Shown here in pieces: positions 1-44,105 of a DNA stretch of 44,105 bases. The notes beneath the pieces are model-generated. The model was not told the origin of the DNA, searched no databases, and worked only from the letters and a program-made list of their open reading frames with translations. This DNA is from a virus. Position numbers and translations under genes: made by a program. The DNA lies in the IMG/VR virus record IMGVR_UViG_3300047319_001335, positions 1 to 44,105 of that record. One strand, given 5' to 3'. Within the stretch, counting starts at the first letter, position 1; each line of letters begins with the position of its first letter.

Positions 1-246
1 CCCGCGATCGTCGCGATCGGGGCCTTCACGGTCGTCGAGCTGCGGGTGGTCAACCAGCGCCGGCAGCTCGCGGCCGAGCTCAGGCAGCGGGCCCGGGAGG
101 CGCTGGACGCCGCGGAGCACCTCGAGGACAGCATCAACGAGTACGCCCTGATCGCCTACGCCAAGCGCGGCCTCCGGGACGTGGTCGGCTTCGACGATGA
201 CGGCAACATCCTCGGTCGAGTGCAGGAAGGAACGGAAGTCCCATGA
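1..246 (+). CDS. Small hypothetical protein, 5'-truncated by the window edge
   Basis: The frame is open from the first base, so the true start may lie outside the window; a GTG at 46 would give 66 residues. The first visible residues are hydrophobic (PAIVAIGAFTVVEL), possibly the end of a membrane or buried helix. A charged, Ala/Glu/Arg-rich helical stretch and a short acidic tail follow. The stop overlaps the next start as ATGA, so it is translationally coupled to the late-gene operon. By position it should be a small head or connector-region protein, but no family is recognised. Confidence 0.6.
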   Translation, partial: PAIVAIGAFTVVELRVVNQRRQLAAELRQRAREALDAAEHLEDSINEYALIAYAKRGLRDVVGFDDDGNILGRVQEGTEVP

Positions 247-1361
247 CGACGGTCCGAGACCTCGAGGGCAACGTCTCAGAGCTCGTCACCGAGGCAGAGG
301 TCGACGAGAAGATCGCCGCCGGCGGCGCCGGTCTCACCGACACCTCGCTCGCCGACTACACGGCGACGGGCGACATTCACATCGCCGGATCGGCGCAGGA
401 CGATCCGGACTGGCTCGACGGCGACGTCCACATCACCGGCGGGCAGGGCAACGCCGACCACAACGGTGGATCGGCCTACCTCGAGGGCGGGAACGCGCTG
501 AACCCGGACGGCCGTGGCTCCGGTGACGCGCACGTCGTGGGTGGAGTCGGCGAGAGCGGTCAGACGGGCGGCGAGATCATCGTCCGCGGTGGCGGCGATC
601 AAGACGGCACGGGCTACATCGCCTTCTTCACGCACGGGTCCGGCGGCAATGCTGGTGATGTCCTGAAGAGCACCGGCGACGGGCTTGGGACGATCTGGGG
701 TCCGCCAGCCGGTGGCGGCAACCCGCTCGATGGGATCGCGCTCGACGGGACGATCGGTGACCACTTCACGGAGGCGGCACTGAACGCGCGCTGGACCCGG
801 CGCGGCTTCGTCGGCGGGGCTGAGCAGTACCAGCTCGGGGCGAAGGGCACCTTCATGCGGGCTGCCCTCGCGGGGCGGGGCAACGGTGACGGCTGGCTCC
901 AGCCCGCCACGGCCGACGGCACCTACGCCTGCAAGTTCATCGCCCGCAACGGTCCGGTCGGCTTCAGCCTTGCGCTGGTCGATGCGGCCGGGTCAGGGGT
1001 CGCCCTCCAGTATTACAACGCCTCCCCCAACTCATTCAACCTCGAAACTCTGACCACCTACAGCACCTACGGCGGTACCTACGTCGAGGCGGGCTACAAC
1101 GGCGCCGCGCCCAACGTGAACCTCGTTACGCCCGACCCGACCGTCGCCGGTCGGCCGATCTGGCTTGCGGTCCGCAAGGCGGGCGGCTCCTGCTTCGCCT
1201 CGTACTCGCTCGACGGCGAGATCTGGTCGCCCGAGTCATCGGCCCTCGCGTGGGCGGGCACGATGAACCGTGTCGGCCTGCTCCTCGGCCCGCTCGGCGA
1301 TGTCGACGGCGCGAACGGGCAGGGGTTCGTCGACATCGACTGGTTCAACAAAGTCGCCTGA
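243..1361 (+). CDS. Glycine-rich beta-structured appendage protein with lectin-like C-terminus
   Basis: 372 residues. Residues about 40-130 are repeated Gly/Asp-rich strands (DIHIAGSAQ, DVHITGGQG, SAYLEGGNA, DAHVVGGVG, EIIVRGGGD), suggesting a beta-roll or beta-helix shaft. Residues about 175-372 resemble the concanavalin A-like jelly-roll (DUF1349/glucanase-like) found at the ends of phage fibres: alternating strands, SYSLDGEIW, and a final VDIDWFNKVA. Lying just before the connector genes, it may be a head fibre, decoration or adsorption protein binding surface glycans; that role is inferred. The ATG overlaps the previous stop and has an upstream GGAAGG ribosome site. The stop overlaps the next start as TGATG. 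Confidence 0.7.
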   Translation: MTTVRDLEGNVSELVTEAEVDEKIAAGGAGLTDTSLADYTATGDIHIAGSAQDDPDWLDGDVHITGGQGNADHNGGSAYLEGGNALNPDGRGSGDAHVVGGVGESGQTGGEIIVRGGGDQDGTGYIAFFTHGSGGNAGDVLKSTGDGLGTIWGPPAGGGNPLDGIALDGTIGDHFTEAALNARWTRRGFVGGAEQYQLGAKGTFMRAALAGRGNGDGWLQPATADGTYACKFIARNGPVGFSLALVDAAGSGVALQYYNASPNSFNLETLTTYSTYGGTYVEAGYNGAAPNVNLVTPDPTVAGRPIWLAVRKAGGSCFASYSLDGEIWSPESSALAWAGTMNRVGLLLGPLGDVDGANGQGFVDIDWFNKVA

Positions 1362-1789
1362 TGGCCCAGCCGTTCTTCAGCGCGGCCGAGGTCGCTGCGC
1401 TGGAGCAAGTCGCTCTCACCGGTATGCAGACCGACATCTCGATCAGCGCATCGACGCCGACTGACTCGGGCGGCATCTCGGCGAGCAACGACTACGGCGA
1501 CGACGTCGTCACCTACCCGGTCGTCACGGATCCCGCGAACCCCTCGAACCCCCTGATCGTCAAGGCGTGGCTGTGGCAGCAGCCGACGCCCGTGGCGGTC
1601 GCCGACACCGATCAGATCGTGACCGTGAACACGGTCCGGATGTACGTGCCGCTGGGGACGCCGGTCAAGGTCGGCGACACCGTCCACGTGGTGAACGACC
1701 CCAACGCGATCGACTACGTCGTGGCCGACACGAACGCCGAGATCACGTGGAAGGCGTGGCTCACCTGCTCCCTGCGGGAGCTCGAATGA
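1361..1789 (+). CDS. Putative head-tail connector / head closure protein
   Basis: 142 residues starting at the ATG that shares its A with the upstream stop; an in-frame start further upstream would overlap the previous gene by over 100 bases and reads as Arg-rich nonsense. The N-terminal SAAEVAALEQVAL is helical. The rest is a small beta domain (TVRMYVPLGTPVKVGDTVHV, then VADTNAEITWKAWLTCSLREL) resembling the barrel of head-closure proteins. Position between head proteins and an HK97-gp10-like gene supports a connector role. The family assignment is an inference from fold-like features and synteny. Confidence 0.6.
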   Translation: MAQPFFSAAEVAALEQVALTGMQTDISISASTPTDSGGISASNDYGDDVVTYPVVTDPANPSNPLIVKAWLWQQPTPVAVADTDQIVTVNTVRMYVPLGTPVKVGDTVHVVNDPNAIDYVVADTNAEITWKAWLTCSLRELE

Positions 1790-1790
1790 C

Positions 1791-2411
1791 GTGGTCCTCG
1801 ACGCGATCGAAGCGGCGGTACTGGGAGCGGCCCCGGGACTGCTGACGCTGGGCGCCCGCACCATCGCCGAGATCGCCCGGACCAAGGCGCCGGTTCGCCG
1901 GATCTTCGAGGGCGACACCCGGATCATCAGGACGCGCTCGGTCGGCGACGCGCAGACGCTCTCGGACCGGGTCGTGGTCGGACACACCGTCCGCTACCCG
2001 CACCTGCTGAGCCAGCGCCGCATCGTCGACGAGGGCGAGGTCATCGGGCAGGACTACCTGAGCCGCCGTGGCCGCTACGAGGTGCGGTCGGGCCGGGCCA
2101 ACTACCGCCCCCGGGGTCGCGCGACACAGGTCGGCGGCCGCCTGAAGGGCGAGATCCGCGGCGAACCGGCCACCATCGAGGGCCGGGTCGTCTCGTCTAG
2201 GGTCGTATCGCCGACGCCATACGCGAAGCATCAGGAGTTTGGGAACCGGCACAACCCGGCCCACCCCTACATGCGACCCGCGATGGCGGAGGGACGACCG
2301 GCAGTCACCAGTCAGATCACGGAGGGCCTGTTGAGCGCCGGCAATGCCGCTGCTCGAGGGGGCCAACGGGTCGCTGAGATCCGATCGAAGTTGATCGCCG
2401 AGGTGAGCTGA
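1791..2411 (+). CDS. HK97-gp10-like tail completion (neck) protein
   Basis: 206 residues from a GTG start one base after the previous stop. The best signature is near the C-terminus: TPYAKHQEFGNRHNPAHPYM followed by RPAM. This matches the pattern Y-A-x-x-x-E-F-G ... P-x-M-R-P-A of the HK97 gp10/neck family, which joins the head-tail connector to the tail terminator during assembly. The N-terminal half is Arg-rich and helical. It is followed directly by the tail terminator gene through a TGATG overlap, the usual order in siphoviruses. No catalytic motif is expected. Confidence 0.8.
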   Translation: MVLDAIEAAVLGAAPGLLTLGARTIAEIARTKAPVRRIFEGDTRIIRTRSVGDAQTLSDRVVVGHTVRYPHLLSQRRIVDEGEVIGQDYLSRRGRYEVRSGRANYRPRGRATQVGGRLKGEIRGEPATIEGRVVSSRVVSPTPYAKHQEFGNRHNPAHPYMRPAMAEGRPAVTSQITEGLLSAGNAAARGGQRVAEIRSKLIAEVS

Positions 2412-2830
2412 TGCCAGCACCAACCACCACGGCGCCGATCAAGCGCGCGTTGGTTCGTTCCCTGCGCGCGATCCCGAGCTGGGGAGCCGCCGTGCCCGGT
2501 GGTGTCCACCAGTCTCTGGCCCCGAGGAAGCAGCGTTACCCGTTCGTGACCTACAACCTGCTGCCGGCAGTCCGTGACTACCAGTTCGACGGGATGCAGC
2601 TCACGACGGACGTCGACGTCTTCGCCTACTCGGAGAACGCGGTCGACGCTGAGAACGTCGACTCGCTCATCGCCGCTCATCTTCAAGATGCACCGCTCGC
2701 GGTGGATGGGCAGGTCCTCCTCTACTGCCGGCGTGTCGCCGACGTCAGCAACCCGCAGACCGACGCGCGGGGCCGACGCATTTACCAGATCGGCGGGACG
2801 TACCGGATCACCACCGACCAGAACCTCTAA
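2411..2830 (+). CDS. Putative tail terminator protein
   Basis: 139 residues. An N-terminal helix (IKRALVRSLRAIPSW) is followed by a compact alpha/beta protein with FVTYNLLP, TDVDVFAYSENAVDAENV and YQIGGTYRITTDQNL. These resemble the lambda gpU/DUF3168-type tail terminators that cap the tail tube. Position between a gp10-like completion protein and the major tail protein is typical. Its TAA stop overlaps by four bases the TAG of the HNH gene coming from the other strand, so the inserted gene abuts the terminator without damaging it. Confidence 0.7.
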   Translation: MPAPTTTAPIKRALVRSLRAIPSWGAAVPGGVHQSLAPRKQRYPFVTYNLLPAVRDYQFDGMQLTTDVDVFAYSENAVDAENVDSLIAAHLQDAPLAVDGQVLLYCRRVADVSNPQTDARGRRIYQIGGTYRITTDQNL

Positions 2831-3309
2831 GTCACGCTCTTCCACGAGCGACCGCTCACGGCCTGTCGGACAGCCTGATGGCTGACCCCGTACTTGCGGC
2901 CGAGGACGGTGAAGGGCACGCCGAGCGCCCGGAGCTCTCGAGCTTCACGGACCTGCTCGACGGACAGCTTGTGCCACGGGATCCGTTCCCCCTCGGTGTT
3001 CGTTCCGTCTCGCTTTCGATCCCGGTTGTTGTCGCCTTTCGTTCCGGTGCTCAGGTGCCGATCGTTGACGCAATGCCGGTTCCGACAGGAGTGGCGGAGC
3101 ACGACGCCCTTGGCGATCGGCCCGTGTTCCCAGATCCACGCGACTCGATGCGCGTCGACGGTGTTCCCGTCGAGCCAGAAGCTCCCGTAGCCGGTCTTGG
3201 GCCTGATCCCTCCCGTCCAGAGATGGCAGGTGTCGGGGCCCCCGGAGCGGTCAACGAGAGCCTCGAAGCGTTCTCGAGCGGGCGTGCGGTCGTAGACACC
3301 CTTCGGCAT
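2827..3309 (-). CDS. HNH homing endonuclease with C-terminal helix-turn-helix, antisense inside the late operon
   Basis: 160 residues, ATG start preceded by a strong AGGAGGT site. The zinc-finger HNH core lies at residues 28-95: CHLW, then AHRVAW (His54), LRHSCRNRHCVNDRHL (His73, Cys75, Cys80, Asn82, His85) and GTKGDNNRDR. Residues 117-156 form a resolvase-like helix-turn-helix (LSVEQVREARELRALGV ... VSHQAVRQAV), as often fused to HNH nucleases for DNA recognition. It is the only minus-strand gene among the late genes, filling the gap where the major tail gene would normally directly follow the terminator. It is probably a freestanding mobile endonuclease that cuts the uninterrupted allele. 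Confidence 0.88.
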   Translation of the reverse strand: MPKGVYDRTPARERFEALVDRSGGPDTCHLWTGGIRPKTGYGSFWLDGNTVDAHRVAWIWEHGPIAKGVVLRHSCRNRHCVNDRHLSTGTKGDNNRDRKRDGTNTEGERIPWHKLSVEQVREARELRALGVPFTVLGRKYGVSHQAVRQAVSGRSWKSVT

Positions 3310-3353
3310 GGCAGTACCTCCTGCCCAGCATCATATCGACAGAGGTTGCAAAG

Positions 3354-3794
3354 GTGGCAGCAGGCTCGAACCAAAAGTTGCACGGGAAGAACGGCGCGAT
3401 CTACATCGGTGGCCCCAAGGGCTCCGGGATCAAGGTCACGTCGAAGACCGAGTGGACGCTGAACCTCGGCCGCGACTACGTCGACAGCACCGTGTTCGGT
3501 GACGTCAACAAGACGTACCTCGTCGGCCTCCGCGACGTGCAGGGCCAGTTCGCTGGTCTCCTCGACACGTCGGGCGACATCATGATCAACCAGACCACGT
3601 CGGACGCGGTGGACATCTACCTCTACGCGGACGACACCAACCTGAACCCGACAGGTCAGCCCATCCTGATCGCGTTCGGCCCCGGACTGGTCGACGGGTC
3701 GATCACCGCGGCGAACAACGACGCGATCAAGGCAACGGGCAACTTCCGCGCCGCCGGCGCGTGGAGCGTGTTCACGAGCGGGACCCTCAGCTAA
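3354..3794 (+). CDS. Major tail (tube) protein
   Basis: 146 residues from a GTG. The segment KLHGKNGAIYIGGPKGSG starts a beta-rich chain with repeated strands (SKTEWTLNLGRDYVDSTVFG, VQGQFAGLLDTSGD, AVDIYLYADD) and an ending (GNFRAAGAWSVFTSGTLS) typical of short siphovirus tail-tube proteins that polymerise into the tube. The small size matches tube proteins without an added Ig-like domain. It lies between the tail terminator and the assembly chaperones, the expected position. A 7-bp hairpin follows the stop. The upstream HNH gene separates it from the terminator gene, so its leader may differ from the ancestral one. Confidence 0.78.
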   Translation: MAAGSNQKLHGKNGAIYIGGPKGSGIKVTSKTEWTLNLGRDYVDSTVFGDVNKTYLVGLRDVQGQFAGLLDTSGDIMINQTTSDAVDIYLYADDTNLNPTGQPILIAFGPGLVDGSITAANNDAIKATGNFRAAGAWSVFTSGTLS

Positions 3795-3802
3795 GCTCCC
3801 CC

Positions 3803-3820
3803 TAGCCGGGCGACCGGCTA
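3803..3820 (+). terminator. Stem-loop after the major tail gene
   Basis: A perfect 7-bp stem (TAGCCGG / CCGGCTA) closes a GCGA tetraloop nine bases after the major tail protein stop. No T-run follows; the sequence goes straight into the GAGGGAGGG ribosome site of the next gene. It could be a partial terminator or RNA-stability element separating the abundant tube protein from less abundant downstream products. Confidence 0.45.
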
Positions 3821-3833
3821 CGAGGGAGGGCGA

Positions 3834-4166
3834 GTGGCCCAGCAGCAGCTATTCGGCCGCATCGAGGGTATCGGCGGCGGGATCATCGTCCCGTTCATCG
3901 GTATCCACGTGGCGACCATCACCAACTGGCGACTTGTGCAGCGTGGAGCTGACGGGCGGGATGCCGCTCTGTACAACCTCCACGCTGCACTTTCGTTTGT
4001 GAACCGGGCCATCTGGGATGACCCGGAATACGAGAAAGAGGTCACCGTCGAGCTCGGTCGGAACCGGTTGCGGTACCGGATCGAGCAGGCGGAGGGCTTC
4101 AAGACCGCCCTGACGGGCAAGAGCCTGACGATGGAAGGGGTCACACCGTGCCGGATCGAGCCGTGA
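3834..4166 (+). CDS. Hypothetical tail-region protein
   Basis: 110 residues, GTG start behind a strong GAGGGAGGGCGA site. The sequence starts with a Gly-rich strand segment (IEGIGGGIIVPFIGI) followed by a helical region (AALYNLHAALSFVNRAIW) and a short beta end. It lies between the major tail protein and the tail assembly chaperone and overlaps the latter by 19 bases. No family is recognised; a tail assembly role is suggested only by position. Confidence 0.65.
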   Translation: MAQQQLFGRIEGIGGGIIVPFIGIHVATITNWRLVQRGADGRDAALYNLHAALSFVNRAIWDDPEYEKEVTVELGRNRLRYRIEQAEGFKTALTGKSLTMEGVTPCRIEP

Positions 4167-4537
4167 GGCCAAGCGCCGCGGACTACGACGAGTCGCCGCG
4201 GGTCGAGCGCCACAAGTTTCGTGGCCGCACGTACACGTTCACCGAGCTCTCGATCGCCGACTACGACAAGCTCGTGGCGCAGGCGACGACGAAGGACGAG
4301 GCGACCGGGATCGAGCGGCAGGACGACATCGCCCTGATGAAGCTGCTCGTCCTCAAGACCGTCGACATCTCGCCGCGCGAGTACGCCAACGCCGGCACGC
4401 GCATCATCCTGTCGTTGAACAGGATTGTGCGGGACATGCACTATGGCACCGAGCCCGAGGAGCTCATCAAGGACGATGACTCCGACGACGCCAAGAGCGA
4501 CAACAACGAAGGGGACAGCCCGGGAAACGGCGAGTAA
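4148..4537 (+). CDS. Tail assembly chaperone, upstream (G-like) product
   Basis: 129 residues. The core (ERHKFRGRTYTFTELSIADY, then alpha-helices through LKTVDISPREYANAGTRIIL) is of the tail assembly chaperone type found immediately before tape measure genes. The C-terminal 30 residues are very acidic and disordered (IKDDDSDDAKSDNNEGD). Near the end, positions 4522-4528 read G GGA AAC in frame, a canonical -1 slippery heptamer. A second overlapping heptamer (C CCG GGA) begins at 4519. Ribosomes that do not slip end at the TAA at 4535-4537. Homology is judged by motif style and position. Confidence 0.82.
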   Translation: MPDRAVRPSAADYDESPRVERHKFRGRTYTFTELSIADYDKLVAQATTKDEATGIERQDDIALMKLLVLKTVDISPREYANAGTRIILSLNRIVRDMHYGTEPEELIKDDDSDDAKSDNNEGDSPGNGE

Positions 4538-4749
4538 CGACTCGCGAGCTGATCTGGGCGATCGCCGCCCACCTCCATGTCCTGCCGTGGCAGGTAGCTC
4601 GCCAGCCGTTCCACTCGTACTGGGCGATCCGCTGCGAATACCTCATCGCCGCCAAGCGGGAACGCGAGGCAATGGCGAGGGTGAAGGTCTCGGCCGATGA
4701 CGATGAAGACCACGACATCGACAAAGAGCTCGGGATCACGGGTTCGTAG
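4148..4749 (+). CDS. Tail assembly chaperone, -1 frameshift (GT-like) fusion product
   Basis: A -1 slip at GGGAAAC (4522-4528) moves ribosomes into the overlapping frame, which stays open to the TAG at 4747-4749. It adds about 73 residues (TTRELIWAIAAHLHVLPW ... DKELGITGS) to the first 127, giving about 200 residues. The downstream frame has no convincing start of its own, and its stop abuts the tape measure ATG. This is the layout of lambda G/GT, where both products coat the tape measure protein while the tube forms. The segment WAIAAHLHVLPWQVARQPF resembles the T-domain helices seen in other phages. Slipping efficiency cannot be read from sequence. Confidence 0.85.
4522..4528 (+). promoter_or_regulatory. 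-1 ribosomal slippery sequence GGGAAAC
   Basis: In the chaperone frame the bases read G GGA AAC, fitting X XXY YYZ and differing from the lambda GGGAAAG site only in the last base. The overlapping CCCGGGA just upstream also fits. A GC-rich stretch follows, but no clear pseudoknot was identified by eye. Confidence 0.85.
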
Positions 4750-7700
4750 ATGACCGAAGGCCGCTCTGAACAGGTAGGCGGGATCGCCCTCGGCCTGTCC
4801 CTCGACACCGCTGGCTTCAGCGCCGGCGTCTCGAAGGCCAAGGCCGAGCTGGCGTCTCTCGAAGCGACCCCCGTCCGAATACGGGCCGAGATCGCCGCGC
4901 CCGCTCGCGCGCAGGAGCTCGACGTCCGGGCCAACCTGTCCATCGACCGGGCTGCCATTCAGGGCTTCCGCTCCCAGATCGAAGCGGCGATGAAGGGGCT
5001 CGGCGACGCCGGCCACATCCCGATCCAGATCACCCTCGGGCGGATCAACTACGGCGCCATCCGCTCCGAGATCGCGGCCGGCATCGGTGAGGTCCCGATC
5101 AAGGTCACGGTCGCCGGCGGCGGGAGGGACAGCCCCTCGGCGATCGTCGCGGCCACGGTGGCCGAGAGCAGTGGCGCCAGCAATCAGGACGCCACGACGC
5201 TCGTCAAGAACGCCACCCGCAAGCGTGGCCTCGAGCCCCGGGCGATGGGCGGGCCCGTGCAGCCCGGTGGCCGCTACATCGTCGGGGAGTCCGGGCCCGA
5301 AGAGCTCACGATGCACAACCGGGGTGGCTACGTCCGCCCCATGCACGCCGGCGTCGGTGCGCGCGCCTACCGGGCGACGCAGCTTCAGGGCGGCGGCACG
5401 TTCGGGCCCGGCGGCCAGCCGGAGCGCGGGTACGCCGTAGGCCTCTCGTCGGGATCGCCCAATGTCGTGCCGGCCGGTGACGCCCGGGGCTTCCTGCGTG
5501 CGTACCACTCGGTCCAGCGTCAGGGCGCGCCCTACGTCGGCACGTGGCTCCACGAGGGCGAGATCCACGTCGACCCTGCCGACGTCCTGACTCGGCGTCG
5601 GCAGGCCAACATCCTCGCTGCCCGGAACGCCCAGATCGCCTTCTACGACATCACCCGCGGCGAGGAGATCGGTACTCAGCGCCGGCGCAACGACCCGTCA
5701 CCGGGCCAGATGGGCCTCGGCTTCAGGGCCACCGGTGGCGCAGCGCGCGGGACCCGCGCGTCGGTCGACACGTTCATCGAGAACAAGGTCGTTCGCGCAC
5801 ACGCCGACAAGCTCAGGGAGTGGAAGGACAACCTCCTCGCCCACGCTCAGGGGATCCCCAAGGCGCTCGCTGACTCCGCACGGGACTGGTACCAGATCGC
5901 CCGCGCACAGGCGATGGGCGACCTCGCCGACTTCGGCAAGCAGGGGCTGGGCGACGTCGGGATCGGCGCGTTCGCGGCGGCGAGCCCCGGGCAGCCGTGG
6001 CCCAACAACCGCGCCATCCTGCGCTCGATCCTCGGTCAGGGCACCGCGCCCCACTCCACGGTGCGCCTTGACGTGCCGGGCTTCGGGCCTACGCAGGCGA
6101 CTGCCCCCTACGGGTACGGCAACTGGGCCAAGGCCGCCGAGATCGTCAAGACCGGCAACATCGCGGGGCTGTCGGGCCCCAAGGTCACGCCGTTCTTCGG
6201 CAACCTCTCGGGCAAGGATCCGGATGCGTGGACGCTCGACGCTCGCCAGATGCGGATCGCGTCGAAGAACGAGATCACCAGTGCTCCCGGCGGCGGCTCG
6301 TGGCAGCGCCTCGTGCTCGAGCAAGCCCACGAGGAGGTCTGGCCGGACTTGCAGCGGATGTGGGGCCTCAAGCACCGCAGCGAAGCACAGGCTGTCCTGT
6401 GGGCTGGCTACGGCCGCGGCGAGGACCTCGGCAACGACTGGAAGCGCACCTCCAGCCACATCCTGATCCCGCGCCACCCCGGCATCAGCGTGCCGCTCTC
6501 GCGCGCCGGCGGCGGCTTCACGCACGCCAGCGAGGCGTCGGCCCTCGCCCGGCTTCGCCAGATCACCGACCAAGGCGGCCGGATCCTGCCGGGCTTCACC
6601 GACGAGGCCCAGTCGATCAACCTCCAGATCGAGCAGATGCGGATGGCGAACCGCAACACGTTCGAGTCGCCGTGGGCCCGGCGGATGCGCGAGAGCCGGG
6701 GCGTCGCGAAGGAATTCCGCATGGCCGGCGGCCGCGCCCGCAAGGAGACCCCGTTCTGGCGCCAGACGGTGCGCGACTCCTACGGCCGGCTCATGCCGCG
6801 CGCGTTCTCCCGGGACGAGGGCGACCCCCGGTACCAGCAGTGGGCCCGCGGTCGCGGCCTCGACGAGACCCTCGACTTCCTGAGCATGTCGAACCCGATG
6901 AGCGCCGGCGACCCGGGCGTGTTCCCGGGCGAGGGCATGGGCCCGTTCACGCATCGCATGGCCGGCGGGATCTCGCGCAAGTACGTCGTCCACGACCCCG
7001 ACGGGATCCACGGCCGTCCCTCCCAGTACCTCGCAGGGTTGATGGAGGGCCTCGACGTCCGAGTCTCGGCGATGAACGCCAGCCTCGGCAACGGCCGCTA
7101 CGGCTTCGATGGCGCCGGCAACCAGATCCACGACTGGTACGGCCTGAACGCCCGCAAGGGCCACCGGATCCACGTGGAGGCAGAGGGCGCCGACGCCGAG
7201 CGTGCCCACGCCCGGATCAAGGGCATCCTGAGCTTCGACCCCTACGAGTCGCGTGGCCGCACCTACGACCCGGCGGAGCGGGCGTCGGGTTTCGCCGACT
7301 TCGACCCGGGCATCGGCTCCGAGTACAAGCGCCTGTACCACCGCCTGAACAAGCTGGCGACCGGCGGCTACATCGTCGGCGAGCGCGGGCCGGAGCTGTT
7401 CGTCCCCAAGAGCCTCGAGAGCGTGATCCCGCCCGACGTCATGGCCCGGCTCCCGAAGAAGGCCGACGGCGGCATCGTCGAGATCGGCAAGAAGCCGTTC
7501 AGCTACTTCGCCCCGCCCGAGGATGGCTGGATCATCCCCAACCACCTCCGCAACCGGATCCCGCACGCCGAGGGCGGCGCTGACTTCAGCACCCGCGGCC
7601 CCGGTGGTCGGTTTACGGGCAGCCGGCGCCGACGCCCCCCGTATGGGGTGGCGGCCGGGGAGGAGACGTCTCCTCGTGGGCCAGATCAGTATCCCCGGAG

Positions 7701-10700
7701 TCAGGTCGAGGCCCAGATGGCGGCACAGGCTGCCGCTGAGACCGCCGCGAGCGCGCAAGAGATCCGCCCACGGACGCCCTACGTCCTGCCCAGTGAGATC
7801 CACGCTGCGTCCGACGCGCTGCGCCGCGCCCCCGGCAGCTATGGCTTGACGGGAGGCAGGAGCTCGATCCGGAGCGCGGCCGCCAACATCGGCTCGTTCT
7901 TCCTCGGCAACCGACAGGCAACGGAGCAGGCACGGCTCGAGGCCCAGAGACAGCGCCGGGACCTGACCGGGCTCGAGGGTGAGCAGGGCCGGCTTGAGGG
8001 TGCCCGGTTCCAGTCCGAGGCGCACCTGCACCACCTTCGGGACACGCAGGAGGTCACCCCAGAAGGTCCGGAGTACGACGCCCTCACGAAGCGGGTCGAC
8101 CTTGCCTCGAAGGCGTTCCAGCGCGATACGGACGCAGTCGCGGCAAACGCGAAGCGGATCGAGCACCACACGCAGTTGACGGAGGAGGCCGAGAGGAAGG
8201 CCCAGCCGGGCGGCAGGAACATCGCCCAGAACCTCTTCGGCATCGGGGCGGGTGTCGCTGGGTACCAGATCGCCCAGCAGGGCATTTCGGCCGTTCTCGA
8301 TGCCGCCCTGCCGGCGGCCGAGAAGTGGATCGACATGATGACGGGGTTCCACTCGACGGCGTCCCGGGTCACGACCGACATCGCCAAGCAGACCGAGGCG
8401 CTTCACGGGAACGCTGACGAGGCGCTCGCGAGCGCGGCCGCCACCGCCAACCTGTCGTCGGCGACTCTCGACTACCTGAGCGCGAACCTCAAGACCACCG
8501 TCAGCGTCAAGGCGGGCGCGCAGGCCCAGCAGCAGGCGGAGGACCTGTTCCGAGCAGCCTATGGCGTCCAGCAGGGCAAGCCGCCCGAGGGGCTCTACGG
8601 TGGGTACGGTGGGATCGGCGGTAGTTCCCTCTTCGCGAACCAGTTGGGCGGCGGGCCCGGGTTCACCGAGCAGGTCTACGGCGGCCTCGAGGCGATCCAG
8701 AGCAAGGCCCCGAAGTCGAACCTCTTGGACAATCTCAGCACTGGGCTGACGTTCGCCACCGACACCGGGGTCCGCAATTCGGTCCTGAATGCCCAGAAGG
8801 AGCAGGGCGGCGGGCTCTTGGCGGGCGCCGGCGATGCGCTCGGGCTCCTCGGCGACGCCGCGAACCTCAACGTCGGTGGGTTCACATCCCGGATCACCGG
8901 TCAGGCGAATACCGGGAGCCCGATCGACATCGGCGGCCTCATCGGCGACATCGCAGGGCTCAACTTCGGCGGGATCCAGTCTCGGGTGGCGGCCTCGGCG
9001 GGCCAGCCTGTTGCTGCCGGGCCCTACGACGCGACCGCGGGGCTGTCACCCCAGCAGGTTTCAGCGACCACGGCCCGGATGAAGGAGCTCACCAGCGCCG
9101 CGCAGCGTGGTGCCTCCGCTGTCGCGGACAGCCTGCAAGACGTGACCTACTCGTTCGCGAAGTCGCCGCAGGAGCTCAAGCAGGCCGCCGACGCAGCGGC
9201 TGCCGCGGGGGACCTGCAAGGCTATGCCGGGATCATGCAAACGGGCGTGGTGGCGCGCGTCGGCGGACAGGTGGTCAACGAGAAGCAGTACCAGAAGGTG
9301 GCCGAGCAGACAGCGGTTGGGGCCGGCATCCCGGACATCCAGACGTTGGCGGCCGCGAACGCCCAGCAGCTCCGGGCCCAGCTCGCCACGAACGCGGCCA
9401 ACGTCGCCATCCAGACGGGCGTGCGGGTCCCGGCACAGCTCGGGATGCAGCTCGCTGCGAACCCCCTGATCAACCCGGCAGCCGGTGTCCTGCCGTCACC
9501 CGGATCGGGTGTCTCCTCGGGCTTCTCGTCGGGCGCGAGCTCCGACATCAACAGCTCCCTCGCCCGGGCGAACGAGCTTCAGGGCCAGCTCAACAAGCAG
9601 GCGGACGCCGGGCTCAAGATCGCGCACGACACGGTCGCGGCCAACGGCGGCAACGTGAAGGTCTTCGACGACGCGATGACGTCGGTCAAGGCCTTCGGCA
9701 CGGAGATCGCAGGGCTCCAGACCCAGATCGACTTCACCCAGAGCACGCTCTCGGCGAAGCAGTTCGCCAACCAGATGTTCTTCCTGAACCGCCAGCTCTC
9801 CGACGCGCAGGGGCTGGCCGGTCAGGCCGGCGGGGCGAACAACCTCGGCGCGCTCCAGCGCCAGAGCTTCATGATCGGCCGCGAGCAGCAGTCGCTGGGC
9901 ATGGGCCTCCAGCAGCGCCAGATCACGACGGCCGTGGCCGTCGCGGGCTTCCAAGCTCCCGGCGAGAGCCCCGAGGAGCGGTACGCCCGCCGCGAAGAGG
10001 CGCTGGCGCAGGCGAAGATCCAGCAGCGCCAGCTCAACCTCAACCGCCAGCAATTCGGTGTGCAGGGCCAGATCTTCAACGTGTCGGCGCAGCGCGGTGT
10101 CGGCGACGCCCAGCGTGGGATCGCGATCGCGACGGCCGAGCACGATGCTGCCGGCGTCATCGCCGCGAAGAGCAAGGAGATCGCGGCCGCGCAGGCCAAC
10201 CAAGCTCAGGCGTTCGCGACGGCACAGGCCCAGCTCGACGGTGGGCTCAACAATCTCGGCACGAAGCTCTCGGCGGCCGCCGAGCTCATGGCGCAGGTCC
10301 CGGGCACCACGCTCAGCGCCGCGATGACCGCGATCGACAAGGTGCTCAACGGCAAGGGCGGCATGGCCGACATCGCGCAGCGGTACGAGACGGCCCTCTT
10401 TGCGAGCATCCCGGGCTACACGGCCACTGGTCCAACCCAGCAGCAGCAGGACGCCAAGAAGACCGGCAGCAGCGGGCTCCACGCAGCAGGCTTCCTCGGT
10501 ACGACCCGCGGCGCGATGTCGATGACCGTCGGCGAGGCGGGCTCCGAGACCGTCGCGATCCTGCGGAACCCGCGACAGATGATGATCGGGACGGGCGGCG
10601 GCGGGGGCGGGGGCGTCACGGTCATCGTGACCGGCAACACGTTCTCGGGCCGGGAGGACGAGGCACGTCTGGTGCAGCGGATCACGCGCGCTGTTGAGCA

Positions 10701-10752
10701 GGGTCTCGGTCGCAAGGGCCAGCTCATGGGCCTGCGTGGTCCGGCGCATTGA
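4750..10752 (+). CDS. Tape measure protein with an inserted multi-domain block, including an HPr-like domain
   Basis: 2000 residues; ATG directly after the chaperone stop. Residues 1-130 look like a tape measure N-terminus. Glycine-rich VGE-type motifs mark linkers: RYIVGESGPEEL (about 178), TGGYIVGERGPELFVP (about 874) and MTVGEAGSETVAIL (near the end). Between the first two are modules usual in phage polyvalent proteins: VGTWLHEGEIHVD to IAFYDI (about 263-300) and a DUF7178-like region (ARDWYQIA about 377; LSGPKVTPFFGNLSG ending at D497). Residues about 740-828 resemble HPr (GIHGRPS with His754 and Arg756; KGHRIHVEAEG). The rest is coiled coil and hydrophobic helices, expected for a tail-length ruler. 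Residues 1085-1160 are strongly coiled coil. Confidence 0.93.
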   Translation: MTEGRSEQVGGIALGLSLDTAGFSAGVSKAKAELASLEATPVRIRAEIAAPARAQELDVRANLSIDRAAIQGFRSQIEAAMKGLGDAGHIPIQITLGRINYGAIRSEIAAGIGEVPIKVTVAGGGRDSPSAIVAATVAESSGASNQDATTLVKNATRKRGLEPRAMGGPVQPGGRYIVGESGPEELTMHNRGGYVRPMHAGVGARAYRATQLQGGGTFGPGGQPERGYAVGLSSGSPNVVPAGDARGFLRAYHSVQRQGAPYVGTWLHEGEIHVDPADVLTRRRQANILAARNAQIAFYDITRGEEIGTQRRRNDPSPGQMGLGFRATGGAARGTRASVDTFIENKVVRAHADKLREWKDNLLAHAQGIPKALADSARDWYQIARAQAMGDLADFGKQGLGDVGIGAFAAASPGQPWPNNRAILRSILGQGTAPHSTVRLDVPGFGPTQATAPYGYGNWAKAAEIVKTGNIAGLSGPKVTPFFGNLSGKDPDAWTLDARQMRIASKNEITSAPGGGSWQRLVLEQAHEEVWPDLQRMWGLKHRSEAQAVLWAGYGRGEDLGNDWKRTSSHILIPRHPGISVPLSRAGGGFTHASEASALARLRQITDQGGRILPGFTDEAQSINLQIEQMRMANRNTFESPWARRMRESRGVAKEFRMAGGRARKETPFWRQTVRDSYGRLMPRAFSRDEGDPRYQQWARGRGLDETLDFLSMSNPMSAGDPGVFPGEGMGPFTHRMAGGISRKYVVHDPDGIHGRPSQYLAGLMEGLDVRVSAMNASLGNGRYGFDGAGNQIHDWYGLNARKGHRIHVEAEGADAERAHARIKGILSFDPYESRGRTYDPAERASGFADFDPGIGSEYKRLYHRLNKLATGGYIVGERGPELFVPKSLESVIPPDVMARLPKKADGGIVEIGKKPFSYFAPPEDGWIIPNHLRNRIPHAEGGADFSTRGPGGRFTGSRRRRPPYGVAAGEETSPRGPDQYPRSQVEAQMAAQAAAETAASAQEIRPRTPYVLPSEIHAASDALRRAPGSYGLTGGRSSIRSAAANIGSFFLGNRQATEQARLEAQRQRRDLTGLEGEQGRLEGARFQSEAHLHHLRDTQEVTPEGPEYDALTKRVDLASKAFQRDTDAVAANAKRIEHHTQLTEEAERKAQPGGRNIAQNLFGIGAGVAGYQIAQQGISAVLDAALPAAEKWIDMMTGFHSTASRVTTDIAKQTEALHGNADEALASAAATANLSSATLDYLSANLKTTVSVKAGAQAQQQAEDLFRAAYGVQQGKPPEGLYGGYGGIGGSSLFANQLGGGPGFTEQVYGGLEAIQSKAPKSNLLDNLSTGLTFATDTGVRNSVLNAQKEQGGGLLAGAGDALGLLGDAANLNVGGFTSRITGQANTGSPIDIGGLIGDIAGLNFGGIQSRVAASAGQPVAAGPYDATAGLSPQQVSATTARMKELTSAAQRGASAVADSLQDVTYSFAKSPQELKQAADAAAAAGDLQGYAGIMQTGVVARVGGQVVNEKQYQKVAEQTAVGAGIPDIQTLAAANAQQLRAQLATNAANVAIQTGVRVPAQLGMQLAANPLINPAAGVLPSPGSGVSSGFSSGASSDINSSLARANELQGQLNKQADAGLKIAHDTVAANGGNVKVFDDAMTSVKAFGTEIAGLQTQIDFTQSTLSAKQFANQMFFLNRQLSDAQGLAGQAGGANNLGALQRQSFMIGREQQSLGMGLQQRQITTAVAVAGFQAPGESPEERYARREEALAQAKIQQRQLNLNRQQFGVQGQIFNVSAQRGVGDAQRGIAIATAEHDAAGVIAAKSKEIAAAQANQAQAFATAQAQLDGGLNNLGTKLSAAAELMAQVPGTTLSAAMTAIDKVLNGKGGMADIAQRYETALFASIPGYTATGPTQQQQDAKKTGSSGLHAAGFLGTTRGAMSMTVGEAGSETVAILRNPRQMMIGTGGGGGGGVTVIVTGNTFSGREDEARLVQRITRAVEQGLGRKGQLMGLRGPAH
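6967..7233 (+). other. HPr-like phosphocarrier domain within the tape measure protein
   Basis: Residues about 740-828. The strand SRKYVVHDPD leads to GIHGRPSQYLAGLM, matching the HPr active-site pattern G-[IL]-H-A-R-P-A. A variable loop, then NQIHDWYGLNARKG, aligns with the HPr segment around Ser46 (NLKSIMGVMSLG..KG); the regulatory Ser is not obviously kept. It ends with HRIHVEAEGADAERAHARIK, matching the last strand and helix of HPr. The length of about 88 residues equals free HPr. The catalytic His and Arg are kept, so phosphate transfer is possible but untested. Confidence 0.7.
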
Positions 10753-12287
10753 CGCAGGAGCTGTGGTCGGGCCAGTCGAACCCACTGGATCCCAACCGGA
10801 AGACGTTCAAGAAGATCCGGATCTGGATCAACGGTGCCGACTACGCCCTGAAGTACGTGGTGTGGCAGCTCTCGAGCTTCGACATGGCCGCGAACGCCAC
10901 GCCCGCGACAGGGCAGATCACCCTGAAGGACCCCAAGCGCGAGCTCGACTTTCAGGGCGGCGAGACGGTCAAGGTCGAGATCGACGACGAGCTCGTGTGG
11001 ACGGGCTACGTCTTCACGATCGGACGCGGGTACTGGTTCGCCGACTACGTCGGGAGCCAGAAGGTGTCAGGCCGGCGCTGGGATCTCGGCCTCGTCGACC
11101 TGAACATCCTGTTCGACAAGCTCTACATGTACAACCACGCGCACCCGGACCACTTCCCCGACGCCGGCGGTGACTTTCCGGGCGGCGTGGTCCCCGTCGG
11201 GACGACCGATCGCCAGTACCTGATGGGGGTGCTCAAGGACACCGACATCAACCTCGTGCGCCCGCCGATCAACACCACGTCGCGGGTGAAGGAGACCTCG
11301 GTCATCGTCGCCGGGCCCGACAAGGGCCAGCTCATGGGCGCCGGCGCCGTCCTGCGCGCGCTCCTCGTCGACATCGCCGGCAACGCGAACAAGGCAGCTC
11401 AGGGCTCGATCGTCTGGTACATCAACCCGGCCGGCTACCTCGTGTACACGGCTCTGGACACGAACGTGGCGCCCTTCGCCGTGACTGACGATCCGCTGGT
11501 GAACCCGGGCGTCGCGGTGCGCGGTCTCCAGCTCACCTCGAGCATCGCGTCGATCAAGGACGACGTCATCGTCTTCGCGACCGAGCTCGACCCTGATCCG
11601 GCGAGCAAGCAAACCCAGTTTCGGTTCCGGCGCTACACGAACACCGCCTCGATCGCCAAGTACGGGCGGTTCCAGTACGCCGAGAACGAGCCCGGCTACC
11701 TTCAGGACAGCGTCGATGCGCGGGCGATCAAGATCCTGACGCAGGAGGGCACGCCGGCCCAGAGCGCGACGTTCACGATCTTCCGCCCCGGGCTCTACCC
11801 GGGCCAGATCGTCACGGTCTGGTCGCGCCCGTGGAAGTACGGCCAGAACCTGCCGATCCGCTCGATCCGCCTGACGTTCCTGACGCCCTCGTTCGCCCAG
11901 TGGGACGTGGTGGCGAGCTTCGACACGCAGGACCCGTGGGGCCTGATCATGGCGATGCGCCGACCGCCGACCCGGGGCTTCATCCCGCCCCGGTTCTCCG
12001 CGGTCAGGCTCAAGCCCGGCGACCCGACGCCGGCGCGCCCCACCTACACGTACATCTCCGAGGAGCCGAAGTCGCTGGGCGGCGACGTGTACCAGACGAG
12101 CTACGGCTACATCCGGTACTCGATCGCCGTCCACGTCGGTGGCCTGCGCGGGATCTCGAAGGAAGACGGCAGCTCAGGCGACGAGCTGTTCTTCTGGGAG
12201 AGCTCGCCCCAGAAAGGCCTGTTCAAGCTGCTCTCGCCGTCAAAGGGCAGGGTCTACGTCCAGTACCACGTTGCGAACAACCTCTGA
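10749..12287 (+). CDS. Baseplate hub / minor tail protein (gp27/Tal-like)
   Basis: 512 residues; TTG start overlapping the tape measure stop as TTGA. The opening (FKKIRIWINGADYALKYVVW ... GQITLKDPKRELDFQGGETV ... VWTGYVFTIGRG) has the hub domain 1 pattern of a coordinate-frame strand set with an axis-offset motif. A second domain (LMGAGAVLRALLVDIAG ... SIVWYINPAGYLVY) and a late FRPGLYPGQIVTV / SIRLTF barrel follow. This is the arrangement of gp27/gpD-like baseplate hubs. About 355 residues of it are recognisably related to the middle of the 1343-residue protein downstream, so the phage has two hub-like modules. No lysozyme motif is visible. Confidence 0.72.
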   Translation: MTQELWSGQSNPLDPNRKTFKKIRIWINGADYALKYVVWQLSSFDMAANATPATGQITLKDPKRELDFQGGETVKVEIDDELVWTGYVFTIGRGYWFADYVGSQKVSGRRWDLGLVDLNILFDKLYMYNHAHPDHFPDAGGDFPGGVVPVGTTDRQYLMGVLKDTDINLVRPPINTTSRVKETSVIVAGPDKGQLMGAGAVLRALLVDIAGNANKAAQGSIVWYINPAGYLVYTALDTNVAPFAVTDDPLVNPGVAVRGLQLTSSIASIKDDVIVFATELDPDPASKQTQFRFRRYTNTASIAKYGRFQYAENEPGYLQDSVDARAIKILTQEGTPAQSATFTIFRPGLYPGQIVTVWSRPWKYGQNLPIRSIRLTFLTPSFAQWDVVASFDTQDPWGLIMAMRRPPTRGFIPPRFSAVRLKPGDPTPARPTYTYISEEPKSLGGDVYQTSYGYIRYSIAVHVGGLRGISKEDGSSGDELFFWESSPQKGLFKLLSPSKGRVYVQYHVANNL

Positions 12288-12324
12288 TCCGTACACTGGC
12301 CTGCGGGTGGCATGAGGGAGTGAG

Positions 12325-13302
12325 ATGACGGCCTTTCAGGACGACATCGACAACGCGGAGGAGATCACCGACCTGCGCGGGTCGATCGCGACCGACATCT
12401 CGGCGTTCGGTCCCGATACCGGCGCGTGGTCGGACCCGACTGACCTCACGAACAACCAGTCGGCGTGGGTCAGGCTGACGATCTCCGAAGCGTCGCTGGT
12501 CCTGCTCGACACGACGGGCTCGCTCGATGGCAACACCCCGTCGCTGCCCCTCGACACGGAGCTCGCCGTCTACTCAGGCACGCCCTCGGGCGGTCTGACG
12601 CTGATGGGCTCGAACGATGAGGGCAGCACCACGCCGTCGGGCTCGAGTGAGCTGTCGCTGCCGCTGGCCGCGGGCACGTACTACATCGAGGTCGACTCCT
12701 ACAACAACGACGGCCTGATCTTCGTGCTCAACTGGGTCGTCGTGCCCCTGAGCGCCCACTCGTCGGGCGTCTCGGTCTCGATCAAGGACGCCGACGGCAA
12801 CCCGCGCCCGGTGGACGTGGTCCTGACACCCGATGGGCAGGTCCGGCAGGTCGTCGCGATCGCCGGCATCGTCCAGACCTTCGATCAGTCCAGCAGGCTG
12901 GCAACGACCGTGCCCCTGCTGGGCAGTGGCTCCCGGTCCGCCACGACTAGCACGCCCACGACGAGCCGGGCGGCGGACAACAACACCGGTGCCCAGAAGA
13001 ACGGCGGCGACTTCGTACTGCGCGTGACCGCGAACCCGGGCGGCGCAGAGACGCTCTCGGTGAAACTTCAGGTGCAGGACAACATCTCGGGCGCTCTCGT
13101 CGACTGGGTCGACTGGGGTGTCGTCGTGACCGCGGCCAATGGCACGTTCCACCTCCTGTGCTACCCGGGCGCGATCGCTGCCGACGCTGCCGCCGGCACC
13201 AAGGTCAAGGGGCTGCCGCTGCCCAACCAGTTCCAGCTCCTGATCACGCACTCTGGTGGCGGGAGCTGGACCTACGAGATCCGCTGGGTTCCGCTCGACT
13301 GA
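12325..13302 (+). CDS. Beta-rich minor tail protein with PPC-like domain
   Basis: 325 residues; ATG behind GAGGGAGTGAG. Residues about 30-145 read like a pre-peptidase C-terminal (PPC) type jelly-roll: W-rich strand (NNQSAWVRLTISEASLVLLD), TELAVYSGTPSGGLTLMGSN, then LPLAAGTYYIEVDSYNNDG. Residues about 215-325 form another beta domain ending HSGGGSWTYEIRWVPLD. Such domains mediate surface or carbohydrate contact, so a host-recognition part at the tail tip is plausible. It lies between the two hub-type proteins and is separated from the next ORF by only four bases. Confidence 0.6.
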   Translation: MTAFQDDIDNAEEITDLRGSIATDISAFGPDTGAWSDPTDLTNNQSAWVRLTISEASLVLLDTTGSLDGNTPSLPLDTELAVYSGTPSGGLTLMGSNDEGSTTPSGSSELSLPLAAGTYYIEVDSYNNDGLIFVLNWVVVPLSAHSSGVSVSIKDADGNPRPVDVVLTPDGQVRQVVAIAGIVQTFDQSSRLATTVPLLGSGSRSATTSTPTTSRAADNNTGAQKNGGDFVLRVTANPGGAETLSVKLQVQDNISGALVDWVDWGVVVTAANGTFHLLCYPGAIAADAAAGTKVKGLPLPNQFQLLITHSGGGSWTYEIRWVPLD

Positions 13303-13305
13303 CCC

Positions 13306-16300
13306 ATGTCCCTCCTGTTGCTCTTCTCGCAAGAGCAGGCGCCGTCTGGCCCGGTCACGCGCACAGGCCACTTCACGATCGGCGCGTGGGTCGACGCGGG
13401 ACCGGGGCAGAGCTGGGGCGTCGGCGCGGTCATCGCCGGGCGCACGCGGGCGTTGTTCGACATCGACGCGTACACCGCCCACACGATCCTGATCAGCGCG
13501 TGGATCCGACTCGTCCGGGCCTTCGGCATCGACGCTGTTCTCCGGCGCGCGCAGGCCGGCAGCTTCGTCATGGACGCGGCCATCGGCGACCGGCCGAACG
13601 TCTGGCTGGTGGACGCCTACAGCGTCCGCAAGGTGCCCGGCAGCTTCCCGGTGAAGGGCTGGCTGGTTGCCCCGGAGCGCGGGGGCAGCTTCCCGCTGGA
13701 TGCCTTCCTCGTCGGCACCCGCGGTGACTTCGTCATGGACGCCCAGATCTCGTCTCCTGCGACCGTAGGAGGGGCCGTAGAGCTCGATGCGGTCGTCAGC
13801 GACACATACCGGCGCTCTGGGTTCGATCTCGGCGCTGTGGTCCATACAGCGGGCTCAGGCGGGCTGTTCGACGTCGAGGCCGTGGTCGCGCTGGTGCCCA
13901 GCATTCACAGCTTCCCGGTGGATGCCCTGATCCCGCCTTGGTTCAGCGTCGGTGCGTTCGTCGCCCAGTCGTTCCAGATGAGCGCGGAGATCTGGAAACC
14001 CGGCCAGTCGATCACGTTCGACGCGCAGGTGCTGGGTCTGCACTTCGGCTGGGTCGCATTCGATGCGGTGGTCGCACGCGGTTACATCGCGTTCAACGCG
14101 GTGGTGAAGGCGAGCCCGCACGACATCATCCCGTTCATCGCGTGGGTGCGCCGGCTCGACCAGAGCTTCGGTCTGGATGCGCGGGTCGCCGACCACTTCG
14201 GGATCAGCGCCTACGTCCAGCCGAGCTTCACGGTGGGCGCGTTCATCTCGAGCGACTCGGGCCAGAAATACTGGCCGCCGGGCTCTGGCGGTCCGGGCAA
14301 CCCGGGCCCGATCGACCCGGGCACCGGCGAGCCGTGGCTGCCGCCTCACCATCAGGTGCGGATCGAGGTCTTCATCGACGGCAAGGACATGACCGCGCAC
14401 GTCGAGCTCGCCCAGTGCATGTTCGAGCAGCACGCGGGGTCAAGCCCCGGCTCGTTCAGCCTGCCGCTCCGGGGCGCCTTCCCCAAGTACGACGGTGGCG
14501 AGGAGATCCGCGTCGACCTCGACGGCTTCCGGCAGTTCGGCGGCTTCGTGACCAACGTCACGCACGGCTACCACTACCCCTACGTGGCCGGCGAGGACAA
14601 GGACGAGGCACACCCCAACCAGCAGCCGCTGACGCTGCTCGAGGGCACCGACTTCAACGTGCTCTTCGACCGGGTCTACATCTACAACGTGCCGGACGTC
14701 GGGAGCCGGACCCACGGCATCTACACGACGATCGACCCGCTGCCGATGGGCCTGACCGACAAGGAGTACATCTCGGCGGTCCTCTCGAAGTACATCGACC
14801 CCCCGTGGCGCCGGCTCTTCGACTTCACGACCTACGTCGAGGTGACCGGCAACAGCCCGAGCCCGGAACAGCCGTTCACGGTCGAGACCGGCCAGACCCT
14901 GCGGCAATTCCTCACCAGCCTGTCCCAGATGACCAACGCGATCTGGTACATGGACCCCTACTACGCGATCCACAGCCACAGCCGGGCGAACGCGAACGCG
15001 CCGCGGGCGATCACCGACGGCACCGGCACCGACTCAGGCGGCGACCCGACGGGCGGGATCCACTGCCGCGAGCTCAGCGTCGAGTGGACGATCGAGAGCA
15101 CGATGAACGACGTCACCGTGTACGGCACCCTCGCCGAGACGGTCGAGGGCCAGATCATCTTCAGCCGGCGTCAGGATCAGGACCTGATCGACAAGGTTGG
15201 GCTCTGGCAGTACCAAGAATTCCGGTCCGACCTGCACCTCCAGAGCCACGTCAGCGAGCGCGCCGGGATCCTGAAGAGCCGGGCCGACCGGGTCATCCAC
15301 CGGGCCGTCTGCAAGATCTTCGAGAAGGGCTTCCAAGCCGGGCAGGTCGTGTCGCTGTTCAGTGGCGAGTACGACGTCGCTGAGAACATCCCGATCACGG
15401 TCATGTCGATGACCTTCGCCCTGTCGCAGGGGGCCGACGAGGACGGGAAGTGCTACGGCGTCCCGGTCTACGAGCTCCAGATGTCGAACGATCCCGAGCC
15501 GCCGTTCAACCTGTACGACGCGCTGCCGTGGGAATTCCACGACCTCGGCGACTCACCGAGCCACCCGCGGTTCCAGATGCCCCACGTCACGCTCACGACA
15601 AAGGAGCCCGGCAACACGCTGAAGCCCTGCGTCGACAACGGCTGGGTGCCGCTCTGGGCTCCCGGCGACCCGTTGATCCCCGACGGGTCCATCGTGGTGA
15701 CCGATCCCATGTCACCTCCGCCGTGGTGCATCGTCGTGCGGATGGCGGGCGGTCCGCAGCCGTTCTCTGTCTCCCAGCTCATGCTCCCGGGCGACCACTC
15801 CGGGTACAGCGATCCTGCCGGCACCCAGAGCTCGATGTTCGCCCAGCTCGGCTTCATCGGCCACTGGTTCCTGTCGGTTCACGCCCTCGGGCAGACCGGG
15901 TCCGGCAACACCACCGACAACTCCCCGACCATCGTCGCGCCCATAACCCCGGGCGTGGACAACTACGCGCGGATCCAGTGCCTGCTCGACGGGACGGTCC
16001 GCATTCGCCTCTGGCCGGCAACGAAGAGGGAGCCGGAGGCGTGGACCCTGTCAGCGACGCCGAGTTACCAGCCCGGCGTCGACATGGGCGTCGCCGGCCA
16101 CCTTGGTCTGGCGAGCCGGCTGGGGATCCAAGGGACTGTGGAGGTCGCGCTCGCTGGCGATCAGGGGAAGGGCTGGGTCTGGTTCGACTCGCTCGGGTAC
16201 GTCGGCGCGGACCTGATCACGAGCCAGATCATCTACAGCCCGTACCTGCCGTGGACGTGGGGTGTGATCAAGTACCCGGGCGGCACGCGGCCGGCGGGGG

Positions 16301-17337
16301 TGGACGAAGGGACGGGCGGCAACGTCCTTGACGCCGAGAGCGCCCCCTACAGCTTCCCGCGCGGGGACATCTACGAGATCACCCCGGAGGCAACGCACGG
16401 CTTCCCGGGCCAGTTCTCCACCGAATACGTCATGCACCGGTACGACTGGGGCTTCTCCTACGTGCCGAGCACGATCTCGGGCAACTTCGACGATCCGCGG
16501 ATGCTCCGGGACTGCCACAACTACATCGGTTTCAAGCCGCCGCCCGGGGCGACGCGGTTCCACTTCGAGGCATTCGCCTACATCAACGTGTACGAGACAG
16601 GAGCGGCCTCGATCGGCAGCCAGCCGCCGCCGTCGGGTGAGGGCGCGATCTCGTTCGAGGTCCTGCGGACGTGGTACTCGGGGCTGCCCGGTGAGCCGGC
16701 GGAATTGCCGATCATGAGCTCGACCTCACCCGACTACAACTACGGGCCCGGGGAGGCCGACCTCGGCCACATCAAGCACGCCTACGGTGTCTCGTACCAC
16801 GCCGACATCACCGATCAGGAGCTGGTTCAGATCGGCGGCAAGATCACGCTTGCCCCTGACGCCCTGATGAAGAGCCACGGTCCGGGCCCGCTGCTCGTCA
16901 ATGGCATGAAGCGGGTCGCCGAGCTCAAGCTGTGGAACGTCCGCGTCAGCTTCGAGTGGGATCCGGTGGAGGGCGGCAACAGCGACTCGCTGGGCCCGTG
17001 TCTCGAAGACGAGGCGCCCCCTGTACTCGAGCACGGCTGGTTCTCGGAGATGGTCGAGGCCTCCAAGCCCGGTGGCTACTTCAGCGCCAGCCGCCCGGTG
17101 GCGCCGGCGACCCTGAACGTCTACCTCCACGGCGTGCTGCTGATGCCCGACGACGACTGGGTTCAGGTCGAGGGCAGCAAGACCCAGTTCATCCTGATCA
17201 AGCCCGGGCCACGCTGCCTGCGCCTCGTGTACATGGCGCTGACGGCCGGCATCGAGACGCACCGCTCGACGACCCGAGAGACCAGCCGCAACGTGGGAGC
17301 CGACATGGACCGCCTCAACGACGTGCGCCCCGTGTAG
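13306..17337 (+). CDS. Giant minor tail protein: short tandem repeats, hub-like module, lectin-like tail
   Basis: 1343 residues. Residues about 15-330 hold some 15 or more degenerate repeats of about 12-25 residues on the theme F-x-[ILVM]-[DGS]-A-x-[ILV] (FDIDAYT, FGIDAVL, FVMDAAI, FPLDAFL, FDLGAVV, FDAVVA). Residues about 351-705 form a hub module related to the protein at 10749 (VRIEVFIDGKDMTAH, LLEGTDFNVLFDRVYIYN, ITVMSMTF). Residues about 885-965 look like a concanavalin-type sandwich (YARIQCLLDGTVRIRLWP ... VWFDSLGYV). Further beta domains follow to the end. It is probably the tail-tip protein carrying receptor-binding regions; the precise role is inferred. Confidence 0.72.
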   Translation: MSLLLLFSQEQAPSGPVTRTGHFTIGAWVDAGPGQSWGVGAVIAGRTRALFDIDAYTAHTILISAWIRLVRAFGIDAVLRRAQAGSFVMDAAIGDRPNVWLVDAYSVRKVPGSFPVKGWLVAPERGGSFPLDAFLVGTRGDFVMDAQISSPATVGGAVELDAVVSDTYRRSGFDLGAVVHTAGSGGLFDVEAVVALVPSIHSFPVDALIPPWFSVGAFVAQSFQMSAEIWKPGQSITFDAQVLGLHFGWVAFDAVVARGYIAFNAVVKASPHDIIPFIAWVRRLDQSFGLDARVADHFGISAYVQPSFTVGAFISSDSGQKYWPPGSGGPGNPGPIDPGTGEPWLPPHHQVRIEVFIDGKDMTAHVELAQCMFEQHAGSSPGSFSLPLRGAFPKYDGGEEIRVDLDGFRQFGGFVTNVTHGYHYPYVAGEDKDEAHPNQQPLTLLEGTDFNVLFDRVYIYNVPDVGSRTHGIYTTIDPLPMGLTDKEYISAVLSKYIDPPWRRLFDFTTYVEVTGNSPSPEQPFTVETGQTLRQFLTSLSQMTNAIWYMDPYYAIHSHSRANANAPRAITDGTGTDSGGDPTGGIHCRELSVEWTIESTMNDVTVYGTLAETVEGQIIFSRRQDQDLIDKVGLWQYQEFRSDLHLQSHVSERAGILKSRADRVIHRAVCKIFEKGFQAGQVVSLFSGEYDVAENIPITVMSMTFALSQGADEDGKCYGVPVYELQMSNDPEPPFNLYDALPWEFHDLGDSPSHPRFQMPHVTLTTKEPGNTLKPCVDNGWVPLWAPGDPLIPDGSIVVTDPMSPPPWCIVVRMAGGPQPFSVSQLMLPGDHSGYSDPAGTQSSMFAQLGFIGHWFLSVHALGQTGSGNTTDNSPTIVAPITPGVDNYARIQCLLDGTVRIRLWPATKREPEAWTLSATPSYQPGVDMGVAGHLGLASRLGIQGTVEVALAGDQGKGWVWFDSLGYVGADLITSQIIYSPYLPWTWGVIKYPGGTRPAGVDEGTGGNVLDAESAPYSFPRGDIYEITPEATHGFPGQFSTEYVMHRYDWGFSYVPSTISGNFDDPRMLRDCHNYIGFKPPPGATRFHFEAFAYINVYETGAASIGSQPPPSGEGAISFEVLRTWYSGLPGEPAELPIMSSTSPDYNYGPGEADLGHIKHAYGVSYHADITDQELVQIGGKITLAPDALMKSHGPGPLLVNGMKRVAELKLWNVRVSFEWDPVEGGNSDSLGPCLEDEAPPVLEHGWFSEMVEASKPGGYFSASRPVAPATLNVYLHGVLLMPDDDWVQVEGSKTQFILIKPGPRCLRLVYMALTAGIETHRSTTRETSRNVGADMDRLNDVRPV

Positions 17338-17363
17338 GCTGGACGCCGCAAGGAGGTGCCCAG

Positions 17364-17705
17364 TTGACCTACGAGCAATTCGTGGCAACCGTCGGGATCG
17401 TCGCAGTGGTGACCATCCTCGTCGAGGTGATCAAGCGCGCCGCGGCATGGACTGACGAGGCGACAGCTCGCTGGGCCCCGCTCCTCGCGGTCATTCTTGG
17501 CGCTGTCCTCGGTGGCGTCCTGTTCGCAGTGGCGCCGGCCACTGTCCGGATCGGACAGGACATCGTGGTCGCGGTCCTCTTCGGCCTCGTGCAGGGCGCC
17601 GGCGCGGTCGGCCTCTACGACGTCGGTGGGAAGGGCGTGATCGAAGCGGTCGCGGGATCGCACAACCCTTCCGGTGACGGTCCGGCCACACCCCCAGCCC
17701 CCTGA
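17364..17705 (+). CDS. Holin candidate with three membrane segments
   Basis: 113 residues from TTG at 17364, chosen because a perfect AGGAGGTG lies seven bases upstream; the longer open frame upstream lies inside the tail gene. Three hydrophobic stretches are visible: FVATVGIVAVVTILVEVI, APLLAVILGAVLGGVLFAV and IVVAVLFGLVQGAGAVGLYD, followed by a polar Pro-rich tail. Size, topology and place after the last tail gene fit a holin that makes membrane holes for endolysin. The stop context (CCCCC TGA) overlaps another open frame, discussed separately. Confidence 0.62.
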   Translation: MTYEQFVATVGIVAVVTILVEVIKRAAAWTDEATARWAPLLAVILGAVLGGVLFAVAPATVRIGQDIVVAVLFGLVQGAGAVGLYDVGGKGVIEAVAGSHNPSGDGPATPPAP

Positions 17706-17896
17706 GCGGCGGGTGGCTCGACCGCCCGCACATCGACCCTGAGAAATTCGGAAAGCCGTTCCGCTGCCCCAACGAGCAGTGCGGCTACGGGTGTCTGAAG
17801 ACGCCCCAGACCCAGTGGACGGGAAAGTGCCCAAACTGCGGATCCCAGCTCATGCCGGTCCCCGGCTCGCCGCCCTCGCCCTCGCGATCTTCTTGA
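17702..17896 (+). CDS. Zinc-ribbon peptide read from a CTG start or by frameshift from the holin gene
   Basis: The frame encodes about 64 residues with a convincing zinc ribbon: FRCPNEQCGYGCLKTP ... GKCPNCGSQLMPVPG. No ATG, GTG or TTG is available in this frame ahead of the ribbon. Either CTG at 17702 starts it (CTGA overlap with the holin-like stop, mirroring TTGA/ATGA overlaps elsewhere here), or ribosomes slip -1 on the run of Cs just before the stop and make a C-terminally extended holin-like protein. A longer reading of the next gene from GTG at 17779 would overlap it and looks less natural. Coding is likely; the start is uncertain. Confidence 0.5.
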   Translation: MSGGWLDRPHIDPEKFGKPFRCPNEQCGYGCLKTPQTQWTGKCPNCGSQLMPVPGSPPSPSRSS

Positions 17897-18210
17897 TCGC
17901 GGCGGCTGACTCCCCCGTGACGACGCCGCTCCCCTCCATCGACCAGATCGTCGGGGCGACGCCGTCGGGCTTGCTCGCGCTGGGGATCTTCGGGTTCCTG
18001 CGCGGCTGGTTCATTCAGGGCGACCTGTACGAGCGTCAGGTGGTCCGCGCCGACACCGCCACTGCGGCCGCCGCCACTGCCAACGAGACCACCGCGAACG
18101 CCATCAGGACCGTCTCTGAGCTGTCGGCGGCGCACAAGGCGGAGGTAGACTCCCTCCGGGTCGAGCTGGCGCGTCTACAGCCAGCCCGGAAACAGGGGGC
18201 CGTCGCATGA
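17893..18210 (+). CDS. Single-span membrane protein with coiled coil
   Basis: 105 residues from TTG at 17893, which overlaps the zinc-ribbon stop as TTGA; a GTG at 17779 gives a longer version of 143 residues. One membrane segment (SGLLALGIFGFLRGWFI) is followed by a long Ala/Thr/Glu-rich helix (AHKAEVDSLRVELARLQ) likely to form a coiled coil. This layout resembles small inner-membrane proteins of actinophage lysis regions and, loosely, i-spanins. Lysis involvement is inferred from position. The stop overlaps the next ATG as ATGA. Confidence 0.6.
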   Translation: MIAAADSPVTTPLPSIDQIVGATPSGLLALGIFGFLRGWFIQGDLYERQVVRADTATAAAATANETTANAIRTVSELSAAHKAEVDSLRVELARLQPARKQGAVA

Positions 18211-18431
18211 TGGAGGGCCTGACTCTCCGGTTCCAGATGCCGTGGGTCCGTCGCCAGCGGGCTGCGGTGAAAGGGGACGAGGCGACCAAGGCGGTCGTCG
18301 ACGCTGCAAGGGACCTGAAGCGTCAGGCCGATGAGGTCATTCGCGCGGCCTACGCGCTCGCCGACGATCGTTTGCGCGAGCAGCGCCAGATCCCTCAGCC
18401 GGCAGGGCGGGGCAGTCGGGATGAGGAATGA
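18207..18431 (+). CDS. Small helical protein, unknown function
   Basis: 74 residues, ATG overlapping the preceding stop. The middle is a charged amphipathic helix (TKAVVDAARDLKRQADEVIR) and the tail is Arg/Gln-rich. No membrane segment or known motif. It sits in the run of small membrane-protein genes after the holin candidate and is immediately followed by a GTG start. Confidence 0.55.
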   Translation: MMEGLTLRFQMPWVRRQRAAVKGDEATKAVVDAARDLKRQADEVIRAAYALADDRLREQRQIPQPAGRGSRDEE

Positions 18432-18896
18432 GTGGCCGACCTCCTGCTCGATCTGCTCGCCGTGGCGTACATCTCGTTTGCCCTGATTGACCTCTACGTC
18501 TTCCTGCGGATCGTCGCCCCGGCGCGGGTCAAGCCCCCGATCGACGCACTGACCGCCAGCGCGGTCGTTGTCGGGACCATTCTGGTTGGCGGCTTGATCG
18601 GCGGGCTGCTCGGGCTCAACGCGGTGATCCTGAACCTGTCCGACCAGCAGATCCGACTCGTCCCCACGCCCCTCAGCCTGATCCTGCTGGTGGTCGCCCT
18701 CGGCGCGCCGTCGATCGGCTGCCTGTTCATGCTCCGCCAGCTCCGCCGCTGGCGCTCGGGGGCCGCCCTGCATCTCCACGCCCGGGGGACAGACCGCGGC
18801 ACCAGTCTCCATCAGCACCGCCGAGCGACCGATGCTCCTGATGGGCCGGCGGAATTCCACCACGGGCGCGCCACGGACGGGGAGAAGAAGCCATGA
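18432..18896 (+). CDS. Membrane protein with three predicted spans
   Basis: 154 residues, GTG directly after the preceding TGA, with GAGGAA upstream. Hydrophobic segments: LLLDLLAVAYISFALIDLYV, SAVVVGTILVGGLIGGLLGL and PLSLILLVVALGAPSIGCLF, followed by a His/Arg-rich cytoplasmic-type tail. It may be a second holin-like or superinfection-related membrane protein; no specific family is recognised. Confidence 0.6.
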   Translation: MADLLLDLLAVAYISFALIDLYVFLRIVAPARVKPPIDALTASAVVVGTILVGGLIGGLLGLNAVILNLSDQQIRLVPTPLSLILLVVALGAPSIGCLFMLRQLRRWRSGAALHLHARGTDRGTSLHQHRRATDAPDGPAEFHHGRATDGEKKP

Positions 18897-19042
18897 TCAC
18901 GATCTCGATCATCCTCGCGATCATCGGGCTGATCTGCGGGATCATCGCGCTGGTGCCGCGGGTCGCCGACAACGTCCCGTGGACGGCTCTGGGCGTGATC
19001 TTCGTCGCCCTCGCGATCATCGTTCCCGCGATCGCCAAGTAG
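18893..19042 (+). CDS. 49-residue two-span membrane peptide
   Basis: ATG overlaps the preceding stop (ATGA) and a GGGGAGAAGAAG site lies just upstream. The product is almost entirely hydrophobic: MITISIILAIIGLICGIIAL, a short PRVADNVPW turn, then ALGVIFVALAIIVPAIAK. Size and topology suit a small holin, antiholin or pinholin-like peptide. It ends one base before the next GTG start. Confidence 0.6.
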   Translation: MITISIILAIIGLICGIIALVPRVADNVPWTALGVIFVALAIIVPAIAK

Positions 19043-19471
19043 GTGTACTTCTCGGACGAGGTCATGGCGGCGACCGCGGAGGCTGCCCGCCGGATCGGGA
19101 GCCAGTGGATCGCCGAGGCACCGCTGCGCGTCCACTCGAGCTCGATCGCTGCCGACGGATCGCCGGAGTGGCACCCGTCCTTCGCTCGCTGGCTGATGCG
19201 CTCAGAACGGCCGCCGGCGCTGGGCGGCGACGAGACGCTGCGGACGACCCGGGTGATGCGGAAGCTCCGCAAGGTCGCGGTCCGCGAGTACGAGGTCTGC
19301 TACCGGCTCCTGATCCTGCACGACACGGTCGCGTCGACGACGCGGTGGCTGAACGAGCGCGCCCGGGCGAACGGCATTCCCCTGCCTCCCCGGCGCGACG
19401 TTCACTACGTCGAGAAGGACACGATCGCCCTATTCGTGGTCGGGATCGACTGGGCCGACGCCCACTGGTGA
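19043..19471 (+). CDS. Hypothetical helical protein, last rightward gene
   Basis: 142 residues, GTG immediately after the preceding TAG. Mostly helical; the second half (KLRKVAVREYEVCYRLLIL ... TTRWLNERARANGIPLP ... DTIALFVVGIDWADAHW) has a rhythm reminiscent of small DNA-binding or sigma-like helical proteins, but no clear helix-turn-helix can be assigned. It is the last plus-strand gene and its end overlaps the convergent minus-strand ORF by about 40 bases. Confidence 0.6.
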   Translation: MYFSDEVMAATAEAARRIGSQWIAEAPLRVHSSSIAADGSPEWHPSFARWLMRSERPPALGGDETLRTTRVMRKLRKVAVREYEVCYRLLILHDTVASTTRWLNERARANGIPLPPRRDVHYVEKDTIALFVVGIDWADAHW

Positions 19472-19597
19472 TGTTGCACTCAGCAGCCGGTGGAGCAGAT
19501 CGTGCAGACGTTCTCCGCGCGCGTGATGACCGAGCTCGGGGTAGACCGCCTTGAACCAACGCTGGCCCGGGGGCGCGTCGGGAAGCGAGATCATCAT
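19430..19597 (-). CDS. Short hypothetical protein, last leftward gene
   Basis: 55 residues from an ATG that shares its A with the stop of the upstream gene (TGATG). The sequence begins MMISLPDAPPGQRWFKAVYP and contains an amphipathic helix ERLHDLLHRLL. It is supported by coupling to the upstream gene and a protein-like composition, but it overlaps the 3' end of the convergent rightward gene. No function is apparent. Confidence 0.45.
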   Translation of the reverse strand: MMISLPDAPPGQRWFKAVYPELGHHARGERLHDLLHRLLSATSPVGVGPVDPDHE

Positions 19598-19878
19598 CAG
19601 TCGTCGGGCGTCGGGACATTCAGGACGAACGGCGTGTTCTCGCCCATCCACGCGTCGAGGATGTTGAAGCCCACGTAGTCGACGACCTCGTCCTCGTCCA
19701 TGCCCTGCTCGGTCAGGGCCGCGACGATCAGGTCGTAGTCGTAGACCACGAGGGCCGGCTTCGTGTACTGGCGGCCGACGCCGACGATCGCCGCGTCGAG
19801 GCCGTCCATGAACAGGGCGTCCGGGTTGTCGTCCTCGAGCTGCTCCTCGGCCCACGCGCGCCGGCGCTCCGGGGTCAG
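19597..19878 (-). CDS. Hypothetical phage protein, probable CTG start
   Basis: 93 residues. The conserved-looking body runs TPERRRAWAEEQLEDDNPDA, MDGLDAAIVGVGRQY, PALVVYDYDLIVAAL, EDEVVDYVGFNI and DAWMGENTPFVLN, the look of a common small actinophage protein whose homologues (from memory) start near the TPERR segment. The only start-like codon there is a CTG that forms a CTGA overlap with the upstream stop; an internal ATG would remove about 22 apparently genuine residues. Function unknown. Confidence 0.65.
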   Translation of the reverse strand: MTPERRRAWAEEQLEDDNPDALFMDGLDAAIVGVGRQYTKPALVVYDYDLIVAALTEQGMDEDEVVDYVGFNILDAWMGENTPFVLNVPTPDD

Positions 19879-20339
19879 GGCTGGGGGACCTTGTCCGTCC
19901 ACGCGTTCTCCGCATCCGATGCGCCAACCAGCCACACCGCCCCGCCCCGCTCGACGCCGTACAGGTAGCTGGGCACGCCGCGATCCTGCGCCTTGTCGGT
20001 GAGGCGCACGGTGCCCGAGTCGAGGGGCTCCCGCTCGAGGTCCTCCTCGGACACGAACGCGAGGACGAGGTCGCTGCCCGCGACCATGTCGTAGTCGCGC
20101 TCCCACGTTGCCTCGCGCCCGGACACCTCGGCGTTGGGCTCCGGGATCCACCAGACCGTCGAGAGGCTGAGGTCCCGGCACAGCCGGTAGACGTCCATCT
20201 CGAACCGCTCGGCTCGCCGTATCCCCGAGCGCAGGTTGATCGTGGCGTCCGCCGGCAGGGCCAGCAGGAACCGGATCAACCAGCGCGGGGCATGTCCCGG
20301 CGGCAGCTTTCGCGCGCCGGCGATGGTCACCGCGGTCAC
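19875..20339 (-). CDS. SLOG/YspA-like Rossmann protein (predicted nucleotide binder)
   Basis: 154 residues, GTG start. The N-terminus VTIAGARKLPPGHAPRWLIR followed by FLLALPADATINLRSG matches the DUF2493/YspA-type start (V-T-G-S-R ... L-P ... G), where a Gly-rich turn binds a nucleotide. Later segments TWERDYDMVAGSDLVLAFV fit the second half of such a fold. SLOG proteins bind nucleotide-derived ligands, often in conflict or stress systems; the ligand here is unknown. It sits in a tightly overlapped leftward operon. Confidence 0.6.
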   Translation of the reverse strand: MTAVTIAGARKLPPGHAPRWLIRFLLALPADATINLRSGIRRAERFEMDVYRLCRDLSLSTVWWIPEPNAEVSGREATWERDYDMVAGSDLVLAFVSEEDLEREPLDSGTVRLTDKAQDRGVPSYLYGVERGGAVWLVGASDAENAWTDKVPQP

Positions 20340-20343
20340 AGGG

Positions 20344-20814
20344 TCATGGGGCTCGGCGCCAGCTTATGACCGGGATCCCGCAGGCGCGCAGGGCGCGGCA
20401 GGCAGCGGGCCCGAGGTCGAACACCCGGTTACCCCAGTAGGGACCACGGTCGGTCACCTTGGCGATGATCTGGCGGCCGCGGTAGCGCAGCTCGACGAGC
20501 GTGCCGCACGGCAGCGTCTTGTGGGCGACGGTGAGATGGACCGCATCGAGGCGTCCTCCGCAGGCCATGTGCCTTCCTAGAAACCCGTCGCCGATCCCGT
20601 ATGCACTCGCGTGAACGGTGACCCAGCGGGTGGGCAACGAGGCTCGCAGCTTCACGACGCGAGCCTGCGTCACCGACCTCAGATGGTCGGCCTTCGGTGC
20701 CACCACCGCCGGCGCTCGGCCAGACGAGCTGACCGAGGAACCACCTGAAGCTACCGGGATCGTACCGGAACCGATGGCGCCGACGCCCAGCGCGACCGCG
20801 AGCAGCCAGCTCAC
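20344..20814 (-). CDS. Secreted RlpA-like double-psi beta-barrel protein
   Basis: 156 residues from a GTG that overlaps the upstream stop (GTGA); the longer open frame lies inside other genes. A signal-like N-terminus (MSWLLAVALGVGAIGSG) is followed by a Ser/Ala linker. From about residue 66 comes an RlpA-type barrel: ASAYGIGDGFLG, MACGGRLD, TLPCGTLVELRYRGR, then KVTDRGPYWGNRVFDLG (Asp122, Asp133). In RlpA and related 3D-domain proteins this fold binds or cleaves peptidoglycan. It may be an exported cell-wall factor helping lysis or DNA entry. It is far from the tail/holin genes and on the other strand. Confidence 0.75.
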   Translation of the reverse strand: MSWLLAVALGVGAIGSGTIPVASGGSSVSSSGRAPAVVAPKADHLRSVTQARVVKLRASLPTRWVTVHASAYGIGDGFLGRHMACGGRLDAVHLTVAHKTLPCGTLVELRYRGRQIIAKVTDRGPYWGNRVFDLGPAACRALRACGIPVISWRRAP

Positions 20815-21074
20815 GACTCTCGGTACAACAGGTCGCCGATGTTGGCGACGTGGTAGGTCCCATCGTCGAGCCAGCGCACCAGCGCCATGCCCTCGACGGA
20901 CCCCGCCGGCGACCCGACGAACCACTTCAGGACGATCGCGTCGTGGACGAGCTCAGGCCGGCTGCCGGAGCTGGGGGTGAGCCGGGGCCCGCCCGACTCG
21001 TAGTGCTTCACGGGCTCGCCCTCGGGGGTGCTGAGCAGCTCGCCCATGACCGGTTCAGTCTGCGGCTGGTCCAT
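20811..21074 (-). CDS. Hypothetical protein
   Basis: 87 residues. A polar N-terminus is followed by a beta-like region (HDAIVLKWFVGSP, MALVRWLDDGTYHVANIGD). It overlaps the upstream gene by 20 bases and its stop overlaps the GTG of the barrel protein. No family recognised. Confidence 0.55.
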   Translation of the reverse strand: MDQPQTEPVMGELLSTPEGEPVKHYESGGPRLTPSSGSRPELVHDAIVLKWFVGSPAGSVEGMALVRWLDDGTYHVANIGDLLYRES

Positions 21075-21402
21075 CGGGAACCTCCTCCCCTGACCACCTC
21101 GACGGCAGGGATGCGTCGATCAGCGGCCAGCTCTTCCCCTGCATCTCCCGGCGCTCGCGACAGGCGTCGCGGTCAGCGCAGCACGGGAACGCTCGGAACC
21201 CGGCGCCGGGCTCGTTGCCGGCGATGTTGCGGACCCGGATCGACACGCCCTCGGCGACCATACCGCACAGGCGACAGACGAACGGGCCGTGCGGCGGCAG
21301 GTGCTTGCGGCTCTCGGCGATCTGGCGCTCCCAGATGGGCCCGCGGTACTCCTTGCCCGGCTTCAGCCCGGAGGCCTTGTCGCCGAACGTCGGTCCGGTC
21401 AC
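21055..21402 (-). CDS. Putative zinc-binding hypothetical protein
   Basis: 115 residues from a GTG overlapping the upstream stop (GTGA). It contains FVCRLCGMV and CCADRDACRERRE, a likely four-Cys zinc site, with a Lys-rich N-terminus. The TFGDKASGLKPGKEYRGPIW opening is unlike known nucleases. Function unknown; a nucleic-acid-binding accessory is possible. Confidence 0.6.
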   Translation of the reverse strand: MTGPTFGDKASGLKPGKEYRGPIWERQIAESRKHLPPHGPFVCRLCGMVAEGVSIRVRNIAGNEPGAGFRAFPCCADRDACRERREMQGKSWPLIDASLPSRWSGEEVPDGPAAD

Positions 21403-21896
21403 CGCCAGCGCCGCGTGTCGAACAGGTTCAGGTCGTCGGTCGTCAGGAAGTGGGCCTTGCGGCCCCGATCGCCCGGATCGGTCAGCGGGATCTTCTTCGC
21501 AAGCCGGGAGAGGATCCACCCCCGGATCTCGAAGGTCGGCGGGGTCCCCCGGATGCACGCGACTCGGCGATCACCCGGGTCTTCCGGGGCAACCTTCCAC
21601 ATCGACGACGCTGAGTAGCGGATCTCCCACAGGGCGCCCGCGTCAGGCGCCTTGAACGTGTTGACGCCTTCGTCCCACTCGATCCCGAAGACCACACAGA
21701 ACGCGAGCTCAGCCTGCGCCCCCTGTATGTGGCGGTTTACGGAGGTGTCCTGCCCTCGTCCGGTATATGGGAAGCGAGGCTTCCGGCCGACGGACGCCTC
21801 GGCTCGTCGGCGACCGACACGCGCGCCGCGCGCCATCTGGGCTTCGTCGAGGGCAACGTAGATGCTGTCGCCTACGACCCAGACACTAGCGGCCAC
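21399..21896 (-). CDS. Hypothetical protein, possible PD-(D/E)XK-type fold
   Basis: 165 residues, GTG start overlapping the RusA-like gene by 11 bases. A helix with an early Glu (IQGAQAELAFCVVFGIEWD), a strand pair (ALWEIRYSASSMWKV) and the ending FEIRGWILSRLAKK resemble a phage family that I associate with a restriction-endonuclease-like fold. The usual Asp ... Glu-x-Lys triad cannot be shown convincingly here. It lies next to a resolvase, which fits a nucleic-acid role. Confidence 0.5.
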   Translation of the reverse strand: MAASVWVVGDSIYVALDEAQMARGARVGRRRAEASVGRKPRFPYTGRGQDTSVNRHIQGAQAELAFCVVFGIEWDEGVNTFKAPDAGALWEIRYSASSMWKVAPEDPGDRRVACIRGTPPTFEIRGWILSRLAKKIPLTDPGDRGRKAHFLTTDDLNLFDTRRWR

Positions 21897-22296
21897 AGCA
21901 CGCGCAGGGCACGAACGCCCCGATCCCCAGCCACACCCGTGGTCTCTGCATGTCGAGCTCCTTGCTGATTGCCGTGGGGTAGAACCGCGAGTCGTCGACC
22001 CCGAGCGCGACCTTGAGCGCGTCGTCGACGATCTTCATGACGTTGTCGAAGTCCATGTCGCGGGAGAGGTAGAGCCGGTAGTCGACCCTGATCCGCTCCG
22101 GTGGGATCCACCCTGACGGTCGGGCGGTCCTGATGACCGGGATGGCGCCGTCGATGTACGCCTTGACGTGTGCGTTCTTCGCGATCCGGGAGTACGGGAC
22201 GTTGCCCCCGTCCTTGCCTCGTCGGTAGCCCCGCTGGATCTCGTTCTCGTTGCCGCTGGCCGGCTGACCGAGGATCACGACGGGCCACATGCTCAT
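21886..22296 (-). CDS. RusA-like Holliday junction resolvase
   Basis: 136 residues. The signature is RDMDFDNVMKIVDDAL ... GVDDSRFYPTAISKE: paired aspartates (Asp82, Asp84), Asn85, Lys88 and a second Asp-Asp at 101-102, the arrangement of the RusA active site that binds Mg and cuts four-way junctions. Length matches RusA (about 120-140). It would resolve branched DNA made by the annealing protein and exonuclease encoded upstream. The ATG overlaps the preceding stop. The C-terminal CACC may add a metal or disulphide. Confidence 0.83.
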   Translation of the reverse strand: MSMWPVVILGQPASGNENEIQRGYRRGKDGGNVPYSRIAKNAHVKAYIDGAIPVIRTARPSGWIPPERIRVDYRLYLSRDMDFDNVMKIVDDALKVALGVDDSRFYPTAISKELDMQRPRVWLGIGAFVPCACCGR

Positions 22297-22544
22297 GTCT
22301 TCGACAGGCTGGTCCAGTTGGCGAAGACGTCACCCTCGACGTAGAACGGCCGGCGGTCGAGGCGGGAGTAGGCCAGCCGGTACTCGACCACGACGACGCT
22401 GCCGTCGGGATCCGTCGGGGAGTCTTCCTCCGAGAACGCGATCGGCCGCCTGACCATGACCGGGACTCGCAAGGTCGACGGCAGCGGAGGGGTGATCGCG
22501 AACGACTCCCCGTCCCGCTGGCCGCCGACCAGTGCGATCCGCAT
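22293..22544 (-). CDS. Hypothetical protein
   Basis: 83 residues: MRIALVGGQRDGESFAI opens a small beta-rich protein with VVVVEYRLAYSRLDRRPFYV near the end. This type (G-G-x-x-D-G at the start, Y-x-L at the end) is common among small actinophage proteins. It lies between an acidic protein and the RusA-like gene. Function unknown. Confidence 0.55.
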   Translation of the reverse strand: MRIALVGGQRDGESFAITPPLPSTLRVPVMVRRPIAFSEEDSPTDPDGSVVVVEYRLAYSRLDRRPFYVEGDVFANWTSLSKT

Positions 22545-22817
22545 CTAGGCCTCGCCGCCCTCGGAGTCCGTGGTCTCGGCCGAGTCGCCGCCCTGATCGG
22601 CGGACCCCTTCTTCAGGGTGCGCGCTCGGTCGATCGAGTAGCCCTTCTCGGTCTCCTCGGTCGTCTCGGTGTCGTCGCCGGCGTTGGCCGTCGGGTTGTC
22701 CGACTGGGTGGGATTGCCGCCGCCCGACGGGCCGATCTTGGCGTCGTCGCCCTCGTCGGTGCGCTCGGTGTCGCGGGTGCCTTCTTCGGTCACGGGTGCC
22801 TCCTGCTTTGGCGCCAT
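22545..22817 (-). CDS. Acidic, disordered hypothetical protein
   Basis: 90 residues almost entirely of Glu, Asp, Thr, Gly, Ser and Pro, with one basic patch (YSIDRARTLKKGS). Likely unstructured. Such peptides can be DNA mimics or scaffolds, but nothing in the sequence shows this. It abuts the next start with no gap and follows the peptidase gene. Confidence 0.5.
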   Translation of the reverse strand: MAPKQEAPVTEEGTRDTERTDEGDDAKIGPSGGGNPTQSDNPTANAGDDTETTEETEKGYSIDRARTLKKGSADQGGDSAETTDSEGGEA

Positions 22818-22818
22818 T

Positions 22819-23625
22819 TCAGACGCCGACGTTCATGTCCTGCGTTCGGACCGCAGTGACCTTCTTTCGGTCCACGTACACCCCTGCATCGCCGTCGGCG
22901 ACGTAGTAGTGGGTGCCAGTGGCGCTGATGTAGCCGAGGGTGGTGTCCCTTCGCAGCGTCGTGTACGGATCGCCGCCGGGGGTCTTCTCGAGGACCGTGC
23001 CCTTGGGCAGATCGACGACCCGATGCACGGTCGTGGGGACGAGGTTCATCATCGGGTTGCCCTCCGCGTCTGGCAAGAGCTGGTCGAGGTTGATCCAGCC
23101 GCAGAGCCCGGACAGGCTCCGCATGAACGGCTCGATCGCTGATGCCGGGATCCACTCGCCGTACCCGGACAGGTCCTTGTTCAGCGGGTCCCAGACCCGG
23201 TAGTTGGGGACGACGTAGTTGCAGATCCAGATCGCGTGGTTGAAGTTGGCGCCCACCTGCTTGCGCCACTCGACGGGGATCGCCCCGTAGAAGCCATCGA
23301 CGACGAGGCCGAGCCCTGCGGTCAGCCGCGACCGGATGTCGGGCAGCGTGAGCGTCGACCACTGGAGGACCTTGACCGGGTTGGTGATGTGCTGGATGGC
23401 GACCGACACCTGCCCGAGGCTGACGCCGTCGCTGTCCTGTGGTTGGATCGCGGCCCGGATCTCCTTGCCGTCGTGGTTCTCGACGCCGTTGGTCGCGTAG
23501 TAGAGCATCCGGCCGGCCGACACATCTTGGCACGTCACATAATGGCCGTTGGCGCCGGGCGTGAAGTCATCCCCCTCCCAGTCATTCGGAGGCAGGAGTC
23601 GTCCATTCAGCGTTGGCTGAGTCAA
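22819..23625 (-). CDS. C39-like cysteine peptidase, endolysin candidate
   Basis: 268 residues; TTG start overlapping the HNH stop (TTGA). Residues about 25-165 fit a papain/C39-like peptidase: [20 protein letters not shown] (Cys32), [29 protein letters not shown] (His130) and [11 protein letters not shown] (Asp146). This is the pattern of actinophage peptidases thought to cut peptidoglycan cross-links. A small C-terminal beta domain ([16 protein letters not shown] ... [17 protein letters not shown]) looks SH3-like. No signal peptide, so release would need a holin. It is on the opposite strand from the holin candidate, which is unusual. Confidence 0.62.
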
Positions 23626-24008
23626 TTCGCGCCCTTCTTTCTATTGCAAGGCGGACATGCTGGAGCGAGGTTCTCCAGCGAATTAGACCCACCCCGCGCG
23701 AATGACACGACGTGATCGGTGGAGAGCGCGGGCATTGCGCCGCAGTACACGCAAGGCAGGAGGTGGAGACGGGCGAAGTCTTCCTTCGTTAGGGTGCCCG
23801 GGTCGACGCCCAGCGCCCGTGCCTTCTTGCGGGCGTCCCGCCATGCCTGAGCGGCTTTGACCCACGGATCGGGTCTGTGTTCGCGATGCGGATGAGCGGC
23901 GCTCCACTTCGCCCAAGTGGCCTTGACCCGATCCGGGTGCGCGGTGCGGTACCGCTGTTGTCTCTCGGCTGGGGTCAGCAGCTCTTGGCTCAGGCGGTGC
24001 CACGTCAC
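23622..24008 (-). CDS. HNH endonuclease
   Basis: 128 residues from a GTG overlapping the upstream stop (GTGA). A Lys/Arg-rich N-terminus ([20 protein letters not shown]) precedes the HNH core: PCVYCG (Cys86, Cys89), [19 protein letters not shown] (Asp98, His99, Asn109, Asn113) and CPPCNRKKG (Cys118, Cys121, Asn122). It is of the small McrA-like type that nicks DNA. It may be a mobile endonuclease. The neighbours on both sides keep overlapping junctions, so it is integrated in the operon. Confidence 0.88.
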
Positions 24009-24283
24009 AGGGTGCGTCCCTCCTCTTCGGCAAGCCGCTGCTTCTCGGCGAGCTCCCGACGATCGAGCGTCTGGATGACTGCGGCGATCAGCCCGGCGAA
24101 GAGCCCGGCCACGATCGCCAGTGCCAGCGCGAGCTGGGTGAGCTGCTCGCCGATCAGGATCGAGAGGATCCGATAGACGAGGGCGAGGATCACGAGGGTC
24201 AGGATGGCGATGCCGGCTGCGATCAGCCCGATCTCCCACGGGTCGAACCGGGGAGCTGGCGTCGGCCGGCGCTGCTGGGTCAT
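24005..24283 (-). CDS. Membrane protein with two spans and a charged tail
   Basis: 92 residues, ATG overlapping the preceding stop. Two hydrophobic segments ([20 protein letters not shown] and [19 protein letters not shown]) and a highly charged C-terminal helix ([15 protein letters not shown]). Possibly a second holin or antiholin, given the nearby peptidase candidate; this is inferred only. Confidence 0.6.
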
Positions 24284-24705
24284 GCGGCGAGCTCCGGGTA
24301 GAGCTTGGCGAGGTGGTCGCGCTGGGCCTGAGCTGCCGCCTTCTGCTTGGCCCAGATCCGGCCGCCCTTCTCGCCGTGCCCGAGGTGATGGCCCCAGCAC
24401 AGCGTCAGCAGGTGCTGGAGATCGTGCTCGGTCGTGCCGGCGATCTGGAGGTGCTGGAGCGTCAGGACCATTCGGACCAGCGACATGCGCTTCTGGAGCT
24501 GGAGCTCGATCGGCGAGACGGCCAGCCCGTTGACGTCATGGCACGGCCCTGCTTCCGGGTCGAGCGTCGGTGCCAGACACGTCCAGCCGTCACGCTCGAA
24601 GACCGCAGTGCTCAGGGCTTCCCACTCTTCCCGAGAGAGCCGTCGAGCACCGGAGTGAAGTCCCATCAGCTCCTCGTCGAGGGTGCAGTGCAGTTCTTCA
24701 ACCAC
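24280..24705 (-). CDS. HNH-type endonuclease
   Basis: 141 residues from GTG at 24705; an internal ATG (residue 14) with GAGGAG upstream could be the real start. The core has [20 protein letters not shown] (Cys43), CHDV (Cys55), LTLQHLQ (His85), then [20 protein letters not shown] (Cys103, His106, His107), a His/Cys arrangement typical of HNH proteins of actinophages. It lies just downstream of the repeat-rich gap and is one of three HNH-type genes in the window. Confidence 0.7.
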
Positions 24706-24712
24706 CCCCTCT

Positions 24713-24779
24713 GAAACCGCAGAGCAGCGGGACCCCCTTTAGGGGGTGGGGGTCCTGCGCTGCGCTGCGCTGCGGTTTC
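24713..24779. repeat. Nested inverted repeat in a gene-free gap
   Basis: Outer arms GAAACCGCAG (24713-24722) and CTGCGGTTTC (24770-24779) are perfectly complementary. Inside them GACCCCC (24731-24737) pairs with GGGGGTC (24748-24754); an alternative ACCCCC/GGGGGT pairing also exists. This could form a cruciform in DNA or a terminator or stability element in leftward RNA. No T-run follows on either strand. Confidence 0.7.
24755..24778. repeat. (CTGCG)4-GTTT direct repeat, copy 1
   Basis: Four tandem CTGCG pentamers followed by GTTT. The identical 24-base block recurs at 24804-24827. A shorter inverted copy (AAACCGCAG) is at 24714-24722. Iteron-like spacing near replication genes suggests an origin or protein-binding site. 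Confidence 0.85.
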
Positions 24780-24793
24780 GGGGGCAAACGTGT

Positions 24794-25297
24794 TCATTCT
24801 TCGCTGCGCTGCGCTGCGCTGCGGTTTGCGAATGCGTCGTTCGTGAGCTGGAACCGGCCGACGCCGACGCCCACTTCCTCGAACCTCGAGTCCTTCCGCA
24901 TGGCGCTCATAACGGTGCCCGTATCCCAGTCGTTCTCCGCGGCGATCTCGCCGGGTGACACAGAGCGGTCGCCAACGGCGGCGACCAGAGCATCGACGCT
25001 GAACCCAACGGCATCCTCTGGCAGGGTCGTGGCTTCGGATGTCCCACCGGCAACGACCTGCGGCTCGAATGCGAACGCGGTACCGGCCTTGATGACGGTG
25101 AGGACCATGTCCTCGTCGTCGAGCTCGCCGGCGTAGGTGGTGTCGGGGACCAGCATCACTGACCCCTCTGGGCTCTTCGACCACTTGTCGAAGTAGAGCG
25201 TGATCATGGACAGCGTGTCGTCCCGAAGCACCTGCTCGCAGGTGATCAGGATCCGGCCGGCCTTGGTCCGCCAGAGCGTGAACGTGGTCTTCGCCAT
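24794..25297 (-). CDS. Hypothetical protein with C-terminal winged-helix-like segment
   Basis: 167 residues from ATG at 25297 (GGAGAG five bases upstream). The N-terminal half is beta-rich (TTFTLWRTKAGRILITCEQV ... MITLYFDKWSKSPEGSVMLV). Residues about 115-155 (VSPGEIAAENDWDTGTVMSA, then MRKDSRFEEVG and GRFQL) look like a winged helix and resemble the C-terminus of the helicase gene just upstream. It may bind DNA and help that helicase. The last residues are encoded by a CTGCG repeat. Function unproven. Confidence 0.6.
   Translation of the reverse strand: MAKTTFTLWRTKAGRILITCEQVLRDDTLSMITLYFDKWSKSPEGSVMLVPDTTYAGELDDEDMVLTVIKAGTAFAFEPQVVAGGTSEATTLPEDAVGFSVDALVAAVGDRSVSPGEIAAENDWDTGTVMSAMRKDSRFEEVGVGVGRFQLTNDAFANRSAAQRSEE
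24804..24827. repeat. (CTGCG)4-GTTT direct repeat, copy 2
   Basis: Exact second copy, starting 49 bases after the first. On the minus strand it encodes the last residues (NRSAAQRS) of the gene ending at 24794, so the repeat has become part of a coding end. Confidence 0.85.
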
Positions 25298-25308
25298 TCG
25301 GCTCTCCA

Positions 25309-26664
25309 CTACAGCGGGAGGTGTTCCCGTCCCACGATCCAGAACCCTGTCGGCTCGCGCTCGAAGCGCGGATCCTTGCTGAGTCGATCCCGGACGGAGC
25401 CCGGGTTGGCGCTCAGGTTCTCAGCGATGGTCGGGGCCTTCATGCGAGATCCCTGCAACAGCTCGAAGATCTTGTCCCCGAGGTTGGCTTCCTCGGCCGG
25501 GGTCGCCGGCTTCGCCGCTGGGGGCGCCTCGGCGTGGATGGAGGCGACGTCGGCTGGCGCGAATGCTACAGACCCGGGTTGCCATGTCATCTCGAGACCG
25601 AGCGGCGGGTGCTCGGCATCATCGTTGCGCTTGAAGTCGTAGATGGCGAGGCGGAGCCTGCCGTCGATCGGCTCCCCGGGCCGGATCTCCCACGCCGCCC
25701 GGCTGTAGTTGATCTTGTACACACTCCCGTATGGGACGCGGCCCTTCTTGCCGGCCAGCACCAGCTCCTGTTTCGACACGTGATCCACAATCAGTGTGGA
25801 TACCTGCCCGAGGTACCGGATCCCCTCGAAGAGCTTCAGTGCTCCCTCGTTGGCATCGCCGTAGTCGCCCTGATGGCCGATCGCCTGCGCCGCGGAGTCG
25901 ATCACGACGTAGACGATCTTGTGCTCGGCCACGAACGCCGAGAGCTCCTCGGCATCGTCGGCGAGCGGCTTGTTCTGGCGCCGGTAGTAGATCCCCCGCG
26001 GCACCTCGATCTCCATGCCCGCGCAGATCGAGACGATCCGCCGGTTGACCTTCTGGCGGCTGGTCTCCCAGTCGAGGTACAGGACGGGCCCCTTCGCGTG
26101 CTGGGTGGTGCCGGGCAACAGCTCCCGGCCGGCGGCGACCGCGATCGCCAGCGTCAGCGCGATCAGGCTCTTGCCCGAGCCACCGGGCCCGTACAGGAGA
26201 CCCGGCTCGTTCAGCGGGCTGAGGGGCGCCACCGCGTACTGCGGCGCCGACCAGTCGATGGCGTCGTGCCCGATCTCGGTGATCGGGTCGCCCTCGGCCG
26301 AGATCGCCATGATCCTGACCGCGAGCTCGTCGAGCCAGTTGACCCAGTCGACGCGGACCCCGGGTGTCCGGGCGTGGAGCAGCTCCGCCAGCTTGGCCCG
26401 GGCCGGCGCGCTCGTGATGTTCGTGCGGCTGCCGTGCAGGATCCCGTCGACCGTCTTCACGCCCTCGATCCGGCAGCGGACGAGGATGTCGGCCGTGATC
26501 TCGTCCGAGCGTCGCTTCAGCCGGGTGAGCCGGATGGAGGTGGACGCCTCGTCGATCCGCAGGAGGTAGCCGAGCCCCTTGCGCGAGAATTCGGTGCGCT
26601 GGGGCGGCAGCGGCGGCTCCTGCGGTGCCGGAGCCTCGGTCTTGGTGGCTGTTCGCGCCGTCAC
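25309..26664 (-). CDS. RepA-like hexameric DNA helicase / AAA ATPase
   Basis: 451 residues, GTG start overlapping the previous stop. A RecA-fold ATPase: Walker A LLYGPGGSGKSLIAL (Lys165), Walker B KIVYVVIDSAAQA (Asp256), a DWET segment near 198-201 and LIVDHVSKQE farther on. This matches the AAA_25/RepA family of ring helicases used by plasmids and phages. The C-terminal 60 residues form a winged-helix-like part (APTIAENLSANPGSVRDRLS, DPRFE). It lies directly downstream of the primase gene and a small zinc-finger gene, so it is probably the replicative helicase. Confidence 0.8.
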   Translation of the reverse strand: MTARTATKTEAPAPQEPPLPPQRTEFSRKGLGYLLRIDEASTSIRLTRLKRRSDEITADILVRCRIEGVKTVDGILHGSRTNITSAPARAKLAELLHARTPGVRVDWVNWLDELAVRIMAISAEGDPITEIGHDAIDWSAPQYAVAPLSPLNEPGLLYGPGGSGKSLIALTLAIAVAAGRELLPGTTQHAKGPVLYLDWETSRQKVNRRIVSICAGMEIEVPRGIYYRRQNKPLADDAEELSAFVAEHKIVYVVIDSAAQAIGHQGDYGDANEGALKLFEGIRYLGQVSTLIVDHVSKQELVLAGKKGRVPYGSVYKINYSRAAWEIRPGEPIDGRLRLAIYDFKRNDDAEHPPLGLEMTWQPGSVAFAPADVASIHAEAPPAAKPATPAEEANLGDKIFELLQGSRMKAPTIAENLSANPGSVRDRLSKDPRFEREPTGFWIVGREHLPL

Positions 26665-27044
26665 CTCGCAGGCTCGCGCCGGGGCTTTGCGGGTGGCTGG
26701 AGCTGGTGGCGCTTGGTCTTGTTCGACCAGTAGTCGTCGCCGAGCTGGGTCACGCGCAGCTCACGCTGGCGCGCCTTCGTCTTGCGGCGTGCCTTGATCA
26801 TCTCGGCCGCCTCGATCCGTGATCTGACACCCGGGTACGGGCGTCCAACGGCGCGCCCGAATTCGTCGAGCACTAACCGGGAACCGGGGACATCCAGACC
26901 GATCGACTCGCCCTTGGCGTCGACCTCGCGGCCGGTGCGACAGACCACGAACGGGTACCGATCGTCGAGCAGGAGGAAGTCAGGCTGGAGCGGTCGCTCG
27001 CGGCCACAGTGGGTGCAGTACCAACGAACGGCCGGTTCAGTCAT
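26661..27044 (-). CDS. Small zinc-binding, basic protein next to primase and helicase
   Basis: 127 residues. It begins with RWYCTHCGRERPLQP, a CxxC knuckle, with another Cys at FVVCRTGRE, and ends in a very basic tail (KARRKTKARQRELRVTQLGD, then RHQLQPPAKPRREPAR). It overlaps both neighbours by four bases (primase upstream, helicase downstream). It is likely to bind nucleic acid; a helicase-loading or primer-handling role is a guess from position. Confidence 0.6.
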   Translation of the reverse strand: MTEPAVRWYCTHCGRERPLQPDFLLLDDRYPFVVCRTGREVDAKGESIGLDVPGSRLVLDEFGRAVGRPYPGVRSRIEAAEMIKARRKTKARQRELRVTQLGDDYWSNKTKRHQLQPPAKPRREPAR

Positions 27045-28075
27045 GATGCGCGCGTGCGAGACGCCGGCGCGTACTTCGTGAGCTCGAAGGTTCCGCGGCC
27101 ACGGCCGTCGTTGTTCAGGATGCAGCCGGGCCCGTGGCAGATCGCGCGCCGGTCATCGCGGGTAATGGACAGGGAAGGGTGCTGGTCGTCATGAGCCGGG
27201 CACTTCACGGCGATCCCCGGGCGAGCGTTCTGCACGCCCCACAGGTCGCGCAGGATCTCCGACGCAGACGCGTTCTCAAACTCGTCGGGTCCCCGCGGTG
27301 GCTTCGGCCTGTCCATGTCGCGCGGCAGGTGCCGGGGGTCTACGAGTGGGACGTAGTCGGTGGCGATCTCGACGATCTTGGCCCTCGGAGTCGTCAGGAG
27401 ATGGAGGAGGTTCTCGCCCAGCGAGGTCCCTTCCAGCGGGCTGGGGCCCCACGGGTAGACGAGCGAGTACCGCTTGCCCGTCTTCGGGTGCGGCATCGTC
27501 GGCATCCGCAGCGCGTGCCCGAGGGCGCCTTCTGCGAGCTGGTCGGCCCCGGGGCGGAGCTCGACGCGCGCGTCATCGACCCAGCGGCCCGCCTCGGCGT
27601 CGTAGACCCGTGGTACGCCTGCCTTCTCGATGAAGAACCGCATCATCCGGCGGAGGACCTTCGCGGGGACCTGTTCGTCGACTGAGCCCCACAGGTGGGC
27701 GCCCCGCCGGCTCGCCTCGACGTAGCAGTGGATGCCGGCGTCGACCATGAGCGCGCCGATCTTCATCGCCCAGTCGTGGCCGTCGTCGAGGTCGAGGTCG
27801 ATCGCGAACACGTGGCTCACGCCACCGGGCGCGATCAGGTAGCAGGAGACCGACGGGCCCCTCTTCGTCAGGCCGTCGAGGATGACCTGTGGAGTCAGCG
27901 GATCCCGGGCGTAGACGCGCGCGTCACGGGGCCCGCTCCAGCGGCCGGCAGGCTGCCAGCGGGGCTCGTCGCCCTTCAGGATCTTGGGGTCGGTGACCCA
28001 GTGGCTGTACACGTCGGCGCGCGGCGCGAACAGTGCGATGTAATACGAGGCGACCTGCTCCGGGTCGTAGGACAT
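27041..28075 (-). CDS. PrimPol-like (archaeo-eukaryotic type) primase with C-terminal CHC2-like zinc finger
   Basis: 344 residues; ATG after GGAGAGGGAC. The catalytic signature of archaeo-eukaryotic primases is present: HVFAIDLDLDDGHD (Asp93, Asp95) then VEASRRGAHLWGSV (Ser122 to His127), and a later VELRPGADQ strand. Residues 292-318 are a DnaG-style CHC2 finger (CPAHDDQHPSLSI ... ICHGPGC: Cys292, His295, Cys313, Cys318) placed at the C-terminus rather than at the N-terminus as in DnaG. It would make primers for the neighbouring ring helicase. The fold call rests on motifs only. Confidence 0.78.
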   Translation of the reverse strand: MSYDPEQVASYYIALFAPRADVYSHWVTDPKILKGDEPRWQPAGRWSGPRDARVYARDPLTPQVILDGLTKRGPSVSCYLIAPGGVSHVFAIDLDLDDGHDWAMKIGALMVDAGIHCYVEASRRGAHLWGSVDEQVPAKVLRRMMRFFIEKAGVPRVYDAEAGRWVDDARVELRPGADQLAEGALGHALRMPTMPHPKTGKRYSLVYPWGPSPLEGTSLGENLLHLLTTPRAKIVEIATDYVPLVDPRHLPRDMDRPKPPRGPDEFENASASEILRDLWGVQNARPGIAVKCPAHDDQHPSLSITRDDRRAICHGPGCILNNDGRGRGTFELTKYAPASRTRAS

Positions 28076-28115
28076 GTCCCTCTCCGTGATCCCCGCGGTG
28101 ACGGCGGGGCCCGAT

Positions 28116-28310
28116 CTACCAGCGCATCTCTTCGATCAGGCGGGCGAGCTCCTCGGCCATCGCTCGGAGGTCGGAAAGGCGCTGATTGTATGCCGCGACG
28201 CCGACGAGATCTCCACGATCTCGCGCGTCGGCGCGCAGGTGAACGGAGCGCAGAACGCTCTGGTTGAGCTCGGCCGCGAGGAGGATGGCCTGCTCCCGGC
28301 GCAGGCGCAT
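28116..28310 (-). CDS. Small helical hypothetical protein
   Basis: 64 residues from ATG at 28310; GGGAGG lies immediately before it, unusually close. Two long helices (RREQAILLAAELNQSVL and NQRLSDLRAMAEELARLIEE) suggest a helical hairpin or dimer. It sits between the annealing protein and the primase. Function unknown. Confidence 0.5.
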   Translation of the reverse strand: MRLRREQAILLAAELNQSVLRSVHLRADARDRGDLVGVAAYNQRLSDLRAMAEELARLIEEMRW

Positions 28311-28326
28311 CCTCCCGTTGGTGAAC

Positions 28327-29289
28327 CTAGCCGATGGGCTGGTCCCCAAGCTCCTCTGGCGGTTCCTCGTCGGCTCGTTCATCGGCTCCATCGTCTGGGG
28401 CCTCGCCGCCGGCGTCTGTGTCGGCATCCTTGACCTCGTCGCCCTGATCCCCTGTCTCTTCGGACAGCGTGCGGATCAGGATACCGACCTGCTCGCCCCT
28501 CATGGACTGGACAAAGTTGAGGATCTCGCCCTGCTTGGTCGGATCGACGGTGTCGGTCTTGACCTTGAGGATCCGCTCGATGAACGCCAGCACGTCCGGC
28601 GTCTTCATCTTGGCGGCGGTGAACAGGCGCCACAGCTCCCGGATCTGGACGGGCGTCGGCACGCTGGACTTGCCGCCACGGCTCTGGCCGCGGGTGCTCT
28701 GGCGGCCGCTGACACGCGCCCCCTCGACGGCCTCGCCCTCGGCGGCGCGCTGGTCGACCTTCTCGTCGCCCTCGGGGTCGTCGCCCGTCGACACGAGGAA
28801 GGTCTTGAACAGGAAGTATTTCTCGGCCCCGGTGCAGGCCTTGTAGAAGCCCTTGTCGCCGGTGTCCTGCCCGGTGCCGTACCACTCGGTGACGCCCTCG
28901 GACCACATGTCGCCGGTGTCGCCGTTGACCCACGTGAAGCGGATCTTCACGGTGGTCAGCCAGTTGGTGCCGCCACGCTGGGTCTGGCCTTGCGCCTCGA
29001 CCTTGTAGTCGAGGACGGTCTGGTGCAGGAACAGGTGCTCCCGGGCCATCAGCGGGCGGATCCGCTCGACGAGGTCCGACTCCCGGACGAACGAGTAATT
29101 CTGGGCGCGGTTCCTGCCGAGCTTCGGGACGCTGCCGACCTCGGCGAGCACCGCCACGAGCTTCAGGGTGATGGACTCGGGCGGAGCGACGGCCTTGTCC
29201 CCGATGGGCGGGACCTCGGCTGGCTTCTCCGCAGCCTCTGCTGGCGCCGCAGCGGGCTCCTCAGCGGGCTTGGCGGTTCTAGGTGGCAC
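28327..29289 (-). CDS. ERF-family single-strand annealing protein
   Basis: 320 residues from GTG at 29289 (GAGGAGGGG upstream); the longer open frame enters the nuclease gene. After an Ala/Pro/Glu-rich leader, residues about 35-170 carry the ERF pattern: KLVAVLAEVGSVPKLGRNRA, QNYSFVRESDLVERIRPLMA, then VTEWYGTGQDTGDKGFYKAC, TGAEKYFLFKTFLVSTGDDP. ERF proteins anneal single strands exposed by a phage exonuclease; the partner nuclease is the next gene upstream. The C-terminal third is a helical segment and an acidic tail, possibly for SSB-like contacts. Confidence 0.85.
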   Translation of the reverse strand: MPPRTAKPAEEPAAAPAEAAEKPAEVPPIGDKAVAPPESITLKLVAVLAEVGSVPKLGRNRAQNYSFVRESDLVERIRPLMAREHLFLHQTVLDYKVEAQGQTQRGGTNWLTTVKIRFTWVNGDTGDMWSEGVTEWYGTGQDTGDKGFYKACTGAEKYFLFKTFLVSTGDDPEGDEKVDQRAAEGEAVEGARVSGRQSTRGQSRGGKSSVPTPVQIRELWRLFTAAKMKTPDVLAFIERILKVKTDTVDPTKQGEILNFVQSMRGEQVGILIRTLSEETGDQGDEVKDADTDAGGEAPDDGADERADEEPPEELGDQPIG

Positions 29290-29300
29290 TGGACCCCTCC

Positions 29301-30125
29301 TCAATTGCCGAGATGCTGCTGGAACCGCTGGTACGGCCCACAGATGGCCTGATGCGGGCAGGCGGCGCAGGTGAAGGCACCTGACAGCCCGAGCGGCTCG
29401 AACCGGCCGGCGTCGATGCCCTCGGCCGCCTGCTCGAGCTGCGCTGCGAACCAGTCGACGTCGGTCGCCGACGGCGGGTCGATGTACTCCGGCCAGTAGT
29501 AGGGCTCCTTCGTCCGCACGATGTAGTCGAGGACGAGGAGGTTCGGCATCCGGCCGGCGATCACGTGCTCGACGCCGAGCGCGTAGCCGATCATGTTGAG
29601 CCGGTACTTGCCGGGGCGCGGCCGGCTGTGGGTGACCTTGGTGTCCCGGAGAATGAGCTGGGCGCGCCACGGGTCGAGGTCCTCGGGGTCAGCCAGCGCG
29701 TCGAGGCGGTCGATCGCGCCCGAGTAGCCGATCCCGTTGACCTCGATCTCGAAGGCCTCCTCGACCTTGCTGATCTGAGGCGCCTCGTCGACGGACGCGA
29801 GCACGCGCAGGTAGGTGGTCAGCGCCTTGAGCCCGGACTCCCGGCCGTCCTCGACGGTGCCGTCGTCCTTGGCGAGCTTCACGGGCCCGGCCGCGAGCTC
29901 GATGTCGAACGCCCGGTGGTAGATCCGCTCGACGTCAGGTGTCGGGTCGACGGCGCCCTCGGCGAGGTGCTTGAGGACCTTCTCGATCGCCTCGTGGACC
30001 GCAGCGCCGATCACCTTCTTGAGGCTGGTCTCGCCCCGCTCGGCGAGCACGTAGCTGAAGTACCACTGGAGCGGGCAGTCGAGGTAGACGTTGAGCGAGC
30101 TGGCGGACAGGACGACGTCGGTCAC
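29301..30125 (-). CDS. Cas4/RecB-like PD-(D/E)XK exonuclease with probable Fe-S cluster
   Basis: 274 residues, GTG start. Motifs: SSLNVYLDCPLQWYF (Cys17), IGAAVHEAIEKV (His44), YSGAIDRLDAL (Asp139), LILRDTKVTH (Asp161, Lys163) and the C-terminal CAACPHQAIC (Cys253, Cys256, Cys262). One N-terminal and three C-terminal cysteines are the Fe-S ligand pattern of Cas4/AddB-type nucleases, and the His-Asp-Asp-Lys set is the catalytic core. It would resect double-strand ends to feed the ERF protein encoded 11 bases downstream. No helicase domain is fused. Confidence 0.87.
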   Translation of the reverse strand: MTDVVLSASSLNVYLDCPLQWYFSYVLAERGETSLKKVIGAAVHEAIEKVLKHLAEGAVDPTPDVERIYHRAFDIELAAGPVKLAKDDGTVEDGRESGLKALTTYLRVLASVDEAPQISKVEEAFEIEVNGIGYSGAIDRLDALADPEDLDPWRAQLILRDTKVTHSRPRPGKYRLNMIGYALGVEHVIAGRMPNLLVLDYIVRTKEPYYWPEYIDPPSATDVDWFAAQLEQAAEGIDAGRFEPLGLSGAFTCAACPHQAICGPYQRFQQHLGN

Positions 30126-30467
30126 CTAATTCCACCGGCCCCTGCGGGGACGCCCGACGATCATCGGGACCCCGCCGTGGACGATGGCGCACGGGTGCCC
30201 GAACGAGTCCCACTCAGCGAGGTACTGGGTGATGTCGGCGTCCGGGATCCCCAGACGGCGGACCAGCGTCTCGAAGTCGGCCCGTCGTTCTGGTCCGAAC
30301 GCGCTGTACTTGCAGTCCATCGGGCCGAATTCAGCTTCGGCCTCCTTGCACAGGATGTGCTGGGCAAGGTCGAGCACCTCCTCGATGCTGGCCTCGGTGG
30401 GGGCAGCGACGACGGCGACCGAGACGTTCGCGTCGATGCCGATCTCAGCCACGCTTGGTCGGGCCAA
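30126..30467 (-). CDS. Hypothetical protein
   Basis: 113 residues from TTG at 30467 with GAAGG six bases upstream; GTG at 30452 (MAEIGIDANVSV) is an alternative without a visible ribosome site. A beta strand (EIGIDANVSVAVVAAP) is followed by helices and an ending MIVGRPRRGRWN. It overlaps the 41-residue gene upstream and abuts the nuclease gene. Function unknown. Confidence 0.55.
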   Translation of the reverse strand: MARPSVAEIGIDANVSVAVVAAPTEASIEEVLDLAQHILCKEAEAEFGPMDCKYSAFGPERRADFETLVRRLGIPDADITQYLAEWDSFGHPCAIVHGGVPMIVGRPRRGRWN

Positions 30468-30570
30468 CGGTGCCCTTCACGGGCGTGCCCTTCGCGCCAG
30501 TGGCCTTCTCGAGCTTCGGGTTCGGCGTCAGCGGGCCCGGGCGGGTGTCGGCCTTCTTCGTGTCTGCCAT
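30445..30570 (-). CDS. 41-residue basic hypothetical peptide
   Basis: ATG with a strong AGGAGGATC site eight bases upstream. It encodes a Lys/Pro/Thr/Gly-rich, probably disordered peptide (MADTKKADTRPGPLTPNPKL ... VKGTVGPTKRG). The ribosome site and codon phase support translation. It overlaps the next gene. Function unknown. Confidence 0.5.
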   Translation of the reverse strand: MADTKKADTRPGPLTPNPKLEKATGAKGTPVKGTVGPTKRG

Positions 30571-30582
30571 CAGGGGATCCTC

Positions 30583-30789
30583 CTACCGGAGCGTGACACG
30601 TTGTCTGTCACGCACCCTCTGGATGAGGTCGGCCCGCAGGAACCGGTGGACGTACAGGTCAGCGGCGGGATCGCCGGGCCTCGACGTCAACGGTGTGGAC
30701 GGCCGACAGGGGCATTCTGCATCTGCTCGGTGGCCCTCCTTGCTGCCCAGATACACGTGGGCGACGTGCTCGACGAGATCCGCGTGCAT
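30583..30789 (-). CDS. Small hypothetical protein
   Basis: 68 residues from an ATG that shares a base with the upstream stop (TGATG). Motifs VEHVAHVYLGSKEGH and AECPCRPS, with a C-terminal RADLIQRVRDRQRVTLR helix. A perfect 8-bp hairpin (30591-30613) lies within its last codons. Function unknown; the AECPC pair is too small to call a finger. Confidence 0.55.
   Translation of the reverse strand: MHADLVEHVAHVYLGSKEGHRADAECPCRPSTPLTSRPGDPAADLYVHRFLRADLIQRVRDRQRVTLR
30591..30613 (-). terminator. Perfect 8-bp hairpin at a gene end
   Basis: GCGTGACA and TGTCACGC pair perfectly around a 7-base loop, inside the last codons of the 68-residue gene. No T-run follows; the next ribosome site comes soon after. 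It may attenuate leftward transcription, slow 3' decay of the RNA, or bind a protein as an operator. Confidence 0.45.
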
Positions 30790-31022
30790 CACGGCGCGGC
30801 GTTCCAGCCCGGGACCTCGACGGTCAGCCACTGCTGTCGCTGGTCGCCGAGGTTTCGCAGGACGTGCTTGGACTTCATCCCGTTGGGGTGATTGCGGACG
30901 AGCTCCCGGATCCGCTCGACCGCGTTGGGCTTGTCCTTGGGAATGGCGCGGGCGCTGTCGATCTGGAAGATCAACTCCAGCACCAGCTCACGCTGGGGGA
31001 GTGGTTCGAGCTTGGCGTTCAC
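30789..31022 (-). CDS. Small helical hypothetical protein
   Basis: 77 residues, GTG start, overlapping the upstream gene by 35 bases. Helical with KPNAVERIRELVRNHPNGMK and KHVLRNLGDQRQQWLTV, a composition compatible with a small winged or helix-turn-helix DNA binder. No specific family. Confidence 0.5.
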   Translation of the reverse strand: MNAKLEPLPQRELVLELIFQIDSARAIPKDKPNAVERIRELVRNHPNGMKSKHVLRNLGDQRQQWLTVEVPGWNAAP

Positions 31023-31425
31023 GGCGGCTCCAGCTAATGGCCTCCGGGCGGAGCGGGGTGTCGACCGGCAGGCCGGCGATCATCGAGCGCACCCGGGCGC
31101 GGTCGTGGTTGGCGAGGTTGGTCGGGAGCCGGATGCCGAGGGCGTTCGCGGCCGCCCGGATCCACTCGTTGGTGAGGTAGATGCGGGCCCAGCCCTCGCT
31201 GTTGCCGACGACGGGGTTGGTCTGGGCGCACAGGTACAGGAACCGGCGGACGCCCTGCTTCGTGATCCGGGTCCGCTCGCCCCAGTGGACGATGTTGCCG
31301 GTCACGGCGCCCAGCTCATGGTCCTCGCCGCAGGGGATCCCTGTGCCCGGGATGATGCCCCGGCAGCGGATGACCTTGGCCCAGTCGGCGAGCTCGGCGA
31401 AGGTGTACTTGCGTGCGCCGCTCAT
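30988..31425 (-). CDS. Hypothetical protein
   Basis: 145 residues from an ATG overlapping the upstream stop. TFAELADWAKVIRCRGIIPG, GIPCGEDHELGAVTGNIVHW and RRFLYLCAQTNPVVGNSEGW give three cysteines that could bind a metal. The C-terminal RARVRSMIAGLPVDTPLRPE is helical. Function unknown. Confidence 0.6.
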   Translation of the reverse strand: MSGARKYTFAELADWAKVIRCRGIIPGTGIPCGEDHELGAVTGNIVHWGERTRITKQGVRRFLYLCAQTNPVVGNSEGWARIYLTNEWIRAAANALGIRLPTNLANHDRARVRSMIAGLPVDTPLRPEAISWSRRERQARTTPPA

Positions 31426-31742
31426 TCGCCGTTCTCGCAGGGGTCGCTCCAGTCTTCGAGCTCCCACTCGACGAGCTCCGCGGCGAGGCCGTCGGCGTCG
31501 GTGAAGTTGTGGCCGGTATCGCCGGGATGGTTGCTGCGGTCCCACGACACGACCGCCCACGGGCCCGAGATCGAGACCGTGTGCTCGTTGCCGTTGCCGC
31601 AGTACACCCGGTAGGTGCCGACGACCCGGGCCTGCTGGCTCGCCGACTCCGGAGACAGGACAGCGTTGCGGTGCCGGCGCTGGAGCTGGATCGACTCCAG
31701 CGATCCGGGCCCGAAAGTGATGGGCTTGGCAGGCCTGCTCAA
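31422..31742 (-). CDS. Hypothetical protein downstream of the helicase
   Basis: 106 residues from TTG at 31742, chosen because AAGGAGGG lies five bases upstream; GTG at 31775 would place the start in the hairpin. Contains RVYCGNGNEHTVSISGPWAV and an acidic C-terminus (ELVEWELEDWSDPCENGE). Function unknown. Confidence 0.6.
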   Translation of the reverse strand: MSRPAKPITFGPGSLESIQLQRRHRNAVLSPESASQQARVVGTYRVYCGNGNEHTVSISGPWAVVSWDRSNHPGDTGHNFTDADGLAAELVEWELEDWSDPCENGE

Positions 31743-31768
31743 TGTGCCCTCCTTGCTCTGAAATTCCG

Positions 31769-31789
31769 CCAGCACAATTTCAGTGCTGG
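31769..31789 (-). promoter_or_regulatory. Palindromic hairpin between the UvrD-like helicase and the next gene
   Basis: CCAGCAC and GTGCTGG pair perfectly around a 7-base loop in the 60-base gap after the helicase stop. It lacks a T-run in the leftward direction. It may be a weak terminator or an operator for downstream genes. Confidence 0.5.
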
Positions 31790-31802
31790 GTACTTTGGGC
31801 CC

Positions 31803-33236
31803 CTACGCCAGCTCGTGCTGCGCGAGCGCGGTCCTGTCGAGCTCGAGCTTGGCGCGGGTGACCGCGACGTACTCCAGTCGGAGGGCCGGCTTGTTCTCGG
31901 TCTTGACCGCGGTGAAGTCCTCGCCGATCTGGACGGTGTCCCACTCCCGGCCCTTGGCCTTGTGGGCGGTCGAGATGATCAGCTCGGCGCTGGCTTCGCT
32001 CGTCATCCGGGCCACCGAGGCGCGGATCTCGGCGGTGCCGAATTCGTCGACGAGCTTGACCATCAGGCGCAGGTCCTCGCCGTCCTCGTCCATCGCCGCG
32101 TAGGCCTGAACGTCCTCCCAGCTTGAGAAGCAGGCGAGGTCGGGATGGCTGGTGTGGCCGCTGGTCTTGAGGTCGTCGACCGCCCGCGCGAAGCGGTCGA
32201 GGTCGTCGCCGCCGCCCATGACGTAGCAGCGGATCCCGTCGTCCTGCGCCCGGAGGAGCCGGCTCATGACGACGGCGTTGGTGCGGGCGAGAACCGCCCG
32301 GGGCCGCTCGATGCGACCGACACGGGAAGTGATCGCCGGATTGCCACGGAGGCGGAGCGGGGCGTCGAGACGGCCGAGCACCTCGTTGGCGACATCGGCG
32401 ACGGCCTGCCCGAAGCGGAAGCTCTGGGTCAGGAACGTGCGGTGCCGGACGTCGACGTTCGCGAGCGCGTTGACCGCGCCCGTCCACGCGTAGATCTCCT
32501 GCTGGGAGTCGCCGACGTAGACGAGCTGGCTGTCGTGCTGGGCGCCGACGATGGCGGCCATGACCGGGTTCGCGTCCTGCGCCTCGTCGAACAGGATGTA
32601 GTCGGCGTTGATGACGGGGTCGTCGAGCTGCCACATCTTGAGGTAGTGCTCGTGCTTGAAGGGCGCCCAGCCCCGGAGCGGGTCGTGCAGGTCCTGCCAG
32701 TACGCCTCGACGAACGGCATGAGCTGCTGGCGGATCGCGTAGTTGTTCACCGGGTACTCGCCGGGCTTGTCGATGCCGTCGATGTACCGGAAGTGGTGAA
32801 GGCCGATCACCTCGTCGGCCGACTGGCAGAAGCCGAGGATCGCCTTGGTGACGACCGACGCGAGGAACGCCGCGGAGAGGTGCTTGGGGTTGCCGGCGAA
32901 GTCGACGACGTCGAGCGGCTTGAGGCCCAGACGCTGGCCGACCTCGCGGCTGGTCATCCTCATGCTGTCGCGCAGCCGGCCCTGAAACTGGTAGCCGACG
33001 GCCCGGAACGCGAGGCTGTGTGCGGTGTTCGCCGCGACCCACGTCGGCAGCTTGCCGCGGGTCTCCTCGACGATGCTCTTGTTGAACGCGACGTACTGGC
33101 CGCGCTCGTCGGGCGCGCTCTGGGCGAGCATCACGAGCGTCGAGGTCTTGCCGGTGCCGGCGCCGGCCTCGACGGCAAGGTTGCCGCCATCGGCGAACAG
33201 GTCGATCGCCTGTTGCTGCTCTTCAGTGGGCTTCAT
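31803..33236 (-). CDS. UvrD/Rep-like superfamily 1 DNA helicase
   Basis: 477 residues, shorter than cellular UvrD (about 700), as usual for phage versions. Q-motif region (TEEQQQAIDLF), Walker A VEAGAGTGKTST (Lys30), Walker B ILFDEAQDANP (217-221), motif III YVGDSQQEIYAWTGA (240-254), motif V ISTAHKAKGREWDTV and motif VI YVAVTRAKLEL are all present. It should move 3' to 5' on DNA to aid recombination or replication. The start overlaps the upstream gene by 14 bases. Confidence 0.92.
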   Translation of the reverse strand: MKPTEEQQQAIDLFADGGNLAVEAGAGTGKTSTLVMLAQSAPDERGQYVAFNKSIVEETRGKLPTWVAANTAHSLAFRAVGYQFQGRLRDSMRMTSREVGQRLGLKPLDVVDFAGNPKHLSAAFLASVVTKAILGFCQSADEVIGLHHFRYIDGIDKPGEYPVNNYAIRQQLMPFVEAYWQDLHDPLRGWAPFKHEHYLKMWQLDDPVINADYILFDEAQDANPVMAAIVGAQHDSQLVYVGDSQQEIYAWTGAVNALANVDVRHRTFLTQSFRFGQAVADVANEVLGRLDAPLRLRGNPAITSRVGRIERPRAVLARTNAVVMSRLLRAQDDGIRCYVMGGGDDLDRFARAVDDLKTSGHTSHPDLACFSSWEDVQAYAAMDEDGEDLRLMVKLVDEFGTAEIRASVARMTSEASAELIISTAHKAKGREWDTVQIGEDFTAVKTENKPALRLEYVAVTRAKLELDRTALAQHELA

Positions 33237-33543
33237 CTCGGCTCCATTCGACAGTCTTCCCCTCGGGGCCGTGGTGGATCGTCATCGACGTCGACCCGTG
33301 CTCCCGCTGGTAGGCGAGGTGCTGGGGGGTCTGGTGCCAGTTGCGGTCCTCCTCGACGGTCGCGTCCCGGAGCTCGGCGACGTAACCGGCCTTGGTGCGC
33401 CAGCGGTTCCCCGTCTGGAGGCAGCGGACCTCGGACCAGTTGGACGGCGTCCGGTGGTAGCCGTTGAAGGCGGAGTGGTTCTCGTGGCGTTGGGTCACGA
33501 GGTGGTCGTGGTCCTTGGCCGTGCAGGCCGGGCCCATGCTCAT
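33223..33543 (-). CDS. Hypothetical His-rich protein
   Basis: 106 residues. Many His and Trp residues (CTAKDHDHLVTQRHENHSAF, NWSEVRCLQTGNRWRTKAGY) and a WHQTPQHLAYQREHGSTS segment. Metal binding is possible but no known site is complete. Overlaps both neighbours. Function unknown. Confidence 0.55.
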   Translation of the reverse strand: MSMGPACTAKDHDHLVTQRHENHSAFNGYHRTPSNWSEVRCLQTGNRWRTKAGYVAELRDATVEEDRNWHQTPQHLAYQREHGSTSMTIHHGPEGKTVEWSRDEAH

Positions 33544-33818
33544 GGCTTCTCCGTGTTCAGGCTGCGGGCGTATTCGAGGACGGCCTGTAGCTCGTTCTCC
33601 TCGGCGACCGGGTCGATCTCGAAGTACCGGTGGAGCAGGGCGCTGGGGCCGTCGTGGACCGGGATCAGCCGGTCCTCGCCCCAGACCCTCAGCTTCTGCC
33701 AGCGACCGAGCACAATCCCCTCGGCCGACAGCCAGTCGAGGAACCCGCTGATGACGTGGCTCTGGTCCATGACCCGGGCCCGCTTGTCGAGCGTGGGCGT
33801 CAGGGGCCGCTCAGGCAT
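33540..33818 (-). CDS. Small conserved-type phage protein
   Basis: 92 residues. The segment VISGFLDWLSAEGIVLGRWQ and the ending DPVAEENELQAVLEYARSLN resemble small actinophage proteins of unknown function (FLDWL ... G motif). It is tightly overlapped with its neighbours. Confidence 0.6.
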   Translation of the reverse strand: MPERPLTPTLDKRARVMDQSHVISGFLDWLSAEGIVLGRWQKLRVWGEDRLIPVHDGPSALLHRYFEIDPVAEENELQAVLEYARSLNTEKP

Positions 33819-34104
33819 CGAAGTTGATCCCTAGCCCGGCCACGGCCTCGTCGAACCGACGGAGCGCCCGGCGGTCCAGCGTCTTGAAGTCGCGCTGGGT
33901 CGCGGGCCCGAAGGTGAACCGGGTGATCTGGAATGTCGCGACGGCGCGCGCGAGGAGCTGGACGGCGTTCATGTAGACGCCGTAGGGGGCCTTGAAGTAG
34001 ACGCGGGTGCCCTCGAACGGGCCGCCCTTGGTCCAGATGCGGACCTTGAAGATGCGGGGCTCGTAGACCTCGCGGGGCGTGGGCGAAACCGGCTGTGCGG
34101 TCAT
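33811..34104 (-). CDS. Hypothetical protein, first gene after the internal promoter candidate
   Basis: 97 residues from ATG at 34104 (GGAGG eight bases upstream). RIFKVRIWTKGGPFEGTRVY and LARAVATFQITRFTFGPATQ suggest a small alpha/beta protein. It heads the transcription unit that includes the UvrD-like helicase. Function unknown. Confidence 0.6.
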   Translation of the reverse strand: MTAQPVSPTPREVYEPRIFKVRIWTKGGPFEGTRVYFKAPYGVYMNAVQLLARAVATFQITRFTFGPATQRDFKTLDRRALRRFDEAVAGLGINFDA

Positions 34105-34140
34105 GTGTCTGACCTCCGTGGAGCCGGTCGGGCCGGCGGG

Positions 34141-34164
34141 ATGGGATCGTAGCACGTGGGGAAA
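34141..34164 (-). promoter_or_regulatory. Putative leftward phage promoter, copy 1
   Basis: On the minus strand the gap reads TTTCCCCACGTGCTACGAT. The 10-mer TTCCCCACGT is followed two bases later by TACGAT, a -10-like hexamer. The same 10-mer, with a -10-like TATCAT at the same spacing, occurs at 40302-40320. It lies between a strong terminator and the next leftward gene. Confidence 0.55.
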
Positions 34165-34199
34165 CGGCCGAGACATATGTTTGAGCTACGTCTCGGCCG
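34165..34199 (-). terminator. Strong intrinsic terminator for the leftward operon
   Basis: Ten perfect base pairs (CGGCCGAGAC / GTCTCGGCCG) around a 15-base loop, followed on the minus strand by TTTCCCC. It begins ten bases after the stop of the secreted protein gene. Read on the plus strand the 3' flank is CGTTCG, so termination is mainly leftward. Confidence 0.75.
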
Positions 34200-34208
34200 C
34201 GTTCGACC

Positions 34209-34676
34209 TCAGCAGTGCGTTCTGCCGAGGAGCGTGGTGACTTGGTCCGCCTTGGCGGTCGCGGTCTTGAGCTGGGCGAGGCCGCGGTTGAAGGTGCTCT
34301 GGGACGAGTAGGGCCAGTTGTTCCAGTAGCTGTAGAGGTTGGTCATCGCGAGATGCTCGTAGGTGATCATGCTCACGTAGCGGTCGTAGAGGGCCCGGAA
34401 GCACGCCTTCGTCGGGGTGTGGCCCGAGAGCCACCGAAGCTCGGTGGCGGTCAGGTTGCGGGCGTGGTGGGTGCTGGAGATGATCCCGTCGATGTCGTAC
34501 AGGTCGCTGGCGTCGGCCATGTCGCTGAGGTCGCTGGCGAGCTTGGGCATGAACCCGGCGACGTGGCCGGTGAACGAGATGTAGTTGACCCGGGACAGGG
34601 GCGCTGCCGAGGCAGACGCGGCGCCGATGGTCAGGAGGAAGGCCGCGACCAGCGCGGCCCGAAGCAGGGTCTTCAC
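34209..34676 (-). CDS. Secreted helical protein with Sec signal peptide
   Basis: 155 residues, GTG start. A textbook signal peptide (MKTLLRAALVAAFLLTIGAA, cleavage likely after SASA) precedes a helical body with ALYDRYVSMITYEHLAMTNL and YSYWNNWPYSSQSTFNRGLA. Two Cys (one at KACF and the C-terminal one) might form a disulphide. The mature protein would be outside the cell. It might act in superinfection exclusion or on the cell surface; no family is recognised. It is the last gene before a strong terminator. Confidence 0.7.
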   Translation of the reverse strand: MKTLLRAALVAAFLLTIGAASASAAPLSRVNYISFTGHVAGFMPKLASDLSDMADASDLYDIDGIISSTHHARNLTATELRWLSGHTPTKACFRALYDRYVSMITYEHLAMTNLYSYWNNWPYSSQSTFNRGLAQLKTATAKADQVTTLLGRTHC

Positions 34677-34703
34677 GGGGTTGTTGGGCTCCTTGGGGCT
34701 GGG

Positions 34704-35699
34704 CTATTCCTCGTCGTCGTCGATCGCCTGTTCCGGCGGCTCTTCGTCGTCGCTGATGATCGGCTCGGGCATCAGGCCCTGTACGTCGAGGTACGTGGTG
34801 ACCTTGTCGTAGTGACGGCGGATCGCCCGGAGGGTGTCGCGGCCGTGCTGCTGGAGGGTTCGACGCTCGTTCCACATGTCGGCGTCGATGCGGGACCGGA
34901 TCTCGGGCACGATCAGCCCGTTGAGCACCGTCGGCTCGAGAGCATCCAGCTCCCAGCTCTCGAGCCCGAACCGGCGGATGTAGCCGGACGCCCGGCTGTC
35001 GGTGATCTTCGCCGGGTTGGGCGGCGGATCGTACTGGCGGATCTGGTCCATGTTGAGGGCGATCCGCTTGATGGTGAGCTGGCGAACGGAGTAGCCGTCG
35101 CCGGCGAGGAACGTGTACAGGCGGTCGGTGATGTCGCGGGTCATGTCGATCCCGGACGGGTCGTGGTCGCCGAGGTGCAGGATGGTCACCTGCTCGACGC
35201 CCTCGTCGAGGTAGCCCTCGATCCGCCGGGCGGCCGCCCAGAGCTCGGACACGCTCGTGTACCCGCGGCACGAGAAGTACGGGGCCCGGAGACCGCCGGC
35301 CGCCTGCCCGATGACGCCCACGAGGGCGTCCTTCTCGACCCAGACCTCGACGCGCTGCGGCTGGCCCTCCCAGAGCGCCATCGTGTACATGTTCGGGTCG
35401 ATGACGTCGGCCGGGTCGGTCATGTAGCCGTCGCCGCCGCGGATGTTCCGGGTGCGATCGGTGATGTAGTCCCAGTCGAATTCGCCGGCCATTCGCGCGT
35501 CGTTCAGGATCGAGCCGAGACGCTTGTACTCGGTGTCCTTGTTCGCGATCCAGCCCCGGCTGACAAACTGGTAGTAGAGCTGCCGGAGCGTCAGGTCGTA
35601 GCCCTGATCCCGGTAGCTCTCTGCGATGGCGGTGGCCTTCTCGATCACGTCCATGTGGGCGGGCGTGAAGACCTTGGGCGTGTACTCGATGAGCGGCAT
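34704..35699 (-). CDS. Spo11/topoisomerase VI A-subunit-like protein with TOPRIM domain
   Basis: 331 residues from ATG at 35699 (TGATG overlap); an ATG at 35711 is possible. Residues about 36-52 (LTLRQLYYQFVSRGWI) match the winged-helix region that carries the catalytic Tyr in topo VI-A (Tyr42/Tyr43). A TOPRIM domain follows: VEVWVEKDALVGVI (Glu122), YFSCRGYTSVSELW, then ILHLGDHDPSGIDMTRDI (Asp178, Asp180). GYIRRFGLESWELDALEP follows the fold. No B subunit (GHKL ATPase) is visible here, so it may act alone as a nuclease or with a host partner. Confidence 0.75.
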   Translation of the reverse strand: MPLIEYTPKVFTPAHMDVIEKATAIAESYRDQGYDLTLRQLYYQFVSRGWIANKDTEYKRLGSILNDARMAGEFDWDYITDRTRNIRGGDGYMTDPADVIDPNMYTMALWEGQPQRVEVWVEKDALVGVIGQAAGGLRAPYFSCRGYTSVSELWAAARRIEGYLDEGVEQVTILHLGDHDPSGIDMTRDITDRLYTFLAGDGYSVRQLTIKRIALNMDQIRQYDPPPNPAKITDSRASGYIRRFGLESWELDALEPTVLNGLIVPEIRSRIDADMWNERRTLQQHGRDTLRAIRRHYDKVTTYLDVQGLMPEPIISDDEEPPEQAIDDDEE

Positions 35700-35995
35700 C
35701 AGCGACGCCATGCCTCCCACTGGTCGACACGCCCGGCGAGAGCCATCGACAGGTAGTTGGGACACGCGCAACGCGTGCAGGGGCCGACCTCGTTGAGCCA
35801 CATGACGATGCCGGGGACCATGCGCCCAGTGTGGTGCTGCACGATCGTGTGGCCGCATGTCGCGCACGTGTACTGCGGGCCGGGTTGGGACTGGATCCCG
35901 AGCAGTCCGCCGGCCGTCTGGAGGCCGATCGTCATCAGCCACCCGGCAAGCGCCATGAGGCCGACGAACCCGACGATGACGAGGATGGCGTCCAT
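35699..35995 (-). CDS. Membrane protein with zinc-finger-like C-terminus
   Basis: 98 residues. An N-terminal span (ILVIVGFVGLMALAGWLMTI) is followed by a Cys/His segment, YTCATCGHTIVQHHTGRM and GPCTRCACPNYL, likely a zinc ribbon facing the cytoplasm. Both ends share TGATG overlaps with neighbours. Function unknown. Confidence 0.62.
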   Translation of the reverse strand: MDAILVIVGFVGLMALAGWLMTIGLQTAGGLLGIQSQPGPQYTCATCGHTIVQHHTGRMVPGIVMWLNEVGPCTRCACPNYLSMALAGRVDQWEAWRR

Positions 35996-36438
35996 CAGCG
36001 GTTCCCGTCCATGAGGCGGTTCTCCGCCTCCTCGTAGGGCTTGGCGAACGCCGCCACCACGACCTGAAACTGGCCGACCTCGGTGATCGCCCAGCCGACG
36101 GTGAGGTGCTTCGCGGCGCCCCAGCGGTTGAGCTGCTCGATCAGGGAGCGCAGGCTCTCGATGCCGATGGAGGGCCCGCCGGCGTCCTCGACGCCCATGC
36201 TGTCGACCAGCACGCACACGTTCTCGTTGCCCATGACGCCGGGCAGGTCGGCCCGGGTGAGGGGCGTCTCGATGACCTCGATCTGGCGCCAGCCCCGGGG
36301 GACGTAGTCCCCGAGGAACGGCATCCCGCCGACGTCGATGGTCTCGTTGGGCCAGAACACGAGCGGCAGCTTCCGCTCGCGGGCCGCCTTGCGGGCCGCC
36401 TTGGCCTGCATGTCTCGGATGGTGGATGCGCTGTACAT
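35995..36438 (-). CDS. Hypothetical protein
   Basis: 147 residues from ATG at 36438 (AAGGAG upstream). RDMQAKAARKAARERKLPLV is basic and helical; VPRGWRQIEVIETPLTRADL, VLVDSMGVEDAGGPSIGIES and VGWAITEVGQFQVVVAAFAK follow, as in a small alpha/beta protein. No motif identified. Confidence 0.6.
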   Translation of the reverse strand: MYSASTIRDMQAKAARKAARERKLPLVFWPNETIDVGGMPFLGDYVPRGWRQIEVIETPLTRADLPGVMGNENVCVLVDSMGVEDAGGPSIGIESLRSLIEQLNRWGAAKHLTVGWAITEVGQFQVVVAAFAKPYEEAENRLMDGNR

Positions 36439-36442
36439 CGGG

Positions 36443-36652
36443 TCAGCTCCTTGGGGTGACGTTCTTGGGGGCCTTCGCTTCCCGGATGGCTTCCCGGTGG
36501 CGGAAGGCCTTGAGGGATCGGCGGCAGTTGCCGCAGGACATGCGTTTCTCGTCCCGGGTGGCGGCGAGGCCACGGTCGTGGACGCGGTAGATGCCGCACC
36601 ACGAGCTGAAGCCTGCGCCGACCAGCAGGTGGCGCGGTGCCGTGTACCTCAT
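36443..36652 (-). CDS. Small Cys/His-containing protein
   Basis: 69 residues from an ATG overlapping the upstream stop (ATGA). Cys at SSWCGIYRVH and the pair SCGNCRRSLKAF make a possible zinc site; the tail is basic. This pattern recurs in small actinophage proteins. Function unknown. Confidence 0.55.
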   Translation of the reverse strand: MRYTAPRHLLVGAGFSSWCGIYRVHDRGLAATRDEKRMSCGNCRRSLKAFRHREAIREAKAPKNVTPRS

Positions 36653-36873
36653 GACTCCACCCGGACGGTGAAGCCCGTCCACGTGGCGCCATCGACGTCG
36701 AGCCATGGGTGGCCCGGCTCGCGTTCCCTTCTCGGCCGACGGTCGCGCTTGACGACCTCCAGCCCGTCGAGGATGACGGTGTCGTTGCCGACAAAGACCC
36801 GGCCGCCGGGACGGTCGCGGTGGTCGCTGAAGCCGTCAGCGTGGCGGCACTCCAGCGTGACGACGACCTTCAT
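36649..36873 (-). CDS. Small hypothetical protein
   Basis: 74 residues, beta-rich (MKVVVTLECRHADGFSDHRD, RVFVGNDTVILDGLEVVKRD, TWTGFTVRVES). ATGA overlap with the upstream gene. Function unknown. Confidence 0.55.
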   Translation of the reverse strand: MKVVVTLECRHADGFSDHRDRPGGRVFVGNDTVILDGLEVVKRDRRPRREREPGHPWLDVDGATWTGFTVRVES

Positions 36874-37163
36874 GCGACGGAGTGGACGGCCCAGCGGTAG
36901 GCCTTGATCTCGATGCCGTTGACGAAGCTGTCGACGGCCTGCTTGCGGGTCTTGCCGGTCGCCACGGGCCGGTCGCTGTCCTGCGTGACGGTCCAGAAGT
37001 CGCGGTCGGCCTTCGTGAGGCAGCCGACCTCGGTGAGCGGCACGCCGGCCGCCCACCCATCGCCCTTGATCAGGACGCGGACGACGATGCGGCCGTCTTC
37101 GGCGATGGTCGCCTCCGTGGTCGAGGTGAAGGTGCGCGTGAGGTGGATGGTCTCGGCCTTCAT
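36870..37163 (-). CDS. Small hypothetical protein
   Basis: 97 residues. TIHLTRTFTSTTEATIAEDG and RIVVRVLIKGDGWAAGVPLT form strands; the end KTRKQAVDSFVNGIEIKAYR is helical. Overlaps both neighbours by four bases. Function unknown. Confidence 0.55.
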   Translation of the reverse strand: MKAETIHLTRTFTSTTEATIAEDGRIVVRVLIKGDGWAAGVPLTEVGCLTKADRDFWTVTQDSDRPVATGKTRKQAVDSFVNGIEIKAYRWAVHSVA

Positions 37164-37417
37164 GGGGTCCTCCGTGGCTTGGGGTCGAACGCGTCGAGCA
37201 GCTCGTGGACGGGGGCTGCCTTCCCGTGGATCCGGACCGGCTCGAAGTCGACGTCGGTGACCAGACCGCCGACCTCCAGTCGTAGCAGCCGGTCGCGCAG
37301 GTCGTCGGCCTCGGTGTAGGTCAGGTCGAGCTCGAAGCTCTTGGGCCCGGCGACGCCCAGTTTGTCCTGTGGGTCGGCCTTGTCAGTGACCCGAAAGTAG
37401 ATGGCGTGCAGCGTCAT
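37160..37417 (-). CDS. Small hypothetical protein
   Basis: 85 residues from ATG at 37417 behind GGAAGC. MTLHAIYFRVTDKADPQDKL and LDLTYTEADDLRDRLLRLEV look like a small alpha/beta protein. ATGA overlaps on both sides. Function unknown. Confidence 0.55.
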   Translation of the reverse strand: MTLHAIYFRVTDKADPQDKLGVAGPKSFELDLTYTEADDLRDRLLRLEVGGLVTDVDFEPVRIHGKAAPVHELLDAFDPKPRRTP

Positions 37418-37635
37418 GGCTTCCTTTCGGCGCGCCGGGCCATGCCCTGCGCGATCTTCCAGCCGAGCGCCTGCCTGCCCTCGTCGGTCAGGTCGTGGGA
37501 GCGTCGGCGATGGGCGGCGAGGTTGACGAACGAGCGCGGGCAGTCCGCGCACTTCGTGTGGGGCTTGCGGAGGTGAAGGTCGAGCCAGTGCTGCCCGACG
37601 AAGCCGGTGCCGCACAGCGGGCACGCGACCTTCAT
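37414..37635 (-). CDS. Small double C2H2-type zinc finger protein
   Basis: 73 residues. Two adjacent fingers are readable: CPLCGTGFVGQHWLDLHLRK followed by HTKCADCPRSFVNLAAHRRRSH. Each has the CxxC ... HxxxH pattern of classical C2H2 fingers, unusual for a bacterial virus. The C-terminus is a basic helix. It probably binds DNA or a protein; a transcription or anti-host role is possible. Confidence 0.65.
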   Translation of the reverse strand: MKVACPLCGTGFVGQHWLDLHLRKPHTKCADCPRSFVNLAAHRRRSHDLTDEGRQALGWKIAQGMARRAERKP

Positions 37636-37883
37636 CGGCCGTTGGCTTCGGCGGATCGTGGCACTCTGGGCACTGCTCGTGCGTTCGCGACGCAGACCGC
37701 GCAGACCGCGTCGTCCTTGCCGGGGCGACTCTTCTGCGAGTACGCGTTGCGTCCGCTCTGGACGACGAGCCCGCAGTAGGTGCGCGAGCCCGAGGCGTCT
37801 TCGAGCTTCAGGATGTGGGTCGGGCCCGGGGTCCGCTTGACCATCCGGTTCCCGGCGTAGGGGATCAGGTACGTGACGTTCAT
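37632..37883 (-). CDS. Small zinc-binding type hypothetical protein
   Basis: 83 residues. VTYLIPYAGNRMVKRTPGPT, TYCGLVV and DDAVCAVCVANARA give three cysteines, a plausible zinc site. Function unknown; part of the run of tiny overlapping genes. Confidence 0.55.
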   Translation of the reverse strand: MNVTYLIPYAGNRMVKRTPGPTHILKLEDASGSRTYCGLVVQSGRNAYSQKSRPGKDDAVCAVCVANARAVPRVPRSAEANGR

Positions 37884-37885
37884 GG

Positions 37886-38212
37886 CTACCTTTCGGTGAA
37901 GGCGCGCAGGTCAGCGAGCCAGTTGATGCCCGTGTAGCCGAGGATGCCGGCGATGCGGGCGAGGGCGTGTCGGATGCCGGAGCGGTACCCGAGGTTCTCG
38001 TCGTGGCGTCGGTGCGCGGTGACGAGGCTGTCCGTGGATGGCCGGACCGGACCCGGGCCCGCGAGCTGTTCGGTCTCGATGCGCTCGATGTCGACGCGTG
38101 ATGCAGACACCGCGGCGTCGGCCTGATCGAGCTCCAGCAGGAGCAGCGGGATCAGGGTCTGGGCGAGGATGATCGCCTTGCCCTCGTCGAGGGTCTTGAG
38201 TCTGGTCGTCAA
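37886..38212 (-). CDS. Helical hypothetical protein
   Basis: 108 residues from TTG at 38212, which overlaps the upstream stop as TTGA. Helical stretch KTLDEGKAIILAQTLIPLLL then ELDQADAAVSASRVDIERIE; the second half is GIRHALARIAGILGYTGINW. No motif identified. Confidence 0.55.
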   Translation of the reverse strand: MTTRLKTLDEGKAIILAQTLIPLLLLELDQADAAVSASRVDIERIETEQLAGPGPVRPSTDSLVTAHRRHDENLGYRSGIRHALARIAGILGYTGINWLADLRAFTER

Positions 38213-38757
38213 TGTTCGACCTCCGTGTTGTGGTTGTCGCCGAGGCGCCCGCAGTCGTCGCAGGGCATCTCGTCGGATGGGATCAGGTGGTAGCTCGACG
38301 TGCGGGCCTGCTGGATCTGGACGATCTCGCCCGGAGCGCAGAACCGCAGCATTCCCCACCACCCGTGGGAGACCGACGGCCCGTAGGGCTTGCCGTCGCG
38401 GACCCGGCGGATGTGGCCGCCGTGGTCGCCCATGTACTGGCCCTTGAACCGGCGGACCAGCAACTGCCGGATGTCCCCGGTGCCCCTGCCCCTGATGACG
38501 ACGAGGCGTAGCTCGGGGGCGTACTGGGCCTGCGGGTCGTTGACCGAGCGGACGATGAACCAGAGGGCCCGGACGGGCACGCCCGACACGATGGCCGGGT
38601 GGCCGTTCTTGGGCCCGAGCTTCACGATCTTGTCGCCGCGCTTGCGGGCCACCTCGAGCGCCGCCTGCCGGACGAGCGCCTCGTCGTAGGTGAAGATCCC
38701 CGGCAGGACCACGGCCGCGCCGTCGACGTGACCGAGGACCCGGTGGAAGCTACTCAC
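38209..38757 (-). CDS. Hypothetical protein with C-terminal Cys knuckle
   Basis: 182 residues, GTG start. Core strands LRLVVIRGRGTGDIRQLLVR and RFCAPGEIVQIQQARTSSYH; the end MPCDDCGRLGDNHNTEVEH holds a CxxC. Function unknown. Confidence 0.55.
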   Translation of the reverse strand: MSSFHRVLGHVDGAAVVLPGIFTYDEALVRQAALEVARKRGDKIVKLGPKNGHPAIVSGVPVRALWFIVRSVNDPQAQYAPELRLVVIRGRGTGDIRQLLVRRFKGQYMGDHGGHIRRVRDGKPYGPSVSHGWWGMLRFCAPGEIVQIQQARTSSYHLIPSDEMPCDDCGRLGDNHNTEVEH

Positions 38758-38977
38758 CGGAGGCGCCCTCGCCGGACGGGCTCAGGGCGGAGACCTCGTC
38801 GCTGTCGACGGTGGGCAGCTCCTCGTCCGACCGCGCGGCGGCGATGGCCTCGCCGATGTCGCGCATGGGACGGTGGTCGCCCACGAATTCGTAGGCCTGC
38901 CCGTCCTCGCCGCGGCCGAAGCCGTAGCCGATGGTGGACCACGCCGGGATCGAGACCCGGTGGACGGTGATGATCAT
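38750..38977 (-). CDS. Small hypothetical protein
   Basis: 75 residues from ATG at 38977 overlapping the upstream stop. MIITVHRVSIPAWSTIGYGF is beta-like, with an acidic, Ser-rich tail. Function unknown. Confidence 0.5.
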   Translation of the reverse strand: MIITVHRVSIPAWSTIGYGFGRGEDGQAYEFVGDHRPMRDIGEAIAAARSDEELPTVDSDEVSALSPSGEGASGE

Positions 38978-39270
38978 CGCTTGAGATCCTCCAGTGCGGC
39001 GTTGCGCGCCGCGTCGTAGGCCTGTTCGGTGGTGTCGTAGGCCTGCCACTGGCCGTGGGTCCGGACGCTGCCGTCGGCCGAGTCGAACACCCGCACCGTG
39101 TACAGGCGCGGGTGCTCGTCGTCCTGCTGCTCGCTGGTGATGAAGAACGTCCGGGTGGTGCCGGTCCACGTGTGGGGCAGGACCCGGCTGCCGAAGCCGC
39201 GCATCGTCGCCGGGTCGAAGAAGTGGCCGCCGGCCGCCCTGTTCATGCGCTTGATCTCCGTGATGAGCAT
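38974..39270 (-). CDS. Small conserved-type phage protein
   Basis: 98 residues. MLITEIKRMNRAAGGHFFDP, MRGFGSRVLPHTWTGTTRTF and QWQAYDTTEQAYDAARNAAL match a recurrent actinophage small-protein layout (an F-F-D-P segment, then a T-Y stretch). The role is unknown. Overlaps neighbours by TGATG and ATGA junctions. Confidence 0.6.
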   Translation of the reverse strand: MLITEIKRMNRAAGGHFFDPATMRGFGSRVLPHTWTGTTRTFFITSEQQDDEHPRLYTVRVFDSADGSVRTHGQWQAYDTTEQAYDAARNAALEDLKR

Positions 39271-39431
39271 CAGCGGTAGACCGGCCGCCGCCGGAGCGAC
39301 CCGACCTTGCCCGGGCCGAACGAGCACCCGGGCGCGTGCGGCCGCGAGAAGATCTGCTCGCACTCGCGGCAGCGACCGGTCCGGTCGAGGTCGCCCGGGT
39401 TGACCCACTCGTATTCGAGCTTCGACTTCAC
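39270..39431 (-). CDS. 53-residue Cys-rich peptide
   Basis: GTG start at 39431, five bases before the upstream stop region; a CTG overlapping that stop is another possibility. RTGRCRECEQIFSRPHAPGC is a four-element zinc-binding pattern, and the tail is basic. Function unknown. Confidence 0.5.
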   Translation of the reverse strand: MKSKLEYEWVNPGDLDRTGRCRECEQIFSRPHAPGCSFGPGKVGSLRRRPVYR

Positions 39432-39433
39432 GG

Positions 39434-39721
39434 TCAGGCCTCCTTCGGGACGAGGGGGCAGCCGCGGGTGAAGTGGGCGTTGACGACCCGCTCGCCGTTG
39501 GCGAATTCCTGCTGCCCGAACCGGATGCGCTCGACGATGTCGTCGAGGCTGTCCCGCTGGAAGTGATCGGCGGCCTCGCGACTGGCGCCTGCCACTCCGG
39601 CATCGGTGTGCGCCTTCTCGATCAGCTTCGCGAGGTCGCGGCTGGCGATGAAGGCTTGGAGGTAGACGGACTCCTTGCCGTCCCGGTAGGCCTTGTGGGC
39701 CGGGCTCTTGCAGGTCTTCAT
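39434..39721 (-). CDS. Helical hypothetical protein
   Basis: 95 residues with SVYLQAFIASRDLAKLIEKA and FQRDSLDDIVERIRFGQQEF. Cys near both ends (KTCKSP, RGCPLV). Function unknown. ATGA overlap with the SprT-like gene upstream. Confidence 0.55.
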   Translation of the reverse strand: MKTCKSPAHKAYRDGKESVYLQAFIASRDLAKLIEKAHTDAGVAGASREAADHFQRDSLDDIVERIRFGQQEFANGERVVNAHFTRGCPLVPKEA

Positions 39722-40263
39722 GACTTGGCCTTTCTGGCGCGTCTCTGCGCCGCGGTGAATGAACGGGTCTGGTTGGTGCGGGCCTTGTGGAGGGTGACGG
39801 TGCCCTCGATGACGGCGAGGCGGTACAGCTCGTCCCAGAAGACCTCGTCGTGCCCGTGGCCCTCGGTGCGGGCGTGCGCGATCTCATGGAGCAGGACGCG
39901 GTGCTGGTCGATGGGGTTGGTCCCGGCCTCGACGGTGATGGAGCCGTGCGGCCAGACGTTGCGGTACCGGCCCGAGCTGGTCTCACGCGCCCGGGGATGC
40001 CAGACGACGAGCGGCTGGTAGAGGTGATCGCCGAGGTGCTTCGCGACGAGCCGCTTGGCCCACGCGGGCACCGGGCCCCGCCACTTGCCAGCCTCGACCT
40101 TGCGGGCCCGCTCGCGCTGGATCCGGGCCCGCTCGCGCTCAATGCGCCCGGGGGCGATCTCGTCGACGAGGGCGCGCAGGGCGGTGGAGTTGGTGGACGT
40201 GGTGTTCGACAGGAGCGCGACCGCGGCCCTGAGCAGGCGGTCGCCGTCGGTCTTGGTGGTCAT
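39718..40263 (-). CDS. SprT/WLM-like zinc metallopeptidase
   Basis: 181 residues. The zinc site is HRVLLHEIAHARTEGHGHDE: HEIAH (126-130) with later His136/His138, then VFWDELYRLA. This HExxH ... H pattern is that of SprT-like and WLM proteases. Cellular members (Spartan, Wss1) digest proteins crosslinked to DNA. The Arg-rich N-terminal helix may bind nucleic acid. It is the first gene behind the second promoter candidate and lies in the same operon as the topo VI-A-like protein. Whether it cleaves a protein-DNA crosslink here is inferred from family alone. Confidence 0.72.
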   Translation of the reverse strand: MTTKTDGDRLLRAAVALLSNTTSTNSTALRALVDEIAPGRIERERARIQRERARKVEAGKWRGPVPAWAKRLVAKHLGDHLYQPLVVWHPRARETSSGRYRNVWPHGSITVEAGTNPIDQHRVLLHEIAHARTEGHGHDEVFWDELYRLAVIEGTVTLHKARTNQTRSFTAAQRRARKAKS

Positions 40264-40301
40264 AGGCCGCGTGTGGCCCTCCGTGCTGGGGTTGGGTGGT
40301 G

Positions 40302-40320
40302 ATGATACGACGTGGGGAAT
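40302..40320 (-). promoter_or_regulatory. Putative leftward phage promoter, copy 2
   Basis: On the minus strand: AATTCCCCACGTCGTATCAT. It shares TTCCCCACGT with the site at 34141-34164, with a -10-like hexamer two bases later in both (TATCAT here, TACGAT there). It lies in the gap before the SprT-like gene. GGGG-CAATT-CCCC just upstream forms a small hairpin. Confidence 0.55.
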
Positions 40321-40327
40321 TGCCCCT

Positions 40328-40870
40328 CTACCCTACGGGGGCGACCAGCCGCTTCCAGAGCTTCGACCAGCGGTCGATCTGGGCGTTGACCCCGGCGATG
40401 TCCGGGTCCTCGTAGTTGCCGCCGTCGCGGGCATAGGCGAGATCCTCGCCCGCCCGGTCGAGGGCCTCGATGATGTCCGCTCGGACCTGTGGGTCGTTGA
40501 GGTCGATGACGGGGTCTCCTGTTTCGGTGACGGTGAAGCCCGAGGCCCGGAGGGCTTCGAGGATCTGGTCGGCGGTGGCGACGTTCTCGTCGGTGACCTC
40601 GTCGTCCCCGGCGAGAACGCAGGCGATCACGTCCCCGGGCTCGGGGTGCATCTCGGTCGGCTGCTTGGGCCGGGGCATGAAGGTGGCGAACGGTGCGCCT
40701 GTTGGCGAGCCGTAGTGGCCGTTGCCGCGGAGCGGCTCGTGGGTGTCGGACGTGTACACCTCGGTGCGGACGCGGAAGCGGTCGGCCGCCACCTGCGCCC
40801 ACTCGCGAGCCTCGTCCTCCTTGGCGAACGACTCGGGGCCCGTGGGCGACCCCTCGACGTAGTAGCGCAT
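40328..40870 (-). CDS. Hypothetical protein
   Basis: 180 residues. An N-terminal module (MRYYVEGSPTGPESFAKEDE, AREWAQVAADRFRVRTEVYT) is followed by an acidic stretch and DAIIEALDRAGEDLAYARDG-like helices (IIEALDRAGEDLAYARDGGN). Function unknown. It is the last gene before the promoter-bearing gap. Confidence 0.55.
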   Translation of the reverse strand: MRYYVEGSPTGPESFAKEDEAREWAQVAADRFRVRTEVYTSDTHEPLRGNGHYGSPTGAPFATFMPRPKQPTEMHPEPGDVIACVLAGDDEVTDENVATADQILEALRASGFTVTETGDPVIDLNDPQVRADIIEALDRAGEDLAYARDGGNYEDPDIAGVNAQIDRWSKLWKRLVAPVG

Positions 40871-41046
40871 CAGCGCGCCTCCTTGAGCTTCGTGGTGGTG
40901 ACGGTGAACAGGGCGACGCGTTCGCCGCAGTCGGCGCACTTGCGGTTCAGGCCGTCACCGGCTGGCTTGGTGCGCGTGACGGGATGCTCGAAGACCAGCG
41001 GCGGATCGTGCCGCCACTGGCCGTGCGTCTTCGTCTCGTAGGGCAT
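40870..41046 (-). CDS. 58-residue zinc-knuckle peptide
   Basis: ATG at 41046 overlaps the upstream stop (TGATG). KCADCGERVALFTVTTTKLK carries a CxxC with few other features. Function unknown. Confidence 0.5.
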   Translation of the reverse strand: MPYETKTHGQWRHDPPLVFEHPVTRTKPAGDGLNRKCADCGERVALFTVTTTKLKEAR

Positions 41047-42038
41047 CAGATCCTTCCTGCACAGATCGGGCCGATGCCCGCTGCGATGCTCTTCTCGTCG
41101 GTCAGGACACGGCCGCAGACGCAGCACATGCCGTAGAGATCCCCGAACGCCTTCGCGTCTTCGAGGGTCAGGCGCTGATCAGGGCGGAGCCGGTTGACGG
41201 CACCGGGCGTGAAGACGAACGTCCCGGGGCGTCCGGGCTCGTCGACGTGGAGCCGCTTGGCGTAGGGGTGGCCGCTGGTCTGGCTGGTCTGGACCTTCCA
41301 GATGACTCCGTCGGCAGTCCGGTAGATGCCGTCCTCGACGCGGCCCACGGGCGCTGGGGCCGGTCGTTGTGGCGCCAGTCGAGGAGCTTCTGGCGTCGCG
41401 GGTCGCGCACTGTGGGCCTCCTTGGTCGTGTACCCTCCCGGCTCCACGGTCGGGTTTGGCATGGCTAGGCTTGGCGTGGTCCGGTCAGGTCGCGTCGGGT
41501 TCGGCGCGGCAGGGCGGGGCAGGGTATGGCGCAGGTACTCCTCGTCCGCGAACAGCTCGCGGGCGAGGGCCTGCTCTTCCACTCGCGCGAGGTCTCGCGC
41601 CTTGCCGGTGAGCAGGGCGTCGACTTGTCGCTCGGTGAGCTTCAGCCACTTCGTGCCCCACGCTTGGCTTGCCTTGATGTCGAGCGGGAGGCCCCACGTG
41701 CCGGTGTAGCCGGACACGTACTGGATCGCCTCGTCGTGGCGGCGCTTCGCCTCGGTGTCGGCCTTGTGACCGGCTTCCTTGGCGTCGAGCACCTTCTGCT
41801 TGGCAGCTTCGGCCTCGGCCTCGCGGGCCTCGCGCTTGCGCTGCATCTCGGCTGCTGCTTCGTGCTGGGCAGCCCATGAGGCCTCCAGCTCAGCCTGTGA
41901 CCATTCCCGGGGCTTGGTGGCGCCGTCAGCCCACGTGTCCGCGATGTGGAGGTAGGCCTGACCGCGGAACGCGAACGGGTAGTCGGGACCAGCCTGCGCG
42001 AGCGGTACCCGCGCCGGCAGTGATGATCGGCGCGCCAT
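41046..42038 (-). CDS. Coiled-coil protein with DUF6011-like C-terminus
   Basis: 330 residues from ATG at 42038. N-terminal helical region rich in Glu/Ala/Lys (AAEMQRKREAREAEAEAAKQ, KVLDAKEAGHKADTEAKRRH) is a coiled coil; a Pro/Ala-rich linker follows, then GDLYGMCCVCGRVLTDEKSI and AAGIGPICAGRI, a pattern I recognise as DUF6011-like (CGR-x-LTD ... GIGP-x-C). The family is widespread in actinophages with no known function. The Cys cluster implies zinc binding. Confidence 0.6.
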   Translation of the reverse strand: MARRSSLPARVPLAQAGPDYPFAFRGQAYLHIADTWADGATKPREWSQAELEASWAAQHEAAAEMQRKREAREAEAEAAKQKVLDAKEAGHKADTEAKRRHDEAIQYVSGYTGTWGLPLDIKASQAWGTKWLKLTERQVDALLTGKARDLARVEEQALARELFADEEYLRHTLPRPAAPNPTRPDRTTPSLAMPNPTVEPGGYTTKEAHSARPATPEAPRLAPQRPAPAPVGRVEDGIYRTADGVIWKVQTSQTSGHPYAKRLHVDEPGRPGTFVFTPGAVNRLRPDQRLTLEDAKAFGDLYGMCCVCGRVLTDEKSIAAGIGPICAGRI

Positions 42039-42532
42039 CAGAAGCACGTGGCGCAGGTGCAGTGCGCGCGCTTGCCGCTCTCGCACCGCGGGCTGGCGTC
42101 ATGGCTCGGGCCGAAGCCCGTGCCGATCTGCTCGCACATCGGGCAGCCCTCGACGGTCTTCCGGCGGGGGTGCTGGCCGGGGAACGCGTGGTTCATGCCG
42201 CACTCGCCGCAGTAGTGGGCGTCCGACCAGTCGTCGGTCTCGGGGTCGATGCCGCAGTCGTCCTCGCATTCGCGGGTCGCGGTGAAGCGACCCGACTCAA
42301 GCGTCTGGGTGAGGGTTGGGTCGGAGCGGTCGCCGCCCGACGAGATGTTGATCAGCCACGTGCCAAGCAGCAGGATCTGGTCGTCGTCGAGCGCGATGGA
42401 GGCGAGGCTGGTGCCTGCCTCGTTCGCGATGTGGAACCGGATGACAGGCGACTCCTCGTCGGCGATGACGAGGAGGTTCTTCTGGGGCTCGCGGCCTGAT
42501 GGCAGGCCGGACAGCTTCACGTTGAAGTGCAT
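42038..42532 (-). CDS. Cys-rich zinc-binding hypothetical protein
   Basis: 164 residues. N-terminal beta part (MHFNVKLSGLPSGREPQKNL, IRFHIANEAGTSLASIALDD), then a Cys-rich C-terminus: CEDDCGID, HYCGECGMNHAFPGQHP, GCPMCEQIGTG and AHCTCATCF. At least two zinc sites. Function unknown. Confidence 0.6.
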   Translation of the reverse strand: MHFNVKLSGLPSGREPQKNLLVIADEESPVIRFHIANEAGTSLASIALDDDQILLLGTWLINISSGGDRSDPTLTQTLESGRFTATRECEDDCGIDPETDDWSDAHYCGECGMNHAFPGQHPRRKTVEGCPMCEQIGTGFGPSHDASPRCESGKRAHCTCATCF

Positions 42533-42735
42533 CAGCGGGGATCCTCCGGTCGCGCGACGCCGTGCATCGGCTCGTCGACGTTCTCGCACTGGGCGTCAGG
42601 GTTGAGGTGGAGCGTGACGAGGGGCTCCTCGTCGTCGCCCCGGAACAGGAGCAGGGTCGGGTCGTTCGCGACCTCGGGCTCCTGCATGACGGTGATGACG
42701 TAGGCGACGCCATCGACGGTGAAGGTGAGGTTCAT
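42532..42735 (-). CDS. Small beta-rich protein
   Basis: 67 residues: MNLTFTVDGVAYVITVMQEP and LLFRGDDEEPLVTLHLNPDA resemble the N-terminal beta part of the next gene. The two may be related by duplication, which is a weak visual judgement. ATGA overlap upstream. Function unknown. Confidence 0.5.
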   Translation of the reverse strand: MNLTFTVDGVAYVITVMQEPEVANDPTLLLFRGDDEEPLVTLHLNPDAQCENVDEPMHGVARPEDPR

Positions 42736-42998
42736 GAGCGCGGATCCTTCCGGGGCTTGAGGCTGCCGTCGGTGTCGAACCGGGGCAGGTCGATGTAGAT
42801 CGCGCCGGTCGCGGCGTACTGAAACCGGCCGCGGTCGAACCGCGGGTTGGCGGCGCCCAGCGCGTCGCACAGCGTGCGGATGTCCATCTCCCACTGGGAG
42901 TACAGGACGCGCCACCGGGCTTCGTCGGGGAATTGCTCGGGCGTGGGCTTCGTGGTCGCGAAGACCTGTTCGAGTAGCTCGTAATCCTTGCGGGTCAT
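42732..42998 (-). CDS. Small phage protein of recurrent type
   Basis: 88 residues; ATG with AAGGAGTCCGC upstream. MTRKDYELLEQVFATTKPTP and WRVLYSQWEMDIRTLCDALG fit small actinophage proteins with an MTRKDY start. Function unknown. Confidence 0.6.
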   Translation of the reverse strand: MTRKDYELLEQVFATTKPTPEQFPDEARWRVLYSQWEMDIRTLCDALGAANPRFDRGRFQYAATGAIYIDLPRFDTDGSLKPRKDPRS

Positions 42999-43097
42999 GG
43001 TGCGGACTCCTTGGTTCCTGCTCTGGGTTGCCGGATGGCACCCGTGACTGCCTGCCGACCGTGAGGGCCGATGGCAGTCGTGGGGGTCACATGGCCT
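42999..43097 (-). promoter_or_regulatory. Gap with shared leader repeat and hairpin
   Basis: This 99-base gap contains GGACTCCTTGGTTCCTGCT (43004-43022), repeated exactly at 43536-43554 before another gene. It also has GACTGCC / GGCAGTC arms at 43046-43052 and 43073-43079. A CCCCACG tract near 43083 recalls the promoter motif but lacks the -10 match. It is probably a regulatory leader. Confidence 0.45.
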
Positions 43098-43328
43098 CTA
43101 CCTTGTGGTGCTGGTTTGGATCTGGACCAGCGTCCCGCCGTTGGGCGGCACGGCGATCTGGGCGGCCCGGTTGAAGTAGGGGTCGCGCAGGCCGTCGAGC
43201 GCGACCTGTGCCGCGTAGCGGCCGCCGGTGATGACGGTGCCGGTGGTCCCGGGCTCGGCGTACTGGCCTGCCCCGATGTGCATCTGGACGAGCAGGACGA
43301 CGCGGTCGCCCTTGCGGAGGGTTGGCAT
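43098..43328 (-). CDS. Small SH3-like hypothetical protein
   Basis: 76 residues. MPTLRKGDRVVLLVQMHIGA and PGTTGTVITGGRYAAQVALD suggest a small beta-barrel of the DUF4314-like type (K-G-D-R-V ... P-G-T-x-G-T-V). Function unknown. Confidence 0.6.
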   Translation of the reverse strand: MPTLRKGDRVVLLVQMHIGAGQYAEPGTTGTVITGGRYAAQVALDGLRDPYFNRAAQIAVPPNGGTLVQIQTSTTR

Positions 43329-43331
43329 CGG

Positions 43332-43532
43332 TCAGCGCGCCTTCTCGGCGACCCGGACCCGCACTGCCGTGGCAGGCAGCCCGCTGCGGGCGTAGGACTC
43401 GACCAGCGCCCCTCGGGCGCGCTCGTCGGCTTCCTCGCGCACCTCGGCCGCCGACGCGGTGCCGTAGTTCATCTCGTACTCGTCGCGGTCGACGTCGACG
43501 ATGAGGACGATCCGGACGCGGAGCTTGTTCAT
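43332..43532 (-). CDS. Small alpha/beta hypothetical protein
   Basis: 66 residues; ATG with AAGGAGTCCGCC upstream. MNKLRVRIVLIVDVDRDEYE and the helix AAEVREEADERARGALVESY point to a compact fold. Function unknown. Confidence 0.55.
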   Translation of the reverse strand: MNKLRVRIVLIVDVDRDEYEMNYGTASAAEVREEADERARGALVESYARSGLPATAVRVRVAEKAR

Positions 43533-43535
43533 GGC

Positions 43536-43554
43536 GGACTCCTTGGTTCCTGCT
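43536..43554 (-). repeat. 19-base leader repeat (copy at 43004-43022)
   Basis: GGACTCCTTGGTTCCTGCT lies just upstream of two small genes. On the minus strand it contains AAGGAGTCC, the ribosome site, plus ten conserved bases upstream of it. This suggests a duplicated leader or coordinated translation control. Confidence 0.75.
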
Positions 43555-43575
43555 GCGTTGGCTGGGTGCCACGCT

Positions 43576-43600
43576 CCTCTGGCTCCGGTGGAGGCAGAGG
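43576..43600 (-). terminator. Near-perfect hairpin in a gene gap
   Basis: CCTCTG-g-CTCC pairs with GGAG-g-CAGAGG around a 3-base loop, in the 87-base gap after the gene ending at 43620. No T-run follows. It may be a terminator-like or protein-binding site. Confidence 0.5.
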
Positions 43601-43619
43601 GCCGGGGCGGCCCGGGTGG

Positions 43620-44105
43620 TCAGTCGATGACCGCGAGGAGGGATGCGAGGTTCGGGAACGCGTTGCCGTAGACAGCCGCCCAGCCGATCTCGTCGCGAGG
43701 GGTCAGGGCGAGGAACCGGCGGAACCGGGCGATGCCGGTCTCGTTGCGCCCGCCGTTGACCTTGTCCGACCAGAGGCCCACGTGCAGGGTCGCGCACGGG
43801 ATGATCGTGTCCGAGTGGAGCGAGGTGGCCCGGACGTTGAGGCTCTTGGGGTAGCGGGCGACGGCCGCGTCGCGCTCCTCGACGCTGTTGAAGTAGGCGC
43901 TGACGCTCACGCGCCCCGGCAGGCCGTTCTGGTAGCTCGCCTCGATCCACCACACGTTGCGGTGCGGCGTGCCCCAGCGGGTCGTGTCGTCGTCGTTGTC
44001 GCTGTCGTACTCGGGGATGCGCTGGATCCCGTCGGCGGTGGCGCCGAGGATGTCGATGTGGTCGTCGCCCGTCTCGTGGCTCACGACGGTCACGTCGAGC
44101 TGGCC
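43620..44105 (-). CDS. Hypothetical protein, possibly truncated by the window edge
   Basis: The frame is open to the edge, giving 161 visible residues; a GTG at 44093 without a ribosome site would give 157. VTVVSHETGDDHIDILGATA, RNVWWIEASYQNGLPGRVSV and RFLALTPRDEIGWAAVYGNA indicate a folded alpha/beta protein. Such proteins are common in actinophage early regions, function unknown. Confidence 0.55.
   Translation of the reverse strand, partial: GQLDVTVVSHETGDDHIDILGATADGIQRIPEYDSDNDDDTTRWGTPHRNVWWIEASYQNGLPGRVSVSAYFNSVEERDAAVARYPKSLNVRATSLHSDTIIPCATLHVGLWSDKVNGGRNETGIARFRRFLALTPRDEIGWAAVYGNAFPNLASLLAVID

Follow-up and report, generated by a model that had tools for sequence, protein, structure and literature searches.

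An IMG/VR virus contig encodes a 344-residue protein in which an AEP domain of the CRISPR-associated Prim-Pol (CAPP) and TOTE type is followed by a C-terminal finger with the predicted fold of the DnaG zinc-binding domain, and a gene for a RepA-like helicase lies downstream. We propose tentatively, with somewhat less than even confidence, that this AEP-ZnF protein represents a separate family of phage primases, with a DnaG-type finger that has been grafted behind a CAPP-type AEP domain and faces RepA, the finger being a portable priming module exchanged between unrelated primase superfamilies. Primases of the bacterial (Toprim/DnaG) and archaeo-eukaryotic (AEP) types solve one problem without being homologous. 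A zinc domain serving both catalytic folds would, if real, mean that template or primer-end recognition is transferable between primase superfamilies.

The window analysed here is the whole 44,105-nt stretch at positions 1 to 44,105 of IMG/VR virus record IMGVR_UViG_3300047319_001335, a contig that may be incomplete or a fragment. A preliminary description had given the exact coordinates of the open reading frame; the gene lies on the minus strand (28075..27041), and the corresponding plus-strand frame is not open. It belongs to the following minus-strand gene run:

29301..30125, minus strand, PD-(D/E)XK exonuclease (PF12705, 3.3e-20)
28327..29670, minus strand, ERF-type single-strand annealing protein (PF04404, 1.9e-8; phrog_155, 1.6e-25)
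27041..28075, minus strand, AEP-ZnF gene, 344 aa; start codon ATG with GGAGAGG ahead
26661..27044, minus strand, p127 (127 aa), which has a basic tail and a CTHC pair, between the primase and RepA genes
25309..26664, minus strand, RepA-like helicase (AAA_25), 451 aa (PF13481, 2e-21); its start overlaps the p127 stop (GTGA)

The real start of the ERF gene probably lies inside the ORF as listed. No family above cut-off was found for p127 in Pfam or phrog searches. Its gene overlaps both neighbours by 4 bases (ATGA at the primase stop, GTGA at the helicase start), which suggests coupled translation of the primase, p127 and RepA genes. Besides ERF and the exonuclease, the replication and recombination neighbours include a UvrD/Rep-type SF1 helicase (31803-33236, minus strand; phrog_1967, E 2.4e-86) and a topoisomerase-like 412-aa ORF (34704-35942, minus strand) that lacks a Pfam match and matches phrog_6247 ‘DNA topoisomerase’ at E 1.3e-96. 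Also on the minus strand, each above its Pfam cut-off, are a DPBB lytic transglycosylase (20344-20925), a RusA-type resolvase (21886-22296) and an HNH endonuclease (23622-24239).

Within the protein we delineated the features below; D93 and D95 in IDLDLDDG, the SRRGAHLWG stretch and C292, H295, C313 and C318 stand where they had previously been placed:

27344..28075, minus strand, AEP (CAPP/TOTE-type Prim-Pol) domain, about residues 1-244 (Pfam PF22548, structure and profile)
27791..27799, minus strand, AEP motif I, D93-x-D95 (in IDLDLDDG), aligned with CAPP D177/D179
27689..27712, minus strand, AEP motif II, SRRGAHLW with H127, equivalent to CAPP H226
27560..27562, minus strand, AEP motif III, E172, equivalent to CAPP E260
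27287..27343, minus strand, low-confidence linker, residues 245-263 (pLDDT below 50)
27068..27271, minus strand, DnaG-like zinc-binding domain, about residues 269-336 (model pLDDT 93; DnaG structural matches)
27122..27202, minus strand, predicted zinc ligands C292-x2-H295-x17-C313-x4-C318, invariant in 17/17 sequences

The AEP superfamily is defined by motifs I (DxD/E), II (sxH) and III (hD/E) (PMC5862659). D93, D95, H127 and E172 are invariant in all 17 aligned sequences. The Pfam AEP-TOTE model (PF22548) scores 37.8 bits against the protein, above its curated cut-off of 27, and matches 15 of the 17 family members at E ≤ 1. Searched as a single sequence against the PDB, the window protein found its best AEP match at only E 0.86; a profile of 17 relatives reached the Marinitoga CAPP 7nqd at E 2.6e-19. 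The AlphaFold2 model of the full-length 344-aa protein (mean pLDDT 86) aligns with CAPP 7nqe at Z 23.1 (VIA-align; rmsd 2.6, 203 residues), and all other structures among those listed, NHEJ polymerases included, reach Z 11.4 or less, with PriS-type primases at 8.1 or less, RSF1010 RepB′ at 8.3 and human PrimPol at 7.4. The structural matches of this model span the AEP part only. On the combined evidence of sequence and modelled fold, in which motifs, Pfam match and structure agree, membership of the N-terminal half in the AEP superfamily is secure, as the preliminary description had supposed in calling that half PrimPol-like. In CAPP itself, the D177A and D179A double mutant is inactive (PMC8211822) and E260 touches the 2′-OH of the initiating nucleotide together with a metal (PMC10345425). 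Pfam searches gave no Toprim match in the 344-aa protein at E ≤ 1; Toprim_2 likewise had no match in the window record, the same search being positive in control genomes.

Scanning IMG/VR with patterns from the AEP motifs only, by way of an alignment of the AEP part, yielded 17 loci on 16 contigs. Because that alignment was built partly from loci found with a finger pattern and matches had to resemble the window AEP, fingerless relatives at greater distance may have escaped the scan. The C-terminal finger is kept in all 16 loci uncut by a contig end, and in all 16 a RepA-like gene lies downstream on the same strand; at the 17th, L011, the contig ends inside the AEP domain. A chance finger is rejected on the invariance seen in this AEP-only sample. 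Across all collected loci, 34 of 35 ORFs matching the AEP profile (a count that includes many repeats of the same contigs) also match the finger profile, the cut L011 being the exception, and a separate neighbourhood comparison placed RepA downstream in 13 of 15 loci, the exceptions being L064 and L079. An alignment of eight sequences of the RepA-like helicase has RSF1010 RepA (1g8y) as its best PDB match at E 1.8e-10, the next standing at 9e-4, which bears out the earlier identification of this neighbour.

All four zinc ligands, like all four catalytic residues, are invariant in the 17 full-length sequences. The 16 relatives are 29-53% identical to the window protein, and their AEP parts are pairwise at most 61% identical, save for the two copies on one contig. 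Pairwise distances over the 17 sets correlate between AEP and finger (r 0.52), AEP and RepA (r 0.63) and finger and RepA (r 0.47; permutation p 0.0002 or less), a pattern of sequence divergence that fits joint inheritance of the three rather than repeated grafting. The contig with two copies, IMGVR_UViG_3300028802_000007 (131 kb), carries an exonuclease-ERF-AEP/finger-RepA-HNH module at about 94-105 kb (L098) and again at 19-29 kb (L110), 81% alike in the AEP part; the pair represents either related elements or a join made in assembly.

Scanning with the finger pattern reported 83 stretches, of which 80 loci were examined, giving 79 in-frame ORFs. Most fingers in this pattern-found set are N-terminal; nine full-length AEP-finger ORFs (one on a contig with an identical protein) were recovered, with three more cut by contig ends. 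Comparison of C-terminal with N-terminal finger profiles gave a probability of 98, which we dropped as a strong argument because the N-terminal set (21 of 28 sequences, hand-picked from the 79 ORFs) had been chosen by a DNA pattern that fixes the ligands. Outside the family, tblastn of the window protein against named phages returned ten records at E 0.2-0.9, matched in finger regions only; the annotation there is primase, primase/helicase, topoisomerase-primase or Toprim-like in eight, hypothetical in one and absent in one. Of two relatives searched in the same way, one had no match and the other a single finger-length stretch, and tblastn thus found no cultured phage among the named ones that encodes an AEP-ZnF protein. 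Plasmids gave three matches at E ≤ 0.01, confined to the AEP region, and a single scan of bacterial and archaeal genome contigs with two patterns gave none. The BFVD contains shorter phage AEP-TOTE proteins, such as that of Gordonia phage GordTnk2 (252 aa).

The AEP-ZnF protein is probably the phage’s own replicative primase, working with RepA. Its CAPP-type AEP domain would make primers, with metals bound by D93, D95 and E172 and the incoming nucleotide by H127. The DnaG-like domain, tethered by a flexible linker (residues 245-263), most likely would grip the single-stranded template, the 5′ end of the growing primer or both, and may dock the primase on the RepA-like helicase encoded downstream; RepA would unwind, docking would couple priming to unwinding, and a polymerase, probably the host’s, would extend the primer. 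There are precedents for both partnerships: human PrimPol needs its C-terminal finger, which binds zinc and single-stranded DNA, for priming (PMC4027207), and the AEP primase of RSF1010 has RepA as its partner (PMC4538821). Because the catalytic cores of PrimPol and CAPP can prime without their C-terminal domains (reviewed in PMC10345425), the finger may be accessory or only stimulatory. CAPPs are also polymerases (PMC8211822), and searches that were positive in control genomes found no PolA, PolB or PolIII-alpha match in the window record, both of which would suit an AEP domain that is the phage’s main DNA polymerase, or that reprimes in lesion bypass, and not a maker of short primers. We consider that role unlikely: the missing polymerase gene is little proof because the record may be incomplete, the finger is invariant, as in enzymes that use a finger for priming, and the constant RepA neighbour fits a primosome.

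Modelled by itself from the 17 sequences (pLDDT 93, 76 residues), the finger gave DnaG of Bacillus stearothermophilus (zinc-binding domain) as its first Foldseek match, at E of only 0.43. On re-alignment to 85 chains, the DnaG domains 1d0q (Z 5.3, rmsd 3.1, 66 residues aligned) and 2au3 (Z 5.0, rmsd 3.4, 66 residues aligned) were the only ones to reach Z 2 or more; human PrimPol and UL52 zinc fingers are absent among the structural matches, an absence that carries no weight against them. A sequence search of the PDB gave 1d0q as the sole match at E ≤ 10 (E 1.5). Pfam CHC2 (PF01807) scores 11.9 bits on the whole protein and 14.2 on the finger alone, both below the cut-off of 24.9, and we therefore call the finger DnaG-like in fold rather than a PF01807 member. 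The model supports a fold of the DnaG zinc-binding type, with a Z of 5 being modest, and to that extent the CHC2-like finger described earlier holds.

It is decidedly improbable, in our view, that the finger is instead of the PrimPol/UL52 type and the protein a true phage PrimPol. Such a finger would occupy the same position, C-terminal to the AEP domain, and the second ligand pair, CX4C, is that of human PrimPol (C446-x4-C451). The spacing in all 17 sequences is CX2H, then 17-18 residues (18 in two members), then CX4C. DnaG CHC2 fingers have CX2C as their last pair. The first pair, CX2H, is nevertheless that of DnaG and not CX6H, and the histidine-to-cysteine spacing of 17 agrees with 1d0q rather than with the 19 of PrimPol. 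Profile searches point the same way, the DnaG CHC2 model matching 8 of 17 fingers at E ≤ 1 (best 0.0018) against none for the UL52 family, with the reservation that HMMER filters drop weak matches (two further models match 2 and 1 of 17). The structural matches are DnaG domains, and motif I reads DxD, not DxE. A DnaG-like finger on a replicative primase remains our preferred reading. That the protein is a phage-borne TOTE-type conflict or CRISPR-adaptation enzyme and not a replication protein is very improbable: its best Pfam model takes its name from TOTE conflict systems and its best structural match is CAPP, but the NCBIfam CAPP type A1 model (NF040561) scores 27 bits against an equivalog cut-off of 200, Cas1 (the only Cas gene sought) had no match in the window record by a search positive in control genomes, and the neighbours are replication and recombination genes.

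The preliminary description had presented the finger as lying at the wrong end of the protein. Position cannot be the novelty, since C-terminal CHC2 fingers on AEPs are already published: PrimPol, its trypanosome relatives and UL52 have C-terminal fingers (PMC4027207, PMC3898837, PMC4538821), and the Zn-binding domain of PrimQH also follows the AEP (PMC5862659). The term ‘domain-swapped’ is apt for the type of finger, which is DnaG-like, and fails for its position. A CAPP-type AEP joined to a DnaG-like finger seems unreported in the literature searched, a limited paper collection represented partly by excerpts; CHC2, AEP, primase and phage were not found together there, and AEP with CHC2 appeared in PrimPol papers only. 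We regard the AEP-ZnF family as a variant of viral AEP primases, and its novelty as modest.

Two further loci bear on the portability of the finger. At L079, an ORF (2073-2906, minus strand) encodes a weakly matched Toprim-like domain (E 0.005, below cut-off) and then a C-terminal finger, to which the AEP-family finger profile gives E 5.3e-17, against 6.2e-8 at best for N-terminal fingers; a RepA-like AAA_25 gene (913-2370, minus strand) follows. L079 thus has the mirror-image combination, with a finger of the AEP-family type behind a Toprim-like domain. The search found no second full-length relative of it, and we do not claim that it shares a RepA lineage with the AEP-ZnF family (BLASTP against the RepA of L087, E 0.82). 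At L064, an ORF (618-1448, minus strand) combines a PF09250 Prim-Pol domain (68.9 bits) with a C-terminal CHC2 finger that passes the Pfam threshold (32.7 against 24.9), apparently an independent joining of AEP and CHC2. Together these cases, a single locus each, point to a finger that can move between primase folds. The AEP-ZnF protein is small (344 aa) and its finger is separable, which would make it possible to ask directly whether a DnaG-like finger plays an equivalent part when attached to an AEP domain. PMC8211822 proposes that CRISPR-associated Prim-Pols derive from CAPP-like ones of phages, and the AEP-ZnF family is a candidate relative.

Among known systems, the CAPP_A structures (7nqd, 7nqe, 7nqf and 7p9j) have the AEP fold and catalytic residues in common with the window protein. 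CAPP-like genes are already known from bacteriophages, for example a Gordonia phage, and those outside CRISPR contexts include fusions to a helicase or PriCT (PMC8211822). MpCAPP is composed of TPR, AEP and PriCT with conserved cysteines, whereas the window protein begins with its AEP domain and continues into a DnaG-like finger, and Cas1 had no match in the window record. Human PrimPol and the trypanosome PrimPol-like (PPL) proteins have a C-terminal ‘CHC2’ UL52-like finger (PMC4027207, PMC3898837) and herpesvirus UL52 a C-terminal zinc finger (PMC4538821), the same order of AEP and finger as in the window protein. Human PrimPol differs in its ligands, CX6HX19CX4C (C419, H426, C446, C451) against CX2HX17CX4C, in its DxE motif I against DxD, and in its AEP structure (Z 7.4, against 23 for CAPP). 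PrimQH/PrimPol-PV1 proteins consist of an AEP domain, a Zn-binding domain or PriCT, a helicase (RepA among them) and a winged helix (PMC5862659), an AEP-finger-helicase order like that of the window locus, but fused in one protein where the window has two genes; the window AEP matches AEP-TOTE/CAPP and was compared with PrimQH by domain order only. Phage Toprim primases and primase-helicases carry a homologous-looking finger, but at the N terminus: Microbacterium phage GardenState gp45 and L003 have Toprim domains, and L004, which we read from its sequence as also carrying Toprim, has an AAA_25 helicase domain as well. RSF1010, with RepB′ and RepA, resembles the window locus in keeping AEP primase and RepA helicase as separate proteins, although its AEP domain is a distant one (Z 8.3).

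Follow-up and report, generated by a model that had tools for sequence, protein, structure and literature searches.

The minus-strand gene at 34704-35699 encodes a stand-alone, 331-residue homologue of Spo11 and of the DNA-cutting subunit A of topoisomerase VI (topo VI-A), with a complete active site and without a partner subunit in the records searched. It lies in an IMG/VR virus record of 44,105 bases with 68% G+C, the whole of which is referred to as the window. Judged by its sequence, the protein is a Mini-A, and the gene adds one member to a family that is already known. We consider it fairly probable that Mini-A is an enzyme of phage DNA metabolism which works as a dimer and independently of a B subunit, cleaves and reseals DNA through a tyrosine link, and serves phage replication or recombination. 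The map of residues R39, Y43, E122, D178, D180 and E250, together with the missing latch (i.e., an N-terminal segment present in topo VI-A), makes the role of a lone phage Spo11 directly testable. If this widespread phage family, with its complete topo VI-A/Spo11 active site, cuts DNA alone, it would offer a natural and minimal system in which to model SPO11 chemistry.

An earlier reading of the window, made without database searches (the sequence-only reading), had placed a gene at these positions, and the gene is real. Its reading frame runs from an ATG at 35699 to a stop at 34704, has the top coding score when compared with the overlapping ORFs, and is preceded by a Shine-Dalgarno-like sequence. 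The ATG overlaps the stop of the small gene upstream (35699-35995, minus strand), and translational coupling of the two is possible.

The PHROG family phrog_6247, annotated as DNA topoisomerase, matches residues 5-302 of the protein with an E-value of 6e-97. In Pfam the protein matches no family, and TP6A_N is weakly matched by 4 of 36 Mini-A members; searching the PDB by sequence with the protein and its profile yielded no relevant match. Relatives were found by tblastn in 74 annotated phage records and 42 plasmid records, and further ones lie on at least 202 IMG/VR contigs and in 180 stretches of bacterial and archaeal genome contigs, prophages included. Among them is the homologue in Pseudomonas phage NP1, which tblastn aligned at 40.6% identity over 87% of the query and which shares 118 of 293 aligned residues (40%) with the window protein. 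Given that NP1 is the Mini-A example drawn in Fig. 4 of PMC7614492, the family is not new. It was described by Takahashi et al. 2020 as a type IIB topoisomerase-like family, and reviews treat it as an ancient homologue of topo VI-A and Spo11 in viruses (PMC11302465) and, for archaeal members, as uncharacterised and encoded by mobile elements (PMC8185306). No functional study of Mini-A was found in the literature searched.

The window protein has the features of this family, i.e., a chain of about 300 residues that joins a winged-helix tyrosine to a TOPRIM domain and has no fused B part. The median length of Mini-A proteins is 302 residues, with the catalytic tyrosine at about residue 43, and no convincing domain fusion was found among 172 homologues, the collection holding a single ORF of 406 residues. 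One IMG/VR homologue has an in-frame stop or a frameshift after 112 residues, beyond which the similarity runs on.

All the motifs named in the sequence-only reading are present in the protein. The winged-helix segment holds R39-Q-L-Y-Y43 (35571-35585, minus strand), the TOPRIM domain opens with Glu122 (35334-35336, minus strand), a general acid and metal-site residue, and continues to D178-H179-D180 within GDHDPSG (35160-35168, minus strand), and Glu250 stands in a WELDAL motif (34950-34952, minus strand). Across 171 Mini-A homologues, Y43, E122, D178 and D180 are identical in every protein, whereas R39 and E250 are each kept in 170, with Q in place of E250 in the remaining one. The sole change of R39 is a proline in Roseobacter phage RDJL Phi 1, which may be a sequence error because the match is broken into two pieces. 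Such family-wide identity shows that the motifs are not due to chance. Both tyrosines of the pair at 42 and 43 had been put forward as candidates for the link to DNA; only Tyr43 is invariant, while Tyr42 is replaced by F, W or T in 8 of the 171, so Tyr43 is the expected nucleophile. These counts also bear on the view that Mini-A is a structural or DNA-binding protein without catalytic activity, as might be read from the label "DNA binding protein" on three Microbacterium and one Curtobacterium phage records. We consider this very improbable, since a non-enzymatic role would not maintain four invariant core catalytic residues in 171 proteins that diverge to about 27% identity.

For comparison, 14 topo VI-A proteins were aligned; they were taken from one bacterial genome and from genomes of the phylum to which an archaeal MAG with a Mini-A gene belongs. 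With hhalign, the Mini-A profile scored 33.3 (local) and 29.3 (global) against this set, while 44 unrelated families encoded at the Mini-A loci, used as controls, reached at most 21.6 and 10.4, respectively. The hhalign probability ranged from 18 to 57%, which reflects weak direct sequence similarity, and the identity between the two families is about 18% when their profiles are aligned. Hhalign places Tyr43 on the tyrosine of the topo VI-A RExYY motif, Glu122 on the TOPRIM glutamate, and D178/D180 on the acidic residues of D-x-D-P-Y/W-G. In a joint MAFFT alignment, Glu250 falls on the glutamate of the topo VI-A motif KxE(L/Q)(E/Q)AL in 14 of 14 proteins. Glu122 is shifted in that joint alignment, so that it is assigned from hhalign and from its location where the TOPRIM fold begins. 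The arginine, the tyrosine, the TOPRIM glutamate, the DxD and the E(L/Q)xAL motif of topo VI-A are thus all aligned with Mini-A.

Methanosarcina mazei Top6A uses R102, Y106, E202, D254, D256 and E342, and its cleavage is restrained by a clasp between R102 and E342 (PMC13040014). These six residues align with Arg39, Tyr43, Glu122, Asp178, Asp180 and Glu250 of Mini-A. Glu250 is, by position, probably the counterpart of E342, and Arg39 and Glu250 are predicted to be the clasp arginine and its partner.

The structural comparison agrees with the alignments. The AlphaFold2 model, built from a 36-sequence alignment, has a mean pLDDT of 88.3 and a pTM of 0.79. When it was compared with the PDB by Foldseek, the sole match below an E-value of 0.001 was topo VI subunit A of M. 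jannaschii (1d3y_B), with an E-value of 7.3e-5, a probability of 1.00 and 323 alignment columns. The TM-scores are modest (0.42/0.47) and the rmsd is high (9.4), as would be expected if the two domains are differently set. A fold search of the BFVD returned a single weakly aligned fragment. Mini-A has the same fold as topo VI-A, with a winged helix followed by a TOPRIM domain, and the winged-helix tyrosine is in place; the model is thus not that of a generic TOPRIM nuclease only. Structure, profile alignment and family-wide invariance concur in the homology to topo VI-A and Spo11 that the sequence-only reading had suggested.

What Mini-A lacks in relation to topo VI is the B subunit, as well as about 50-60 N-terminal residues that include the latch. 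The topo VI holoenzyme is an A2B2 assembly in which B contributes a GHKL ATPase and a transducer, and most members of topo VIII carry A and B fused into a single chain; Mini-A, at 331 residues in the window, has no GHKL part. The domain search found no GHKL or topo VI-B domain anywhere in the window, as the sequence-only reading had stated, and the absence extends to the family: none of 54 Mini-A records contained the transducer PF09239 and none of 44 the GHKL family PF13589, many of these records being fragments, while both searches gave matches in control genomes. A partner may be encoded by the host. A dedicated partner gene was sought by all-against-all clustering of neighbours at 86 loci, where no non-self family exceeded 14 loci and the largest clusters were a SNF2-type helicase and HTH regulators; nor did any recurrent neighbour emerge from PHROG and Pfam counts of 150 immediate neighbours.

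In Top6A, the latch comprises residues 44-67, ahead of Y106, and altering it abrogates supercoil relaxation (PMC13040014). The catalytic tyrosine stands at a median position of 43 in Mini-A versus 92-127 in the 14 topo VI-A proteins, which means the latch-bearing N-terminal segment is missing and the latch would fall almost wholly outside Mini-A. In the joint alignment, Mini-A is also without about 14 residues (14 columns, a helix) before the clasp glutamate. An enzyme that has neither ATPase partner nor latch is unlikely to carry out ATP-driven strand passage.

These findings weigh on the proposal that Mini-A is a true topoisomerase, which would relax or decatenate phage DNA either alone, through ATP-independent cleavage and religation, or with a host GHKL subunit. 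The name of phrog_6247 and of many records points that way, some topo VIII enzymes work without ATP (PMC7614492), and the retention of the cleavage and religation residues along with a restraining clasp suggests reversible cutting. However, no B or GHKL subunit was found in the records searched, no recurrent neighbour could replace it, and the segment required for relaxation by topo VI is missing. We therefore regard a true topoisomerase as unlikely.

The favoured reading, a B-independent cleaving and resealing enzyme, draws its biological setting from the gene neighbourhood. In the window, the Mini-A gene run, all on the minus strand, includes a UvrD-like (SF1) helicase (31803-33236), a PD-(D/E)XK exonuclease (29301-30125; PF12705, E-value 3e-20), an ERF single-strand annealing protein (28327-29289; PF04404, 8e-9; phrog_155, 7e-26), an archaeo-eukaryotic primase-like protein (27041-28075; PF22548, 2e-9) and an AAA_25 (RepA-like) ATPase (25309-26664; PF13481, 2e-21). 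The closest relative, G001, has a 64% identical Mini-A and keeps the primase, ERF, exonuclease and several small genes, among them the counterpart of the small gene at 33811-34104 (minus strand), which is 42% identical and lies directly 3' of Mini-A there. In NP1, the gene is found in the early DNA region beside a ligase, Sak4, a Cas4-like exonuclease and a helicase, and in Microbacterium phage Fizzles it lies directly 3' of a Cas4-family exonuclease gene. The NP1 protein has the same six active-site residues and is likewise stand-alone and phage-encoded; the window phage differs in having an ERF annealing protein where NP1 has Sak4, and its Mini-A in having an acidic C-terminal tail that is absent from most homologues. 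Across 58 non-redundant viral loci, 92% of the immediate neighbours are on the same strand, and they are varied early DNA genes, such as helicases, SSB, RecE/YqaJ, resolvase and polymerase. Two further genes of the window were noted, a small C2H2 zinc finger protein in the early gene run (37414-37635, minus strand; PF00096, 5e-7) and a DUF6011 protein (41046-42038, minus strand; PF19474, 3e-15) with a counterpart in G001.

Enrichment of recombination genes was assessed against 32 random viral contigs of similar size, picked by 14/15-mers. ERF was present in 8 of 44 Mini-A records versus 5 of 32 controls, while RecT (7/44 versus 2/32) and PD-(D/E)XK (9/44 versus 3/32) were commoner in Mini-A records, not significantly so. 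Any of the three occurred in 21 of 44 versus 9 of 32 (Fisher, p = 0.10), i.e., without significant enrichment. A recombination role is thus compatible with the context, but it is not shown by it.

The location among phage early DNA genes also argues against an offensive or defensive nuclease that would cut the DNA of the host, of plasmids or of competing phages, similarly to JetD of Wadjet or GajA of Gabija. These more distant TOPRIM relatives serve as endonucleases (PMC13040014) and, like Mini-A, belong to phage-related systems in which a TOPRIM domain acts on DNA; the scatter of Mini-A over phages, plasmids and prophages would also suit such a function. Yet JetD and GajA cleave with the TOPRIM domain and without a catalytic tyrosine, whereas the winged-helix Tyr43 is invariant in Mini-A (171 of 171), a residue for which a plain TOPRIM hydrolase would have no use, and no SMC or ATPase partner gene of their kind recurs beside it. 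We regard this alternative as decidedly improbable.

Dimerisation, chemistry and resealing are what we infer for Mini-A from topo VI and Spo11, and its role in replication or recombination from the position of its gene. In this reading, Mini-A is a stand-alone topo VI-A/Spo11 relative that a tailed phage encodes among its early DNA-metabolism genes. It would act as a pair of subunits, with each hybrid active site built from the winged-helix Tyr43 of one and the metal site (Glu122, Asp178 and Asp180) of the other. Such sites would cleave DNA and leave a 5'-phosphotyrosyl link, probably followed by resealing, with the Arg39-Glu250 clasp keeping cleavage in check. The likeliest use would be a controlled cut of phage DNA (a double-strand break or a nick) that feeds replication or recombination. 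In vitro, mouse SPO11 makes double-strand breaks unaided and stays on the 5' ends; it must dimerise to form its hybrid active sites and is able to reseal nicks (PMC11922746). Since Mini-A has this active site too, and lacks a partner, it most likely performs the same chemistry.

Spo11 resembles Mini-A as a lone cleaving subunit, the mouse protein cutting without partners (PMC11922746), but it makes the breaks from which meiotic recombination starts, and does so together with accessory proteins and a B-like partner, none of that kind having been found for Mini-A. A bolder version of the favoured reading, possible but rather doubtful, is that Mini-A is the phage counterpart of Spo11, a self-sufficient maker of programmed tyrosine-linked breaks that start recombination-dependent replication. 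If true, it would show that recombination started by the breaks of a topo VI-A module evolved outside the meiosis of eukaryotes.

The sequence-only reading had also assigned an SprT-like protease to the operon and suggested that it could remove protein-DNA links made by Mini-A. The product of the gene concerned (39718-40263, minus strand) does carry an HEIAHA motif, but it has no match in Pfam and is weakly similar to proabylysin, a small zinc metallopeptidase (E-value 0.013); HExxH metallopeptidase is the safer label. The SprT family PF10263 exceeded the cut-off in 0 of 44 Mini-A records, the window included, and the protease was not found in the syntenic relative G001. Coupling to an SprT-like protease was consequently rejected, and we do not count the gene among the parts of the system.

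Plasmids of Streptomyces and Kitasatospora commonly carry a divergent Mini-A-like branch, 25-31% identical, which accounts for 35 of the 42 plasmid records. The two proteins of this branch that were examined retain R39, Y43, E122, D178 and D180; in one of them, from pNO33, the E250 clasp position is occupied by Q, the change that makes Top6A prone to cleavage. A 15.2-kb plasmid of Paenibacillus durus (NZ_CP009289.1), a small circular element, carries a 47% identical Mini-A and also encodes a Zot-domain protein, which suggests a filamentous-phage-like genome.

Elsewhere in the window, a tape-measure-like gene of 2000 codons (4750-10752) contains a stretch at 6970-7230 (plus strand; residues about 741-827) that matches the PTS HPr phosphocarrier family (PF00381, E-value 1.5e-8; NPr structure 5t17, 5e-4), and an HPr-like domain within a tape measure protein is unusual.
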